A stretch of 59,307 bases of DNA from an uncultured Pelagibacteraceae bacterium (lineage in GTDB: Bacteria; Pseudomonadota; Alphaproteobacteria; Pelagibacterales; Pelagibacteraceae): contig CACHGH010000006.1 in the NCBI GenBank assembly GCA_902579215.1, positions 1-59,307 of the forward strand, read 5' to 3'. Positions 1 to 59,307 of this stretch are shown here, piece by piece; positions within the stretch are counted from its first letter, which is position 1, and each line of letters begins with the position of its first letter. The position numbers and the translations under genes are program-made. Under the pieces are notes generated by a model that saw nothing but the letters and a program-made list of their open reading frames with translations, had not been told where the DNA came from and ran no database searches.

Positions 1-878
1 TTTAAATATTTATCTCCAATAATCTTGCAATTATTTTCTTCTAATTTATTTAATATTGGATTACAAAATTTTTTTACAATTTTTTTATGCATAAGAATAG
101 TTTCAGTTGCACCACAAATACTAGTATTTCTAAGTTTGGCATTGTACACAATTTTAATTGACATTGATAAGTCAGCATCTCTATCAATATATGTATGGCA
201 AATTCCTTCTAAGTGACCAATTATAGGAATTTTTGATTTATTTTGGACTTTTTTTACAAGACCCTTTCCTCCTCTTGGAATAATTATATCTATATATTTA
301 GTCATACCTGAAAGCATAAAATTCACATATTTTCTCTCTCTTTTTTCAACTAATTGAACATAATTAGGATTTAAGTTATTTTTTTTTAAAGCTTTTCTAA
401 AAAGTGAAACTAAAATTTTATTAGAATTTAGTGCTTCGCTACCACCTCTTAATATTACAGCGTTTCCAGATTTAAAACATAAACAAGCTACATCTGAAGC
501 TACATTAGGTCTACTTTCAAATATTACACCAATTGTTCCGATTGGAGTTGAAACTTGTTTAATAATTAAATTATTAGGTCTTTTCCATTTGTTTATAACA
601 TTATCAACTGGATCTTTTAATTTGATTACATTATTTATAGCTTTACATATTTCGTCGATTTTTTTTGAATTAATTTTTAATCTATTAATTAGGTTTTTTC
701 TAAGATTTTTTTTTTTAGAAAATTCAATATCTTTTTTATTTTTATTTATTATTATTTTTTTATTTTTTTTAATTAATTTTAAATAATCAATTAATATCTT
801 ATTTTTAATTTTAGAATTTAATCTAACCTTTGATGCAACCCGTGCATTATTTCCAATAAAATGCATTAAACTTTTCAT
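1..878 (-). CDS. proA: Gamma-glutamyl phosphate reductase (glutamate-5-semialdehyde dehydrogenase), 3' part outside window
   Basis: Second step of proline synthesis: NADPH-dependent reduction of glutamyl 5-phosphate to glutamate 5-semialdehyde in the cytoplasm. The frame is open from an ATG at 878 to the window edge, giving about 292 of the roughly 415 residues usual for ProA. The visible part begins MKSLMHFIGNNARVASKVRL and contains IIPRGGKGLVKK and SICGATETI, the latter around the catalytic cysteine of this aldehyde-dehydrogenase-like family. The start lies one base after the proB stop, so the two genes form a proB-proA unit, the usual order. The C-terminal end cannot be judged here. Confidence 0.93.
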   Translation of the reverse strand, partial: MKSLMHFIGNNARVASKVRLNSKIKNKILIDYLKLIKKNKKIIINKNKKDIEFSKKKNLRKNLINRLKINSKKIDEICKAINNVIKLKDPVDNVINKWKRPNNLIIKQVSTPIGTIGVIFESRPNVASDVACLCFKSGNAVILRGGSEALNSNKILVSLFRKALKKNNLNPNYVQLVEKRERKYVNFMLSGMTKYIDIIIPRGGKGLVKKVQNKSKIPIIGHLEGICHTYIDRDADLSMSIKIVYNAKLRNTSICGATETILMHKKIVKKFCNPILNKLEENNCKIIGDKYL

Positions 879-879
879 T

Positions 880-1987
880 TTAAATTTCTACCATATCATC
901 TTTGTGTACTACTTCAGATTTAGCAATATATCCTAACAATTGGTCTATTTTACTTGAATGATGACCTTTAATTTTATTTATTTCACTCGAAGAAAAAGAG
1001 CTCAGACCTCTAGCATATTCATCACTATTTTTGTCTATTATTTTAATATGGTCTCCTTTATTAAACTTACCAAAAACTTTTTTAATTCCAGCAGCGAGCA
1101 AACTTTTACCTTTTTTTAGAGCTTGTTTAGCTCCATCATCAATCATAAGTTCTCCTTTTGGTGATACCGAACCTATTATCCATTTTTTTTCTTGCATCAA
1201 GCTTTGAAATTTTTGGCAAAAACCATGTGCAGTCATTTTTTTTAATTATTTTTTGAATTGGTCTAATTGAAAGTCCGTTTGCAATGCACATAAAGCAACC
1301 TGATAATTGACAAATTTTTGCAGCATCAATTTTAGTTTTCATTCCTCCTGTCCCATGTTCACTGGTGCTATTTGTAGAGATTCTTTCAATTTCTTTATCA
1401 ATATTTTTAATTTTTTTAATTAATTTTACATTTTTATCTTTTTTTGGATTTTTTGTATAAAGACCATCCACATCAGAAAGTAAAACCAAACAATCAGCAC
1501 CAGATATTTGAGCTACTCTTGATGCCAATCTATCATTATCACCATATTTTATTTCTGTAGTTGCGGTACTATCATTTTCATTAACAATTGGTACAAATCC
1601 TAATTCAAATAAATTTTCAAAAGTTCTTTTTGCATTTAAAGATCTTCTTCTTTGCTCAGTGTCATCTAGTGTCAATAAAATTTGCGATATATTTATCCTT
1701 TTTTTTGCAAATGTTTTGTTAAAAAGATTCATTAATTGTATTTGACCAATTGATGCTACAGCCTGACTTTTATCAATTTTCAAATTTCTTTTGTTTAAAT
1801 TTAATTTTTTACATCCAATTGCTATTGCTCCAGAACTCACAATTATGATTTTTTTATTTTGAATTAAAAGATCTTTTATGTCTTTAGAAAATTCTGTAAG
1901 CCACTTTTGTCTTATATTTTTATCATTATCAATTAGTAATGATGATCCAATTTTAATTACAATTTTTTTAGAATTTTTAAGATACAT
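880..1987 (-). CDS. proB: Glutamate 5-kinase, interrupted by an apparent frameshift
   Basis: First step of proline synthesis: ATP-dependent phosphorylation of glutamate. The gene appears as two overlapping frames. The first, 1987 down to 1139, holds the amino-acid-kinase domain (IKIGSSLL, VSSGAIAIG, GTGGMKTKIDAA). The second, reading to 880, holds the PUA domain (WIIGSVSPKGE, then GHHSSKIDQLLGY). They meet at an 8-base A run on the coding strand (plus-strand T run 1183-1190), at about residue 266, between the two domains. Reading seven A instead of eight gives one 368-residue protein, the usual ProB length, with DARKK joined to WIIG. This may be a sequencing error, a real mutation or transcript slippage. 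Read literally, the product is a kinase domain with about 15 aberrant tail residues. The obg stop overlaps its start by 11 bases. Confidence 0.9.
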
Positions 1988-2960
1988 AAGATAATAGCTT
2001 TGCTTTTATTTTTGAAACTGATTTTTTATCTAAAGTAGATAATGTTAAAACATCACATTTTTTACTTTTAGAGAAATTTTTTTTAATTTTTTCAATCATT
2101 TCTTTTTCTATTAAATCAGTTTTATTTAAGATAATTATTTCTTTTTTCTTTAATAATTCCTTGCTGTACTTTGATATTTCATTTTTTATTTGTTTATATG
2201 AATCTTCTAAATTTTTATCTGTAATATCAATCATATGAATTAAAGTTTTGCATCTTTCAATATGTTTAAGAAATTTTATTCCTAAACCAGTTCCTTTATG
2301 TGCACCCTCTATTAATCCAGGTATATCAGCTATAGTAATTTCTTTATCATCATACTCAGCTACACCCAAGTTAGGATTAATGGTTGTAAACTTGTAATTT
2401 GCAATCTTAGGATTTGCATTAGTAATGGCACCTAACAGACTTGATTTACCAGCATTTGGCAAACCAATAATTCCTATGTCGGCAATTGTTTTTAATTGTA
2501 ACCAAATCCAAAATTCCTCTCCCTCTTGTCCTTTAGTAAATTTCCTTGGAGCACGATTTGTAGAAGTTTTAAAATTTGTATTACCAAGACCACCTCTTCC
2601 ACCATTTGCAACTACAAATTCTTCTTTTTCTAATTTAAAGTCAAACAATAGTGTTTTGTTATCCTCTTCTAACAATTGTGTGCCGATAGGAACTTTTAAG
2701 TATAAATTCTTACCACTTTTCCCACTTTTGTTTTTACTCATTCCATCTTGACCTCTTTCAGCTTTAAAGTGCTGTGTATACCTGTAGTCAATTAAAGTGT
2801 TTAAATTTCTTTCTGATTTAATAATGATTGATGCACCTTTTCCACCGTTTCCACCATCAGGTCCACCGAATTCTATAAATTTTTCCCTACGCATGCTTGC
2901 TGAACCGGATCCTCCAGTGCCTGCTTTTACAAAAATTTTAACTTGATCTAAGAACTTCAT
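1977..2960 (-). CDS. obg: Obg family ribosome-associated GTPase
   Basis: Essential GTPase that binds the large ribosomal subunit and helps its late assembly. The 327 residues contain the glycine-rich Obg fold (about 1-157, with GGNGGKGAS and ANGGRGGLGN) followed by the G domain: Walker A GLPNAGKSS, switch II DIPGLIEGAHKG, and NKTD for base recognition. It is shorter than the 390-residue E. coli protein and ends soon after the G domain, so no variable C-terminal extension is seen. It follows rplU and rpmA on the same strand, the common bacterial order, and its end overlaps the start of proB by 11 bases. Confidence 0.96.
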   Translation of the reverse strand: MKFLDQVKIFVKAGTGGSGSASMRREKFIEFGGPDGGNGGKGASIIIKSERNLNTLIDYRYTQHFKAERGQDGMSKNKSGKSGKNLYLKVPIGTQLLEEDNKTLLFDFKLEKEEFVVANGGRGGLGNTNFKTSTNRAPRKFTKGQEGEEFWIWLQLKTIADIGIIGLPNAGKSSLLGAITNANPKIANYKFTTINPNLGVAEYDDKEITIADIPGLIEGAHKGTGLGIKFLKHIERCKTLIHMIDITDKNLEDSYKQIKNEISKYSKELLKKKEIIILNKTDLIEKEMIEKIKKNFSKSKKCDVLTLSTLDKKSVSKIKAKLLSYVS

Positions 2961-2994
2961 AATACAACTGTTTTAATTTTTTTTGTTGTATCTA

Positions 2995-3249
2995 CTAATT
3001 GGGTTTTACAGAAACAAATGTTTTATCTGATTTGCTTTTTTTAAATTCAACTTTACCTTTAACCTTTGAAAAGATTGAATGATCTTTTCCAATCCCAACA
3101 TATCTTCCAGGAAAAATTTTAGTTCCCCTTTGTCTAACTATTATATTTCCAGGATTTACAATCTGACCACCGTATTTTTTTACTCCAAGCCTTCTACCGG
3201 CACTATCACGTCCATTTCTGGATGATCCACCTGCTTTTTTTGTTGCCAT
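2995..3249 (-). CDS. rpmA: 50S ribosomal protein L27
   Basis: Structural protein of the large ribosomal subunit, placed near the peptidyl-transferase centre. The 84 residues begin [20 protein letters not shown], the highly conserved L27 N-terminus, and carry [11 protein letters not shown]. There is no N-terminal extension needing proteolytic removal. It lies 12 bases after rplU and 34 bases before obg, and is probably transcribed from the promoter in front of rplU. Confidence 0.98.
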
Positions 3250-3261
3250 AAATTACCTAAA

Positions 3262-3657
3262 TTATTTTTCCTTTACTTTTTTTTCTATTTTTTTTTCTGG
3301 CTTTGATAGTTTCGGAGCTTCAGATAAAACTTTTCCATCTTTTGAAAATATTTTATTTATTCTTACCAATGAAAATTCTTGTCTATGACCATTTTTTCTT
3401 CTTGAGTTTTTTCTTCTTCTTTTTTTAAAAATTAAAACTGTTCTATTTTTTCCATTTTTAACTAAATCTGCCTCAACTTTTGCACCAGTTATTTTTGGAG
3501 AACCTAATTCTGCAGTTTTATCATCTCCATAAGCCAAGATTTCTTTAAATTCAATTTTTGAGTTAGGCTTTGTATTATCAATCTTTTCGATTTTTAATAT
3601 CTCTCCAGCCTTTACTTTATATTGTTTTCCACCTGTCTGAATTATTGCAAATGACAT
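3262..3657 (-). CDS. rplU: 50S ribosomal protein L21
   Basis: Large-subunit ribosomal protein binding 23S rRNA. It begins MSFAIIQTGGKQYKVKAGE and has the typical KKRRRKNSRRKNGHRQ basic stretch. At 131 residues it is longer than the usual 103; the extra residues are a lysine- and glutamate-rich tail ending KKIEKKVKEK. It is the first gene of the rplU-rpmA-obg-proB-proA run on the minus strand, with AGGAAG a few bases before the ATG and a good sigma-70-like promoter just upstream. Confidence 0.97.
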   Translation of the reverse strand: MSFAIIQTGGKQYKVKAGEILKIEKIDNTKPNSKIEFKEILAYGDDKTAELGSPKITGAKVEADLVKNGKNRTVLIFKKRRRKNSRRKNGHRQEFSLVRINKIFSKDGKVLSEAPKLSKPEKKIEKKVKEK

Positions 3658-3684
3658 AATACTTCCTTAATTTTTATAGACTGC

Positions 3685-3712
3685 AATATAGTTCTACACT
3701 TATTTTAGTCAA
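3685..3712 (-). promoter_or_regulatory. Predicted sigma-70-type promoter of rplU-rpmA-obg
   Basis: On the minus strand, TTGACT (3707-3712) and TATATT (3685-3690) are separated by 16 bases. Initiation would fall near 3678, about 20 bases before the rplU start, leaving room for the AGGAAG ribosome-binding site. It sits in the 65-base gap after the gloB stop. Predicted from the sequence only. Confidence 0.6.
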
Positions 3713-3722
3713 GCTGATTAAG

Positions 3723-4442
3723 TTAAGAATTATCCTTTAAATCTCTTAATTTTGAAAAGTCCTTTAAATTTTTTGCTCTCAAAAAAATATTACAGGCTAA
3801 TTCCTCATCAATTGTTGAAGGAATGGTAGGTAATTCTTTTTTTAATTGGAGTTTTATTTTAGAAATTTTTTTTTCAAGATTTTTGTTGAAAGAGTCATGT
3901 TCTAAACAAAATAATGAGTTTTTAAGAGTGTATTCGTGTCCACAATAAATTTTAGTATCTTTAGGAAGTTTTTTTAATTTATTTAAAGAATTGTACATTT
4001 GCTCATAAGTTCCTTCAAATATTCTACCACATCCTAGTGAAAAAAGAGTATCTCCTGTGAATACTAATTTGTTTTTGGGAAAATAAAAACAGATATGCCC
4101 TGTTGTATGGCCAGGTATATGCATAATTTTTGATTCAAAATTTTCATATTTCCAAATTTGATTATCTTCCAGTAGTATATCTATATCAGGTATTCTTTGT
4201 TTATCGTTTTTAAAACCAACAACCTTTGCTCCATACATTTTTTTTAGCTCTTTATTTCCACCTACATGATCATAATGATGGTGAGTATTAAGAATAAACT
4301 TTAATTTAATATTGTGATGTTCAACAAAATTAATAATAGGTTCATGCTCACTGGGATCTACCACACATGCATTATTAGTTTTTTTATCTATAATTAAATA
4401 TGAATAATTATCCTCTAAGCATTTAATTATTTCTACTTTCAT
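3723..4442 (-). CDS. gloB: Hydroxyacylglutathione hydrolase (glyoxalase II)
   Basis: Hydrolyses S-lactoylglutathione to lactate and glutathione, the second step of methylglyoxal detoxification. The 239-residue protein has the metallo-beta-lactamase fold. The metal motif THHHYDH is near residue 54, with further ligands at GHTTGH and FTGDTLF, and GCGRIFEGTYEQM and CGHEYT are glyoxalase II signatures. Length is normal (about 250). It starts one base after the metW stop and so continues the metX-metW unit, an arrangement often seen in alphaproteobacteria. Confidence 0.93.
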   Translation of the reverse strand: MKVEIIKCLEDNYSYLIIDKKTNNACVVDPSEHEPIINFVEHHNIKLKFILNTHHHYDHVGGNKELKKMYGAKVVGFKNDKQRIPDIDILLEDNQIWKYENFESKIMHIPGHTTGHICFYFPKNKLVFTGDTLFSLGCGRIFEGTYEQMYNSLNKLKKLPKDTKIYCGHEYTLKNSLFCLEHDSFNKNLEKKISKIKLQLKKELPTIPSTIDEELACNIFLRAKNLKDFSKLRDLKDNS

Positions 4443-4443
4443 A

Positions 4444-4998
4444 TTATTTTTCTATTATAAAAATACCTAACTCTGAAAATAAATTTTGAAAACTTAGGTT
4501 TGAACTATTAATTTTTATATTTTTTTTTTTACAATAATTAACAAAATCTTTAATTGTGCACATATGAAGGTTTGGCGTATCGTACCATTCATTAGGTAAA
4601 TTTTCTGTTATTGGCATTGTTCCTTGAAAAAGCAAATGTATTCTAACTTTCCAATATCCAAAATTAGGTATTGTAACAATTGCTTTTTTTCCGACTCTTA
4701 GTAATTCATTAATTACATTTTCTGGATCTAAAAATGCCTGGAGTGTTTGACTCAAAACAACATAATCAAAAGATGACTCTGGAAATTGCTTTAAATCTTT
4801 TTCAGCATCACCTTCTATGACTGTAAGCCCTTTTTCTATACACTTCTGCACATTATGCTTTGATAATTCTAGGCCTCTTATATCGTTGGTAATATTTTCA
4901 GAAATATATTTCATTAACTCACCATCACCACAACCAACATCTAAAACTTTAGAATCCTTAGTAATTAATTTAGCTATTATATTAAATTCTTTTTTCAT
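4444..4998 (-). CDS. metW: Methionine biosynthesis protein MetW
   Basis: SAM-dependent methyltransferase-fold protein that accompanies MetX in many proteobacteria and is thought to assist homoserine acetylation. The glycine-rich loop VLDVGCGDGELMKYI is near the N-terminus, followed by VVLSQTLQAFLDP and TIPNFGYWKVR, which are typical of MetW. The start chosen at 4998 gives 184 residues beginning MKKEFN, the usual length. The frame stays open to 5058, but that extension lies wholly inside the end of metX and is out of family range. The chosen start overlaps the metX stop by 17 bases, so the two are probably translationally coupled. Confidence 0.9.
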   Translation of the reverse strand: MKKEFNIIAKLITKDSKVLDVGCGDGELMKYISENITNDIRGLELSKHNVQKCIEKGLTVIEGDAEKDLKQFPESSFDYVVLSQTLQAFLDPENVINELLRVGKKAIVTIPNFGYWKVRIHLLFQGTMPITENLPNEWYDTPNLHMCTIKDFVNYCKKKNIKINSSNLSFQNLFSELGIFIIEK

Positions 4999-6115
4999 TG
5001 ATTTTTTTATATGAAGTTTTAAGAAAATTTTTAACAGCACTAAGGAAATCTGGAACATCTAATAAAAATGAATCATGTCCTTTGTCAGATGTTATTTCAG
5101 CGAATCCAACATCTTTTCCAATTGCGTTAAGTGCGATTACTATTTCTCGATTTTCAGATGTAGGGTATAGCCAATCAGAGGTAAAAGAAATAACAAAAAA
5201 TTTTGTTTTACTCTTTTCAAAAGCTTTAGAAAGATTTCCGTTAAATTGTTTTGTTAAATCAAAATAATCCATAGCTCTTGTTATAAATAAATAACTATTT
5301 GCATCGAAACGATCAACAAAAACTGAACCTTGATATCTTAAATAGCTTTCTATTTGAAAATCTGCATCAAATCCAAATTTTAAATCATCTCTTTCTTGCA
5401 ATTTTCTTCCAAATTTTTCCTGCAAACCTTTCTTTGATAAATATGTGATATGAGCAGCCATCCTTGCAACAGCTAAACCTTTATCAGGTGATTTTTTGTT
5501 TTCCTCATAAAATCCATTTGACCAATTATTATCAGCCATTATTGATTGTCTTCCAAGTTCATTTAATGCAATGTTTTGTGCAGAGTGACTTGCAGTACAT
5601 GCAATCGGAACAGCGGTATGAGTTTTATTTGGAAAATTTGAAACGAACTGCAGTACTTGCATCCCACCCATTGAACCACCAATAACTGAGAATAATTTTT
5701 CAATTTTAAAAAATTCTAGCAGATGATATTGAGCATTAACCATATCATTAATTGTTATAACTGGAAAATTGGTACCAAATGGTTTATTTGTACTTGAGTC
5801 AATGCTACTTGGACCATAAGATCCCATACATCCACCAATAACGTTTGCACATATCACAAAATATTTTTCTGTATCGATAGCCTTTCCTGGACCTAATAAA
5901 TAATTCCACCAACCTTCCTTATTTGTTATAGGATTTATCCCCGATGCATATTGATCACCAGTTAAAGCATGGAATGCTAAAATTGCATTATTTTTTTTTT
6001 CATTTAATTTTCCATATGTTTCATATGCTAATGGAAAATTAGATATGGTTTTTCCACAATCCAGCTTTAAAGGTTTATCAATAATTAATTTCTTTACCTT
6101 TTTAGTATTATTCAT
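4982..6115 (-). CDS. metX: Homoserine O-acetyltransferase
   Basis: Acetyl-CoA-dependent activation of homoserine, the committed step towards methionine. This is an alpha/beta-hydrolase of 377 residues. It has the early motifs AFHALTGDQYASG and CANVIGGCMGSYGPSS, the nucleophile elbow VIGGSMGGMQ, and a C-terminal GHDSFLLD holding the catalytic histidine. A SAM-II riboswitch with its own promoter precedes it, so expression should fall when SAM is plentiful. It leads the metX-metW-gloB unit and is divergent from hisC-tyrA. Some related enzymes use succinyl-CoA; the sequence alone does not settle the acyl donor. Confidence 0.93.
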   Translation of the reverse strand: MNNTKKVKKLIIDKPLKLDCGKTISNFPLAYETYGKLNEKKNNAILAFHALTGDQYASGINPITNKEGWWNYLLGPGKAIDTEKYFVICANVIGGCMGSYGPSSIDSSTNKPFGTNFPVITINDMVNAQYHLLEFFKIEKLFSVIGGSMGGMQVLQFVSNFPNKTHTAVPIACTASHSAQNIALNELGRQSIMADNNWSNGFYEENKKSPDKGLAVARMAAHITYLSKKGLQEKFGRKLQERDDLKFGFDADFQIESYLRYQGSVFVDRFDANSYLFITRAMDYFDLTKQFNGNLSKAFEKSKTKFFVISFTSDWLYPTSENREIVIALNAIGKDVGFAEITSDKGHDSFLLDVPDFLSAVKNFLKTSYKKINEKRI

Positions 6116-6146
6116 TTTTCTTTCTTTTGAATTGGAGGTAAAAAAA

Positions 6147-6197
6147 CTTATTTAGCGGTTTTTTTAAAGCGCTCGCAATTCAGTTAAATCAGCGCAT
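6147..6197 (-). promoter_or_regulatory. SAM-II riboswitch upstream of metX
   Basis: On the minus strand the blocks GCGCTGATTTAAC, ATTGCGAGCGC and GCTAAA occur in the order and spacing of the SAM-II (SAM-alpha) aptamer. The P1 stem forms between GCGCT (6191-6195) and AGCGC, and the downstream GCTAAA supplies the pseudoknot strand. The aptamer begins almost at the predicted transcription start. About 30 bases separate its end from the metX ATG, and a strong GGAG-like ribosome site is not evident there, only AAAGAAAG. Recognised by resemblance to metX SAM-II aptamers known from marine alphaproteobacteria. Confidence 0.88.
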
Positions 6198-6201
6198 AAA
6201 T

Positions 6202-6230
6202 TATTTACATGATACAATTATATATGTCAA
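6202..6230 (-). promoter_or_regulatory. Predicted sigma-70-type promoter of metX
   Basis: On the minus strand a perfect TTGACA (6225-6230) lies 17 bases from TAAATA (6202-6207). Initiation would fall near 6195, exactly where the SAM-II P1 stem starts, so almost no leader precedes the aptamer. Confidence 0.7.
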
Positions 6231-6303
6231 TTTTATTTAAATATTAAATATTTTATGTAATTAAGTAATTTTTTATCTATAAAGATACAAAATATTGAAA
6301 ATT

Positions 6304-7389
6304 ATGACTTCGCTTAACTTTAGAAAAATAAATATACGACCCTATAAGCCAGGAAAATCTATATTAAAAAAAAAGACAAAAGTAATAAAACTTTCAGCTA
6401 ATGAATCGGCATTAGGGATGAGTCCAAAAGCGTCTAAAATTTTGCAAGCCAAAAAATTAAAAATTTCTAAATACCCAGATAGTAAAGCGAATAAATTAAG
6501 AAAAATAATCTCTTCGAAATTTAAATGTGAATTTAATAAAATTATTTGTGGATCGGGATCAGATGAATTAATTCAAATGTTGTGTCAACTTTTTCTTACA
6601 TCTAAAGATGAGGTAATTGTACCACAATACAGTTTTTTGATGTACAGAATATATGCTTCAATTGTTGGAGCAAAGGTAGTTTTTTCTAAAGAAAAAGAAT
6701 TTAGGGTTTCTCCTGAAGAAATAATTAAAAAAGTTAATAAAAAAACAAAGATTGTATTTATAGCAAATCCAAACAATCCTACTGGTACATATTTAGAAAA
6801 AAAAGAATTAATTAAATTAAGAAAAAAATTAAATAAAAGAATTTTGTTGGTTATAGATGATGCTTATGACGAATATATGAAAGATAATAAATATTCTTCA
6901 GGATTAAAAATTTTTAAAAATAAAAAAAATGTTTTTATTTTAAGAACTTTTTCTAAAGTATATGGACTTGCATCTTTAAGAGTGGGCTGGGGATACGGAG
7001 ATCGAAAAATAGTAAATGCTCTATATGCTATTAAACCTCCCTTTAATGTTAATAAAATTGCTCAATTATGTGCAATTGAATCTTTAAAAGATAACAAATT
7101 TATTAAAAGATCAGTTAAACATAATTTATTTTGGAGTAAAAAAATTAAAAATAACTTGGAACAGTTTAATATATTTAGTAATAAAGTAAGTGCAAATTTT
7201 CTTCTACTTAATTTTGATAAATGTAAATTAACAGCAAATAGTATTGAAAAAAAATTACAAAAAAAAGGTTTAATATTGCGAGAAACTAGATCCTATGGAA
7301 TTAAAAATTGTTTACGATTAACAATTGGAAATAACTATGAAAACAAGTTTTTTTTAGAAAGTATAAAGACGATATTTAAAAATGTTTAA
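6304..7389 (+). CDS. hisC: Histidinol-phosphate aminotransferase family (HisC)
   Basis: Class I/II PLP-dependent aminotransferase. It is likely to transaminate histidinol phosphate and possibly aromatic amino acid precursors as well. Seen are LSANESALGMSP, CGSGSDELI, ANPNNPTGTYL, DDAYDEY and the PLP-lysine region TFSKVYGLASLRVG. The ATG at 6304 gives 361 residues; an in-frame TTG at 6295 would add three. It overlaps tyrA by 8 bases, and a hisC-tyrA pair divergent from metX is common in alphaproteobacteria. That context favours a role in tyrosine and phenylalanine synthesis alongside, or instead of, histidine. Confidence 0.88.
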   Translation: MTSLNFRKINIRPYKPGKSILKKKTKVIKLSANESALGMSPKASKILQAKKLKISKYPDSKANKLRKIISSKFKCEFNKIICGSGSDELIQMLCQLFLTSKDEVIVPQYSFLMYRIYASIVGAKVVFSKEKEFRVSPEEIIKKVNKKTKIVFIANPNNPTGTYLEKKELIKLRKKLNKRILLVIDDAYDEYMKDNKYSSGLKIFKNKKNVFILRTFSKVYGLASLRVGWGYGDRKIVNALYAIKPPFNVNKIAQLCAIESLKDNKFIKRSVKHNLFWSKKIKNNLEQFNIFSNKVSANFLLLNFDKCKLTANSIEKKLQKKGLILRETRSYGIKNCLRLTIGNNYENKFFLESIKTIFKNV

Positions 7390-8278
7390 AAAAGTATTAA
7401 TTATTGGATGTGGTTTAATAGGTTCATCAATACTACGATCTATAAAATATAAAAAGTTGTCAAAAAAAACTTTTATTCTTGAAAGATCAAAAAAAAATAT
7501 TTCTAAAATAAAAAAAATCAAATCAAATTGTAAGTTTATTAAAAGTATAAATAAGGAAATATATGATGTTGATCTAGTGATAATATCTACACCTATGAGT
7601 GAATATAAAAAAATTATTCAAAAACTAAATAATACATTGAAACCCAATGCTCTTATTACAGATGTTGGTTCCACAAAGCGAAATATAATTAAATTAAAGA
7701 ATAAAAATTTAAACAAAAAAATACATTGGATATCGAGCCATCCTATAGCGGGATCTGAGGTTAGTGGACCAGAATATGGAAATAAAAATTTATTTATAAA
7801 TAAATGGTGCGTAATAATTAAAGAAAGAAAACAAAGTTTAAAAAAACTTAATGTAATAAAAAAATTCTGGAAAAAAATTGGATCAAAAGTAGTTTTAATG
7901 AACGCTAATAACCATGATAGTATTTTTGCTATTACAAGTCATTTACCCCATTTGATTGCTTACAATTTAATTAAAACAGCTCAAGATTCAGAAAAAATTC
8001 AGAGAAAAAATCTAATTCAATATAGTGCTGGAGGTTTGAGAGATTTTTCAAGAATAGCTGCTTCTAATGAGGTTATGTGGAGAGATGTATTTTTTAGCAA
8101 TGATAATATTATTAAAGCTATCAATATATTTACAAAAAATTTAAACTCATTCAAAAAAATAATTCAAAATAAAAACAATAAAAAACTTTTATCTCAATTA
8201 TCTAATTCCAAAAAAGCAAGAAGAAAAATTGTTCAATTAAAACAAGATGTAGCAAAACCTGATTTTGGAAGAGAGTAA
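7382..8278 (+). CDS. tyrA: Prephenate/arogenate dehydrogenase family protein
   Basis: NAD(P)-dependent oxidative decarboxylation of prephenate or arogenate on the way to tyrosine. The 298-residue protein has an N-terminal Rossmann motif GCGLIGSSILR, then STPMSEY, DVGSTKRNI and the substrate-site region SSHPIAGSEVSGPEYG, with SHLPHLIAYNLI and FRIAASNEVMWRD-like segments further on. No chorismate mutase domain is fused. It overlaps hisC by 8 bases and ends one base before the convergent NlpC/P60 gene. Whether it prefers prephenate or arogenate cannot be told from the sequence. Confidence 0.9.
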   Translation: MFKKVLIIGCGLIGSSILRSIKYKKLSKKTFILERSKKNISKIKKIKSNCKFIKSINKEIYDVDLVIISTPMSEYKKIIQKLNNTLKPNALITDVGSTKRNIIKLKNKNLNKKIHWISSHPIAGSEVSGPEYGNKNLFINKWCVIIKERKQSLKKLNVIKKFWKKIGSKVVLMNANNHDSIFAITSHLPHLIAYNLIKTAQDSEKIQRKNLIQYSAGGLRDFSRIAASNEVMWRDVFFSNDNIIKAINIFTKNLNSFKKIIQNKNNKKLLSQLSNSKKARRKIVQLKQDVAKPDFGRE

Positions 8279-8279
8279 T

Positions 8280-9005
8280 TTATATTATACAAATTTTTCT
8301 AACTTTTAAATTAGCAGTTTTTTTTATTCTATCTATTGTTTTATTAATTGGCATTACAATTACTTTTTTTTTAGGACCATAAGCATGAATCAATTCTTTG
8401 TTACTTATACAAACAGCGACATGACCTTTCCAAAAAATAATATCACCTTTTTTATAATTATTTTTTCTGAATAATCCTTTTTTTATTTTAATTTGATCTA
8501 TAGTATCTCTTGGAAAAAATCGGTTATTATATTTATAATATAGTTGAATTAAAGCAGAACAATCAATTCCTTTGTAAGTTTTTCCTCCCCATTTATATTT
8601 ACAATTTAAAAATAATTGAAAAATTTTTCTAAAGTTTTTTTCTTTTTCACTTATTTTGCATATATCTTTATTTTTTATCCATTTATTTTTTTCAAACATA
8701 ACATAGTTTTTTTTTCTATCTAAAATTTCTATTTTACTTAAAAAAGGTAAATAATTACTTGATTTATTAATTTTGGTTTTTAAAACTTTTACTTTATGAG
8801 TAAAGTTTATTTTTTTTTTAAATTTACTTTTTTTAATATACCCATAATAATTGTCATAAATAGTTTTGATTTTTAAAAAATTTTTTTTCTTTTTTAAAAT
8901 TTTAAATTCTTCCCCATACAGAATTTGTGAGCTAATTTTAGAGTTATTCGAAGGGGTTTCGAATATATTCACATAAGATTTATTGCAAAAAAAATTATTT
9001 TTCAC
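8280..9005 (-). CDS. NlpC/P60 peptidase with SH3-like domains
   Basis: Probable gamma-D-glutamyl-diamino acid endopeptidase acting on peptidoglycan peptides. The N-terminal half of the 241 residues looks like two bacterial SH3 segments (ILYGEEFKIL, IYDNYYGYIKKSKF). The C-terminal half is NlpC/P60, with the nucleophile in YKGIDCSALIQLYY and the histidine in WKGHVAVCI. No signal peptide is obvious, so it may act in the cytoplasm on recycled muropeptides. The start is GTG at 9005 and overlaps the end of the AmpG-like permease gene by 11 bases, an association that supports a recycling role. Confidence 0.88.
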   Translation of the reverse strand: MKNNFFCNKSYVNIFETPSNNSKISSQILYGEEFKILKKKKNFLKIKTIYDNYYGYIKKSKFKKKINFTHKVKVLKTKINKSSNYLPFLSKIEILDRKKNYVMFEKNKWIKNKDICKISEKEKNFRKIFQLFLNCKYKWGGKTYKGIDCSALIQLYYKYNNRFFPRDTIDQIKIKKGLFRKNNYKKGDIIFWKGHVAVCISNKELIHAYGPKKKVIVMPINKTIDRIKKTANLKVRKICII

Positions 9006-10359
9006 CTATTTTTACTTTATTTCTAATTAACCATAAGCAAATAAGAGACGGAATAACCATTATCGTAGTTAAAACAAAAAATGTTCCCCAATCTCCATTT
9101 AACCAATCAACAAGCGCTCCAGAAGATGAGGCAAGCGTTGTTCTTCCTGCTGTTCCAATTGAAGCGAGTAAAGCGTATTGAGTTGCTGTATAGGTTCTAT
9201 CAACTAATAGCGAAATAAAAGCTACGAATGCGACTGTAGCAAATGCTGCAGTGATATCATCAGCTATTACGGCAATTGCAAATAATAATTCAGATTTTCC
9301 AGTCCATGCTAAAATTGCAAATAGTAGATTTGTTAAAGCCATTAACCCACCAGCAAAGAACATCGTTTTAATAGTTCCTGCTCTCATTGCCATTATTCCT
9401 CCCAATAAAGTAAAGACAACTGTTGTGATCCATCCTAGTCCCTTTGAGTAAATTGCGATTTCTCCTTTAGAAAATCCAATTTCTTTATAAAAAATAATAG
9501 ACATACGTCCTAAAAAAGCTTCTCCAATTTTAAATAAAAATACAAATCCTAAAATTCCTACCGCTATTGAAAACCCATTTTTTTTAAAAAAACTAATTAT
9601 AGGACCACCTATTGTTCCTGTAATATACGCAATAAAATTTGTTATAATATTTTTTGATCCAAGTTTGCTTTCTATAACTCTATCCGTTTCTTTTTGTTTA
9701 ATTTGTCTATCTGTTTCAATTGGTTCATGAACAAACATTAAACCAATATTCATTAAAATTATTAAAATTCCTAAAATTAAAAAAGTAACTTGCCAATAAT
9801 CAGTAATACCCATATTTTCAAAAAATTCTGCTGTAAATAAAGCTATTACGCCACCAAGCTTATAGCCTGTCCACCAACCAACAACTGCCATCGCAGCTCC
9901 TGCCGCCATTGATTTTCCTTCATTTTCATTTATTTGTTCAATTCTTAAAGCGTCGACAGTTATATCTTGTGTGGCAGATGCTATTGCAATAATTAATCCT
10001 ACACTAATTAATAATGCCAAGTTCTCAGTTGGATTTATAAGACTCCAAATTATTAAACTTAGCAAAATTATAATTTGCATTAAAACTATCCATCCTCTTC
10101 TATGGCCTAGTTTTTTTGTTAAGAAAGGTATTTGAATTCTATCTATTATCGGAGCCCATAAATAATTAAATGCATACACACCAAAAATTAAACCCGCCCA
10201 TCCTATAGTTGATCTACTAAGCCCTTCCTCTTTTAGCCAGAGACTTAAACTACTAGCTATTAATACCCAAGGAAAACCACTTATTGCACCTAAAAGCAAT
10301 ATCCTTAGCATTCGTATATCTTTGTAAGGTTTAAGTGTTAAAATTATTGTTTTAATCAT
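8995..10359 (-). CDS. ampG: AmpG-like muropeptide MFS permease
   Basis: Inner-membrane major facilitator that would import anhydromuropeptides for cell-wall recycling. About 12 hydrophobic segments are seen. Family motifs are SGFPWVLIASSLSLWL near the N-terminus, GWAGLIFGVYAFNYLWAPI, and SATQDITVDALRIE in the first half. The ATG at 10359 gives 454 residues; an in-frame TTG at 10374 would add five and overlap trkH. The gene sits between trkH and an NlpC/P60 peptidase on the same strand. Related transporters can carry other substrates, but the neighbouring peptidase fits muropeptides. Confidence 0.85.
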   Translation of the reverse strand: MIKTIILTLKPYKDIRMLRILLLGAISGFPWVLIASSLSLWLKEEGLSRSTIGWAGLIFGVYAFNYLWAPIIDRIQIPFLTKKLGHRRGWIVLMQIIILLSLIIWSLINPTENLALLISVGLIIAIASATQDITVDALRIEQINENEGKSMAAGAAMAVVGWWTGYKLGGVIALFTAEFFENMGITDYWQVTFLILGILIILMNIGLMFVHEPIETDRQIKQKETDRVIESKLGSKNIITNFIAYITGTIGGPIISFFKKNGFSIAVGILGFVFLFKIGEAFLGRMSIIFYKEIGFSKGEIAIYSKGLGWITTVVFTLLGGIMAMRAGTIKTMFFAGGLMALTNLLFAILAWTGKSELLFAIAVIADDITAAFATVAFVAFISLLVDRTYTATQYALLASIGTAGRTTLASSSGALVDWLNGDWGTFFVLTTIMVIPSLICLWLIRNKVKIGEK

Positions 10360-10361
10360 AC

Positions 10362-11807
10362 TTATTTTTGCCAAAACGAAGGCAAGAACAGTACCAGTAT
10401 AGCAAATAATTCAAGTCTGCCCAAGATCATTCCTGCCGACAATATCCACTTAGAAATATCTGGAACCTGAGAAAAATTACCATTTGGACCTATTACTGTA
10501 CCCAAACCTGGGCCAACATTTGATATTGATGTAGCGGCTCCAGAAATTGATGTTACAAAATCAAGACCACTTAAAGACAACAATGCTGTTATTGAAAAAA
10601 AAATTACTATATATAAATATATAAACGATATGATTGATGACATGAACTTATCATCAACATTATTATTATCATATTTTATTAAAAAAATGCCTCTTGGATA
10701 AATTATTTTTTTTAGCTGATTAACTAAAAAAAGATATAGAATTTGAACTCTAAAAATTTTTATTCCGCATGCTGTAGAACCTGCACATCCACCTATAAAC
10801 ATTAAAATAAGAAAAAAAATTATTGGAAAGCTACCCCAATTATCAAAATCTTCTGTGACATATCCTGTACCAGTTAATATAGATACAACATTAAATGATA
10901 CAGAGCGTAAATTAAATTCTGTAAGATTTGTACCAAGAAACGATAAATATAAAAATAGTATAATTACAGATATTATTGTAATTTTGATAAAAGATGTAAT
11001 TTGTGAGTCAGTTATAAATATCTTTCTATCACCATTTAAAAATTTTATATAAGATATAAATGGTACACTTCCTAAAATAATAAAAATTATTGCAGTTATT
11101 TCAATTTTTGCACTATTAAAGTAAGCAAAAGACTCATTATAATTTGAAAAACCTCCTGTTGCAATTGTAGTCATGGAATGCGTTATACTATCAAAAAGGT
11201 TCATGCCAAAAATTTTATAAAAAATCATACAAATCAAAGTTAGGCACAAATAGATTAAAATTAATCTAATAGAAATTTCTTTCGTTTTTGGTAAAATTTT
11301 TTCTGGAGTATGATTAGATGAAATTGTAAATAACTTCATACCACCAATGTTCATTATTGGCATTAATGTTATGGCCATTACAATTATACCTATTCCTCCA
11401 AACCATTGTAAAATAGCGCGCCAAAATAAAATACCTTTTGGAGATTCATTCAAATTTAATATTATAGTTGAGCCCGTTGTAGTTATGCCTGACATACTTT
11501 CAAAAAAAGCATCAGTAATAGACAATTCAAGTTCTGAAAAAATAAAAGGCAATGATCCAAAAATAGCAACACTAAGCCATGAAAGAGCTGTTAATATAAA
11601 AGCTTGCTGTAAATTTAGTTTTTTATCATGATCTAAGTTTGATAAAAAAAATAAGATACCAAAAATTATTGTAATAATCCCTGCTCCTATAAAGGATTGG
11701 TCTACTTGTTTATAAATTACTTGTATACCTATTGGAATAATCATTGAAAACCCAAGAATGATTTGAAGGACTCCTAAAATGAAAAAAACAGTTTTATAAT
11801 TGGACAT
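10362..11807 (-). CDS. trkH: Trk-type potassium uptake protein TrkH
   Basis: Membrane-spanning subunit of a low-affinity potassium uptake system. The 481 residues have repeated membrane-pore-membrane units with glycine filter segments: GITTTGSTI, TIATGGFSNYN, SILTGTGYVTEDF and SISNVGPGLGTVIG. The usual regulatory partner TrkA is not in the window. It is the first gene of a minus-strand run with the AmpG-like and NlpC/P60 genes, with a two-base gap before the next ATG. It is divergent from lysK. Confidence 0.94.
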   Translation of the reverse strand: MSNYKTVFFILGVLQIILGFSMIIPIGIQVIYKQVDQSFIGAGIITIIFGILFFLSNLDHDKKLNLQQAFILTALSWLSVAIFGSLPFIFSELELSITDAFFESMSGITTTGSTIILNLNESPKGILFWRAILQWFGGIGIIVMAITLMPIMNIGGMKLFTISSNHTPEKILPKTKEISIRLILIYLCLTLICMIFYKIFGMNLFDSITHSMTTIATGGFSNYNESFAYFNSAKIEITAIIFIILGSVPFISYIKFLNGDRKIFITDSQITSFIKITIISVIILFLYLSFLGTNLTEFNLRSVSFNVVSILTGTGYVTEDFDNWGSFPIIFFLILMFIGGCAGSTACGIKIFRVQILYLFLVNQLKKIIYPRGIFLIKYDNNNVDDKFMSSIISFIYLYIVIFFSITALLSLSGLDFVTSISGAATSISNVGPGLGTVIGPNGNFSQVPDISKWILSAGMILGRLELFAILVLFLPSFWQK

Positions 11808-11898
11808 TTTAAAAGGACATTATTTTATGGTAATTAAATTTCAACTCTATAAGTATTAATAAAAACAGCAAATATAATATATTTTGTTATTATAAATT

Positions 11899-13461
11899 GT
11901 GATTGAAAAAATAAATTTAGATAAAACCAACGCCTGGCCTTTAGTAGAGGCAAAAAAGATTTTAAAGGAAAAAAAATCTTCTATTGAAAAAAAGGGAAAA
12001 ATCATATTACAGACTGGTTATGGTCCAAGTGGATTACCCCATATAGGAACCTTTGGAGAAGTTGCTAGAACTTCAATGGTAGTAAATGCATTAAATTATC
12101 TTACAGATTTGCCAAAAGAGATAATAACTTTTTCAGATGATATGGATGGGCTAAGAAAAATTCCTGACAATGTTCCTAAACAAGAAATATTAAAAAAAAA
12201 TTTACATAAACCATTAACAACAATTCCAGACCCATTTGAGAAGTATACTAGTTTTGGTGAGCATAATAATGAAATGCTTAAAAAGTTTTTAAATGAATTT
12301 AATTTTAAGTATACTTTTAAAAGTTCTACTTCACTTTATAAATCAGGTTTTTTTAATAACACTTTGCAAATAATTTTAGAAAAATATCAAGAGATTATGG
12401 ATATAATTATACCAACTCTAGGAAAAGAAAGACAAAAAACTTATAGTCCATTTTTACCAATTTGTCCTGAAACAGGAAATGTTTTAGAAATTCCTGTTTT
12501 AGAAATATTAAAAGAAAAATCTAAAATAATATTTGATCATGATGGAAAAAAACTTGAGTCAAGTATTCTTGATGGAAGTTGTAAATTACAATGGAAAGTA
12601 GACTGGGCAATGAGGTGGTATGCACTAGATGTAGATTTTGAAATGTATGGTAAAGATTTGATTGAAAGTGCAATATTATCTTCAAAAATTATAAACTTAA
12701 TGGGAAAAAAAAATCCTGCAGGATTTGCATATGAATTATTTCTTGATGAAAAAGGAGAGAAGATTTCAAAATCCAAAGGTAATGGAATAACAATTGAGCA
12801 GTGGTTGCAGTATGCTTCTCCAGAAAGTTTATCTCTTTTTATGTATCAAAACCCAAAAAGAGCTAAGAAACTTTATAAAGAAATTGTACCTAAGGCTGTC
12901 GACGAATATTTAGATTTTATTGAAAAAGCAAAAAAACAAGATGAATTACAATTATTGATGAATCCAATTTGGCATATCCATAATGGCAATATTCCTAAAG
13001 ATGAAACAATTATGTCTTTTTCAATGCTTTTAAATTTAGTAGAAACTAGTAATGCTGGTAATAAAGAATTACTTTGGAAATTCGTAAAAAAGTATAAAAA
13101 AAATATATCTGAAAAGAACCATCCAATTTTTGATAAATTAATTGGCTATGCGATAAAATATTTTAACGATGTTGTAAAAAAAAATAAGAAATATAAAAAA
13201 CCAAATATAAATGAAACAAAAGCTCTTCGAGCCTTAATTAAGACACTAGATTCATGTAATGAAGGAATGTCTCCAGAAGAAATTCAAACTCTTATTTATA
13301 CAACTGGAAAGGAAAATGGTTATACAGATAATTTAAGAGATTGGTTTAAGCTAATTTATGAAGTAGTTTTTGGAGATGAAAATGGTCCCAGAATGGGTTT
13401 TTTTATAAGCTTTTTTGGCATAAAAGAAACGAAAAAACTTATAGAAAATAAGATAAAATAA
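11899..13461 (+). CDS. lysK: Lysyl-tRNA synthetase, class I
   Basis: Charges tRNA-Lys with lysine. This is the archaeal-type class I enzyme also found in many alphaproteobacteria, not the class II LysS. In 520 residues it shows the HIGH-like motif SGLPHIGTFGE, FSDDMDGLRKIP, WKVDWAMRW, and the KMSKS-like EKISKSKGNG, with a helical C-terminal anticodon-binding part. The start is GTG at 11899. The stop shares one base with the pyrD ATG, so the two genes are coupled. Confidence 0.96.
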   Translation: MIEKINLDKTNAWPLVEAKKILKEKKSSIEKKGKIILQTGYGPSGLPHIGTFGEVARTSMVVNALNYLTDLPKEIITFSDDMDGLRKIPDNVPKQEILKKNLHKPLTTIPDPFEKYTSFGEHNNEMLKKFLNEFNFKYTFKSSTSLYKSGFFNNTLQIILEKYQEIMDIIIPTLGKERQKTYSPFLPICPETGNVLEIPVLEILKEKSKIIFDHDGKKLESSILDGSCKLQWKVDWAMRWYALDVDFEMYGKDLIESAILSSKIINLMGKKNPAGFAYELFLDEKGEKISKSKGNGITIEQWLQYASPESLSLFMYQNPKRAKKLYKEIVPKAVDEYLDFIEKAKKQDELQLLMNPIWHIHNGNIPKDETIMSFSMLLNLVETSNAGNKELLWKFVKKYKKNISEKNHPIFDKLIGYAIKYFNDVVKKNKKYKKPNINETKALRALIKTLDSCNEGMSPEEIQTLIYTTGKENGYTDNLRDWFKLIYEVVFGDENGPRMGFFISFFGIKETKKLIENKIK

Positions 13462-14507
13462 TGTTTTCAAAACTAAGATCTTTAATTTTTAAAATTGACC
13501 CTGAAACAGCTCATAATTTAGCAATAAAATCTTTAAAGTTTAACTTTATAAATAACGTATTTGATGAAAATAAAAACGATAATATGTTTGCAACAACGTT
13601 ATTTGGAAAAAAAATAGAAAATCCAATAGGTATTGCGGCAGGATTTGATAAAAACGCTGAGGTTTATAATTCATTATTTAGATTAGGGTTTGGCTTTGTA
13701 GAAGTAGGGACAGTTACACCTTTAAAACAATATGGGAATTCTAAGCCAAGAGTATTTAGATTAGTAGAAGATCAAGCTCTTATTAACAGACTAGGGTTTA
13801 ATAATTTAGGAGCTCATAACATTAGTTCAAGAATTTCATCAAATAAGCCAACTGGATTGTTGGGAGTAAACATAGGACCCAACAAAGATACAAATGATAG
13901 ATTAAATGATTATTTAATCGGTTTAAAAAATTTTTATAAAATATGTGATTATATTACAATTAATATTTCGTCACCAAACACTGAATCTTTGAGAGATTTC
14001 CATGAACAGTCCAGGCTTCATGAGTTACTAAGTTTAATAGACAAAGAGAAGAAAAAATTAAATTCAAAAATACCAATTGTAATAAAAATTTCACCAGATA
14101 TTCTAGATGATGAAGTAAATAGTATATGCAAAATATTAATGAATTTTGATGTAAAAGCTATAATTATTTCCAATACAACAGATAAAAATAGAGAGAATTT
14201 AATTAACACTTCAAAGCATCAAAAAGGTGGATTGTCAGGAAAGCCACTTGAGTCAAAATCAAATAAATTAATTTACAATTTTTATAGTTTATTAAAAGGA
14301 AAAATTGAAATTATCGGAGTTGGTGGAGTAGACTCGGGCAAAAGCGCTTTAAACAAATTTTTATCTGGAGCTAATTACATACAGCTTTATACTGGAATGG
14401 TATATCAAGGTCCAAATATTGTCGTAAAAATAAAAAAGGAACTTAAGGAATTACTTATAAATAGAGGTGTAAAAAATTTCAGAGATATTATTGGTAAGCA
14501 AAATTAA
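13461..14507 (+). CDS. pyrD: Dihydroorotate dehydrogenase (quinone), class 2
   Basis: Oxidises dihydroorotate to orotate in pyrimidine synthesis and passes electrons to quinone at the inner membrane. The 348 residues start with the membrane-associating helix of class 2 enzymes (LIFKIDPETAHNLAIKSLK). The FMN barrel follows: GIAAGFDKNAEVYN, EVGTVTPLKQYGN, INISSPNTESLRD with the catalytic serine region, and IIGVGGVDSGKSA. It directly follows lysK. Confidence 0.97.
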   Translation: MFSKLRSLIFKIDPETAHNLAIKSLKFNFINNVFDENKNDNMFATTLFGKKIENPIGIAAGFDKNAEVYNSLFRLGFGFVEVGTVTPLKQYGNSKPRVFRLVEDQALINRLGFNNLGAHNISSRISSNKPTGLLGVNIGPNKDTNDRLNDYLIGLKNFYKICDYITINISSPNTESLRDFHEQSRLHELLSLIDKEKKKLNSKIPIVIKISPDILDDEVNSICKILMNFDVKAIIISNTTDKNRENLINTSKHQKGGLSGKPLESKSNKLIYNFYSLLKGKIEIIGVGGVDSGKSALNKFLSGANYIQLYTGMVYQGPNIVVKIKKELKELLINRGVKNFRDIIGKQN

Positions 14508-14512
14508 TAAAC

Positions 14513-14541
14513 TTGACGACTTCACCATCCCATCTTATATA
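14513..14541 (+). promoter_or_regulatory. Predicted sigma-70-type promoter of rpmB
   Basis: TTGACG (14513-14518), a 17-base spacer and TATATA (14536-14541). Initiation would fall about 14548, only some seven bases before the rpmB ATG, and no ribosome-binding sequence fits in between. The transcript would be nearly leaderless. Confidence 0.65.
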
Positions 14542-14554
14542 GTCAATAAATAAT

Positions 14555-14836
14555 ATGTCTAAAAAATGTGAATTAACTGGTAAAATGCCTCTTAAAGGTC
14601 ATAAGGTTAGTCACGCTAACAATAAAACCAAAAGAAAATTTTACCCTAATTTAAAAAAAGTAAAATTTACTAGCGATATTCTAAAAAGAAAATTAAAACT
14701 TAATGTTTCTAACGCTGGAGTGAAGTCAGTAGATAAAAAAGGAAGCTTTGACTCATTTTTAAAATCTGTAAAAAATAAAAATCTTTCACCTAGACTAAAA
14801 AAAATAAAAAAAGCATTACTCGCTAAATCAGCATAA
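14555..14836 (+). CDS. rpmB: 50S ribosomal protein L28
   Basis: Large-subunit ribosomal protein. The 93 residues begin MSKKCELTGKMPLKGHKVSH, which includes the conserved L28 start, and carry NNKTKRKFYPNL. A single N-terminal Cys is present, not the four-cysteine form. It has its own strong promoter very close to the ATG. Its stop overlaps the next gene, a queuosine-precursor transporter, by one base. Confidence 0.97.
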   Translation: MSKKCELTGKMPLKGHKVSHANNKTKRKFYPNLKKVKFTSDILKRKLKLNVSNAGVKSVDKKGSFDSFLKSVKNKNLSPRLKKIKKALLAKSA

Positions 14837-15384
14837 TGAATAGAATTTTTTTAACTCTCTCTCTATTAATGGGAGCTGTAGTGTTAACTTCAAATTATTT
14901 AGTTCAATTTCCAATACAATTTTATGATTTAGAAAAAATATTAACTTATGGTGCCTTAAGTTATCCAATAGCCTTTTTGATAACAGATTTAGCTAATAGA
15001 TATTATGGAAAAATAGCAGCAAGAAAAATTGTATATATAGGTTTTTTTATTGGTGTTTCTTTTACTCTTTTTTTTTCTACAAACTTTTCAGATTTAATTT
15101 CTGTAAGAATAGCTATTGGATCTGGAACAGCATTTATTATTGCTCAATTACTAGATGTACAAGTTTTTCATAAATTAAGAAAACAAAAATGGTTTATAGC
15201 TCCACTTACATCTTCTTGTGTAGGTTCTGTGGTTGATACTTTTTTATTTTTTTCTATTTCATTTTATGGAACAGGGGTTCCATGGGTCACTTTATCTTTA
15301 GGAGATTTAACAGTAAAAATTCTAGTTGCATTATTAATGTTAATACCATTTAGAATATTTATAGGAACAATTAAAGTTGCTTAA
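14836..15384 (+). CDS. yhhQ: Queuosine precursor transporter (YhhQ/VUT family)
   Basis: Small inner-membrane protein expected to import a queuosine precursor (preQ0/preQ1) for tRNA modification. The 182 residues have about six hydrophobic segments, with YGALSYPIAFLITDLANRYYGK and WFIAPLTSSCVGSVVDTFLF matching the family. An SxxxD-type pattern in the last third is typical. It is coupled to rpmB by a one-base stop/start overlap, and its end overlaps the convergent ureohydrolase gene by 14 bases. No queuosine biosynthesis gene is in the window, which fits a salvage role. Confidence 0.88.
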   Translation: MNRIFLTLSLLMGAVVLTSNYLVQFPIQFYDLEKILTYGALSYPIAFLITDLANRYYGKIAARKIVYIGFFIGVSFTLFFSTNFSDLISVRIAIGSGTAFIIAQLLDVQVFHKLRKQKWFIAPLTSSCVGSVVDTFLFFSISFYGTGVPWVTLSLGDLTVKILVALLMLIPFRIFIGTIKVA

Positions 15385-16255
15385 ATAAAAATTTATAAGA
15401 TAATATTTTATAAGCTAGTTTAGCTACTAAAAAATTATAGGAGTTAAATCCTTTTATTGGTGATAGTTCATTTATATCTGCTCCAACAATATTTGAATTT
15501 TTTGCTGCTATCTTAATAATATTCAAAGTCTCATCCCAAAATAACCCACCAGGCTCAGGTGTTCCAGTAGCTGGCATTATACTAGAATCAAATCCATCAA
15601 CATCAAAAGTTAAATAAACAGTTTTATTTTTTATTAATTTTTTAAATTTTTCTAAATTCCAATTCTTTTTATCTTTTGCCCAAAATATATTTATTCTATT
15701 AGAGTTTTTTTTTAGATAAGAAATTTCATTTTTAGATATGTTTCTTATTCCAAAAGAAATTACAGATAAATTTTTATGATCGAGACATCTTTTAATTGCC
15801 GATGCATGTGAAAATTTTTCACCATTATAACTTTCTCTAAGATCAGCATGTGCATCAAAATGAAGTAAACAAACCTTTTTATATTTTTTAACAAATGGAG
15901 CAATACAACCAGGCGTAATAGAATGTTCTCCACCTAAAGTCATGGGGAAAAGTTTTTTCTTTATTACCTCATTGTTAGTATTAGAAATTTTTTGTAAAGC
16001 TTTTTTTATATCTTTGCTGATATTAAATGGTTTTAAAGTCTTTATTCCAATTTTTTTATAAGGTTCACAATGTAATTCTTCATCATATAATTCTACCTGA
16101 TGTGAAGCTTTAATTATTTCTTTTGGTCCATTTTTTGTTCCACCACCATAACTGACTGTTTTTTCTAAGCCAAAAGGAATAATTACAACTTTTTCTTTAA
16201 AAAAAAATTTATTATCAACTCCTAAAAATCCTTTTTTATTTGATAGATATTTCAA
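15371..16255 (-). CDS. speB: Agmatinase-like ureohydrolase
   Basis: Manganese-dependent ureohydrolase of the arginase/agmatinase family, releasing urea from agmatine or another guanidino substrate. The 294 residues contain the metal-binding motifs GGEHSITPG, LHFDAHADLR and TFDVDGFDSS, and EPGGLFWDE. It is the last gene of a minus-strand run with a deoxyhypusine-synthase-like gene (5 bases upstream) and a basic amino acid decarboxylase, so a polyamine role is likely: agmatine to putrescine. Substrate choice among agmatine, arginine and guanidino acids cannot be fixed from the motifs. Confidence 0.85.
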   Translation of the reverse strand: MKYLSNKKGFLGVDNKFFFKEKVVIIPFGLEKTVSYGGGTKNGPKEIIKASHQVELYDEELHCEPYKKIGIKTLKPFNISKDIKKALQKISNTNNEVIKKKLFPMTLGGEHSITPGCIAPFVKKYKKVCLLHFDAHADLRESYNGEKFSHASAIKRCLDHKNLSVISFGIRNISKNEISYLKKNSNRINIFWAKDKKNWNLEKFKKLIKNKTVYLTFDVDGFDSSIMPATGTPEPGGLFWDETLNIIKIAAKNSNIVGADINELSPIKGFNSYNFLVAKLAYKILSYKFLFKQL

Positions 16256-16260
16256 TTTTA

Positions 16261-17304
16261 TTATCCAAATATTTTTGAAAAGTTTTTTCTACTTCTCTTT
16301 TTCCAATTTTCTTTATGATAGGCATCACTTGCTATTAAAGGAAGAACACTAGTCGCTTCAGCAAAAACCATCTGTTCTTTAGTTATATCAACTTTACCCC
16401 ATGAACTTGCTTCTTTTAAAGTAGAGCTACTACAAGCGCCATCTCTAGAGTCAGCCACAGTTATTTGAATAGCATATTTATGCATATCAACCTCTTTTCC
16501 AAGTAGCTCAGCACAAATAACTGTATCTTGTATAAAATTTTTTGGAACTCCACCACCAATCATAAAAAGACCCGAACTTTTAGATTGTATTTTTATTTCA
16601 GTAAGCTCCCTAAATTCTCTAACTGAATCAATAGTAATATGTTTATCTGGATTTTTTTCTTGATGCATAACTAATCCAAACCCTGCGCTAGAGTCTGTAA
16701 ATGCTGGACAAAATATTGGAACTCCATTGTCATAAGCACATTCTATCAAAGAGTTTTTTTTCTTAGCATTTTTTTTTAAATATTTACCAATTTCATTAAT
16801 AAATTCTCGAGAAGTATAGCTTTTTGGGTCTAAGTTATCTGCAATTTCACAAATAATTTTATCACACATTTGTAATTCATCTTCATCTATATAAGTGTCA
16901 TAAATTCTATCTATATAATTCTTTCTTAATTCTGTATCATCCTGAAATTGAGAACCTTGATAATGCTTAAAACCAAGTGCTTCAAAAAAATCCATATCAA
17001 TGATTGATGCTCCGGTCGCGACAATTGCATCAACCATATTATATTTAATCATATCTCTATAAATATGCATACATCCAGCTGCCGAAGTGGACCCTGCTAA
17101 AGTTAAAAAAATTGTACAATTTTTATCTTTAATCATTTCGTTAAATATATCTGCTGCATTAGCAACCTCCCTTGAAACAAAGGACATTTTTTTCATTGAT
17201 GAAATTATATTTCTAGAGTCAAAAGAAGTAATATCAATATGTTCAACTTCTCTGCTAAGGAAATCTTTTTTACTATTGTGACCTAGATTTTTTTTATCTG
17301 ACAT
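16261..17304 (-). CDS. Deoxyhypusine-synthase-like aminobutyl transferase
   Basis: Homologue of deoxyhypusine synthase, an NAD-dependent enzyme that moves an aminobutyl group from spermidine through a lysine imine. In 347 residues the cofactor-site segments LAGSTSAAG and GGGVPKNFIQD and the active-site region SSWGKV are present; the reactive lysine is about residue 304, so catalysis looks intact. Bacteria have no eIF5A, so the acceptor is unlikely to be that protein. Placed between a decarboxylase and a ureohydrolase, it probably acts on free amines, for example making homospermidine or spermidine. That last point is inference from the operon. Confidence 0.85.
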   Translation of the reverse strand: MSDKKNLGHNSKKDFLSREVEHIDITSFDSRNIISSMKKMSFVSREVANAADIFNEMIKDKNCTIFLTLAGSTSAAGCMHIYRDMIKYNMVDAIVATGASIIDMDFFEALGFKHYQGSQFQDDTELRKNYIDRIYDTYIDEDELQMCDKIICEIADNLDPKSYTSREFINEIGKYLKKNAKKKNSLIECAYDNGVPIFCPAFTDSSAGFGLVMHQEKNPDKHITIDSVREFRELTEIKIQSKSSGLFMIGGGVPKNFIQDTVICAELLGKEVDMHKYAIQITVADSRDGACSSSTLKEASSWGKVDITKEQMVFAEATSVLPLIASDAYHKENWKKRSRKNFSKIFG

Positions 17305-18482
17305 TAAGCAACAAGAAACGCTTTATTAGCCTCTTTGTCAAACATACTCATAATTGGCTTATCTTCGACTTCATATATTTCGTTAGAATAAAAACCATTG
17401 AATTCGGTTCTAAATGTTAGACCGTACGCACCAAGTTGACCAAGCTCAATATAATCATTCTCTTTAATATTATTTGGAAGGACAAATGGACCCTTCATAT
17501 AATCCATACTATCACATGTTGGACCATAAAAATCGAAAGATGTAAGTTTCTTTGAAATTAATCTTCCACTTGTAATTAATCGAGATGGATAAACTATATT
17601 GGGAACACCAGCATCAAATAGTGTTCCATATGTTCCATCATTAATATAAAGTTTTTGTTTTTTTCTTAAGTTTACTCTTACTACTGTTGATCCACTTTCT
17701 GCCACTATTGCTCTGCCTGGTTCACAAATAATTTCTGGTAATTTTTCTAATTTTAAGTTTTCTAAACCTTTTTTAATTTCTTCAAAATAATTATCTAAAG
17801 ATTGAGGAACTAAATCTGGATAGATGGTTGGAAATCCCCCACCAATATTTATATAATCAGGTAAAATTTTTGTTTTTTTAATAATATTTCCAATCTCAGT
17901 TATCCCTTTTGAATATGAAATTGGATGCATACATTGAGAACCTACATGAAAACTTAATCCAATTTTTTTTGCATACTGATTTGTAAGTCTTACTAAACCA
18001 GGAGCTTCAGAATTAAGTGCTCCAAACTTTTTAGATAAGTCTATTTCTGCGTGTTCGTTTGAAACAGAAATTCTAACAAAAAGCTCTAAGTCTTTGGCGC
18101 TATTAGTTGTTTCAACTATTTTTATAAGTTCGTCTTTTGTGTCTAATGAAAATGCTTTAACCCCATATTTAAAATAAGCTTCTTTAATGCTTTCTCTACT
18201 CTTTACAGTATGCATAAAATAGCATTTTGCATTTGGTTTTATTTTTCTAACATTTTTGACTTCTTCTAATGAAGCTACGTCAAAATCCTCAATTCCACTA
18301 TTAACTATAGTTTTCAAAATCTCTGAATGCGGATTAGTTTTAACAGCGTACAAAATTTTTCCAGGAAATTTATTTTTAAAAAAGTTTGAAGCTCTTTGTA
18401 TCGATTGCTTTCTGATACAATAAACTGGTTTCTCAGGTTTTAGTTGACGCACTAGTTCATCAACTGTTTTAAATTTTTGCAT
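17304..18482 (-). CDS. Ornithine/lysine/arginine-type decarboxylase (alanine racemase fold)
   Basis: PLP-dependent decarboxylase of the group IV (alanine racemase-like barrel) family, probably making putrescine from ornithine. The 392 residues show the PLP-lysine region LYAVKTNPHSEIL, FDVASLEEVKNV, SFHVGSQC, the glycine-rich phosphate loop NIGGGFP, CEPGRAIVAESG, and GPTCDSMDYM with the conserved cysteine-aspartate. It begins the polyamine run, and its stop shares one base with the next ATG. A GGGGGG stretch lies just before the start. Ornithine is favoured by GPTCDS, but lysine use is also known in the group. Confidence 0.87.
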   Translation of the reverse strand: MQKFKTVDELVRQLKPEKPVYCIRKQSIQRASNFFKNKFPGKILYAVKTNPHSEILKTIVNSGIEDFDVASLEEVKNVRKIKPNAKCYFMHTVKSRESIKEAYFKYGVKAFSLDTKDELIKIVETTNSAKDLELFVRISVSNEHAEIDLSKKFGALNSEAPGLVRLTNQYAKKIGLSFHVGSQCMHPISYSKGITEIGNIIKKTKILPDYINIGGGFPTIYPDLVPQSLDNYFEEIKKGLENLKLEKLPEIICEPGRAIVAESGSTVVRVNLRKKQKLYINDGTYGTLFDAGVPNIVYPSRLITSGRLISKKLTSFDFYGPTCDSMDYMKGPFVLPNNIKENDYIELGQLGAYGLTFRTEFNGFYSNEIYEVEDKPIMSMFDKEANKAFLVA

Positions 18483-18599
18483 TAACTGCCCCCCAAAAAA
18501 AAATTTAATAAAAAAAGTTATTCAATTTTTTTTGAAAAACTTTATATATATTGCACGAGTAAGGTAATAATTAATTAATGTAAAGCAAATAATTCCCTA

Positions 18600-18629
18600 T
18601 TGAATTACAAAAACTAATAACCATATAAC
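18600..18629 (+). promoter_or_regulatory. Predicted promoter of actR, implying a leaderless transcript
   Basis: TTGAAT (18600-18605), an 18-base spacer and TATAAC (18624-18629). Only four bases separate the -10 box from the ATG at 18634, so transcription would begin at or on the start codon. Confidence 0.5.
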
Positions 18630-18633
18630 CTTC

Positions 18634-19206
18634 ATGGTTGAGATTAATTTAACAAAAAAAATAGCAGATTATGCAGATAAATCGCTGCTTATTGTCGACG
18701 ATGATAATCCATTTAGAGAAAGATTGGCAAGAGCTATGGAAAAGAAAGGTTTTTTGGTGACTCAAGCTGAAAGTGTAAAGAGTGGTATAAATTCTGTTAA
18801 AATAAAAAAACCTGCTTTTGCTGTTATAGATTTGAGACTTGGCGATGGAAATGGACTAGAGGTTGTAAAAGAAATAAACAACTCAAAAGATAATAAAATA
18901 AATAGTCGAATCATTATGTTAACAGGTTATGGAAATATTCCTACAGCTGTAGCTGCAATTAAAGAGGGAGCTATTGATTATTTAGCAAAGCCAGCAGATG
19001 CTGAAGATGTTGAAAATGCACTTTTAGCTGATCCAGCAAAGAAAGCACCGCCACCAGAAGATCCAATGACAGCAGATCGAGTCAAATGGGAACATATACA
19101 CAGAGTATTTGAACTTTGTAATAGAAATGTTTCTGAAACAGCGAGAAGGTTAAAAATGCATAGAAGAACTCTTCAAAGAATCCTTTCAAAAAGATCCCCT
19201 AAATAA
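18634..19206 (+). CDS. actR: ActR/RegA/PrrA-type response regulator
   Basis: Two-component response regulator of the global redox family. The 190 residues have a receiver domain (LLIVDDDNPF, phosphoacceptor aspartate in VIDLRLGDGNG, MLTGYG, and lysine in YLAKPADAED). A proline-rich linker (KKAPPPEDP) follows, then a short Fis-type helix-turn-helix (NVSETARRLKMHRRTLQR), as in RegA. The cognate sensor kinase is not in the window. It stands alone, converging on bioY with an 8-base overlap. It starts at the ATG just after its predicted -10 box, with no visible ribosome-binding site. Confidence 0.93.
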   Translation: MVEINLTKKIADYADKSLLIVDDDNPFRERLARAMEKKGFLVTQAESVKSGINSVKIKKPAFAVIDLRLGDGNGLEVVKEINNSKDNKINSRIIMLTGYGNIPTAVAAIKEGAIDYLAKPADAEDVENALLADPAKKAPPPEDPMTADRVKWEHIHRVFELCNRNVSETARRLKMHRRTLQRILSKRSPK

Positions 19207-19771
19207 AGTTCCTTAATTTATATATTTTACCAGAAATAATAGTCAAAATTAAAATTTTGAAAGTTTCTGCTAGTAAGAAAGGTTTTGCCCCTAAATCAAA
19301 AATAGGTTTATCCCAACCAATCAAATTTCCAAGCCAAATTAAACCAAAGAGATATATAAATGAAACTGCAAGTAATAGTTTTAAATAATTGATGAAAAAA
19401 TCTAAAAAATTATCTTTAAAAATATCAGCATAATTAAATTTACCAGCTAGATAGGTTGCAAACAGAAACCCAATTAAATAACCCATTGTTGGACCTGTAA
19501 AATAAATAATTCCAACACCTTTTTCTGGCGTACCTGAAAAAACTGGAAAACCTAAAATTCCTTCTAAAAGATAAAGTGAAGTTGTCGCTAAACCTATTTT
19601 CCATCCGAAACTTATTCCAATAAACAACACTACAAATGTTTGCATTGTCATAGGCACTGGGTAAAAAGGTATTTTAATTTTTGCAGATATTGTAAGGATT
19701 ATCGTACCTAAAAAAATAACTAAAATTTTTTTAATTATTTTATTTCCTTGTTTTTTTTTTACTAGTTCCAC
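19199..19771 (-). CDS. bioY: Biotin transporter BioY
   Basis: Substrate-binding membrane subunit for biotin uptake. The 190 residues contain about six hydrophobic segments and BioY hallmarks: IPFYPVPMTMQTFVVLF and LYLLEGILGFPVFSG, plus FTGPTMGYLIGFLFA. The energising BioM/BioN subunits are not adjacent. The ABC ATPase just upstream on the same strand is of the drug-export type, not the ECF type, so BioY here may work alone or with a shared module elsewhere. The presence of a biotin importer suggests biotin auxotrophy or scavenging. Confidence 0.93.
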   Translation of the reverse strand: MELVKKKQGNKIIKKILVIFLGTIILTISAKIKIPFYPVPMTMQTFVVLFIGISFGWKIGLATTSLYLLEGILGFPVFSGTPEKGVGIIYFTGPTMGYLIGFLFATYLAGKFNYADIFKDNFLDFFINYLKLLLAVSFIYLFGLIWLGNLIGWDKPIFDLGAKPFLLAETFKILILTIISGKIYKLRNFI

Positions 19772-19804
19772 AATTTTGATTCTACAATTATTTATTAAAA
19801 TAAT

Positions 19805-20731
19805 CTAGTCATTTGTTAATTGAAGAAATACATCTTCAAGATCTCCATCATTAGTAGAAATATCATCTATATTAATATTTTTACTAGTAATAAATTTTAT
19901 TATTTCTTCTATTTTAATTTTATTTTTATCATAGGATAAACTTAACTCATTATTTTTATTGTAGATAATTTTTAGTGATTTAAACATATTTTCATTCAGT
20001 TCAATTTTTTTATTTAATTTAAAGGTTACTTTCTTCATTTGAATTCTATTTAAAAGATTCTTAGTACTATCTAACGCTACTAAATTACCTTTATTCAAAA
20101 CTCCAATCCTGTCACACATTAATTCTGCCTCTTTTAGATAATGAGTAGTTAAAATTATTGTAACACCCTGTCTATTTAATTGTTTAACATTTTCCCATAG
20201 ATTTTTTCTTAACTCTACATCTACACCAGCAGTTGGTTCGTCCAAGATAATTATTGGTGGTTGATGAACCAGTGCTTTGGCTACTAACAATCTTCTTTTC
20301 ATACCTCCAGACAGACTTCTTGCATAACTATTTGCATGTTTTTCCAAAGAAACAATTTTCAAAACTTGATCTGTAATTCTATCTTTTTTTTTAATTCCAT
20401 ACATTCCCGCTTGTAATTCAAGAAATTTTCTTGGACTAAAAAATGGATCAAGATTAACTTCTTGAGGGACAATACCAACCGAAGCTCTAATTTGACGAGG
20501 ATTTTTATCAAGATTAAAACCCCACACATTAACCTCTCCAGATGTTTTAATTACAGTTCCTCCAAGAATATTTATAAATGTAGTTTTTCCAGCACCATTA
20601 GGTCCAATCAAGCCAAAAATTTCTCCTTCATTCACGTCTAAGTTTAAATTGTTTAGCGCAGTTATTGAGTTAGTATTATTAGGTTTATAAATTTTAGTTA
20701 GATTTTTAAAAGAAAGAGCAATTTTTTTCAT
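19805..20731 (-). CDS. ABC-2 type exporter ATP-binding protein
   Basis: ATPase subunit of an ABC-2 type (YadG/CcmA-like) exporter. In 308 residues it has Walker A GPNGAGKTTF, Q-loop GIVPQEVNLD, signature YARSLSGGMKRRLLVAKAL, Walker B IIILDEPTAGVD and the switch histidine in LTTHYLKEA, plus a C-terminal regulatory tail. The ABC-2 permease expected beside it is missing; the next gene on the strand, 33 bases on, is bioY. The substrate is unknown. Divergent from polA across a 50-base gap. Confidence 0.88.
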   Translation of the reverse strand: MKKIALSFKNLTKIYKPNNTNSITALNNLNLDVNEGEIFGLIGPNGAGKTTFINILGGTVIKTSGEVNVWGFNLDKNPRQIRASVGIVPQEVNLDPFFSPRKFLELQAGMYGIKKKDRITDQVLKIVSLEKHANSYARSLSGGMKRRLLVAKALVHQPPIIILDEPTAGVDVELRKNLWENVKQLNRQGVTIILTTHYLKEAELMCDRIGVLNKGNLVALDSTKNLLNRIQMKKVTFKLNKKIELNENMFKSLKIIYNKNNELSLSYDKNKIKIEEIIKFITSKNINIDDISTNDGDLEDVFLQLTND

Positions 20732-20781
20732 AATATCTAATAAATTTATATCATTAAAAAAAATTAAGGTAATATTATTTA

Positions 20782-23556
20782 ATGGATAAAATTAAAAAAA
20801 CAGATCACTTTTATTTAATTGATGGATCTGGTTACATATTTCGAGCCTACTATGCTTTGCCACCATTAACTAGGAAAAGTGATGGCTTGCCAGTCGGCGC
20901 GGTAAGTGGTTTTTGTAATATGCTTTTTAAATTGTTAGAAGATGCAAAGTCAGAAGATAATTTGCAAAAACCAACTCATTTTGCCGTCATTTTTGATTCT
21001 GCAAGAAAGAATTTTAGAAATGAAATTTACTCAGAATATAAAGCTAATAGATCTGATGCTCCTGATGATCTAATACCTCAATTTGAATATATAAGAAAAT
21101 CAGTAAAAGCTTTTAATTTACCTTCAGTTGAACTAATCAATTATGAGGCTGATGATTTAATAGCTACTTATGTCGAGCAAATTTTAGATAAAGGGGCAAA
21201 AGTAACAATAGTATCTTCTGATAAAGATTTAATGCAACTTTTTAAAAAAAATGTTCGACTTTACGATCCAATTAAAAATAAATTTATAACTTCAAAAGAT
21301 GTTATTGATAAATTTGGTGTTGATGCATCTAAAGTAATTGATGTACAATCCCTTGCAGGTGATACTAGTGACAATGTACCTGGCGTTCCAGGTATAGGAG
21401 TAAAAACAGCAGCAGAATTAATAAATCAATATGGCACTTTAGAAAAACTTCTTAAAAGTGCAAATCAAATTAAACAAAATAAAAGACGAGAGACACTTAT
21501 AGAAAATAAAGAAAAAGCAATAATAAGTAAAAAATTAGTAACATTAAAAAAGGATGTACCAATAAAGGATAAAATTGAAGATTTTAAATTTAAAAAATTA
21601 GATAAAGATAAATTATATGAATACTTAAGGGAAATGGAATTTAATCGGCTATTGAGTTCAGTTATTTCTATTTATGGAGAACCTGAAATAAAAGATCAAA
21701 ATATAAAATCAAATTTAAAAAATAATGAATTAAAAATTAGTAAAAATAATTATTTTTTGATTAAAAATGAAAAAGAAATAGATAGCTGGATAAATGAAGC
21801 AGAAGATTCAGGAGAAATTGCAATTGATACTGAAACAAGTTCTATAAATCCACATTTAGCTGATTTAGTTGGAATTTCCCTTAGCACTAAAATTGGAAAA
21901 GCTTGTTATATACCCATAGGACATACTTTTAAGGGGTGTATCAATAGAGACACTGTACTTAATAAACTCAAGCCAATGCTAGAGGATGTAAGCATTAAGA
22001 AAATAGGACAAAATATAAAATTTGATTTCATTATTTTTCATAAGTACGGCATCAAAATATCTTCAATGGAAGATACCATGTTAATGTCTTATGTACTTGA
22101 TGCTGGAAAAAACAGGCACAATATGGATGTTCTATCAGAAATACATCTTGGACATAAAACTATAAAGTTTAAAGATTTGGTTGGAATTGGAAAAAAACAA
22201 ATTAACTTTAGTGAAGTGCCATTAGATAAAGCAATGGAGTATGCAGCTGAAGATGCAGATATAACATTTAGACTTTATAAAATATTTGAGAAAAATTTAA
22301 AGTTAGAGAAATTAACAAATATTTATGAGATTTTTGAAAAACCTTTAATTGAAATATTAGCTTTTATGGAGATTGAAGGTATAAAAATAGATAGCAAAAT
22401 ATTAGAAGATTTATCAATAAAGTTTGAAAAGAAAATACAAAATTTAGAAAAGGAAATATTTAAAATATCGAAAAAAGAATTTAATATTGGATCACCTAAA
22501 CAACTTGGTGAAATTTTATATAATGAATTGAAAATAGGAGCACTAAAAAAAACAAAAAAAGGTAGTTTTGCTACGAGCGCAAGTGTACTTGAAGATTTAG
22601 CTTTTAAAGGAAATAAATTTCCAAAATTAATTTTAGATTGGCGTCAGGTTTCTAAATTAAAAAATACTTATAGCGACTCATTAAAAGAACATATAAACCC
22701 AAAAACAAAAAGAGTTCATACATCCTTTTTATTAGCTGCAACAACAACAGGAAGGCTAGCTTCTAGTGATCCTAATTTGCAAAATATTCCTATCAAATCT
22801 GAAGATGGAAAAGAAATTAGAAAGGCATTTATCTCCAAAAAAGATTTTACACTATTGTCAGCAGATTATAACCAAATTGAAATGAGAATTTTAGCAGATT
22901 TAGCTGATGTTAAAGAATTAAAAAAAGCTTTTAAAAATAATGAAGACATACATTCATTAACTGCAAGTCAGGTTTTTAATGTTGATATAAAAAAAGTCGA
23001 TCAAGATATGAGGAGAAAAGCAAAAGCAATTAATTTTGGGATAATCTATGGAATTTCTCAATATGGTTTAGCAAAACAAATTATGGTTTCAAATAGTGAA
23101 GCAAATGAATTTTTAAATTCTTATTTCATTAAATTCCCAGAAATAAAGCACTATATGGAGTCTACAATTAAATTTTGTAGAAAGAGTGGATATGTAAATA
23201 ATATTTTTGGAAGACGCACATATATATCTGGCATCAACGATAAAAACTATAATGTGAGAAATTTTCAGGAAAGAGCAGCCATCAATGCTCCTATCCAAGG
23301 TTCAGCTTCGGAGATAATGAGACTCGCAATGATAAGACTTTGTAATAAATTTGATAGCTTAAAAAATTCAAAATCTAAGATCTTACTTCAAATTCATGAT
23401 GAGCTAATATTTGAAATACCAAAAAATGAAATAAGTAGTATTTCTAAAATTATTGAAAAAGAAATGTATGGCGTTTCAGATAGTGATTTACATTCTTTCT
23501 CTACACCTTTAACTGTTGATATAAATTCAGGCGATAATTGGGGAATACTTCATTAA
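20782..23556 (+). CDS. polA: DNA polymerase I
   Basis: Repair and Okazaki-fragment processing polymerase. The 924 residues have three domains. The 5' nuclease occupies about 1-300 (LIDGSGYIFRAYYAL, SSDKDLMQL, GVPGIGVKTA). The 3'-5' exonuclease lies in the middle with AIDTETSSINP, GQNIKFD and YAAEDADIT intact, so proofreading should be active. The polymerase domain is C-terminal: motif A SADYNQIEMRILA, motif B RRKAKAINFGIIYGIS and motif C LLQIHDELIFEI. Full family length. It is a single-gene unit between the ABC ATPase and chvI. Confidence 0.98.
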   Translation: MDKIKKTDHFYLIDGSGYIFRAYYALPPLTRKSDGLPVGAVSGFCNMLFKLLEDAKSEDNLQKPTHFAVIFDSARKNFRNEIYSEYKANRSDAPDDLIPQFEYIRKSVKAFNLPSVELINYEADDLIATYVEQILDKGAKVTIVSSDKDLMQLFKKNVRLYDPIKNKFITSKDVIDKFGVDASKVIDVQSLAGDTSDNVPGVPGIGVKTAAELINQYGTLEKLLKSANQIKQNKRRETLIENKEKAIISKKLVTLKKDVPIKDKIEDFKFKKLDKDKLYEYLREMEFNRLLSSVISIYGEPEIKDQNIKSNLKNNELKISKNNYFLIKNEKEIDSWINEAEDSGEIAIDTETSSINPHLADLVGISLSTKIGKACYIPIGHTFKGCINRDTVLNKLKPMLEDVSIKKIGQNIKFDFIIFHKYGIKISSMEDTMLMSYVLDAGKNRHNMDVLSEIHLGHKTIKFKDLVGIGKKQINFSEVPLDKAMEYAAEDADITFRLYKIFEKNLKLEKLTNIYEIFEKPLIEILAFMEIEGIKIDSKILEDLSIKFEKKIQNLEKEIFKISKKEFNIGSPKQLGEILYNELKIGALKKTKKGSFATSASVLEDLAFKGNKFPKLILDWRQVSKLKNTYSDSLKEHINPKTKRVHTSFLLAATTTGRLASSDPNLQNIPIKSEDGKEIRKAFISKKDFTLLSADYNQIEMRILADLADVKELKKAFKNNEDIHSLTASQVFNVDIKKVDQDMRRKAKAINFGIIYGISQYGLAKQIMVSNSEANEFLNSYFIKFPEIKHYMESTIKFCRKSGYVNNIFGRRTYISGINDKNYNVRNFQERAAINAPIQGSASEIMRLAMIRLCNKFDSLKNSKSKILLQIHDELIFEIPKNEISSISKIIEKEMYGVSDSDLHSFSTPLTVDINSGDNWGILH

Positions 23557-23566
23557 TTGAAACGTA

Positions 23567-23595
23567 TTGCCCAAATTAGAACAATTTAGTATTTT
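23567..23595 (+). promoter_or_regulatory. Predicted promoter of chvI-chvG
   Basis: TTGCCC (23567-23572), a 17-base spacer and TATTTT (23590-23595), 15 bases before the chvI ATG. The leader would be under about ten bases, with no clear ribosome-binding sequence. Confidence 0.5.
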
Positions 23596-23610
23596 TAAGT
23601 TAATTTAATT

Positions 23611-24309
23611 ATGAAACAAACAATTGCACTAATTGATGACGACAGAAACATACTCACTAGCATTAGTATAGCATTAGAGAAAGAAGGATTTAATGTTCAA
23701 ACTTATCTTGATGGTGAAAGTGCACTAATAGGTTTATCAAGAACACCACCTGATCTTGCTATTATTGATATTAAAATGCCTAAAATGGATGGAGAAGAGT
23801 TGTTAAAAAAACTCAGAAAAAAAACATCTCTTCCAGTAATTTTTTTGACATCAAAAGATGATGAAATCGATGAATTACTTGGACTAAAACTGGGAGCTGA
23901 TGATTTTATAAAAAAATCAGGCGGTTTTTCAATAAAAGTTTTAATCGAAAGAATTCGTGTCCAATTAAGAAAAAAAAATATCAACATTGAAGATAATAAA
24001 AATATAATTTCACATGGAAAATTAAAATTAGATCCATCTCAACTCGAATGTGAATGGGGAGGTAAGCAATTGCCAGATAAATTAACAACTACAGAATTTT
24101 TAATTGTAAAAGAGTTAGCTAAAAGACCTGGAATAATTAAAGAGAGATCACAATTAATGGACATTGCCTATAGAGAAGATAGTGATATTGAAGATAGAAC
24201 TATAGATAGTCATGTCAAAAGAATAAGAAAAAAATTTAAAAAAGTTGACTCAAATTTTTCCGCAATAGAAACTAGGTATGGTAGTGGTTATAGATGGAAC
24301 GTTAGTTAA
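23611..24309 (+). CDS. chvI: OmpR-family response regulator, ChvI-like
   Basis: DNA-binding response regulator paired with the next gene. The 232 residues comprise a receiver domain (ALIDDDRNIL, phosphoacceptor aspartate in AIIDIKMPKMDG, FLTSKDDEID) and a winged-helix domain (LTTTEFLIVKELAKRPG, DRTIDSHVKRIRKK, IETRYGSGYRW). The KKSGGFSIKVLIERI segment in place of the usual KPF resembles ChvI-type regulators. The stop shares one base with the start of chvG. In related bacteria this pair responds to envelope and acid stress; here that is inferred. Confidence 0.9.
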   Translation: MKQTIALIDDDRNILTSISIALEKEGFNVQTYLDGESALIGLSRTPPDLAIIDIKMPKMDGEELLKKLRKKTSLPVIFLTSKDDEIDELLGLKLGADDFIKKSGGFSIKVLIERIRVQLRKKNINIEDNKNIISHGKLKLDPSQLECEWGGKQLPDKLTTTEFLIVKELAKRPGIIKERSQLMDIAYREDSDIEDRTIDSHVKRIRKKFKKVDSNFSAIETRYGSGYRWNVS

Positions 24310-25835
24310 TGTTCAGAAATTTGTTAAAAAATCTATCAATTTTAAAAAAATTTTTATTTGTTAATTTCATAATATTTATAGTAATTGGTAGTTTTACAAT
24401 AATTTATCTTAGCAACGTCAAACCAAACTTAATAAAAAAAAAAACTTCAAATCATATTAAAATAATAGACAATACAATTAATCATATACAAAGACTTAAA
24501 ATTAAATTTACAGAAGATGATATAAGAAAATTTTTATTTTCTACGAGATTTTTATTCCAAAATTTAGATAGAGTTATTTTATTTGATAACGAATTTCATT
24601 TAGTAGGTGATACAGATACATTAGATTTAGACCCGAGGTCATTTTCAAGAAGATCAGAAATTATTGAACTAGATTCAATAAATGAAGAAAAACAAAAAGA
24701 AAAAAAAAAAGTTAAGAAAAAAAATATTTCAATAAATGAAGTTTTAATTAATTACAATGACTCAAAAGATTTTGGCAAACCTTATACATTTACACAAGAA
24801 AGTTATGATCAATTTTTATTAACAACTATAAAGAATGTTAATGTAGATGGAAAAAATGTAGGTTTTTTAGCGATAACTGAAAATGCAAACGACGTAAGAG
24901 CTGCAATCGATGAAAGAAAAAGTTTTATAATTAGAACTGCTTTTGCAGTTGCAATTGTTATTTTAATTTTTTCGATAATTTTAAATAAATATTTTCTTAA
25001 ACCAATAAAAAATCTCGTAAATTATACAAAAATAGTTAGGGAAAAAAGTAATAAAAAAACAAACATAGATCTAGTTAAAAAAAGAAATGATGAAATTGGA
25101 ATTTTATCTAAATCTTTAGATGAGATGACTAATGAATTAAAAAAAAGAGTAAATACTGCTGAAAATTTTTCTACAGATTTAGTTCACGAGATAAGAAATC
25201 CATTAGCTTCATTGAAAAGTGCGTCAGAAATAATTAGTGAAACTGAAGATAAATCTCAGAGAGATAAATTGATAAAAATAGTTAGTCATGACGTTGAGCG
25301 TATAGAGCGATTAATTACAGACTATTCTCAAATGTTAAAGGATGAAGTTGCACTAAGCAAAGAACAAATGAAAACAATTGATCTTAAACCAGTTGTACAA
25401 TCTGTTGTTGATGATTTTAATAATATATATGAGACAAAAAGAGGAATTAAAGTTGAGCTTGTTGATAGAGAAAATATTGGAGAATGTTTAATATTAGGTA
25501 TAGAAAATAGGATAGAACAGATTGTTGCTAACTTATTAGATAATTCTATTTCATTCAGCTCAGATAACCAAAAAATATTAGTTGAAATACATAAAGATCC
25601 AAATAATCAAATTATTTTAAAAGTCATAGATGAAGGACAAGGACTGAAAGAGGCAGATACAAATAAGATATTTAAAAGATTTTACAGTAATAGACCTGAT
25701 ACCTTTGGCAAACATTCCGGTCTAGGATTAAATATAGTAAAAAATTTAGTTGATCTTCATGGGGGAACCATCAAGGCTTCAAATAATATTAACAAAAATG
25801 GTGCTAATGTTGAAATTATTTTTCCCAAAATGTAA
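24309..25835 (+). CDS. chvG: Sensor histidine kinase, ChvG-like
   Basis: Inner-membrane sensor kinase for ChvI. In 508 residues there is a first membrane helix at about 15-33, a periplasmic region containing a charged KEKKKVKKKN segment, and a second helix near 210-230. A HAMP linker, the phosphorylated histidine in DLVHEIRNPLASLKSA, and an ATPase domain with the N box ANLLDNSISFS, DEGQGL and the G box HSGLGLNIVKNLV follow. In many alphaproteobacteria hprK and PTS genes come next; here ahcY follows directly with its own promoter. Confidence 0.92.
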   Translation: MFRNLLKNLSILKKFLFVNFIIFIVIGSFTIIYLSNVKPNLIKKKTSNHIKIIDNTINHIQRLKIKFTEDDIRKFLFSTRFLFQNLDRVILFDNEFHLVGDTDTLDLDPRSFSRRSEIIELDSINEEKQKEKKKVKKKNISINEVLINYNDSKDFGKPYTFTQESYDQFLLTTIKNVNVDGKNVGFLAITENANDVRAAIDERKSFIIRTAFAVAIVILIFSIILNKYFLKPIKNLVNYTKIVREKSNKKTNIDLVKKRNDEIGILSKSLDEMTNELKKRVNTAENFSTDLVHEIRNPLASLKSASEIISETEDKSQRDKLIKIVSHDVERIERLITDYSQMLKDEVALSKEQMKTIDLKPVVQSVVDDFNNIYETKRGIKVELVDRENIGECLILGIENRIEQIVANLLDNSISFSSDNQKILVEIHKDPNNQIILKVIDEGQGLKEADTNKIFKRFYSNRPDTFGKHSGLGLNIVKNLVDLHGGTIKASNNINKNGANVEIIFPKM

Positions 25836-25845
25836 TAATGACAAG

Positions 25846-25874
25846 TTGATTATTTAGATTATTATTGTTATAGA
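25846..25874 (+). promoter_or_regulatory. Predicted promoter of ahcY
   Basis: TTGATT (25846-25851), a 17-base spacer and TATAGA (25869-25874). The ATG at 25885 lies ten bases after the -10 box, so any leader would be about four bases. No SAH riboswitch or ribosome-binding site fits in the space. Confidence 0.55.
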
Positions 25875-25884
25875 AACGCCTTCA

Positions 25885-27171
25885 ATGGAAGATTTTAAAG
25901 TTAAAGATATATCACAAGCTGATTTCGGTAGAAAAGAAATTTCATTAGCAGAAACTGAAATGCCAGGACTTATGGCGTTAAGAAAAGAATATAAAGGAAA
26001 ACTTCCACTTAAAGGAGCAAGAATTTTAGGCTGTTTACATATGACTATTCAAACAGCTGTATTAATTGAAACACTAGTTGAATTAGGAGCAGAGGTAAGA
26101 TGGTCATCTTGTAATATTTTTTCAACACAAGATCATGCTGCTGCAGCAATAGCTAAAGCAGGAATACCTGTATTTGCCTGGAAAGGCGAGACAGAAGAAG
26201 AATATTGGTGGTGTGTGAAACAAACAATTGAAGGAAAAAAGGATTGGAAACCAAATATGATTTTGGATGATGGTGGGGATCTAACTGCACTTATGCATAA
26301 AGAATATAAAGATTTATTAAAATCTGTTAAAGGTTTATCAGAAGAAACTACTACAGGTGTTTTAGCACTTAAAAAAATGGAGTCCGAGAGAAAGCTATTA
26401 GTTCCTGCAATAAATGTAAATGACTCTGTTACAAAATCGAAATTTGACAATTTGTATGGATGTAGAGAAAGTTTAGTTGATGGAATTAAAAGAGCAACAG
26501 ATGTTATGATGTCAGGGAAAGTTGCTATAGTTGCTGGATTTGGTGATGTTGGTAAAGGAAGTGCTGCATCTTTACGACAAAGTGGAGCAAGAGTTATGGT
26601 TACAGAAACAGATCCAATTTGTGCTCTTCAAGCAGCAATGGAAGGTTATGAGGTTGTATTGTTAGATGAGATGATTAAAGAAGCTGATATAGTTGTTACC
26701 GCAACAGGAAATAAAGATATAGTTACAGCAGATCACATGAGAGAAATGAAAGACAGAGCTATTCTTTGCAATATTGGCCACTTTGATAATGAAATTCAAG
26801 TTGAAGCATTAAAGAATTATAAATGGGATGAAATTAAACCTCAAGTTCATGAAATAACACTGCCAAGTAAAAAAAGAATAATTTTATTAGCAGAAGGAAG
26901 ATTAGTAAATCTAGGATGTGCTACAGGACACCCAAGCTTTGTTATGAGCGCTTCATTTACAAACCAAGTCACTGCACAAATAGAACTGTGGAATAATTCT
27001 GATAAATATGAAAAGAAAGTTTATGTTCTACCAAAACATCTAGACGAAAAAGTTGCCAGACTTCATCTAGATAAAGTTGGTGCAAAATTAACAAAACTAT
27101 CTAAAGATCAGGCAGATTATATAAATGTAAAAGAAGAAGGACCATACAAACCAGATGCCTATCGCTACTAG
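25885..27171 (+). CDS. ahcY: Adenosylhomocysteinase
   Basis: Splits S-adenosylhomocysteine into adenosine and homocysteine, recycling the product of methylation reactions. The 428 residues contain [31 protein letters not shown], the NAD-binding [34 protein letters not shown] and the characteristic C-terminus YKPDAYRY. No large insert between the domains is seen. It overlaps tsaE by 17 bases. Confidence 0.98.
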
Positions 27172-27637
27172 AAGTAGCAAGTTTGATATTTCTAAAAAAA
27201 AAAATTTAGAAAAAATAATATCTAATATTTTAAAAAAAATTAAGGTTGGCGATGCTATACTTCTTTATGGTGATATAGGTGTAGGAAAAACTACATCTGC
27301 CAGAATATTAATAAATTTATTACAAAAAAAAAATAATTTAAAAATTACTGAAGTTCCAAGTCCAACTTTTAATATTGTTCATGAATATTTAATAAAAAAT
27401 ATTTTAGTTGCACATTATGATTTATATCGGCTTAGCTCTAAGAAAGAATGTAATAATATTGGATTAAATGAAGATCTTAATAATAAAATCAACATTATTG
27501 AATGGCCAGAAAAAATACAAAAAAAGCCAATAGACAGAATTGAGCTATATTTTAGGTATAAAAATAATTTTGTTTCTAGATCATTAAAAATAAAGAAATA
27601 TGGCAGATGTAAAAAATATGAAATTTTTAAAAGTTAA
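27155..27637 (+). CDS. tsaE: tRNA threonylcarbamoyladenosine biosynthesis ATPase TsaE
   Basis: ATPase that drives the TsaD/TsaB complex making t6A37 in tRNAs. The 160 residues have a Walker [15 protein letters not shown], then [20 protein letters not shown] and IIEWPEKI, all standard for TsaE. It lies in the ahcY-tsaE-amgK-murU run. Its start overlaps the ahcY end by 17 bases, and its end overlaps the next gene by up to 38. The other t6A proteins are not in the window. Confidence 0.94.
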
Positions 27638-28568
27638 TAATTTTAAAAAAATAAGTGGTGATGCCTCATTTAGAACTTTCTATCGAGGAAAGAAATCTAT
27701 TCTTGTGTTTTCAAAAAAAGATAAACAAAAAAATCTTCTTGTTTATGACGCGATAAACAAAATTTTAATAAAAAATAAAATTCCTGCTCCAAAACTTATA
27801 AGTGAAAAATATAAAAAAAATTATATAGAGATACAAGATTTAGGAAATACACAAATTTTAAAATTAATCAAAAAAAGCAATAAAAAATTTAAAATTTATA
27901 AAGGAATAATAAAATTACTAATGAAAATGCAAAAAATTAAAAAAACTGAAATAAATAACTTTAATGGTAATAAATATAAAATTCCTTATTACAGTAAAAA
28001 ATATATTTTAAATGAAGCAAACCTTTTTTTTGATTGGTTTATATCAACTTATGTAAAAAGCATATATAATTTACATAATAAGAAAAAATTTAAATATATA
28101 GTCAATAGACTAATTGCCAATCTAAGACTTCCAAATGAAAAATTTGTTCATAGAGATTTCCATATTTCTAACATTATGTTTTATAAAAAAAAATTATATT
28201 TAATAGATAACCAAGATGCGGTGATAGGAAATACTGCTTACGATTTAGCTTCATTGATAGATGATGTAAGGTTTAAAACAACAAATAAATTGAAAAAAAA
28301 AATATATTCATATTATATTACAAAAAATTCCAATAAATTTAATATTCATGATTTTAAAAATGATTTTGATATTTTATCTGTATTAAGAAATCTGAAAATA
28401 TTAGGAATTTTTACTAGACTTGCAAAAAGAGATAATAAAAAGAAGTATTTAAAAATGTTACCTTATTGTTGGAAATTAATTCAAAATAGAATTGACGATC
28501 AAAAAATATTTAAAGAGTTAAAAAATTTTTTAAAAAAAAAAGAATTTAGAAGACATATATTATTATAA
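27600..28568 (+). CDS. amgK: AmgK-like N-acetylmuramate/N-acetylglucosamine kinase
   Basis: Aminoglycoside-phosphotransferase-fold sugar kinase expected to phosphorylate MurNAc/GlcNAc at the anomeric position. Seen in 322 residues are KISGDASFRTFYR near the N-terminus, IEIQDLGN, the catalytic loop FVHRDFHISNIMFY and the metal-binding YLIDNQDAVIGNTAYDLASL. The ATG at 27600 is taken; an in-frame ATG at 27618 would shorten it by six residues and the overlap with tsaE to 20 bases. The next gene, the MurU-like nucleotidyltransferase, starts within its stop, the known recycling pair. Confidence 0.85.
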   Translation: MADVKNMKFLKVNNFKKISGDASFRTFYRGKKSILVFSKKDKQKNLLVYDAINKILIKNKIPAPKLISEKYKKNYIEIQDLGNTQILKLIKKSNKKFKIYKGIIKLLMKMQKIKKTEINNFNGNKYKIPYYSKKYILNEANLFFDWFISTYVKSIYNLHNKKKFKYIVNRLIANLRLPNEKFVHRDFHISNIMFYKKKLYLIDNQDAVIGNTAYDLASLIDDVRFKTTNKLKKKIYSYYITKNSNKFNIHDFKNDFDILSVLRNLKILGIFTRLAKRDNKKKYLKMLPYCWKLIQNRIDDQKIFKELKNFLKKKEFRRHILL

Positions 28569-29263
28569 TGCAAAAAATAAAAACTGCTTTAGTTTTGTGT
28601 GCTGGCTTTGGAAAAAGACTCAAACCTCTTACTACCAAAACACCGAAGCCATTATTAAAAATAAAAAATATTACTCTTTTAGAAAATACTTTAAATTTGT
28701 TACATAAACTAAATATAAAGAACGTTTTAATAAATACATTTTATCTAAAAAATCAAATTAAAGATTTTATTTATAAAAAAAATTTTGAATTAAATATAAA
28801 AATTATTGAGGAGAATGAAATTATTTTAGATACGGGAGGTGGTATTTTAAATATGATTTCAAAAACGGAAGATGAAGATTTTATAACATTAAACCCAGAT
28901 ACATTTTGGTCAAATGACCATTTAAAAGAAATAAATGAAATGGAAAAATATTATTTTTCAAATAGTATTAAAAATATTCTATTAGTTGTTAATAAGAAAA
29001 AAAGTTTTGATAATAGGCATAAAGGAGACTTTAATTTAAAAGATAATCATTTGACCAGATCTACATCATGTGAATTAATTTATACAGGTTGTCAATTATT
29101 AAATAAAAGCATTTTTAAGGGTACCCATAAAAAAATTTTTTCACTTAATGAAATTTGGGATAGATTAGAAAAAAATAAAAAATTATTTGGTTTTGAAAGT
29201 AAGGAACAATTTAATCATATAACTGATATTGAAATTTACAATAAATTTTCAAAAAACAACTAG
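28568..29263 (+). CDS. murU: MurU-like N-acetylmuramate-1-phosphate uridylyltransferase
   Basis: Nucleotidyltransferase expected to turn MurNAc-1-phosphate into UDP-MurNAc, letting recycled sugar re-enter wall synthesis without MurA/MurB. The 231 residues begin with the nucleotide loop LCAGFGKRLKPLT followed by TPKPLLKI, then EILDTGGGI-like DTGGGILNM and the metal aspartate in LNPDTFW. Coupled to amgK by a one-base overlap. Its 3' end overlaps the convergent gpmA by 15 bases. Confidence 0.87.
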   Translation: MQKIKTALVLCAGFGKRLKPLTTKTPKPLLKIKNITLLENTLNLLHKLNIKNVLINTFYLKNQIKDFIYKKNFELNIKIIEENEIILDTGGGILNMISKTEDEDFITLNPDTFWSNDHLKEINEMEKYYFSNSIKNILLVVNKKKSFDNRHKGDFNLKDNHLTRSTSCELIYTGCQLLNKSIFKGTHKKIFSLNEIWDRLEKNKKLFGFESKEQFNHITDIEIYNKFSKNN

Positions 29264-29965
29264 ATCTTTTGCTCTTGATCTATCTAAATAGGAAGCACCT
29301 AAGATTTCTGTTTTTTCATTAAAATTAATCACCAAGGGATTTCCGGTTGGTATCTCCAATTTAGATATTTTAACATCATCAATTTTAAATAAAAATTTGC
29401 ATAGACTTCGAAGTGAATTACCGTGAGCAGATATTAAAATATTTTTTTTTTTTAAAATTGGAAGAATATTACTTTCAAAATATTTCACTACTCGATCGTA
29501 TGTATTTTTTAGTGACTCAGTATCTGGAATTTTATCTCTAGGTATATTATTGTAGACCTCTATGTTAATTGGATGATAAGGATTATTTCTATTTAACGGT
29601 TCTGGTGAAATATTCCAAGATCTCCTAAATTCTAAAATTTTTTCATCTCCATAAATTTTTTTCATTTCGTCTTTATTTAATCCTGTTAAGGCACCATAAT
29701 GCCTTTCATTTAATTCCCATGCTTTTATAATTTTTTCATCTTTAATTCTTAGAGTATTTAATATTAATTTTAGTGTATTAACTGCTCTTTTTTGAAGAGA
29801 TGAATAAAAGAAATCTATTTTTATTTTTTTTTCTTTTATTAGTTCACCAGCTTTTACTGCTTCTAGTTTTCCTTGCGCTGTTAGATCGATATCAACCCAG
29901 CCAGTAAATCTTTTCTGAAAATTCCACTCACTTTGACCGTGTCTTACTAAAATTAAATGATTCAT
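29249..29965 (-). CDS. gpmA: 2,3-bisphosphoglycerate-dependent phosphoglycerate mutase
   Basis: Interconverts 3- and 2-phosphoglycerate in glycolysis and gluconeogenesis. The 238 residues start LILVRHGQSEWNFQKRFTGW, with the phosphorylated histidine in RHG, and continue with LNERHYGALTGLNK, RRSWNISPEP and SAHGNSLRSL with the second catalytic histidine. Normal length for the cofactor-dependent family. Convergent with murU and divergent from the zeta inhibitor gene. Confidence 0.96.
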   Translation of the reverse strand: MNHLILVRHGQSEWNFQKRFTGWVDIDLTAQGKLEAVKAGELIKEKKIKIDFFYSSLQKRAVNTLKLILNTLRIKDEKIIKAWELNERHYGALTGLNKDEMKKIYGDEKILEFRRSWNISPEPLNRNNPYHPINIEVYNNIPRDKIPDTESLKNTYDRVVKYFESNILPILKKKNILISAHGNSLRSLCKFLFKIDDVKISKLEIPTGNPLVINFNEKTEILGASYLDRSRAKDLVVF

Positions 29966-30123
29966 AATTAAATATTATTTATAAGATATTTCATAAATGA
30001 TGAAATTAATACTTCATGTTTTTAACATTATTTTCACTTTTTTGTATTTATAACTTGGAATCATATTGGGTTTTTTGATATATAGTAATTATAGCAAACA
30101 ACCACAAAATATTGGAGATATAA
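29966..30123. other. Divergent intergenic region gpmA / zeta inhibitor
   Basis: 158 bases without a gene. A short inverted repeat (ATTTCAT, five-base loop, ATGAAAT, 29988-30006) lies next to the gpmA start. A plus-strand candidate promoter reads TTGGAA, 17 bases, ATATAT, and GGAG precedes the ATG at 30124. Nothing else was recognised. Confidence 0.4.
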
Positions 30124-30432
30124 ATGAGTTCATTTGAAGATAGGAAAAAAAGCTTCGAAAAAAAATTTGCTCATGATGAAGAATTACAATTTAAAGTTAG
30201 TGCTAGAAGAAATAAGTATATAGGAGAGTGGGTATCTCAGATCCTTGGTTATGACGATAAAAAAAAAAATGAATATATACAGGATGTTATAAAAGCTGAC
30301 TTTGCAGAAGCTGGTGATGAAGATGTATTTAGAAAAATTAAAGAAGATTTGAAAAACTATAATAAAAATGATGAAGAAATTAGAAAAAAAATGGATGAGC
30401 TTAATGAAAAAGCAAAATCTGAATTTAAGTAG
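30124..30432 (+). CDS. ATP synthase inhibitor subunit zeta (DUF1476)
   Basis: Small alphaproteobacterial protein that inhibits reverse rotation of the F1-ATPase. The 102 residues begin MSSFEDRKKSFEKKFAHDEE, close to the zeta-subunit consensus, followed by QFKVSARRNKYIGEWVSQIL and a helical acidic C-terminal part. GGAG sits ahead of the ATG. It overlaps the following lipoprotein gene by 29 bases. None of the ATP synthase genes are nearby. Confidence 0.92.
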   Translation: MSSFEDRKKSFEKKFAHDEELQFKVSARRNKYIGEWVSQILGYDDKKKNEYIQDVIKADFAEAGDEDVFRKIKEDLKNYNKNDEEIRKKMDELNEKAKSEFK

Positions 30433-31012
30433 CTTTATACTAATTTTTTTTTTAATTTTATCTTCGTGCTCTTCTATTCCGAAAAATACCGCTGATAGTT
30501 GTTCAATTTTTTCTGAAAGATATCTTTGGTATAAATATGCAAAAAAAACAGAAAAAAAGTGGGGAACTCCAATTTATATTCAACTTGCTATTATAAAAAT
30601 GGAATCCGATTTTGATTGGCTAGCCAAACCAGGCAGAACAAAAATATTTAAAATAATACCTTATAAAAGACCTTCAAGTTCATTCGGTTATTCTCAAGCT
30701 GTGAAAGGTACTTGGAAGCAATATAAAAGCGAAACTGGAAATAAATTTGCTACAAGAACAAGATTTAAAGATAGCGTAGATTTTATTGGCTGGTATACCA
30801 ACAAGACTGAACAAATATTAAAAATATCAAAAAAAGATGCATTTAAACAATATATTGCATATCACGAGGGCTGGGGTAACTATAAAAATTATAGAAATAA
30901 ACAAAAGGTAATTCTTTTGGCAAATAAAGTTAAAGTTCAGTCAAAAAAGTATAGATCTCAACTTAAAAAATGTGAAAAAAAATTGAATAGAAAAAAATAT
31001 ATTATTTTTTAA
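30404..31012 (+). CDS. Lipoprotein with lysozyme/transglycosylase-like fold
   Basis: Probable outer-membrane-anchored protein of the SLT-like superfamily. From the ATG at 30404 the 202 residues start MKKQNLNLSSFILIFFLILS with the lipobox LSSC, so a lipoprotein signal is clear. An upstream in-frame start at 30368 would bury this signal behind a charged stretch and was not used. The mature part has IQLAIIKMESDFDW with the likely catalytic glutamate, SSFGYSQAVKGTWKQY, FIGWYTN and YIAYHEGWGNY, a transglycosylase-like pattern. It overlaps the zeta gene. Its stop shares TTAA with the convergent RND pump gene. Confidence 0.8.
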   Translation: MKKQNLNLSSFILIFFLILSSCSSIPKNTADSCSIFSERYLWYKYAKKTEKKWGTPIYIQLAIIKMESDFDWLAKPGRTKIFKIIPYKRPSSSFGYSQAVKGTWKQYKSETGNKFATRTRFKDSVDFIGWYTNKTEQILKISKKDAFKQYIAYHEGWGNYKNYRNKQKVILLANKVKVQSKKYRSQLKKCEKKLNRKKYIIF

Positions 31013-34000
31013 TTTAGTTGTTTTTTTAGTTCTATATCGACAGCATCTATTCTCTTAGTATTTTTTGCTAGAGCCAAGTACATTGTTGGTGTTACATATA
31101 GTGTAAAAAATGTTGAGATAATCATACCTCCAAGAATAGTTGAACCTACAGCAAGCCTAGATCCCTCTCCAGCCCCAGGTCCAATATTACCAATAACTAA
31201 AGGCATCATTGCGATCATTGTGCTCAAGGATGTCATAATTATTGGTCTAAATCTCAGATCACATGCCTCTTTGATTGCGGTTTCAATGTTTTTACCTTTT
31301 ATCCTTAATTGGTTTATGTAATCCACTATAAGAATACTGTTTTTTGTTGATATACCAATTAAAATCACAAGTGCTATTTGTGAAAAAATATTTACCGAAC
31401 TATTTAAGAATAATATAAAAACCAAACCTCCAAAAACAGCAAGTGGTACAGTTAAAATTATTATAAATGGGTGAACAAATGAATTAAATGTAGCTGCCAT
31501 TACAAGATAAGCGGTTAGCAGGGCTAATACAAAAATTATAAATAATTCATTGCTAGTTTCCTTAAGTTCTTCTGATTTACCTTTCCAGGCTATCTGATTT
31601 TCTGGAGCAACATTACTGACTGTATTTTCTAAGAATTTTATTGCTTCGGACAAAGTATAATTTTCATTAATATTTGCAGATATAGTTACTGCTCTTTGCC
31701 TATTGTATCTTGAAAGTACTTTTGCAGAACCCTCTTCTTTAAAATCTACTAAATTCGCTACTGAAATAAGCTTTTTTGTATTTTCAGATCGGACAAATAT
31801 TTTTGCAAGACCTTCTTTATTTCTTCGATCAGAAAGATATTGCTGTAAAATAATTGGATATTCTTTTCCTAATTTATTAAAAGTAGTTACTCTTTTTCCA
31901 CCATATAGTGTTTCTAGAGTTTGACCTATAGACTGTACAGATATTCCCAAATCTTTTGCTTTATTATTGTTTATTATCAATTTAACTTCTGGTTTGTTTA
32001 CAGAGTAATCAGATTCAATTCTTGATAGATTAGGGTTCTCTCTTAATTTTTTTATAATTTGATTTTGAGTTTTTTGCAATTCTTCATAGGTGCTTCCCAA
32101 AATAACCATTTGTATTGGTTTATTATAATTAGAAACTCTTATTGATTGTGGTGAAATTGGAAAAGCTACAGCTTGCGGAACTGTAACTATTTTTCCAATT
32201 GCTTGTCTCATAATTGTTTGTGAATCTTGTTTTCTATTTTTCCAATGATCTAAAAGTGCAATTATTATAAAGCTGTTAAACGAATTACTTGATCTTCCAA
32301 AGCCAGGTACTCTCATTATAAATCTATTATAAGGACTATCATCAGATTGCAGCAAAGGTATTAAACGTTTCTCAACATCTTGTGCTCTCTTTTGGGTATA
32401 CTCAAAAGAACTTCCTTCATCGGTAAATCCAATGATTAAGTATGCACCTCTGTCTTCCATTGGTAAAAGTTCTTTTTTTGAGAAATTGAATAATATTACC
32501 GATGAAATAATGATAAATATTATAAAAAATGAGATAACTTTCTTTTTATATAACCAAAAAGATAAGGTTTCTTGATAAAACTTTGAAAATGAATTGAATA
32601 TTTTTTCGAATTTTGAAATAACAAAATTTTTATTCATCTTTTTTGATAAAAACTTACTCCCTAGCATTGGGGAAAGCGTTAAGGCAACAAAAGAAGATAC
32701 AATTATAGAAAATGTTAGCGCTATTGCTGTTTCTCTAAATAAAGTTCCTGATATACCTTCTATAAATATTAAAGGTAAAAATACAGCCACAAGGATAAGA
32801 GTTGTTGCAATAATAGCAAAAGTAATTTGCTTTGATCCTTTGTACGCTGCCACTAGAGGAGTTTCTCCATTTTCAATTCTTCTATAAATTGCATCAGTCA
32901 TAATTACTGAGTCGTCAGTAATTATTCCTATTGCTAAAATAAAACTTAAAAGGACAAATATATTTATCGATAGACCAAATAAGTATAAGCCTAAAAAGGA
33001 GGCTATCAAGCTTACTGGTAACGCTACTGCGGGTACTATTACTGCTTTCAGATTTCCAAGAAATAGATAGATAATTATTACGACCAATATGAAAGCAATA
33101 ATAAGAGTTTTATATACTTCATTGATTGCTGCCCCTATGTAAGTTGCTCTATTAAATGCTATCTCTAAATTTAGACCTTCTGGCAAAGTTTTTTTAACTT
33201 CAGATACCTTTTTTTTAATATCTTTAGATAATTCTACAGTTGATGCTCCACTTCTAGCATAAATACCTATTCCTACAGTCTTCAAATTTAAACTGTCTTT
33301 TCTTTGGGCTTTGAATAAAGTTTTTTCTGAAACTGGACCAAATTCGATGTTAGCTACATCTGATAATTTAATTACATTTTTTATATTTTTTTTAACTGGT
33401 AATTCTTTCAATTTATCAATTGAGTCATATGATTTATCAAGATTCAAGGTAAGATCTATATTGTTTGCTTCCAAAGTACCTGCTGGCAAACTGATATTTT
33501 CACTCCTCATCGCTTTTTCTATTTCTTGAATAGTTATGTCATTAGCTGCAAGTTTAATTGGATCTACCCAAATTCTAACACTAAGCTCTCTTAGCCCACC
33601 AACTCTTATTCGTCCAACATTTTTAACACTTGAAAATGTATCAACTAAATATCTTTCAGCATAATCACCAAGCTCCAAATCGGTCCATGTTGATGACGAC
33701 AAACCTAACCACATAGTTGTAGTAAATCCAGCAGATTGTTTTAAAATTTGAGGCGGATCTGCTTCTACGGGTAAATTATCGACTACTCTTGATACTCTTT
33801 CCCTAATATCATTAGCCGCATTATCCAAATCAATATCTGTATCAAAAATAACATTGATAGTGCTTCTTCCATTTTCCGATATTGAGTCAATATTTTTTAT
33901 TCCTTCTGCGCCACCTACAACGTCTTCAATTACTTGAGTTACCTCCTGATCAATAATTGGTGCCGAGGCAGATTTATAATCAACTTGAATTTGAACTACT

Positions 34001-34131
34001 GGAGGCTGAATTCCAGAGGGCAATTCCCTCACTGGAAGTTTCCAAAAAACAAATATTCCAAAAACGATAAGAATTAAAGACATTACCCATGAAACCACTG
34101 GTCTTCTTATGCTAACTTCTGTTATATACAT
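31009..34131 (-). CDS. RND family efflux pump permease (AcrB/MexF type)
   Basis: Inner-membrane proton-driven exporter. The 1040 residues have the usual two halves, each with a large periplasmic loop and six membrane segments. The N-terminus is RRPVVSWVMSLILIVFGIFVF; the proton-relay pair is in ILAIGIITDDSVIMTDAIY in the fourth membrane helix, with GKNIETAIKEACDLRFRPI in the second half. Length is typical of hydrophobe/amphiphile pumps. The adaptor gene lies one base upstream on the same strand. No outer-membrane channel gene is adjacent. The substrate is unknown. Confidence 0.94.
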   Translation of the reverse strand: MYITEVSIRRPVVSWVMSLILIVFGIFVFWKLPVRELPSGIQPPVVQIQVDYKSASAPIIDQEVTQVIEDVVGGAEGIKNIDSISENGRSTINVIFDTDIDLDNAANDIRERVSRVVDNLPVEADPPQILKQSAGFTTTMWLGLSSSTWTDLELGDYAERYLVDTFSSVKNVGRIRVGGLRELSVRIWVDPIKLAANDITIQEIEKAMRSENISLPAGTLEANNIDLTLNLDKSYDSIDKLKELPVKKNIKNVIKLSDVANIEFGPVSEKTLFKAQRKDSLNLKTVGIGIYARSGASTVELSKDIKKKVSEVKKTLPEGLNLEIAFNRATYIGAAINEVYKTLIIAFILVVIIIYLFLGNLKAVIVPAVALPVSLIASFLGLYLFGLSINIFVLLSFILAIGIITDDSVIMTDAIYRRIENGETPLVAAYKGSKQITFAIIATTLILVAVFLPLIFIEGISGTLFRETAIALTFSIIVSSFVALTLSPMLGSKFLSKKMNKNFVISKFEKIFNSFSKFYQETLSFWLYKKKVISFFIIFIIISSVILFNFSKKELLPMEDRGAYLIIGFTDEGSSFEYTQKRAQDVEKRLIPLLQSDDSPYNRFIMRVPGFGRSSNSFNSFIIIALLDHWKNRKQDSQTIMRQAIGKIVTVPQAVAFPISPQSIRVSNYNKPIQMVILGSTYEELQKTQNQIIKKLRENPNLSRIESDYSVNKPEVKLIINNNKAKDLGISVQSIGQTLETLYGGKRVTTFNKLGKEYPIILQQYLSDRRNKEGLAKIFVRSENTKKLISVANLVDFKEEGSAKVLSRYNRQRAVTISANINENYTLSEAIKFLENTVSNVAPENQIAWKGKSEELKETSNELFIIFVLALLTAYLVMAATFNSFVHPFIIILTVPLAVFGGLVFILFLNSSVNIFSQIALVILIGISTKNSILIVDYINQLRIKGKNIETAIKEACDLRFRPIIMTSLSTMIAMMPLVIGNIGPGAGEGSRLAVGSTILGGMIISTFFTLYVTPTMYLALAKNTKRIDAVDIELKKQLN

Positions 34132-35001
34132 TTATCTTTCAATTGGTTTAATTTTACCTCTTGGTCTTACCTTTTTTAAACCTTCGGCAACTATAATATC
34201 ACCCTCGTTAAGACCAGATATAACTTCTACATATCCGCTATCTCTGATACCAATTTTTATTTCTTCTTTAATTGCTGTATTACTATCATCTACTTTATAT
34301 ACATATGCTTTATTTCCCTCTAGCATTAGACTTGTATCGGGTATACCCAAAGAATTTCTTATATTGTATTTAACAGTTACTTCTATTAAAGAGCCTGGCA
34401 TCAACTCTAAATTTTGATTTTCTATTTTTATTCTTGTTAAAATACTTCTTGTATCAGCATTAATTCTGCTTGAAACACCATCAACAACTCCATTATAAAT
34501 TTTATTTTTATAACCTGAAAAACCTGCTTCAATTGGCAATCCTTTTTTTATATAAGGAGCAAATACTTCAGGTATTTTAATATCGGAATAAATTATAGAG
34601 CTATCATCTAAAGTTATTATAAATAAGTTTTCAGATCCTAGTACATCCTCAGATAAACCTCTTTTACCCAAAATTCCATCAAACGGCGCAACAATATTGC
34701 CTTCTTTTAGTTTAGCAACAATTTCTCCTTTTTTAATAAATTCATTTAATTTAAGATCTGAAAGTAATTCACTTTTTTTAACTCTGAAAGATTGAGTTTT
34801 ATATGGAATAGCGGTTCCAAAACTCTCAATTTTTTCAGAAAAATTATTATTTACTACTTGAGCAACTATTAAACCTGGAGGAGGTCTTTTGCCAAATTTT
34901 TTTTTGAAATGCATTCCAATCATTTGTCTAGCAACTATTATCGTTGCAATAACTAGAAAGAAAATTACTACGACAGAAATAATTTTTGTTGATCTTTTCA
35001 T
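34132..35001 (-). CDS. Short RND periplasmic adaptor lacking the alpha-hairpin
   Basis: Membrane fusion protein of the pump encoded next. The 289 residues have an N-terminal membrane anchor (IISVVVIFFLVIATIIVA). The two lipoyl half-motifs, FIKKGEIVAKL and IVAPFDGILG, are separated by only three or four residues; adaptors that dock on TolC normally carry a long alpha-helical hairpin here. A beta-barrel (LMPGSLIEVTVKY) and membrane-proximal domain (GLNEGDIIVAEGLKKV) follow. The hairpin loss looks clean, with no frameshift. It lies one base from the permease gene and one base after the rhodanese gene. Confidence 0.88.
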   Translation of the reverse strand: MKRSTKIISVVVIFFLVIATIIVARQMIGMHFKKKFGKRPPPGLIVAQVVNNNFSEKIESFGTAIPYKTQSFRVKKSELLSDLKLNEFIKKGEIVAKLKEGNIVAPFDGILGKRGLSEDVLGSENLFIITLDDSSIIYSDIKIPEVFAPYIKKGLPIEAGFSGYKNKIYNGVVDGVSSRINADTRSILTRIKIENQNLELMPGSLIEVTVKYNIRNSLGIPDTSLMLEGNKAYVYKVDDSNTAIKEEIKIGIRDSGYVEVISGLNEGDIIVAEGLKKVRPRGKIKPIER

Positions 35002-35820
35002 TTAATTTTTTTTACCATATTCTGCCCATGACCCATCATAAACAGTCGGTAAATACTTATCATTAATCAAAGAATAAGCTAGACCTAAAACCGCCGCTGT
35101 AATTCCGGATCCACAGGAAAATACAACATTATTTTCTTCGATAATTCCTAATTTTGCAAACTTTTCTTTAATAATTTTTTTTTCTAAAAAAGTTTTATCA
35201 TCTTTATTAATAATTTCGTTAAAAGGTAGACAGTATGAGTTTTGTATTGAGCCACTTCTTAAACCTGGCCTAGGTTCTTTTTCTAACCCTAAAAATCTAT
35301 TTTTACTTCTTGCGTCTACAACCTTAAATTTTTTTTTTATTATATTATCCTCTATCTCATCTTTACTTTTTACTAGTTTATCTAACTTATTTGCTATGTA
35401 AGTATTTTTTTTTATGTTTGTCTTTTTACTAGTAAATTTTCTATTTTCTTTTTTCCATTTTTGAAATCCGCCATCTAAAACAGAAATTAAATTAGGTTTA
35501 TGACCAAAAAAAATAAATGTATACCAACATCTGCACGCACTAAATACATCAGAGTTATCATAAACAATAATTCTATCCTCATTTGAGATTCCAAGATTTG
35601 AAACTATTTCTTCCCAATTTTTTTTATCAGGTAACATATGTGGAAGATCACTTTCTTTATTTGAAAATTTGTCTATATCAAAAAAAATAGCATTTTTAAT
35701 ATGCTCTCTTTTATATTCTTCATGCCCATTTCTTGGAATATTTGGCATATGCCACGATGAATCAATGATTTTAACTCTAGATATATTTTTGTCTAACCAT
35801 TCAGTTGAAACTAAGGACAT
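35002..35820 (-). CDS. sseA: 3-mercaptopyruvate/thiosulfate sulfurtransferase (SseA-like)
   Basis: Two-domain rhodanese that transfers sulfane sulfur. The 272 residues have an inactive N-terminal domain (STEWLDKNISRVKIID, HIKNAIFFDIDKFS) and a catalytic C-terminal domain (VVDARSKNRFLG, RSGSIQNSYCLPFNEI) with the active loop FSCGSGITAAVLG. CGSG resembles the mercaptopyruvate type (CGSGVTA). It sits one base after msrA and one base before the RND adaptor on the minus strand. Confidence 0.92.
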   Translation of the reverse strand: MSLVSTEWLDKNISRVKIIDSSWHMPNIPRNGHEEYKREHIKNAIFFDIDKFSNKESDLPHMLPDKKNWEEIVSNLGISNEDRIIVYDNSDVFSACRCWYTFIFFGHKPNLISVLDGGFQKWKKENRKFTSKKTNIKKNTYIANKLDKLVKSKDEIEDNIIKKKFKVVDARSKNRFLGLEKEPRPGLRSGSIQNSYCLPFNEIINKDDKTFLEKKIIKEKFAKLGIIEENNVVFSCGSGITAAVLGLAYSLINDKYLPTVYDGSWAEYGKKN

Positions 35821-35821
35821 C

Positions 35822-36265
35822 TTATCTTTTCTCTAAATATCTTTGATGATATTCTTCTGCTATGCAATAATTTTTAACTAACGAAATTTTTGTAACGATT
35901 TTTCCAAAATACTTTTGATTATTTTTTTCTATAGCTTTTTCAGCAATATTTTTTTGATTTTCATTTAAATAAAATATTTCACTTCTATACTGCGTTCCAA
36001 TATCGGGACCTTGTGAATTTAATGTAGTTGGATCATGAATTTCAAAAAAAAAATCTAAAATTTCTTCATAAGAAATTATTTTAGAGTCATAGTCTATTTT
36101 GACTACCTCGGCATGATTTGTATTGCCAGTACAAACTTCCTCATATGATGTTTTTTCATTATTTCCACCACAATAACCAACTTCAGTTTTTATAACTCCT
36201 TTAAGCTTACTGAATTTTATTTCAGGCCCCCAAAAACATCCACATGCTAGTATTGCTATTTCCAT
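35822..36265 (-). CDS. msrA: Peptide methionine sulfoxide reductase A
   Basis: Reduces methionine S-sulfoxide in proteins and free methionine. The 147 residues from the ATG at 36265 start MEIAILACGCFWGPE with the catalytic cysteine in GCFWG, and carry EVGYCGG, TNHAEVVKIDYD, FFEIHDPTTLNSQGPDIGTQ and YCIAEEYHQ. The frame remains open upstream to 36310, but only a TTG is available there and it would overlap the divergent transporter gene. First of a minus-strand run with sseA and the RND system. Confidence 0.95.
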   Translation of the reverse strand: MEIAILACGCFWGPEIKFSKLKGVIKTEVGYCGGNNEKTSYEEVCTGNTNHAEVVKIDYDSKIISYEEILDFFFEIHDPTTLNSQGPDIGTQYRSEIFYLNENQKNIAEKAIEKNNQKYFGKIVTKISLVKNYCIAEEYHQRYLEKR

Positions 36266-36299
36266 TGATATATTTTTTATTTCTTCTAAAGTTATTATT

Positions 36300-37181
36300 A
36301 TGTTTTCCAAAAATCAATTAGGCTTTTTGTACATGCTGCTATCAGTATGTGCATTTTCCATAATGGATTTAATTGTTAAGTGGTCGGAAAATTATCCTGT
36401 CGGAGAAGTATTATTTTTTAGAGGAATTTGTGGATTAATTCCTCTGTTTTTTTTGATACCTAGAGATAGATATTTCAACTTTTACAAAACTGATAGAGCA
36501 CTTTTGCACTTTAAAAGATGCGCATCAGGCTTAATTGCTATAGTTGCGATTTTTATTGCACTAAGAAAACTTCCTTTAGCGACAGTTGTTAGCATTTCAT
36601 TTGCCGCACCAATTTTCACAACTATATTATCAATTTTTTTATTAAAAGAAAAAGTAGGTTTGTACAGATGGCTAGCAGTTGTCGTAGGCTTTGTCGGGAT
36701 TATAGTAATTTCAGAGCCTGGATTTACATCTATGAACATATACTATTTGTATCCCATAGTTTTTTGTTTAGGCCTTTCCTATGTTGCAATAGCTATTAAA
36801 CAATTGTCCAAAACAGAACCAGTTTGGTTAATAAGTTTTTATTTTTCTATTTCTATAATGATTTTAAGTTTTTTTACTATTCCACAAGGATGGTTGTTAC
36901 CAAGTTTAATAGATTTATTTTTATTATCACTTTTGGGAATTCTAGGAGGTTTAGCAAATTTATGGCTTACCCAGTCTTATAAATTTTCTGATGTATCCTT
37001 AGTTACACCTTTAAAATATTTAGCATTAGTTTTTGCTATATTTTTTGGTTATTTTATATGGGAAGAAGTTCCAACCTATAAAACGCTTATTGGTTCTATA
37101 TTAGTTATTGTTTCATCATTAATTATATTTAGAAGAGAAGTGTACTTAAATAAACAAGTATCAATTTCTAGGCATGAGTAA
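36300..37181 (+). CDS. DMT superfamily transporter with two EamA domains
   Basis: Inner-membrane drug/metabolite transporter, probably an exporter of small organic solutes. The 293 residues have about ten membrane segments in two EamA repeats (AFSIMDLIVKWSENYPVGEVLFFRG; FAAPIFTTILSIFLLKEKVGL in the first, TPLKYLALVFAIFFGYFIWEE in the second, each read as overlapping segments). The substrate is unknown. It is divergent from msrA across a 34-base gap and overlaps the AlkA-like gene by 8 bases. Confidence 0.88.
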   Translation: MFSKNQLGFLYMLLSVCAFSIMDLIVKWSENYPVGEVLFFRGICGLIPLFFLIPRDRYFNFYKTDRALLHFKRCASGLIAIVAIFIALRKLPLATVVSISFAAPIFTTILSIFLLKEKVGLYRWLAVVVGFVGIIVISEPGFTSMNIYYLYPIVFCLGLSYVAIAIKQLSKTEPVWLISFYFSISIMILSFFTIPQGWLLPSLIDLFLLSLLGILGGLANLWLTQSYKFSDVSLVTPLKYLALVFAIFFGYFIWEEVPTYKTLIGSILVIVSSLIIFRREVYLNKQVSISRHE

Positions 37182-37800
37182 CCCACCAAAGTATTGGAAA
37201 AAAGCAAAGCAAATATTATCAAAGAAAGACTTAGTTTTAAAAAAAATAATTAAACAAAATAGGAATGCATATTTAAAAACTAGGAATGATCCTTTTTTTT
37301 CAATTTGCAGAACTATAATAGGCCAGCAAATATCGATAAAAGCTGCAGATTCTATATGGGCAAAGTTTAGAATTAAGTGTAATAAAAAAATTAAACCAAA
37401 AGTAATAATAAAACTAAATAAAAGAACTCTAAGAAGCGTAGGTTTATCACACCAAAAAGTTTCATATCTAAAAAATATTGCTAAAAGTTTTATGAATAAA
37501 TCTTTTAATGTATCTAAATTAAAGAAAATGAATGATGAGAATGCTATTGAATATATTACCCAACTTAAAGGTTTAGGTGTGTGGAGCGCTCAAATGTTTT
37601 TAATGTTTAATTTGAATAGACCAGATATATTTCCAACTAAAGATATTGGTTTGTTAAAAGCAATCTCAAAAAGTTATAAAGTAAAATATCCTCCAAGTGA
37701 AAAATTTTTAAATAAAATTTCTAAAAAATTTTTAGGTTATAGAACTGTATTTACCTGGTATATGTGGAGGAGTATTGATCCCGTAGATGTAGAATATTAA
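37174..37800 (+). CDS. AlkA-like DNA-3-methyladenine glycosylase
   Basis: Base-excision glycosylase of the helix-hairpin-helix superfamily removing alkylated purines. The 208 residues have CRTIIGQQISIKAADSIW, the HhH motif LKGLGVWSAQMFLMF and the catalytic aspartate in IFPTKDIGLLKA, then WYMWRSID at the end. It lacks the N-terminal domain of E. coli AlkA, as do many short bacterial homologues. Overlaps the DMT transporter by 8 bases; its stop shares TTAA with the convergent glycosyltransferase gene. Confidence 0.92.
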   Translation: MSNPPKYWKKAKQILSKKDLVLKKIIKQNRNAYLKTRNDPFFSICRTIIGQQISIKAADSIWAKFRIKCNKKIKPKVIIKLNKRTLRSVGLSHQKVSYLKNIAKSFMNKSFNVSKLKKMNDENAIEYITQLKGLGVWSAQMFLMFNLNRPDIFPTKDIGLLKAISKSYKVKYPPSEKFLNKISKKFLGYRTVFTWYMWRSIDPVDVEY

Positions 37801-38693
37801 TCTATCCATACTTTTAGTTTATCTTTATTTTCCTGAATATAGATAGGTAATTTGTTTAAATCGTATTTTTCAAGTTTTTTTCTTTTATCATCTCCATATT
37901 TTTTTGAAGTTTTGTCCCCAAACATATCATATATAGTTTCATTTTTATTTACTAAATCTTCAATCTTATCCAAACCTAATTCTTCGACCTCATAATCTCT
38001 ATGGTGTAAATAAGATTTAAGTTTTAGCTCAATATCCTCAAACTTTTTAACATTTGAAAAATGCCATCCTCCATTTTTAATATAAAATTTGTCTATATAT
38101 TTTGTTTCTGAAAAAAGCGTATCGACTCTCCAAAATGGGAATCTTTTACTTTTAATATTCCTAAGCCATTGTGGTTTTTTTAAAAATTTTTTTCTACAAC
38201 CTTTAGTCCCATACCATGTAAAATTTGGTAGGTATCTATTAAATTTATAGTAAAAAATATCTTGTTCAAACATCATTATCTTATTACTTATTTTTTTTAA
38301 ATTTACTGAATTTAAATTAGGAATTTCATCAACGTCAGATATAAGGATTATATCATTATCTTCTGCTGAACTTATACCATATTCAATTTGGTTTCTTTGT
38401 TCATTTTCTCTTAGATGTGCATTAAAAATTAATTTATAGGATTTAGTTCCCTCATCATCATTTTCATTAAGTTTTAATATACCTTCGGGTTCTTTTTTTT
38501 GAGAAATATAAATAATTTTATTTTTGAATTTTTCAAAATTTTTTATTTGAAATTTTAAATTTCTTTTTTTTCCATTATGATAAAATTCACTTTCTACAAT
38601 AACGAAATAATCTATATACTTATCTAAAATATTAAGTCTTAAATCTAATAATAGATCTTCATCATAATACATAAAACAGTCATAAATTTTCAT
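37797..38693 (-). CDS. Glycosyltransferase family 17 protein
   Basis: Putative GT17 transferase, a family named after animal beta-1,4-N-acetylglucosaminyltransferase III. The 298 residues begin KIYDCFMYYDEDLLLDLRLN and contain DYFVIVESEFYHNGKKR. A metal-binding DVDE in IILISDVDEIPNL and a late GGWHFSNVKKFE match the family. No membrane segment is seen. It lies three bases after uraD on the same strand, an odd partner for a purine gene, and converges with alkA. The acceptor is unknown; surface glycan modification is a reasonable guess. Confidence 0.85.
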   Translation of the reverse strand: MKIYDCFMYYDEDLLLDLRLNILDKYIDYFVIVESEFYHNGKKRNLKFQIKNFEKFKNKIIYISQKKEPEGILKLNENDDEGTKSYKLIFNAHLRENEQRNQIEYGISSAEDNDIILISDVDEIPNLNSVNLKKISNKIMMFEQDIFYYKFNRYLPNFTWYGTKGCRKKFLKKPQWLRNIKSKRFPFWRVDTLFSETKYIDKFYIKNGGWHFSNVKKFEDIELKLKSYLHHRDYEVEELGLDKIEDLVNKNETIYDMFGDKTSKKYGDDKRKKLEKYDLNKLPIYIQENKDKLKVWID

Positions 38694-38696
38694 ATT

Positions 38697-39194
38697 TTAC
38701 TCTTTATAAATTTTTTCTAGACGCAATAATGCAATTTTTTTTACTTGAATTTTTGCCTCTTCAAACTCAGAATTTTTATTATTATTAGATCGTTTTTCAA
38801 ATAAATCTAAAATTTCAAGTCTATTCATTCCAGATATACAAACTATAAAAGGGAAACCAAAGCTTTCTTTGTAATCTTTATTTAGTAATTTTAATTTTTC
38901 AAACTGTTCTTTTGAACATTTATCTAATTCAGAGTTAGATTGTTCTTTTTCAGAGTCCGATGTCAATTTTTGTTTTATACCCAAATCAGGATGAGAAAGA
39001 AGAATTTTTAGATGATTTTCTTTTGTTTCACTTTCAAAAATTTCTATAAATCTACTTTTTAGATCAGCAAAACTATTAAATGGTATTGATAAATAGACTT
39101 TTTCGGCAATCCAATTTGATTTTTCAAAAACATTTCCAAAAATACTAATAAAATCATTCTTTGTTAATTTGTTTATGTTATTTATTGAGTCCAT
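38697..39194 (-). CDS. uraD: OHCU decarboxylase
   Basis: Decarboxylates 2-oxo-4-hydroxy-4-carboxy-5-ureidoimidazoline to S-allantoin, the last step of urate breakdown. The 165 residues have FGNVFEKSNWIAEKVY, the catalytic-histidine motif LLSHPDLG, and YKESFGFPFIVCISGM, all characteristic. It is divergent from uraH across 68 bases, while the other purine genes run on the plus strand. Its downstream partner is a GT17 gene three bases away. Confidence 0.93.
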   Translation of the reverse strand: MDSINNINKLTKNDFISIFGNVFEKSNWIAEKVYLSIPFNSFADLKSRFIEIFESETKENHLKILLSHPDLGIKQKLTSDSEKEQSNSELDKCSKEQFEKLKLLNKDYKESFGFPFIVCISGMNRLEILDLFEKRSNNNKNSEFEEAKIQVKKIALLRLEKIYKE

Positions 39195-39262
39195 ATAAAA
39201 AATTATTCTATGTTAGTTTTAATATTAAAATACCAAATTATTGTATAATATATATTTGATAT

Positions 39263-39616
39263 ATGGCAAAATTAACAACTCATGTTTTAGATGTTTATTC
39301 CGGAAAACCTGGAAAAAATATTAAGGTTGAACTTTATTATTATGATAAAAATGATAAAAAAACTAAAATCTCTAGCGTTACACTGGATGATGATGGACGT
39401 TCCTCAAAGGCTTTGGCTGAAGGAGATAATTTTAAAATCGGAAAGTATGAATTAGTATTTTTTGTGGGTGAATATTTTCAAAAAAAATTAGAATTACAAA
39501 AACCTAAATTTTTAGATGAAGTAATTGTAAAATTTGGAATTTCTAATGCTAAAGAAAATTATCATGTACCTTTGCTTGTATCTCCATGGAGCTATTCTAC
39601 TTATAGAGGAAGTTAA
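39263..39616 (+). CDS. uraH: 5-hydroxyisourate hydrolase (transthyretin-like)
   Basis: Hydrolyses 5-hydroxyisourate to OHCU, between urate oxidation and UraD. The 117 residues begin with LTTHVLDVYSGKPGKNI and end with the signature YHVPLLVSPWSYSTYRGS, which includes the terminal YRGS. No signal peptide. A TATAAT box (39244-39249) lies 13 bases before the ATG and no ribosome-binding sequence is visible, so the leader is probably very short. The xdhA ATG follows its stop directly. Confidence 0.95.
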   Translation: MAKLTTHVLDVYSGKPGKNIKVELYYYDKNDKKTKISSVTLDDDGRSSKALAEGDNFKIGKYELVFFVGEYFQKKLELQKPKFLDEVIVKFGISNAKENYHVPLLVSPWSYSTYRGS

Positions 39617-41053
39617 ATGATTTCCAGAACAATTAAATTTGTATGGAAAAACAAAATTTTGGAAGTTAATAATCCAGATCCAAATGAAACACTTCTTAAT
39701 TTTATAAGATTAAAATTAAAAAGAACTGGAACCAAAGAAGGTTGTGCCGAAGGAGGTTGTGGAGCATGCACAATAGTATTAGCTGAAGAAAATAAAAATA
39801 AATTAATTTATAAAGCAATAAATTCTTGTATTGCGTTTGTTCCCACACTACACGGAAAGCAATTAATTCTTGTAGAAGATCTATTAGATAAAAATGGTTC
39901 TTTGCATCCTGTTCAAAAAGCTATGGTTGATTATCATGGTTCTCAGTGTGGTTTTTGTACCCCAGGTTTCGTCATGTCATTATTTGCAATGTATAAAAAA
40001 AATAAGTCGTATAATCATGATGTTATAAGTGATTCAATTTCTGGAAATTTATGTAGGTGTACAGGTTATAGGCCAATTATTGACGCAGCTAAAAGTTTAA
40101 ATAATAAAAAAATTAATGATAAATTTGAAACATATAAAAAAAAAACTATAAATCTTTTAAAAAAAATACAGTCTAATACAATCAGTATAAATAATGGAAA
40201 AAAATACTATGCACCAAAAAATATTAGCGAATTAAAAGAAATTTTAAATAAAAACCCTAATTCTAAATTACTGAGCGGTGGAACAGATTTATCCTTGACA
40301 GTTACAAAAGAGAGAAAAAATTTAGATAGTTTAATTTATTTAGGAGGAATTAAAGAATTGAATTATATAAAAAAAAATAACTCTTTTATTGAAATTGGAG
40401 CAAATACACCTTTGATAAATGTTGAGGAGTATATAAAAAAATATTACTTAGATTTTAACAAAATTTTAAAAAGATATGGATCAGTACAAATAAGGAATGT
40501 AGCTACTATTGCTGGAAATATTGCAACTGCATCTCCAATTGGCGATACTTTACCTTTACTACTTTCCCTTGATGCACTTATTATCATTGAAAATAATAAA
40601 ACAAAAAAAATAGTTAAACTTAAAGATTTTTTTATAAGCTATAGAAAAACAAAACTTAAAAAGAAAGAATTCATTAGTTCAATTAAAATTCCCATTTACC
40701 CAAAAAACATTTTTAAAGCATATAAAATTTCTAAGAGATTTGATGACGATATATCATCGGTATGTGCATCTTTTAACTTCGAAATTAAAAATAAAAAAAT
40801 AAAGAATGTAAAAATTGCTTTCGGTGGGATGTCTGCAATTCCAAAAAGGGCGAAATACTGCGAAAAAACTTTAAAAAATAAGGAATTTTCAAATAAGATA
40901 CTAGATAAAGCAAAAGAAAGTTTACTAAGAGATTTTGAACCAATTAGCGACATGAGAGCTAGCAAAGAATATCGTATTGAAATAGCAAAAAATTTATTAA
41001 CAAAATTCTTTGCTGAAATACAAAATAAAAATCGGATCGAATTAAAAAACTAA
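39617..41053 (+). CDS. xdhA: Xanthine dehydrogenase small subunit (Fe-S and FAD)
   Basis: Electron-transfer subunit of xanthine dehydrogenase. In 478 residues the N-terminal part carries two [2Fe-2S] clusters (GCAEGGCGACTIVL; CGFCTPGFVMS with CRCTGYRPI). The FAD domain follows (LLSGGTDLSL, GSVQIRNVATIAGNIATASP) and then the CO-dehydrogenase flavoprotein C-terminal part. It begins right after uraH and its stop shares one base with the xdhB ATG. Together they oxidise hypoxanthine or xanthine towards urate. Confidence 0.95.
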   Translation: MISRTIKFVWKNKILEVNNPDPNETLLNFIRLKLKRTGTKEGCAEGGCGACTIVLAEENKNKLIYKAINSCIAFVPTLHGKQLILVEDLLDKNGSLHPVQKAMVDYHGSQCGFCTPGFVMSLFAMYKKNKSYNHDVISDSISGNLCRCTGYRPIIDAAKSLNNKKINDKFETYKKKTINLLKKIQSNTISINNGKKYYAPKNISELKEILNKNPNSKLLSGGTDLSLTVTKERKNLDSLIYLGGIKELNYIKKNNSFIEIGANTPLINVEEYIKKYYLDFNKILKRYGSVQIRNVATIAGNIATASPIGDTLPLLLSLDALIIIENNKTKKIVKLKDFFISYRKTKLKKKEFISSIKIPIYPKNIFKAYKISKRFDDDISSVCASFNFEIKNKKIKNVKIAFGGMSAIPKRAKYCEKTLKNKEFSNKILDKAKESLLRDFEPISDMRASKEYRIEIAKNLLTKFFAEIQNKNRIELKN

Positions 41054-43359
41054 TGAGAAAAAATATATATATAAATGAAAATAGACCACACGAAAGTGCA
41101 GAAAAGCATGTAACTGGTTATGCACAATACACGGATGATATTGCTGAACCACATGGGACGATATTTGGTGCCATTGGTTGGAGTAAAAATGCTAATGCTA
41201 TAATTAAAAAAATTGATCTTTCAAAAGTATGGGCTAGCGAAGGTGTTATATCTGTAGTTACACATAAAGACATCAAAGGAAGAAATGATGTTGGGCCAGT
41301 ATTTGACGGAGATCCAATATTCCCACCAAAAAAAGTAGAATATTATGGTCAGCCTCTTTTTGCTGTTGCGGCAACAACCACTGAACTTGCAAGAAAAGCA
41401 GTTTTAAAAGCTAAAGTAAAGTATAAAAATTTAAAACCAATTATTACTATAAAAGAAGCCCTAAAAAAAAAAAGTTTTATTCTAAAAGGAGTGAAAGTTC
41501 AAAGGGGAGATCCTGATAAAAAAATCAAAAAATCAAAAAATTATTTAAAAGGAAATTTCACGACAGGAAGTCAGGAGCATTTTTATCTAGAAGGCCAAGT
41601 TGCATTTTCAATTCCTAAAGAAGATAATGATTTATTAATATATAGCTCAACGCAACATCCATCTGAAACCCAACAAATTATTGCTAAGATGCTTAACCAA
41701 AAAAGTAACACAATAACTGTTTTAGTTAGGAGGATAGGTGGAGGATTTGGAGGTAAAGAAACTAATTTTTTAACTTCAAGCATTTGTGCGCTACTTGCAC
41801 ATAAAACAAAAAGACCTGTTAAATTGAGATTAGATAGAGACGACGATATTATTATTACAGGAAAAAGACATGACTTTTATTCAGAGTATGAAGTAGGTTT
41901 CAACAAATTAGGAGTTATTGAAGGATTAAATATTAAGCTTGCTTCAAGATGTGGAATGTCTCCAGATTTGTCAGGAGCTATTAATGGAAGAGCATTACTC
42001 CATATAGATAACGCATATTATCTTTCAAATGTAAAAATAAAAAATTATCTTTGTAAAACTAATACAGTTTCTGCAACAGCCTTTAGAGGTTTTGGAGGTA
42101 ATCAAGGAATGATGGTTATTGAAAATATCATAGATAATATTTCAAGATATTTAAACAAAGATCCTTACGAAATACGAAGAAGAAACTTTTATCAAAAAAA
42201 TAAAAAAAATGTAACACATTATGGAATGAAAATTGAAGATAATGTAATTCAAGAAATCTTTAATAAATTAGTTAAAAAATCAAATTACAAAAAAAGATAT
42301 TCTAAAATAAAAAAATTTAATTTTAAAAACAAATATCTAAAAAAAGGAATTGCAATTACTCCAGTGAAATTTGGTATATCATTTACTACCACACATTTAA
42401 ATCAAGCTGGTGCATTAGTTCATATATATACAGATGGAAGTATTTATTTGAATCATGGAGGAATTGAAATGGGACAAGGTACAAATACAAAAATTGCACA
42501 ACTTGTTGCCAATGAATTTGGAATATCTTTTGAAAAAGTCAAAATATCTTCAACAAATACTTCAAAAGTTCCTAATACATCAGCTAGTGCTGCATCTTCA
42601 ACAACAGATCTAAATGGTGCTGCTGCACTTAATGCAGTTTCAAAAATTAAAAAGAATTTAGAAAATTTTATTATGAAAAAATATAAAATTAAAAGTAAAA
42701 AAGTAAAATATGAAAATGGATTTATTAAATTTAATAATAGAATGTTTAACTTTAAAAAAATAATCAAAGAGGCGTATTTAAATAGAATTTCTTTATCATC
42801 TTCTGGTTTTTATTCTACACCCAAGATTCATTTTGACAAAGAAACCTTCACTGGAAGGCCATTTTTATATTTTTGTTATGGCGCAGCTGTTACCGAAGTT
42901 ACAATAGACACCCTTACAGGTGAAAATAAAATTGATAGGGTTGATATAATTCATGATGCAGGAAAAGCAATTAATCCAGCTTTGGAAATGGGACAAATCG
43001 AAGGAGGTTTTGTTCAAGGTCAAGGATGGTTAACAATAGAAGAAGTGAATTGGAAATCAAATGGCCAAATTACAACTTTTTCTCCTTCAACTTACAAAAT
43101 ACCTGCTGTAAGTGACGTTCCAAAAATATTTAATGTTGAAATTTTTAAAAGAGGAAGAAATACTGAAAATGTAGTTAATAAAGCTAAAACTACTGGAGAG
43201 CCTCCTTTAATGTTGGCAATGAGTGTATTTTTTGCAATTAAGGACGCTATAGCTTCTGTAGGAAAATATAAATTGATACCAAAGATAGATGGGCCAGCGA
43301 CTTCTGAAAAAATTCTAATGAGTCTAAAAGATTTAAAAAGTAGAATCAATTATAATTAA
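41053..43359 (+). CDS. xdhB: Xanthine dehydrogenase molybdopterin-binding subunit
   Basis: Catalytic molybdenum subunit. The 768 residues show HESAEKHVTGYAQYTDD, QEHFYLEGQ, RRIGGGFGGKE, the purine-site TAFRGFGGNQGMMVIEN, EMGQGTNTKIAQ, and near the end TTGEPPLMLAMS with the catalytic glutamate. Full bacterial length. The insertion chaperone XdhC and molybdopterin synthesis genes are not in the window. guaD follows after 11 bases. Confidence 0.95.
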   Translation: MRKNIYINENRPHESAEKHVTGYAQYTDDIAEPHGTIFGAIGWSKNANAIIKKIDLSKVWASEGVISVVTHKDIKGRNDVGPVFDGDPIFPPKKVEYYGQPLFAVAATTTELARKAVLKAKVKYKNLKPIITIKEALKKKSFILKGVKVQRGDPDKKIKKSKNYLKGNFTTGSQEHFYLEGQVAFSIPKEDNDLLIYSSTQHPSETQQIIAKMLNQKSNTITVLVRRIGGGFGGKETNFLTSSICALLAHKTKRPVKLRLDRDDDIIITGKRHDFYSEYEVGFNKLGVIEGLNIKLASRCGMSPDLSGAINGRALLHIDNAYYLSNVKIKNYLCKTNTVSATAFRGFGGNQGMMVIENIIDNISRYLNKDPYEIRRRNFYQKNKKNVTHYGMKIEDNVIQEIFNKLVKKSNYKKRYSKIKKFNFKNKYLKKGIAITPVKFGISFTTTHLNQAGALVHIYTDGSIYLNHGGIEMGQGTNTKIAQLVANEFGISFEKVKISSTNTSKVPNTSASAASSTTDLNGAAALNAVSKIKKNLENFIMKKYKIKSKKVKYENGFIKFNNRMFNFKKIIKEAYLNRISLSSSGFYSTPKIHFDKETFTGRPFLYFCYGAAVTEVTIDTLTGENKIDRVDIIHDAGKAINPALEMGQIEGGFVQGQGWLTIEEVNWKSNGQITTFSPSTYKIPAVSDVPKIFNVEIFKRGRNTENVVNKAKTTGEPPLMLAMSVFFAIKDAIASVGKYKLIPKIDGPATSEKILMSLKDLKSRINYN

Positions 43360-43370
43360 AGGTAAAAACT

Positions 43371-43841
43371 ATGTCTTCTAAAGAAAATTTTATGTTAAGG
43401 GCAATAGAACTTTCTATAAATAGTGCAAAAAAAGATGGTGGACCATTTGGATGTGTGATCACAAAAAATGGAACTATCGTATCTGAAGGTTCTAATAGAG
43501 TTACGTCATCAAATGATCCAACCGCACATGCAGAAATTGTTGCAATCAGAGAAGCTTGTAAAAAATTAAATACCTTTAATCTTTCTGGTTGTGATTTATA
43601 CTGTAGCTGTGAACCATGTCCGATGTGTTTGTCAGCAATATATTGGTCACATATTGATAATATTTTTTATGCAAATAATAGAAGCGATGCAAAAAAAATA
43701 AATTTTGATGATTCATTAATATACTCTGAAATTAAAAAAGAATTTAAAGATAGAAAAATTCCAATGAAACAAATGATGAGAGATAAAGCTATTAAAGCTT
43801 TTGAAATATGGGACAAAAAAACAGATAAAATTGAATATTGA
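43371..43841 (+). CDS. guaD: Guanine deaminase (cytidine-deaminase fold)
   Basis: Zinc-dependent deaminase turning guanine into xanthine. The 156 residues have the zinc and proton-shuttle motifs THAEIVAIREACK-like (HAEIVAIR) and CEPCPMCLSAIYW, and a C-terminus FEIWDKKTDKIEY of the type seen in Bacillus-like guanine deaminase. The family also includes tRNA adenosine deaminase TadA, but the length, tail and position between xdhB and the urate oxidase gene favour guanine. It overlaps the next gene by 4 bases. Confidence 0.9.
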   Translation: MSSKENFMLRAIELSINSAKKDGGPFGCVITKNGTIVSEGSNRVTSSNDPTAHAEIVAIREACKKLNTFNLSGCDLYCSCEPCPMCLSAIYWSHIDNIFYANNRSDAKKINFDDSLIYSEIKKEFKDRKIPMKQMMRDKAIKAFEIWDKKTDKIEY

Positions 43842-44758
43842 GAATTATGGAAATTATTGCCTATACATTTAAATGGTTAGAGTTAATTTTAAGATGGGGA
43901 CATGTATTGTTTGCTATTCTGTGGGTTGGGAATAGTTTTTTATTCAATTATTTAGATAATAAACTTAACAAAAATATATCAAGCGAAGATATAGATGGAG
44001 AAGGGTATTTAATGCACTCTGGATACTACTATAAACTAACAAGGTTGAAAAAGTTAGAGTCCACAAAATACTTAGATAATTTAATAATTTTTAAATGGCA
44101 GAGTTATTTAACATTTATAACTGGAATACTTCTCTTAGCAATTATTTATTATTATAACGCCGGTATTTTAATGGTTGATAAAAAGGTTTTATTATTAACA
44201 CCGATAAATGCTGTGTTTATCTCAATTATGTATTTAGTTCTATCTTGGTTTGTCTATGATAGAATTTGTAAGTCTAATATAATAAAAAATAACAAACTTT
44301 TTATAGCAATAATGATGTTATTGTTATTTATTATATCCTTTAGTTTAACAAAAATATTTGGTCCAAAATTCGCTTTTTTAAGTGTGGGCTTAATAGTTGG
44401 CTCAAATATGTTTGGGAATGTTTTTACTGTCATAATTCCAAATCAGATGAATATTATTAGCAGCAGTTCTAGAACCGAAAAATTTGATATGAGTCTTTCA
44501 TTAGCTGCAAAACAAAGATCGATACATAATAATTATGCAACTTTTTTTGTTCTTTTCACAATGCTCTCAGGACACTATAGTTTCTTAGTATATCACAAAT
44601 ATAACTGGTTAATTTTGTGTGTAATTGCTTTAATTTCTGGACTAGCAAGGCACTACTTTAATTTAAGAGGCAAAAACATTCATAGGTTGAATATTTTAAT
44701 TTTTTCAATTTTATCTTTTATTCTACTTGCGTTTTTACTTTTCATTTTTAAAACTTAG
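43838..44758 (+). CDS. puuD: PuuD-like membrane urate oxidase, cytochrome c domain absent
   Basis: Predicted membrane enzyme oxidising urate to 5-hydroxyisourate. The 306 residues have about eight membrane segments and the family motif ELILRWGHVLFAILWVGNSF near the N-terminus, with WQSYLTFITGILL and GNVFTVIIPNQ further on. Characterised PuuD proteins are longer, with a C-terminal cytochrome c domain; here the protein ends after the last membrane helix and no CXXCH is present. The next gene begins 15 bases on, so the short form is native to this locus. Position in the purine run supports the role. The assigned start could be either of two nearby in-frame codons. Confidence 0.8.
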   Translation: MRIMEIIAYTFKWLELILRWGHVLFAILWVGNSFLFNYLDNKLNKNISSEDIDGEGYLMHSGYYYKLTRLKKLESTKYLDNLIIFKWQSYLTFITGILLLAIIYYYNAGILMVDKKVLLLTPINAVFISIMYLVLSWFVYDRICKSNIIKNNKLFIAIMMLLLFIISFSLTKIFGPKFAFLSVGLIVGSNMFGNVFTVIIPNQMNIISSSSRTEKFDMSLSLAAKQRSIHNNYATFFVLFTMLSGHYSFLVYHKYNWLILCVIALISGLARHYFNLRGKNIHRLNILIFSILSFILLAFLLFIFKT

Positions 44759-44772
44759 TATTATAGAAATAT

Positions 44773-45297
44773 ATGTCAGAAAAATTAATCATTGATTGGG
44801 ACGAATATAATAAGACTGTAGAAAAATTGGCTATCCAAATACATGAAAGCGGATATAAACCAACGATATTAATTGGAATCATGCGTGGGGCCGCTCCTAT
44901 GATAGATGTCCTAAGTAGGGTTTTTAAATTAAAATGTGGATATTTGGCTGTTGAGTCGTATAGCGGGAAGGGAATTGAAGATGAACAAGGCGATATTGTT
45001 TTTTCAAGAGAAATGAGTTCAATTGCACCAAATATGGGAGGCAGAATTTTATTGTGTGATGATTTATCTGACACAGGTATTACTTTTAATAAGAGTATAG
45101 ACTGGCTAAAAAAATACAAACCAATAAAAGATAAAATTGAAGATATTAAGACAGCTACTCTTTGGAAGAAAAAAAAGTCTACTTTTAATCCAGATTATTG
45201 TGCAGTTAATTTACCTGATAATCCTTGGATTGTTCAGCCATTTGAAATTTACGAAGAAATAAGAATAGAAGATATTAAAAAAAAGCACCACAAATAA
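44773..45297 (+). CDS. gpt: Purine phosphoribosyltransferase (xanthine/hypoxanthine type)
   Basis: Salvages a purine base to its nucleotide with PRPP. The 174-residue protein has the PRPP motif ILLCDDLSDTGIT, an upstream IGIMRGAAPMIDVL and the late base-contacting PDNPWIVQPFE. It ends the plus-strand purine run and offers a salvage branch beside breakdown. A hairpin terminator lies between it and the convergent permease gene. Xanthine or guanine is likely as base, but the exact preference is not set by these motifs. Confidence 0.85.
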   Translation: MSEKLIIDWDEYNKTVEKLAIQIHESGYKPTILIGIMRGAAPMIDVLSRVFKLKCGYLAVESYSGKGIEDEQGDIVFSREMSSIAPNMGGRILLCDDLSDTGITFNKSIDWLKKYKPIKDKIEDIKTATLWKKKKSTFNPDYCAVNLPDNPWIVQPFEIYEEIRIEDIKKKHHK

Positions 45298-45300
45298 AAA

Positions 45301-45320
45301 GGGCGATCTAAAGACCGCCC
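45301..45320. terminator. Bidirectional hairpin terminator between gpt and the purine permease
   Basis: GGGCGATC and GACCGCCC form an eight-position stem with one A-C mismatch around a TAAA loop. A-rich sequence lies before it and T-rich sequence after it, so it can end transcription from both converging genes. Confidence 0.8.
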
Positions 45321-45346
45321 TAAATAAAATTTTAAAACTAATTTGT

Positions 45347-46633
45347 TTAAGCTACAACAAAACTTACAACACTCAAAGCCGCAATAACCCATATAGCTGG
45401 GCTAACGTCCAATCTTCCTGTAAGTAATTTAATTGCTGCATACGATATGAATGCTAAAGCTATTCCATGTGAAATAGAATAAGTAAATGGCATAGCTATC
45501 ATTGCAAGAACAGCAGGCCCTGCTTCGGCTATATCATCCCATTCTATATCCACTATATTTCTAACAAACAAAGTTGCAATATAAATTAATGCAGCTCCAT
45601 CTATTTCTTTAGGCAAACTAGTTGCAAGAGGAGAAAAGAAAAGACACGCAAGGAAAAGTATTCCAATTGTTAACGATGTCATTCCTGTTCTTCCACCAGC
45701 TTTTACACCTGCAGCAGACTCGACATAAGTTGTAACTGTACTAGTACCCATTACAGCACCTGCAACAGTAGAAACACTGTCAGAAAGCATAGCTTTATCA
45801 ATATCCTGTATTTTACCATCACGACCAATTTTTCCTGATACATTAGCAACACTTGTTAGTGTTCCCGCAGTATCAAAAAAGTCTATAAAGAATAATGTAA
45901 AAATAACAGTGACCATTGATGCACTAAGTGCAGCACCCAAGTCAAAAGCAAGCAAGTGAGTCATTGGTGGTGGAGCAGAAACTACTCCATTAAATTTTCC
46001 AAGACCAGTTATCCAAGCAATTGCACTAAAAGCTACAATCCCAATAATTATATTTCCTTTTATTCCTTTTTTTTCCATTACAATCATTGAAATAAATGCC
46101 CCAGCTCCTAATAATAGAAGTGGATTAGACAAGTCTCCCAACTGTACAAGTGTAACAGGATTATCTGCAGTTAAGCCCATTATTTCAAAACCTATAATTG
46201 CTAAAAATAATCCAATACCTGCTCCAATTCCAAGTTTTAAACTTTTTGGTATTGAATTAATTAACCAAGCTCTTATTGGTGTTAATGAAATAATTAAGAA
46301 GACTACACCGGCAACAAGAACAGCACCTAATGCTTCTGCTGGAGTATATTTCATACCCAAACAAACTCCATAAGCAATAAATGCATTTATTCCCATTCCT
46401 GGCGCAAGTCCTACTGGCCAAGTTTTGGCGTAAAATGCAGCAATAAAACATGCCAACGCTGCTGCGAGGGCTGTTGCTGTGAAAACTCCACCAAAGTCAA
46501 ACCCACCATCGGAAAGTATGACAGGATTTAAAAACATTATGTATGCCATTGTAAGAAAAGTACTTACTCCAGCTACAACTTCAGTTTTAAAATCCGTTTT
46601 ATGTTTTCTATAATCAAAGTATTTATCTAACAT
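45347..46633 (-). CDS. NCS2 family purine permease (AzgA/PbuG-like)
   Basis: Proton-linked inner-membrane uptake protein for guanine, hypoxanthine or adenine. The 428 residues form about 12-14 membrane segments. Motifs are TEVVAGVSTFLTMAYIMFLN, GLAPGMGINAFIAYGVCLG, IGLFLAIIGFE, FFIDFFDTAGTLTSVAN and SAAGVKAGGRTGMTSL, all of the AzgA branch and not the UraA/XanQ branch. A strong GGAGGT precedes the ATG. It converges on the purine catabolic run, which it probably feeds. No purine riboswitch was recognised upstream. Confidence 0.9.
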   Translation of the reverse strand: MLDKYFDYRKHKTDFKTEVVAGVSTFLTMAYIMFLNPVILSDGGFDFGGVFTATALAAALACFIAAFYAKTWPVGLAPGMGINAFIAYGVCLGMKYTPAEALGAVLVAGVVFLIISLTPIRAWLINSIPKSLKLGIGAGIGLFLAIIGFEIMGLTADNPVTLVQLGDLSNPLLLLGAGAFISMIVMEKKGIKGNIIIGIVAFSAIAWITGLGKFNGVVSAPPPMTHLLAFDLGAALSASMVTVIFTLFFIDFFDTAGTLTSVANVSGKIGRDGKIQDIDKAMLSDSVSTVAGAVMGTSTVTTYVESAAGVKAGGRTGMTSLTIGILFLACLFFSPLATSLPKEIDGAALIYIATLFVRNIVDIEWDDIAEAGPAVLAMIAMPFTYSISHGIALAFISYAAIKLLTGRLDVSPAIWVIAALSVVSFVVA

Positions 46634-46785
46634 TTGACCTCCAAGTTAGTTGCAACTTAATTGATTCGATGATTAAAATCTCTTTTTATTAATAAAAAAA
46701 ATTGAATTTCTGAATAAACTGATAATTTATACAACTTAAAAGTTAATATTTGTGGTACTTATTAAGTGATATTTTAAAATAAAAA

Positions 46786-47088
46786 ATGAAAATAACTCAC
46801 TTTTTAATACTGGTATTTTTACTAATTTTTGTTTCTGGATGTGAGACGATCAAAAAAAAATCTGACGAGGTAGTAAAAAAAGAAAATAAAAAATTAAGTA
46901 AATTTATTGGACAACCAGAATCGGAATTAAAAATAGTTATGGGCAACCCTGACACTGAAAGCAAGTCTGAAACTGGTACTAAAATTTTAATTTACAACAC
47001 AAAAAAATATGGGATTCCTTGTGAAAGAAAATTTGAAGTAGACGAAAATAAAATGGTTATTGGATTTAATTCAAAAGGGTGTTTTTAA
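46786..47088 (+). CDS. Small lipoprotein, BamE/SmpA-like pattern
   Basis: A 100-residue lipoprotein with signal ITHFLILVFLLIFVSGC; the lipobox is VSGC. A lysine-rich linker (KKKSDEVVKKENKKLSK) follows, then FIGQPESELKIVMGNPD and a beta-rich end with two cysteines. The G-x-P-x-x-E-L...MGNPD pattern recalls small outer-membrane lipoproteins of the BamE/SmpA fold, but a BamE role is not shown. It is a single-gene unit, ended by a strong hairpin. Confidence 0.75.
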   Translation: MKITHFLILVFLLIFVSGCETIKKKSDEVVKKENKKLSKFIGQPESELKIVMGNPDTESKSETGTKILIYNTKKYGIPCERKFEVDENKMVIGFNSKGCF

Positions 47089-47103
47089 AAATAATTTTAA
47101 ATC

Positions 47104-47124
47104 TGTGGGGATTTTCTCCCCACA
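47104..47124. terminator. Bidirectional hairpin terminator between lipoprotein gene and hsp20
   Basis: Perfect eight-base stem TGTGGGGA / TCCCCACA with a TTTTC loop. It lies between two converging genes, with AT-rich sequence on both sides. Confidence 0.8.
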
Positions 47125-47139
47125 AATAAGGTTATTTAC

Positions 47140-47586
47140 TTATTTAATTTCAATAAGTTTTTTCTTTTTATATTCTGGGATAATTCTTTCACAAGCTATC
47201 GTCAAAAGACCATCTTTAAGTTCTGCGCCACCTACTTTTACATCATCTGCAATTGTAAATGATCTTGCAAATTGTCTTTGCGAAATACCCTTGTGAATAA
47301 TTTCACCATCTTCATTTTTATTTTCAGACTTATTAACTTGTTTTGTTTTAACAGTTAATAAATTGTCTTCAAATTCAACCTCAACATCCTTTTTACTAAA
47401 ACCAGCTAAGGCTAATTCAATTGAATATTTATCCTTTCCAGTTTTTCTTATATTGTATGGTGGATAGTTTGACTGCATAGTCAAACCTCCATTACCCAAC
47501 ATATTTTCAAATTGATCAAACATGTCGTCAAAACCAATTGAAAAAGGTCTTAGTGAGTTGAATATAGATAAATCCTTACTTGTCAT
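47140..47586 (-). CDS. Small heat shock protein, Hsp20/IbpA family
   Basis: ATP-independent holding chaperone for unfolding proteins. From the ATG at 47586 the 148 residues comprise a short N-terminal arm (PFSIGFDDMFDQFENML), the alpha-crystallin domain (YPPYNIRKTGKDKYSIELAL, VEFEDNLLTVKTKQ, RQFARSFTIADDVKV, LKDGLLTIACER) and a tail ending with a KKLIEIK motif near IPEYKKK. The ATG is preceded by AAAGGAGGATATT, a strong ribosome site; an in-frame upstream codon at 47607 is ignored for that reason. Its promoter looks RpoH-dependent. Confidence 0.94.
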   Translation of the reverse strand: MTSKDLSIFNSLRPFSIGFDDMFDQFENMLGNGGLTMQSNYPPYNIRKTGKDKYSIELALAGFSKKDVEVEFEDNLLTVKTKQVNKSENKNEDGEIIHKGISQRQFARSFTIADDVKVGGAELKDGLLTIACERIIPEYKKKKLIEIK

Positions 47587-47590
47587 AATA

Positions 47591-47609
47591 TCCTCCTTTA
47601 TTAGCAAGG
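47591..47609 (-). promoter_or_regulatory. Possible SD-masking hairpin in the hsp20 leader
   Basis: On the minus strand CCTT (47606-47609), loop GCTAATA, AAGG (47595-47598) can fold over part of the AAGGAGGA ribosome-binding site. A TTGCT block in the loop side recalls ROSE thermometers, but only four pairs form, so this is tentative. Confidence 0.3.
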
Positions 47610-47648
47610 TTGTTTTTTGTAAGCCCCATTAGGCAACTTACAGATTAT

Positions 47649-47676
47649 ATATGGTAACTATTTTTATTTTTTCAAG
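47649..47676 (-). promoter_or_regulatory. Predicted RpoH (sigma-32) heat shock promoter of hsp20
   Basis: On the minus strand CTTGAAA (47670-47676) is followed after 13 bases by TACCATAT (47649-47656), close to the heat-shock consensus CTTGAAA and CCCCATNT. It lies about 60 bases ahead of the hsp20 ATG. Confidence 0.65.
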
Positions 47677-47686
47677 TTTGAATTTT

Positions 47687-49762
47687 TCAAATTTTTTTTG
47701 AAATCTTTAAAGCAAAAGCATAATCTATTGCAATCTCCTCAATTGCTCCGTCTCTACCGGATTTGCCTCCATGCCCAGCCTTCATTTCAGTTTTTAATAG
47801 AAGAAGATTATTATCAGTTTTATAATCTCTTAATTTTGCAGTAAATTTTGCCGGCTCATCAAATAAAACTCTATTATCACTTAAACTTGTAGTAATTAAA
47901 ATGTGAGGGTAATCCATTTTTTTTATGTTGTTATATGGCGCATATGAATAAATATAATCGAAATGATCCTTATTTTCTTTTGCATTTCCAAACTCATCAA
48001 ATTCACCTACGGTTAATGGTAATGAATGATCAAGGTTTGTCGTTAATGAGTCTACAAAAGGAACAGCCATAATAATCCCAAGAAATAAATCGGGAGCTTG
48101 ATTGACTACTGCTCCCATTAGCAACCCTCCAGCTGACCCACCCATTCCAATTATTTTTCCTTTAGTGGTATAATTTTTTTTAATTAAAAATTCTGCAGCT
48201 GCGATATAATCTTTAAAGGTATTTTTTTTATTTAGAAGTTTTCCTTCTTTCCACCATTTCATTCCTCTTTCCATGCCTCCTCTTATATGTGCAGTAACCC
48301 ATATTATATTTCTATCTATTAGACTTAATCTCGTTGAAGAAAAACCAGGAGACATTGAGCTTCCATATGAGCCATACCCATAAAGCAATAGATTTGATGA
48401 TCCATCTATTTTAGTATTTTTATGCCTAGTAACCGTGATAGGAACCATTCTTCCATCATGAGAAGGGCATTCCAGTCTTTCAACTATGTAATCATTTGGA
48501 TCATGACCAGATGGAATTTCTTGTTCTTTAACAAGCTTTTTATCATTTGTTTTTAAATTATATAAAAATGTTTTACCTGGAGTTTTAGGAGAAGAGTATG
48601 AAAGATAAACTTCATCTGTATTTTTATCTTTTTGTTTTAATGATATTCCAGGAACAATTACTTTTTCATCAACAAAATTTAAATCATCTTCTTTACCAGT
48701 TTTAGGGTTTCTTATAATCAATTTGCCTAAAGCGTTTGATGTTTCCGATCTAATAATCCAATCTTTTAAAAATACTAGCCCACCTATTAATACTTCATCT
48801 TTAGCCTGGACAAACGTTTTCCAATTTTGATTAGATAGATCATCACAAAAATCTATTTTAAAATCCTCAGCATCTTCATTTGTATGTAAATAGAATTTCC
48901 CGTCCCATGAATTAACTGAATAAATTACTCCTTTTTTTCTTTTTTTAATAAGTTTAGGTTTAGGATTCTCCTCATCTATTCCAAAGTAATATTGTTCAGA
49001 AGTATTATGATCTGATGTTGTTATAAAATAATACTTTTCATCTGAACTTATACCTATACTAACTGTAAACGCTTCACTTTTTTCTTGAAATATTAATTCA
49101 TCATCATTAACAGATGTCCCCAATCTGTGCCTAAATATTTTTCGTGGTCTATGATGTTCATCAAGTTTTGAATAATAAATAAATTTATCATCTAAACTAA
49201 AAGTTATCCCACCACTTGTTTCTTCAATTTTTTCTGTAACAAGCTCTTTAGATTTAATATCTCTAACGTAAATTGTATAATACTCAGATCCTTTTAGATC
49301 TAGAGAGTAACCAAGATATTTATCATTAAAACTTACTTCTAAATCTCCAACTCCAAAATATTCAGTTTTTAATTTTTGTTTTTCTTTATCGCCATCCCAT
49401 ATTTCTTCGATTTTATCAGAGCCAATTTTTTTTCTTAGCTTAATGGAATAATTTCCTTTAGTTGTAGTTTTTGTCCAATATTCATAATCTTTATCTTTAT
49501 ATGGTAAAGATTCATCATCTAATTTTATTCTTCCTTTAATTTCATCAAATAATTGTTTTTGTATATTTTTAGTGTCTTTTAAATGATGTTCTGTAAATGC
49601 ATTTTCATCTTCAAGATACTTCCTTACATCTGGCAATAGTTTTGAACTATCTTTTAAAACATCAAGTATATTTGATTGATGTATCCAGCTATAATTATCC
49701 TCCCATTCAATGTTGTGACAAGTTTTCATTTCTAGTTTTTTTTCTAGCCGTGGTGTTTTCAT
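47687..49762 (-). CDS. ptrB: Oligopeptidase B / prolyl oligopeptidase family (S9A)
   Basis: Cytoplasmic serine peptidase of family S9. The 691 residues have a beta-propeller first part (KDYEYWTKTTTKGNYSI, YYSKLDEHHRPRKIFRHRLG) and a C-terminal alpha/beta-hydrolase domain: LLLYGYGSYG, AHIRGGMERGMKWW, nucleophile elbow GMGGSAGGLLMG, and catalytic histidine in KAGHGGKSGRDG. These features favour oligopeptidase B, which cuts after basic residues. No signal peptide. It is divergent from a DnaJ gene across only 18 bases. Confidence 0.92.
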   Translation of the reverse strand: MKTPRLEKKLEMKTCHNIEWEDNYSWIHQSNILDVLKDSSKLLPDVRKYLEDENAFTEHHLKDTKNIQKQLFDEIKGRIKLDDESLPYKDKDYEYWTKTTTKGNYSIKLRKKIGSDKIEEIWDGDKEKQKLKTEYFGVGDLEVSFNDKYLGYSLDLKGSEYYTIYVRDIKSKELVTEKIEETSGGITFSLDDKFIYYSKLDEHHRPRKIFRHRLGTSVNDDELIFQEKSEAFTVSIGISSDEKYYFITTSDHNTSEQYYFGIDEENPKPKLIKKRKKGVIYSVNSWDGKFYLHTNEDAEDFKIDFCDDLSNQNWKTFVQAKDEVLIGGLVFLKDWIIRSETSNALGKLIIRNPKTGKEDDLNFVDEKVIVPGISLKQKDKNTDEVYLSYSSPKTPGKTFLYNLKTNDKKLVKEQEIPSGHDPNDYIVERLECPSHDGRMVPITVTRHKNTKIDGSSNLLLYGYGSYGSSMSPGFSSTRLSLIDRNIIWVTAHIRGGMERGMKWWKEGKLLNKKNTFKDYIAAAEFLIKKNYTTKGKIIGMGGSAGGLLMGAVVNQAPDLFLGIIMAVPFVDSLTTNLDHSLPLTVGEFDEFGNAKENKDHFDYIYSYAPYNNIKKMDYPHILITTSLSDNRVLFDEPAKFTAKLRDYKTDNNLLLLKTEMKAGHGGKSGRDGAIEEIAIDYAFALKISKKI

Positions 49763-49780
49763 AATAATATAATCTAATAC

Positions 49781-50290
49781 ATGAATATTTTTTTTATAAC
49801 ACTTATTATTTTTGTCCTAGTTTATCTAATTTTAAACTGGTTTATTAAGACATCTTCAAAAAAAATTTCTAAAGTAGTAAGATCAATTACAATAGCTCTG
49901 GCAGTAATTTTAGCAATAATAATGGCATATGCTGGAAGATATATATTTTCCTTACCTTTTATGCTTATGATATTGCCATTGATAAAGACTAAAGCAGGCT
50001 TAAGTCTTTTTAAGATTTTAAGATTATGGAGTTTACTCAGATTATTAAAAAATTCTGGAAGATTTAATTTTAGTAATTTTAATAAAAATTTAAATACTCA
50101 AAGTATTTCATTAGACGAAGCTTATAAAATTCTGAATCTAGACTCAAAAAAGAAATATAAAAAAGAGGATGTGTTAAAATCATATAAAAAAATAATGAAG
50201 AAAATTCATCCAGATGTAAGTCCAGAATTAAGTAGATTGGCAGCGATAGTCAATGAAGCAAAAGAAATTGTTTTAAAAGATCTAACTTAA
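49781..50290 (+). CDS. Membrane-anchored J-domain protein
   Basis: Small co-chaperone with N-terminal membrane segments and a C-terminal J domain. In 169 residues, residues 1-20 and about 35-75 are hydrophobic (FFITLIIFVLVYLILNWF; IALAVILAIIMAYAGRYIF). The C-terminus reads SLDEAYKILNL, SYKKIMKKIHPDVSPE with the essential HPD, and ends like the Tim14/Pam18 group. It should recruit DnaK to the inner membrane. A TATAAT box ends seven bases before the ATG. Its stop shares TTAA with the convergent GT9 gene. Confidence 0.88.
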   Translation: MNIFFITLIIFVLVYLILNWFIKTSSKKISKVVRSITIALAVILAIIMAYAGRYIFSLPFMLMILPLIKTKAGLSLFKILRLWSLLRLLKNSGRFNFSNFNKNLNTQSISLDEAYKILNLDSKKKYKKEDVLKSYKKIMKKIHPDVSPELSRLAAIVNEAKEIVLKDLT

Positions 50291-51249
50291 TTTAATAACT
50301 TTTTAAATTTCTGAAAAATTTTTTCGGGGTTAATTTTATTTTTACCATGTGTATCATGGGTAACAGTGGTCTCTCCATCAGGTATAATCGGATGCATTTT
50401 TGAACTATAATTTCCATATACCAAAGGTGTGTCAGACATTAAAACTATAGTTTCTACTTGTAGAGCTGCAGACAAATGACTAAAACTAGAATCATTACAT
50501 ATTGCAATATTACAATTTTTAATTATTGGAAGTATATCTTCTAATCGCATTTTATCTAAAGCTACACACCTCTCTTTAAACTTTGAATTAAGAATTTCAT
50601 TTAAAATAATTTGTTCTTTTTCATTTTGTCCAGTCGCTAAAAAAAATTTACAATCATTGTAATGTGAAACTGACATTTCCATAAATTTTAATATTATTTC
50701 TGGTGGTATTCTTTTGGTTTCACCTGAACCGCCTATCCCAAGAAGAATATTTTTTTGATTAATATTGATATTAAAATTTTTTTGAGCTTTTTTTACATCA
50801 TTTTCATTTAAAATAATTACAGGGTTACTATCAACATCTAGGTCGATCTCTTTTTTTAAAAATTTTTTTGCAGCATCAATGATATGTTGATTTTTTTTTT
50901 CAAATAATGGATATTGATAAACTTTTTTAATACCAGCTATTTTGGCAATTATATTAAATCTTAGGGAAGAATTAAAAATAAAGGCTTTATCAAAGTTATG
51001 ATTTTTTAGTTCTTTAATCAAAGTTATAGTTCCAAAAAAACCATCGTGTCTGTTTTTTTTATTATTTCTTTCTAAATATATTATTTGGCCAATGTATTTA
51101 TTATTTTTTATAAAATGAGAAATTTTTGAATTTTCTTTAGCTAAAATACTGACCTGAGTGTTAAATTTTTTAGCAATTGCTTCGATAAACGGTAAAAAAA
51201 TTACCATATCCCCAATACCCATTCTATTTTGAATTGCTAATATTTTCAT
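50287..51249 (-). CDS. Glycosyltransferase family 9 (heptosyltransferase-like)
   Basis: ADP-heptose-type transferase, likely in lipopolysaccharide core assembly. The 320 residues begin KILAIQNRMGIGDMVIFLPF, with LLGIGGSGETKRIPPE in the middle and the family motif CNDSSFSHLSAALQVETIVL near the end. No other LPS core gene is adjacent. Acceptor and donor are not known; heptosyltransferase is by family resemblance. Divergent from the DapA-like gene across 51 bases. Confidence 0.85.
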   Translation of the reverse strand: MKILAIQNRMGIGDMVIFLPFIEAIAKKFNTQVSILAKENSKISHFIKNNKYIGQIIYLERNNKKNRHDGFFGTITLIKELKNHNFDKAFIFNSSLRFNIIAKIAGIKKVYQYPLFEKKNQHIIDAAKKFLKKEIDLDVDSNPVIILNENDVKKAQKNFNININQKNILLGIGGSGETKRIPPEIILKFMEMSVSHYNDCKFFLATGQNEKEQIILNEILNSKFKERCVALDKMRLEDILPIIKNCNIAICNDSSFSHLSAALQVETIVLMSDTPLVYGNYSSKMHPIIPDGETTVTHDTHGKNKINPEKIFQKFKKLLN

Positions 51250-51300
51250 AATTATACTTTATAATCTTTACTAAATTTTTTTTTTATATAAATTTTAAAT

Positions 51301-52182
51301 ATGAATGAAATTAAAGGCATTTATGCGGCCACTTTATCAGTTCTTGATAGTAATTTAGCTTTAAATATAGAAAAAACAATATTACATGCAGAAAATCTAA
51401 TTGATATTGGTTGTCATGGAGCAGCGGTATTTGGAAGTACTGGCCAATCACAACTAATATCAGTAAGTGAAAAAATTCAACTAATAAATAAGTTATCTAA
51501 AAGCAAATATAAAAATAAATATATAATCGGCACAGGTCTTAATTCTTTAAGCGAAACAATTAATTTAATGAAAATATCAAACTCTTTAAATTTTAAAGAT
51601 TATTTGATTATGCCCCCAGCTTACTACAAGTACAGGGATGAAGATGTAATAAGGTATTATACAAAAATTTTAGAGTCGATAAAGGACTGTAGAATAATTC
51701 TTTATAATTTTGAAAAACTTTGTGGCTATAAATTTAGCATAGAATGCATCCAAACTCTTGTAAAGCTGTTTCCGAAACAAATAGTAGGAGTGAAAGATAG
51801 TTCTTATAATTTATATGAAAACTTAAAAATTAAAAATTTTTTAATTTTTCCAGGATCTGAAGAAAAATTATTAAAAGGTTTAGAATTAGGTTGTAGCGGA
51901 ATCATTAGTGCGACATGCAATGTAACTGCACCATTAGCTAGAAAAGTTTATGATGATTTTGAACAAGGTAAAAAACAAACTTCAAATGAAAAATTATGCA
52001 GTGTTAGGAAAGTTTTTGATAAATATAATCTTATTTCGGGTTTACATAGTTTTATGGCTCAAAAAGATAAAATATATGAAAATGTTATACCAACACTTAG
52101 TTTATTATCCAAAAATGATAAAAAAAAATTATTTGAAGATTTAGACAAATTAGATTTTAATATAGATAATTTAAAAGAATAA
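51301..52182 (+). CDS. Dihydrodipicolinate synthase family aldolase/lyase
   Basis: Class I aldolase of the DapA/NanA superfamily. The 293 residues form the TIM barrel: GIYAATLSVLD, GCHGAAVFGSTGQSQLIS, GTGLNSLSETI, the tyrosine in RIILYNFEKLCG, and the Schiff-base lysine in IVGVKDSSYN. The GSTGQ in place of GTTGE and the neighbourhood (GT9, Cfa) do not favour lysine synthesis; it may act on another 2-keto acid such as a sugar acid. Two bases separate it from cfa. Substrate unknown. Confidence 0.82.
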   Translation: MNEIKGIYAATLSVLDSNLALNIEKTILHAENLIDIGCHGAAVFGSTGQSQLISVSEKIQLINKLSKSKYKNKYIIGTGLNSLSETINLMKISNSLNFKDYLIMPPAYYKYRDEDVIRYYTKILESIKDCRIILYNFEKLCGYKFSIECIQTLVKLFPKQIVGVKDSSYNLYENLKIKNFLIFPGSEEKLLKGLELGCSGIISATCNVTAPLARKVYDDFEQGKKQTSNEKLCSVRKVFDKYNLISGLHSFMAQKDKIYENVIPTLSLLSKNDKKKLFEDLDKLDFNIDNLKE

Positions 52183-52184
52183 AA

Positions 52185-53372
52185 ATGAATTTGTCCCAGT
52201 TTTGTGAAAATCTGTTTAAAGAAGATGGTTTTATTCTTATTGATGCAAATTCTAAAGAATATGTCATTGGCAAACCTAAAAAAAATCCTCCAATCAAATT
52301 AACTATTTTAGACAAAAAACTTCATTATAAACTTCTTTTTCTTCCAGATTTATATTTTGGTGAAGCATATACCGATGGTTCAATCAAGTTAGAAAATGGA
52401 TCTTTGACTGAATTTTTAGAATTGACTATGAAAAATATTGGAAGAGGTGATACTAATTACTATTCTAAGATATTAAATAAACTCAGAGGCACTTATAGAT
52501 ATTTGACTAGTTTTAATTTAATTTCTAAATCGAAGACTAATGTTGCTCATCATTATGATATTTCTGAAAAACTTTATGATTTTTTCTTAGATAAAAATAG
52601 ACAATATTCATGTGCATATTTTAAAAATGATAATGATACTTTAGAAACCGCACAAGAAAATAAAATAAAACACATAATAAAAAAACTAAATTTAAAGCCT
52701 AATCAAAAAGTGTTAGATATAGGTTCTGGATGGGGAACATTAGCGATTGAAATTGCAAAACAATCTAAATGTGAAGTTTTAGGGATTACACTTTCAGAAA
52801 ACCAGTTACAATATAGTTTAGACAAAGTAAGAGAGCTTAATCTTGAAAACCAGGTAAGTTTTAAACTATTGGATTATAGAGAATTAAATGAAAAATTTGA
52901 TAGGATAGTTAGCGTAGGCATGTTTGAACACGTAGGAAGAAAATTTTATAAAAAATATTTTAACAAAGTATCTGAACTTCTAAATAATGATGGGGTAGCA
53001 TTAATTCACACGATAGGATCTTCGAACCCTCCAAGAGACCCACACCCATGGATTACAAAATATATTTTTCCAGGAGGATACACTCCAAGCCTCAGCGAAA
53101 TAGCTAGACCAATTGAAAATTCCGGTTTGGTAATTTCAGATATGGAAGTATTAAGATTACATTATTCCCATACTTTAAGGCATTGGAAAGAGAGATTTTT
53201 AGGTAAAAGAGAGAAAGTTTTAGAGCTTTTTGATGAAAAGTTTTTGAGAATGTGGGAATTTTATCTAGCGGGATGCGAGATGGCTTTTAAATGGGGAGAT
53301 CAGGTTGTATTTCAATTACAACTAACAAAAAACTTCACTTCAGTTCCAAATACAAGGGACTATATTTATTAA
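52185..53372 (+). CDS. cfa: Cyclopropane-fatty-acyl-phospholipid synthase family methyltransferase
   Basis: SAM-dependent enzyme acting on unsaturated acyl chains of membrane phospholipids. The 395 residues have an N-terminal lipid-binding part (YFGEAYTDGSIKLENG) and a methyltransferase domain: VAHHYDISEKLYDFFLD, CAYFKNDNDTLETAQE, VLDIGSGWGTLAIEIA, SVGMFEHVGRKFY, IFPGGYTPSLSE, and HYSHTLRHWKERF near the end. Complete. Some family members make other methylated fatty acids, so cyclopropanation is likely but not certain. Confidence 0.92.
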   Translation: MNLSQFCENLFKEDGFILIDANSKEYVIGKPKKNPPIKLTILDKKLHYKLLFLPDLYFGEAYTDGSIKLENGSLTEFLELTMKNIGRGDTNYYSKILNKLRGTYRYLTSFNLISKSKTNVAHHYDISEKLYDFFLDKNRQYSCAYFKNDNDTLETAQENKIKHIIKKLNLKPNQKVLDIGSGWGTLAIEIAKQSKCEVLGITLSENQLQYSLDKVRELNLENQVSFKLLDYRELNEKFDRIVSVGMFEHVGRKFYKKYFNKVSELLNNDGVALIHTIGSSNPPRDPHPWITKYIFPGGYTPSLSEIARPIENSGLVISDMEVLRLHYSHTLRHWKERFLGKREKVLELFDEKFLRMWEFYLAGCEMAFKWGDQVVFQLQLTKNFTSVPNTRDYIY

Positions 53373-53404
53373 TTATTTATTGATAAATTTAAGTTTGGCC
53401 ATTT

Positions 53405-54583
53405 ATGAAAAAAAAAAAGAAAAAAGCTGTTAAAGTAAAAAAAAAAAAAATAACAACGAAAAAAAAATTATATAAAGTAAAAAATAAGAAAAAAAAATAT
53501 TTTAATCGAAGAAAAACAATAAAAAAAATAATCAGAAGAAAGAAAAAGAAAAATTTAAATGCTCAAATATCCCAAGGCAAGAAAAATAGCCTAATTTATA
53601 AAATAATTAAATTTCAAGAGAAATTTAAGTTTAATTTCAAGATCAAAATAAACTTTAACTTAGATCAGAAAATAAAAAGCTTCTTTGATAAAATTGAAAA
53701 TAAAATTAGAGAATACAAAGATATAAAAGCAGAAGAAAAAAAAAGAATAAAAATAGAAGAACAAGAAAAGGCGAGACAAGAAAAAGTTGAACTTGCAAAA
53801 CAAAAAGAAGAAGAAGAAAAGCTAAAAATTAAGCTTAAAGAAAAAGCTTTAAAAGAAGAAATCAAACTAGAAAAAGAAAGATCAAGAGATATAAAATTGT
53901 TTTTAAGGCAAGAACAGGCAATTGTTAGAAAAGAACAAGCAGAAAAGCAAAAGCAATTTTTACAACAATTAAAGTTAGATAGGCAAATTGAAAAATTTAG
54001 AATTAGAGAACTTAAAGAGCTAGAAAAATTGGAAAGAATTTCTTTGAGGGAAAAAAGAGAAGATTATTCTGGTCTTCAAGAGAGAATAGAAAAATTAAAA
54101 GAAAAATATAGAATTATAAGGGATCAAAAAATTAGAGAAAGAGTGGAAGCTCTTGGAGTTCAAATTCAAGAAGGTGATGATCGAGAAACTCTACTAAGAA
54201 AAGAGAAAGAATATACTATAGCTAGGCAAAGAATTGAGCTTTCTTTAGAAAGTTTTTATAGAAGTGCTAGTAGCTTGGTATTTCAGCTTAACAAAAGACA
54301 CATTACAAGACATATGTCGATTTTTAGATGTTTAGATAGAAGATTTGAAACTGGTGAAATTTTTATTAAATGGGATGAATCGAAAGACGATGAGTGGCTT
54401 ATTTTAATTTATATCAAAGATAATTCTCCTGAAGAGGGTATAGTAATCGAAGATAAATCTAATCCAGAAAAAAATTTATCTCATGAATTTAAGCCAAGTG
54501 AAATTTTTAAAGCATCAGATCTTATGGTTGATTCATTAACACAGTTATTAGCTAGAGAAAGAGCTAAAAAAGAAAGTAATTAG
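53405..54583 (+). CDS. Lysine-rich coiled-coil protein of unknown function
   Basis: Not recognised. The 392 residues have three parts. Residues 1 to about 55 are almost only Lys and Arg (MKKKKKKAVKVKKKK), like a histone-H1 tail. About 85-285 is a continuous charged coiled coil rich in Glu, Lys and Gln. The last 110 or so look globular (LESFYRSASSLVFQLNKRH, GEIFIKWDESKDDEWLILIY, FKASDLMVDSLTQLL). No signal peptide or membrane segment. It follows cfa by 32 bases and converges on the ScfR-type regulator with a two-base gap. The first codons contain A11 and A14 runs. Nucleic-acid binding by the tail is a guess. Confidence 0.75.
   Translation: MKKKKKKAVKVKKKKITTKKKLYKVKNKKKKYFNRRKTIKKIIRRKKKKNLNAQISQGKKNSLIYKIIKFQEKFKFNFKIKINFNLDQKIKSFFDKIENKIREYKDIKAEEKKRIKIEEQEKARQEKVELAKQKEEEEKLKIKLKEKALKEEIKLEKERSRDIKLFLRQEQAIVRKEQAEKQKQFLQQLKLDRQIEKFRIRELKELEKLERISLREKREDYSGLQERIEKLKEKYRIIRDQKIRERVEALGVQIQEGDDRETLLRKEKEYTIARQRIELSLESFYRSASSLVFQLNKRHITRHMSIFRCLDRRFETGEIFIKWDESKDDEWLILIYIKDNSPEEGIVIEDKSNPEKNLSHEFKPSEIFKASDLMVDSLTQLLARERAKKESN
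53408..53450 (+). repeat. Long A tracts (A11 and A14) at the start of a coding region
   Basis: A11 at 53408-53418 and A14 at 53437-53450 fall in codons 2-5 and 11-16 of the lysine-rich gene. Runs of this length are prone to slippage. The reading frame is intact in this sequence. Confidence 0.85.
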
Positions 54584-54585
54584 AA

Positions 54586-56004
54586 TTAACCATTAACAAA
54601 AATTGATACTCCTCTTTGATTGATATTTACATCATAGTTTTGAGTGTCAGGTGGAAAGGCTCTTTGACTGCAATCTAGTCGATCACATTTTCTACAAGAT
54701 ACTCCAATTTTTGACTCACTTTTTTCATCATTTAAGTTTAGTCCATCTGCATAAACAAAATCTTTAGCATGCTTAATTTGACATCCTAAACCAATCGAAA
54801 GCAAACCTTTCTCTTCTCCGTATTTTGAAATTCCTTTCTCTACAGTTCTTGCAATACAGACATATTTTTCACCATCAGTCATTTTACTCACTGCAGCACT
54901 AATTTTACCTGGATTCGAAAATGCACTATAGACATTCCACTTCGGACAAGCACCACTAAGTCTGGGCAGCTCAATACCTGAAAGTGAAAATCTTTTTGAA
55001 ACATTTCCACTTCTGTCAACTCTAATCATATGTAAAGGTATACCTCTTAATTTTGGATCTGGGTTATTAAGACAAGTAACTCTATGGCACACTTGTTCAA
55101 AAGAAACAGCAAACGTAGATTGTAAAAGTTCTAAATCATATCTATGTTTTTTTACACATTCATGAAAAAAAGTTTCATAAGGCATCATTATTGCAGCACC
55201 CGTATAATTTAGTAATGCAACTTTGGAAACTTTTCTACTCGTATCAGAAGGAAAAGAAAAATCGTCTAAATATTCTTCAATTATTTCATCTGCTTCTAAC
55301 TGGGAAACTAATGCAGCAGTGAATAATTTTTTTGTTTCGAGATTTAATAAATCAGATAAATGAAATTCACGTTTGTCAGGATAAAAAATTTTTGAAAATG
55401 GTTTGTTTTCTTGCGGAAGTATATCTTTGACATTTATTTGATGTTTTTCTTTCAAATAGTTGCAAAGAGACAGATATCTGGTTCTATTATTTAATTTTAC
55501 TTTTTCGGAAATTTCTGTTGCGAATTTTTCAAGCTTAGGAAAATAATTTTCAAATTTTTGAATAAAGTCTGATACAATTTCTCCTGGAAAAGTTGTTCCC
55601 CCTTCATATATTTTTTTTTCTATATTTTGTCCTAACTCATGTTCTTTATTTTTGTGATCAATTCCAAGTTTCACTAATGCTTTGGCAATTTTGGGGTTTA
55701 ATCTAACTATCTCTTGAACTTCATCTGAACGAATATCCAAGTCTTCTAACAATGATATTTTTACAATTTCTTGAGTTCTTGTTTCGAGATCTGGGTCGGT
55801 TCTTTTTGTTAAATCTTCCTTTTGCAATTCTAATAAATCCTGGATTCTTAATAATAAATCCCCATCTGGCTTTCTTTGATTGGACTCAATTAAAGAAAGG
55901 TATGCGGGAGTTATGCCAAGGTCTTTAGCAAGAGTTATAGCTTTAATATTTTTATTTTGTCTTTTAGCCCTTATTATTTGACCATAATTGTATATTTTAC
56001 GCAT
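54586..56004 (-). CDS. ScfR-type XRE regulator (short-chain fatty acyl regulator)
   Basis: Transcription regulator of the ScfR/RamB type that controls acetate or propionate metabolism. The 472 residues have an N-terminal Cro-type helix-turn-helix (IRAKRQNKNIKAITLAKDLG, PAYLSLIESNQRKPDG). An IrrE-like middle follows (AALVSQLEADEIIEE, HECVKKHRYDLELLQSTFAVS). The C-terminal domain carries conserved cysteines (SCRKCDRLDCSQRAFPPD). It is divergent from aceA, its probable target, with palindromic repeats between them that also sit ahead of its own start. Confidence 0.88.
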   Translation of the reverse strand: MRKIYNYGQIIRAKRQNKNIKAITLAKDLGITPAYLSLIESNQRKPDGDLLLRIQDLLELQKEDLTKRTDPDLETRTQEIVKISLLEDLDIRSDEVQEIVRLNPKIAKALVKLGIDHKNKEHELGQNIEKKIYEGGTTFPGEIVSDFIQKFENYFPKLEKFATEISEKVKLNNRTRYLSLCNYLKEKHQINVKDILPQENKPFSKIFYPDKREFHLSDLLNLETKKLFTAALVSQLEADEIIEEYLDDFSFPSDTSRKVSKVALLNYTGAAIMMPYETFFHECVKKHRYDLELLQSTFAVSFEQVCHRVTCLNNPDPKLRGIPLHMIRVDRSGNVSKRFSLSGIELPRLSGACPKWNVYSAFSNPGKISAAVSKMTDGEKYVCIARTVEKGISKYGEEKGLLSIGLGCQIKHAKDFVYADGLNLNDEKSESKIGVSCRKCDRLDCSQRAFPPDTQNYDVNINQRGVSIFVNG

Positions 56005-56016
56005 AATTAACTATTA

Positions 56017-56032
56017 GTTAATATTTTGTTAA
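56017..56032. repeat. Direct copy of the aceA-region operator half-site
   Basis: GTTAATATTTTGTTAA occurs here and again at 56089-56104. This copy lies 13 bases before the regulator start and may serve autoregulation. A looser related stretch, AGTTAATAATTTAA, lies between the two. Confidence 0.6.
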
Positions 56033-56081
56033 TTTTCAGTTAATAATTTAATCAATTTATCAATTAATATCAATAAAAATC

Positions 56082-56111
56082 TTTACTTGTTAATATTTTG
56101 TTAATATTAAC
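56082..56111 (+). promoter_or_regulatory. Predicted promoter overlapped by a 23-bp palindromic operator
   Basis: The palindrome GTTAATATT, TTGTT, AATATTAAC (56089-56111) has perfect nine-base arms. It covers the spacer and -10 box of a candidate promoter: TTTACT (56082-56087), 17 bases, TATTAA (56105-56110). Binding of a regulator there should block initiation, which would fall near 56117. Confidence 0.6.
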
Positions 56112-56116
56112 ACTTC

Positions 56117-56233
56117 ATGAGAAATTTAATAAATCCTGAAGATAGAAGTAAACCTTCAAACTGTGTATCTCATCATGACGATATCTGCTTTTCAGATCAG
56201 AATTACAGTGAAGATCAAGAAGACCAGGATTAG
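56117..56233 (+). CDS. Possible 38-residue Cys/His peptide upstream of aceA
   Basis: An ATG at 56117 opens 38 codons: MRNLINPEDRSKPSNC, then VSHHDDIC and an acidic tail ending EDQEDQD. The cysteines and histidines are spaced C-X2-H-H-X3-C, which could bind a metal. The start coincides with the predicted transcription start, so translation would be leaderless. It lies 44 bases before aceA. No family is recognised. It could be a short regulatory leader peptide, a real metal-binding microprotein, or a chance frame in an untranslated leader. Confidence 0.35.
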   Translation: MRNLINPEDRSKPSNCVSHHDDICFSDQNYSEDQEDQD

Positions 56234-56277
56234 TTAAATTACTCATCTTCATAATTCAAATAAACAGGTTAAGTTAA

Positions 56278-57552
56278 ATGACAAAATCTAATGTATCTTA
56301 CGAACTTAAAAGATTTTCAGGCATTAAAAGAGATTATACAGAAAAAGAAGTTGAGAGACTTAGAGGATCGATAAAAATTCATTATTCTATTTGTGAACTT
56401 CAATCAAAAAAATTATGGACTCTCTTAAATACTGAGCCATTTGTAAATACACTTGGTTCTCTATCTGGAAATCATTCGGTACAACATGCTAAAGCAGGGT
56501 TAAAAGCAATTTATGTTAGTGGATGGCAGGTAGCAGCTGATGCAAATACAGCTGGCGAAATGTATCCTGATCAATCACTTTATCCCTTTGACAGTGCCCC
56601 AAAATTAGTTGACTCCATCAACAATGCCCTCATTAGAGCTGATCAGATACAGCATATGGAACTTAAAGATGGAGAAATGAAAGCAGAAAATAAAGTTGAT
56701 TACATGTTGCCAATTATTGCTGATGGTGAAGCAGGTTTCGGGGGACCTCTTAACGTTTTTGAATTAACAAAAAAATTTATAAAGGCTGGTGCTGCAGGAG
56801 TTCATTTTGAAGATCAATTAGCAAGTGAAAAAAAATGTGGGCATATGGGTGGAAAAGTTTTAGTCCCAACAGGTACTGCTATTAAAAATCTTAAGGCAGC
56901 AAGGTTGGCTGCAGATATAGCAGATGTACCATTAATTATACTAGCTAGAACTGATGCTAATGCAGCAAAATTAATTACAAACGATCATGATGAGAATGAT
57001 AAACCTTTTTTAACTGGAGAAAGATCCCCTGAAGGTTTCTTTTATGTGAAAAGTGGAATCGAACAAGCTATATCAAGAGGCTTAGCTTATGCTCCATACG
57101 CTGATTTAATATGGTGCGAAACTGCTACTCCTAACCTTGAAGAAGCAAAAAAATTTGCAGAAGCAATACATAAAAAATTTCCAGGAAAATTACTTGCTTA
57201 TAATTGTTCCCCTTCTTTTAATTGGAAAAAGCATTTAACTGACCAAGAAATTTCTACCTTCCAAACGAAAATTGCAGAAATGGGTTATAAATTTCAATTT
57301 ATAACACTTGCTGGTTTCCACACACAAAATATTGCAGTTTTTGAGTTAGCTGAAAAATATAAATCTGAGGGTATGAGCGCTTATTCAAAAATTCAAGAAA
57401 AAGAATTTGCGAAAGAAAAAGATGGTTATACAAGCGTTAAACATCAGAGAGAAGTAGGCACTTCATACTTCGATGCAGTATCAAATACAATTAGTTCAGG
57501 AAAAAGTTCTACTACAGCCATGAAAGATTCAACAGAATCTGAACAATTTTAA
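56278..57552 (+). CDS. aceA: Isocitrate lyase
   Basis: Splits isocitrate into succinate and glyoxylate, the entry to the glyoxylate shunt for growth on two-carbon compounds and fatty acids. The 424 residues include [30 protein letters not shown], the catalytic loop [21 protein letters not shown] and [10 protein letters not shown]. Full length for the bacterial form. The regulator, operator and promoter upstream suggest control by an acyl-CoA-type signal. Malate synthase is not in the window. Its stop shares TTAA with the convergent TerB-DnaJ gene. Confidence 0.97.
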
Positions 57553-58274
57553 TTTGATTTTAGTTTTTGGATCTGATTCCATGCAGAGTTTATAGTTCTC
57601 ATTTTTTTTTTACTTTCTTCAATTACTTCTTTAGGTACACCTTTGCTAATTAATAGATCGGGGTGATGTTCCTTACTTAATTTAAGGTATTTTTTTCTAA
57701 TTGTTTGAAGATCATCTTCAGACTTACTTTCCAAGACAACATAAGGATTTAATTTATCAGAATTTTTTCTACTTTCTTTAATTGAGTTAAATTGATCAGA
57801 GCTTAAACCAAATATCTGAGCTATGTTACTAATCATTTTTAATTCAGATTGACTAACATCACCATCTGCTTCTGCGATATAAAATAAAATATTAACAACT
57901 TCCTCTAGAACATTTAAATTATTTTTATAAATTTGAGCTATTTGTTGCGCGTATGGTTCATATCCTGTCGACTCCTTTTTTGCTTGGTTGAAAATTTTAC
58001 CAACTTGATCTATTTCATGCTCAGGTATTTTAAGTTTATCTTTTACAGCTACCAACTCTTCTTTGCTAACATTGCCATCTGCCTTACTTAATTTTGCTGA
58101 TAGAACAATTAGAGATAAAGCAAAAATCTGTTGAGATTGTGCAAATGATCTAAATCCAGCTCCAGATCTTGCTCTAGATATTTTTCCACCAATAAGAGAG
58201 CCTAAGAGCATTCCAAAAGGTCCCCCAAGTGAAAATCCTACCATTCCACCAATTAAACTTCCCCAGATAGACAT
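57549..58274 (-). CDS. TerB-DnaJ protein, DjlA-like
   Basis: J-domain co-chaperone with an N-terminal glycine-rich membrane segment ([18 protein letters not shown]). A TerB domain with acidic metal-binding turns follows ([30 protein letters not shown]), then a C-terminal J domain with HPD in [13 protein letters not shown]. This domain order over 241 residues matches DjlA. It probably stimulates DnaK at the inner membrane. Convergent with aceA and divergent from a small membrane protein gene across 32 bases. Confidence 0.88.
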
Positions 58275-58306
58275 ATGATTAAATTTAAATATAATTTAAT
58301 TTTTTT

Positions 58307-58600
58307 ATGTTAACAACAACTATAGTTCTTATAACTTTGTTTTTCATTTATAAGTGGTCTGTATCTTGGATCGAGTATTATAATCAACTTGATCAAAGAT
58401 TTGGCATGTCCATTTGGAGATACAGCTACGATTATCAAGTAATTGGAAAAAGAGATATTTCAATTTTAGACGATAAAGAATTTGTCTTGCTTAGAAGAAA
58501 AAGAAATAGAGCAGTTACTTTTATGTACTTTATTTTCTTTTTATCATTTATTGTTTTTATGTCTTTTATGAATCAAATTCTAATAAGAATAATAAATTAA
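58307..58600 (+). CDS. Small membrane protein of unknown function
   Basis: Not recognised. The 97 residues have one hydrophobic segment at each end (TTTIVLITLFFIYKWSVSW and FMYFIFFLSFIVFMSFM) with a hydrophilic middle containing RFGMSIWRYSYDYQVIGKRD, so it is probably a two-helix inner-membrane hairpin. A TATAAT box lies about 20 bases before the ATG. It converges with the DUF3108-like gene, 11 bases apart. Confidence 0.6.
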   Translation: MLTTTIVLITLFFIYKWSVSWIEYYNQLDQRFGMSIWRYSYDYQVIGKRDISILDDKEFVLLRRKRNRAVTFMYFIFFLSFIVFMSFMNQILIRIIN

Positions 58601-58611
58601 AGTTAAGATTC

Positions 58612-59298
58612 CTAATTTATTTTATAATCCTTTAATCTATATTCCCATTGACCCATTCTTTTATATTTCACTTTTAATATTAGATTGTTTTTTTTATCTA
58701 TCCAGATATCAAAATTCAATTTTTTATTATCTGGTAAATTTTCATCTTTAGATTTTAATTTATAACGATCAGTTAAATATGTTTTTCCATAAAGTTTTAT
58801 ACTTTCTTCACCTACATATTTGACTATTTGATCTTTTACACTACCTGATAAAGGACTTATCTGTTGTTTTGCATTTAAAATATTATGATTCCACCAATTT
58901 CCTATTATGCAATCTATATTTGCTTCACCTTTGTAAGACGATCCATCTATAATAAATTTATTTTTTGATTCATCCAAAAGTAAATTTACATATTTCTCTT
59001 TATTATTTTGAAATGTTGTTGATTTAAAAAAAATTAATTGATCTCCTTTAAATTTTTCAATCGCTTCGCTTAATATAGAAAAAATAGTTGCTCCTAAAAG
59101 TTCCACTTTAAACTGAGTATAATTCCTAACAGTCATCAAATTATTTTGATGCTCAAAAAAATAATTGCTATAGCCTATCAACTCATTATTTCTAAAGACT
59201 TCCATTTCAATTTTGACTATACCTTTATAATGTGTTGAATGTGACTGAGCAGGCGAAGAGAAAAAAAAAATTATTAATATATAAAAGATTTTTTTCAT
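58612..59298 (-). CDS. Periplasmic DUF6134/DUF3108-like protein
   Basis: Secreted protein of unknown function. The 228 residues begin with a signal peptide (KKIFYILIIFFFSSPAQS). The rest is a beta-rich domain: YKGIVKIEMEVFRNNELIGY, ATIFSILSEAIEKFKG, CIIGNWWNHNIL, and an end WEYRLKDYKIN. This resembles the DUF6134/DUF3108 group of envelope proteins, predicted to bind lipophilic material, though the match is by eye. The ATG lies nine bases from the window edge, and its promoter is outside. Confidence 0.65.
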   Translation of the reverse strand: MKKIFYILIIFFFSSPAQSHSTHYKGIVKIEMEVFRNNELIGYSNYFFEHQNNLMTVRNYTQFKVELLGATIFSILSEAIEKFKGDQLIFFKSTTFQNNKEKYVNLLLDESKNKFIIDGSSYKGEANIDCIIGNWWNHNILNAKQQISPLSGSVKDQIVKYVGEESIKLYGKTYLTDRYKLKSKDENLPDNKKLNFDIWIDKKNNLILKVKYKRMGQWEYRLKDYKIN

Positions 59299-59307
59299 TT
59301 ATCCCAA

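Follow-up and report, generated by a model that had tools for sequence, protein, structure and literature searches.

What, if anything, is encoded in the short stretch between the operator of a ScfR-family regulator and aceA, the isocitrate lyase gene, in an uncultured Pelagibacteraceae bacterium? The DNA analysed here (the window) is 59,307 nucleotides long, and a preliminary description, made from its letters, had picked out a 38-residue frame before aceA as a possible metal-sensing or regulatory leader peptide for the glyoxylate shunt. The features discussed are collected in Table 1. Genera are numbered, g1 (genus 1) being that of the window, and G and L numbers are our labels for genomes and loci; G734 is a close relative from the same genus.

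Table 1. Features at the ScfR-aceA locus of the window
Feature	Position	Strand	Basis
Small protein gene, type B, 38 aa	56117..56233	+	dN/dS against G734, independent HMM, relatives at equivalent position
ScfR-family regulator (HTH_3, Peptidase_M78 and ScfRs domains), divergent	54586..56004	-	Pfam ScfRs 5.4e-56
aceA, isocitrate lyase	56278..57552	+	Pfam ICL 7.7e-112
Peptide/aceA-proximal operator-like direct repeat, TTGTTAAT-N5-GTTAAT	56087..56105	+	read from window sequence; putative
Candidate -10 (TATTAA), 6 nt before ATG, not a consensus match	56105..56110	+	inference only
ScfR-proximal operator-like GTTAAT repeats	56017..56044	.	read from window; counterpart repeats in genus-1 loci

Coding status and start of the small frame

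The frame opens with ATG, runs for 38 codons (MRNLINPEDRSKPSNCVSHHDDICFSDQNYSEDQEDQD) and closes with TAG, and the aceA ATG follows 44 nt beyond its end. Its product carries C16-X2-H19H20-X3-C24 and an acidic tail, with a net charge of -7, all as first described. Over the first 28 codons the window and G734 differ at 15 nucleotides, 10 of them at codon position 3, giving 9 synonymous and 6 nonsynonymous differences (NG86 dS 1.36, dN 0.09, dN/dS about 0.07). Equally few nonsynonymous changes were seen in 0 of 20,000 composition-matched neutral placements, and an in-frame stop would arise in 11,470 of the 20,000. The G734 peptide (MKNLINPEDKNKPSNCVSHHDDICFADNEHDQQSND) is read from a frame free of frameshifts and stops, while the antisense ORF at 56115-56252 is interrupted by stops in that genome. 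The synonymous-biased conservation that the preliminary description had suggested looking for is thus present, the frame is kept in relatives, and neither of the disruptions named there as grounds for doubt occurs in G734. An HMM built from the type B peptides (defined below) of g5 and g9 only also ranks the window frame first, at E 1.4e-4, among 963 window frames of at least 25 aa in a set of 970 sequences, the second-best window frame having E 0.34.

The frame is short and frames of similar length are common in that part of the window, as would be expected of an open frame arising by chance within intergenic DNA, but the substitution pattern and the relatives already refute that explanation, which we consider extremely improbable. 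On these grounds the frame is confirmed as a genuine, selected protein-coding small ORF, and the case for its coding and conservation is as good as sequence can show. Six representative small proteins had no match in Pfam-A up to E 1, and their sole match in NCBIfam fell far under the cut-off (14.6 bits versus 650). A structure model of the small protein was uninformative (pLDDT 62, pTM 0.13).

The ScfR-family gene lies beside repeated operator boxes, which were recognized by eye and are putative sites; in genus-1 loci, TTTGTAAAT...TTGTAAATT stands at the place equivalent to the aceA-proximal repeat. The half-sites of the window read GTTAAT instead of GTAAAT, in a genome that otherwise belongs to g1. 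Counted by hand, the last half-site of the window begins 17 nt upstream of the peptide ATG, and the corresponding distance is 18 nt in 116 of 125 genus-1 loci scored, the window in the set. By eye, no Shine-Dalgarno sequence was seen upstream of the ATG, either in the window or in those genus-1 sequences that were viewed; an SD-like stretch occupies the same place in g5, g9 and g12. From this geometry a leaderless start of the small frame is likely, and we infer a leaderless message in most marine lineages. The proposal that the frame starts where transcription starts is a matter of geometry only, because the promoter scan listed no + strand consensus promoter at the peptide start.

The gap from the small-frame stop to aceA in genus 1 is 25-69 nt, with a median of 50 (105 loci scored), so that any coupling would not be tight there. 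Small-frame stop and aceA start overlap or directly adjoin in g8 (L326, G208), g5 (L337, G205) and g12 (L340, G223), which suggests translational coupling in those three genera. An RNA element as the explanation of the region was rejected, as no Rfam family matched in the window, the fold is ordinary (z -1.30), and the promoter/terminator scan gave 0 terminators.

Two types of small protein before aceA

A direct search of 201 genomes of the same genus with the window peptide returned, besides the window, five weak matches (E 0.06-0.6), not beside aceA where both coordinates were known. Going instead by way of the aceA loci revealed a small-protein family that the direct search had missed. The same 201 genomes include 139 aceA-positive ones, and the DNA upstream of aceA was viewed in 127, the other 12 having been omitted for partial aceA matches or a contig edge. 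At 124 of the 126 loci besides the window there is a frame, mostly of 52-55 aa, with RDDHCDWGSSG; the other two are L053, with RDDNCDWGSSG, and L033, where the sequence ends inside the frame. What we call type A, with the motif Y-x-RDDHCDWGSSG, is therefore found in 124 of the 125 readable same-genus loci besides the window, the remaining one having Asn for His. The window peptide represents a type B, with the motif DDxC.

In the 124 type A rows, which were selected by the string DDHCDW, that string is preceded by an invariant Y, one free place and an invariant R and is followed by an invariant G, S, S, G. Synonymous third-position changes are common, and for 52 distinct sequences that form one subgroup pN/pS comes to 0.21 for the whole frame and 0.017 for the core, the latter lowered by the selection of rows. 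All 40 loci fetched by the best ScfR matches, window included, have a type A or type B peptide, type B in four of them; this set partly overlaps the same-genus genomes. When 121 genomes were searched by profile, 77 strong matches were obtained, every one directly before aceA at 33-76 nt, with no free-standing copy away from aceA among them. Among named genomes a scan turned up 516 relatives; the 80 listed all bear the name Pelagibacteraceae, Pelagibacter or Pelagibacterales.

Within the window's genus, type B was found in only the window and G734 among 399 genomes (profile A2, E up to 0.001), and in the family it was found in 11 of 197 genomes at E below 1e-7. The other carriers are g13 (YHDDVCFDE), g2 (SRHDDVCFLDQ), g14 (SRHDDVCFFDQ) and g5 (ESNCVSFDDDC, ESNCVSYNDDC or ESNCVSFNDDC), along with g9, which has both types, type A first and then type B (ESNCVSFDDACFDE or ESNCVTLDDYCFDE). 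In the g9 loci L248 and L249 the two stand in tandem from operator to aceA, the first frame with a clear Shine-Dalgarno-like stretch. Nine type B sequences, when aligned, have just three residues in common throughout, Met1, one Asp and one Cys. A single family uniting types A and B is not supported (hhalign probability 2.2%).

Across the Pelagibacteraceae, then, a small protein is encoded in the slot that separates the ScfR-type operator from aceA, and by our reading of the loci one is present in the SAR11 relatives examined wherever the usual ScfR adjoins aceA. In the class outside the family, profile A4 matched 0 of 96 genomes at E 0.01, its own genome among them, this being a profile that, with E allowed up to 1, matched just 4 of 20 family genomes. 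At 25 aceA loci from outside the family, a reading of the listed ORFs by eye showed none of this kind, and 17 of these loci have a ScfR match beside aceA, one of them at a broken aceA; since no such ORF was noticed at those 17, ScfR appears able to work without the peptide. A phage origin was also considered and rejected, as no type A relative was found in viral contigs (4 pattern matches, none confirmed).

Exchange and loss of the ScfR cassette

In the window, a ScfR gene of foreign type, the operator and about the first 40 codons of aceA (56278-56400) lie together. This ScfR shares 90% identity with that of G734, 76-77% with those of g13, 68% with that of g2 and 66% with that of g14, versus 57-61% within its own genus over full-length matches. 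Beyond residue 60, the window AceA is 90-92% identical to genus 1 and 81% to g13; its first 40 residues are 82% identical to g13 and 71-77% to the type A members of the genus. As these first residues are nearer to g13, the exchanged stretch probably reached into the beginning of aceA and stopped there. Read in this way, the window carries a foreign cassette of g13 type, made up of ScfR, operator and peptide, before a mostly native aceA.

Trees for ScfR and AceA were compared at 34 loci, and the peptide types were read in all of them. With 32 of the 34 scored (two g9 loci with both types were omitted), there are two changes of peptide type on the ScfR tree, compared with five on that of AceA. 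A single clade of the window, G734, g13, g2 and g14 is rejected by the AceA data (p-AU 0.0002), as is a single genus-1 clade by the ScfR data (p-AU 3e-6), both groups having been named after a first, smaller tree and many forks of the AceA tree being weakly supported. The peptide type seems to be inherited together with ScfR. Because the peptide gene sits physically between ScfR and aceA, this co-inheritance may be plain linkage, and with that caveat the cassette reading is well supported. All 34 ScfRs share six invariant C-terminal Cys residues. Beside the ScfR gene the window also has, at 53405-54583, a very lysine-rich open frame of 392 aa, kept by two relatives at 68-73% identity.

Losses are seen as well. 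In a family sample, 60 of 147 genomes have aceA, and the upstream DNA was read in the seven of these that lacked a ScfR match at E 1e-40. G208 and G325 have a ScfR beside the peptide after all, cut at contig edges, and G279 ends just upstream. The others belong to g3 and are 64-86% complete: G234 (L330) has an intact type A peptide, a decayed operator and no adjoining ScfR that we could find, while G202 (L325), G250 (L327) and G304 (L328) have neither ScfR nor peptide before aceA, and profile A4 found no peptide elsewhere in these three. Thus, where g3 genomes have aceA and no ScfR adjoining it, three loci of four lack the peptide as well. In G250 the start of aceA appears to be fused to the former peptide start. 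The same tRNA-like sequence stands ahead of two of these four g3 loci.

Possible roles of the small protein

The preliminary description had suggested a regulatory leader peptide for aceA, and of this a selected frame that starts at the operator is supported and the regulatory link is likely. How such a link might work is less certain. Our tentative reading, which we place somewhat below an even chance, is that the small protein belongs to the ScfR cassette and feeds back on the control of ScfR or aceA. The small frame would be the first gene of the aceA transcript, co-transcribed from a ScfR-controlled promoter, and its product, presumably a short, acidic and probably disordered protein with one conserved motif, would act as a protein by binding a partner through that motif. 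ScfR itself would be the likeliest partner, with feedback on expression of the glyoxylate shunt as the result. Purifying selection, the recurrence of a small protein at this place in genus after genus, the agreement of its type with ScfR, the three g3 loci lacking both ScfR and peptide, and the six Cys kept by the ScfRs all favor this feedback; against it, the peptide is found only before aceA, which fits a role in cis equally well, G234 keeps an intact peptide where we found no ScfR, and at the 17 loci outside the family ScfR occurs with no such ORF noticed.

The nearest characterized system is RamB of Paracoccus denitrificans, a ScfR that carries a [4Fe4S] cluster, binds intermediates in the form of CoA esters and acts on the glyoxylate operon as both activator and repressor (PMC10370305). 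As in the window, that ScfR lies beside glyoxylate genes and its operator is made of repeated boxes, but the RamB boxes are 18 bp apart and a small protein is not mentioned in the available portion of that paper (PMC10370305). It is possible, if doubtful, that the two unrelated-looking proteins, each inherited with its own ScfR, are dedicated and probably leaderless co-regulators, which jointly with ScfR would set the answer of the glyoxylate shunt to CoA-ester and iron-sulphur state. Such a co-regulator would be the first of its kind, as we know of no earlier peptide partner of the ScfR family.

A role in cis, in which the finished peptide has no job, is the rival that we would weigh most seriously, although we judge it rather unlikely. 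Translation of the short acidic frame would sense the state of the cell, the di-acidic motif slowing or destabilizing the ribosome in its exit tunnel and so altering aceA translation or the fate of the mRNA. The position directly upstream of aceA only, in 77 of 77 cases in genus 1, the contact between stop and start in g5, g8 and g12, and the DD common to types A and B are all in keeping with a leader, and a leader would likewise travel with ScfR as part of the cassette. There is also a precedent in E. coli: where acidic residues among the first 30 aa make the ribosome pause, EttA relieves the pause, and in this way it controls aceB, aceA indirectly, and the leader MgtL (PMC11282234). The small frame resembles MgtL and the acidic-start E. 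coli genes sensitive to EttA in being short and acidic (PMC11282234), here directly before a glyoxylate-shunt gene. Unlike in those leaders, however, the conserved motif is much more than acids, since conservation also spans Y, R, W, G, S, S and G (in rows picked by DDHCDW), and neither an attenuator structure, a terminator nor an unusual fold was found in the window. The residues after the core Trp vary, numbering 15 or 16 in 122 of 124 genus-1 sequences, 19 in the other two and, by eye, 13-18 in other genera, and the g5 protein of type B adds a long tail peculiar to it; the spread of the gap to aceA in genus 1 also speaks against a leader. For SAR11 strain HIMB5, 11 uORFs have been reported, aceA being unmentioned in the portion of the main text available (PMC6429828), and the small frame before aceA may already be in the supplementary list of that paper.

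Alternatively, the small protein might act in trans on isocitrate lyase itself, binding the enzyme and tuning its activity or oligomerization in the manner of cyanobacterial CP12 and AcnSP (44 aa), small-protein modulators of central enzymes (PMC7760959). It is an operon neighbor of aceA, type A is found in 0 of 9 genomes without an aceA match, and G234 combines aceA with an intact peptide in the apparent absence of ScfR. It resembles CP12 and AcnSP in being short and in its link to an enzyme of central carbon metabolism (PMC7760959); unlike them it has no Pfam match, its partner here is putative and its type follows the regulator rather than the enzyme, a native-like AceA standing beside a type B peptide in the window. 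Three g3 genomes (64-86% complete) moreover keep aceA where no peptide was found, and we regard this alternative as unlikely. Metal sensing, the other half of the original proposal, fares worse still and appears very unlikely. The C-X2-HH-X3-C pattern that prompted it is confined, among the type B sequences read, to the window and G734, type B as a whole has one invariant Cys, and in type A the His and Cys are replaced by Asp or Asn and Gln in g3, g6, g8, g9 and g12, with His replaced even within genus 1 by Asn (L053) or Tyr (L223). As a zinc- or iron-binding site the pattern was rejected, its Cys/His ligands being conserved in neither type. The modest rise, in iron-limited Cand. P. ubique, of aceA (SAR11_1240, 1.58-fold, P 0.091) and of the transcription regulator SAR11_1242 (1.60-fold, P 0.054) would fit a metal response (PMC2864753, Table 1). 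The regulator is also higher in light (PMC3090418).

The number missing between these two genes, SAR11_1241, may be the small-protein gene before aceA; it is not named in the literature searched, in which no title or abstract opening describes a small protein at this place. The small protein has no counterpart among the families of the two curated libraries searched, and the cassette swaps and the losses of ScfR amount to natural experiments on its function. A core that stays nearly unchanged beside isocitrate lyase, exchanged jointly with ScfR, would point to a control on whether carbon is burned or saved. SAR11 bacteria, which possess few regulators, rank with the ocean's most abundant cells. 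With a selected protein in this slot that seems to be inherited with ScfR, they appear to have an undescribed layer of small-protein control over the glyoxylate shunt.
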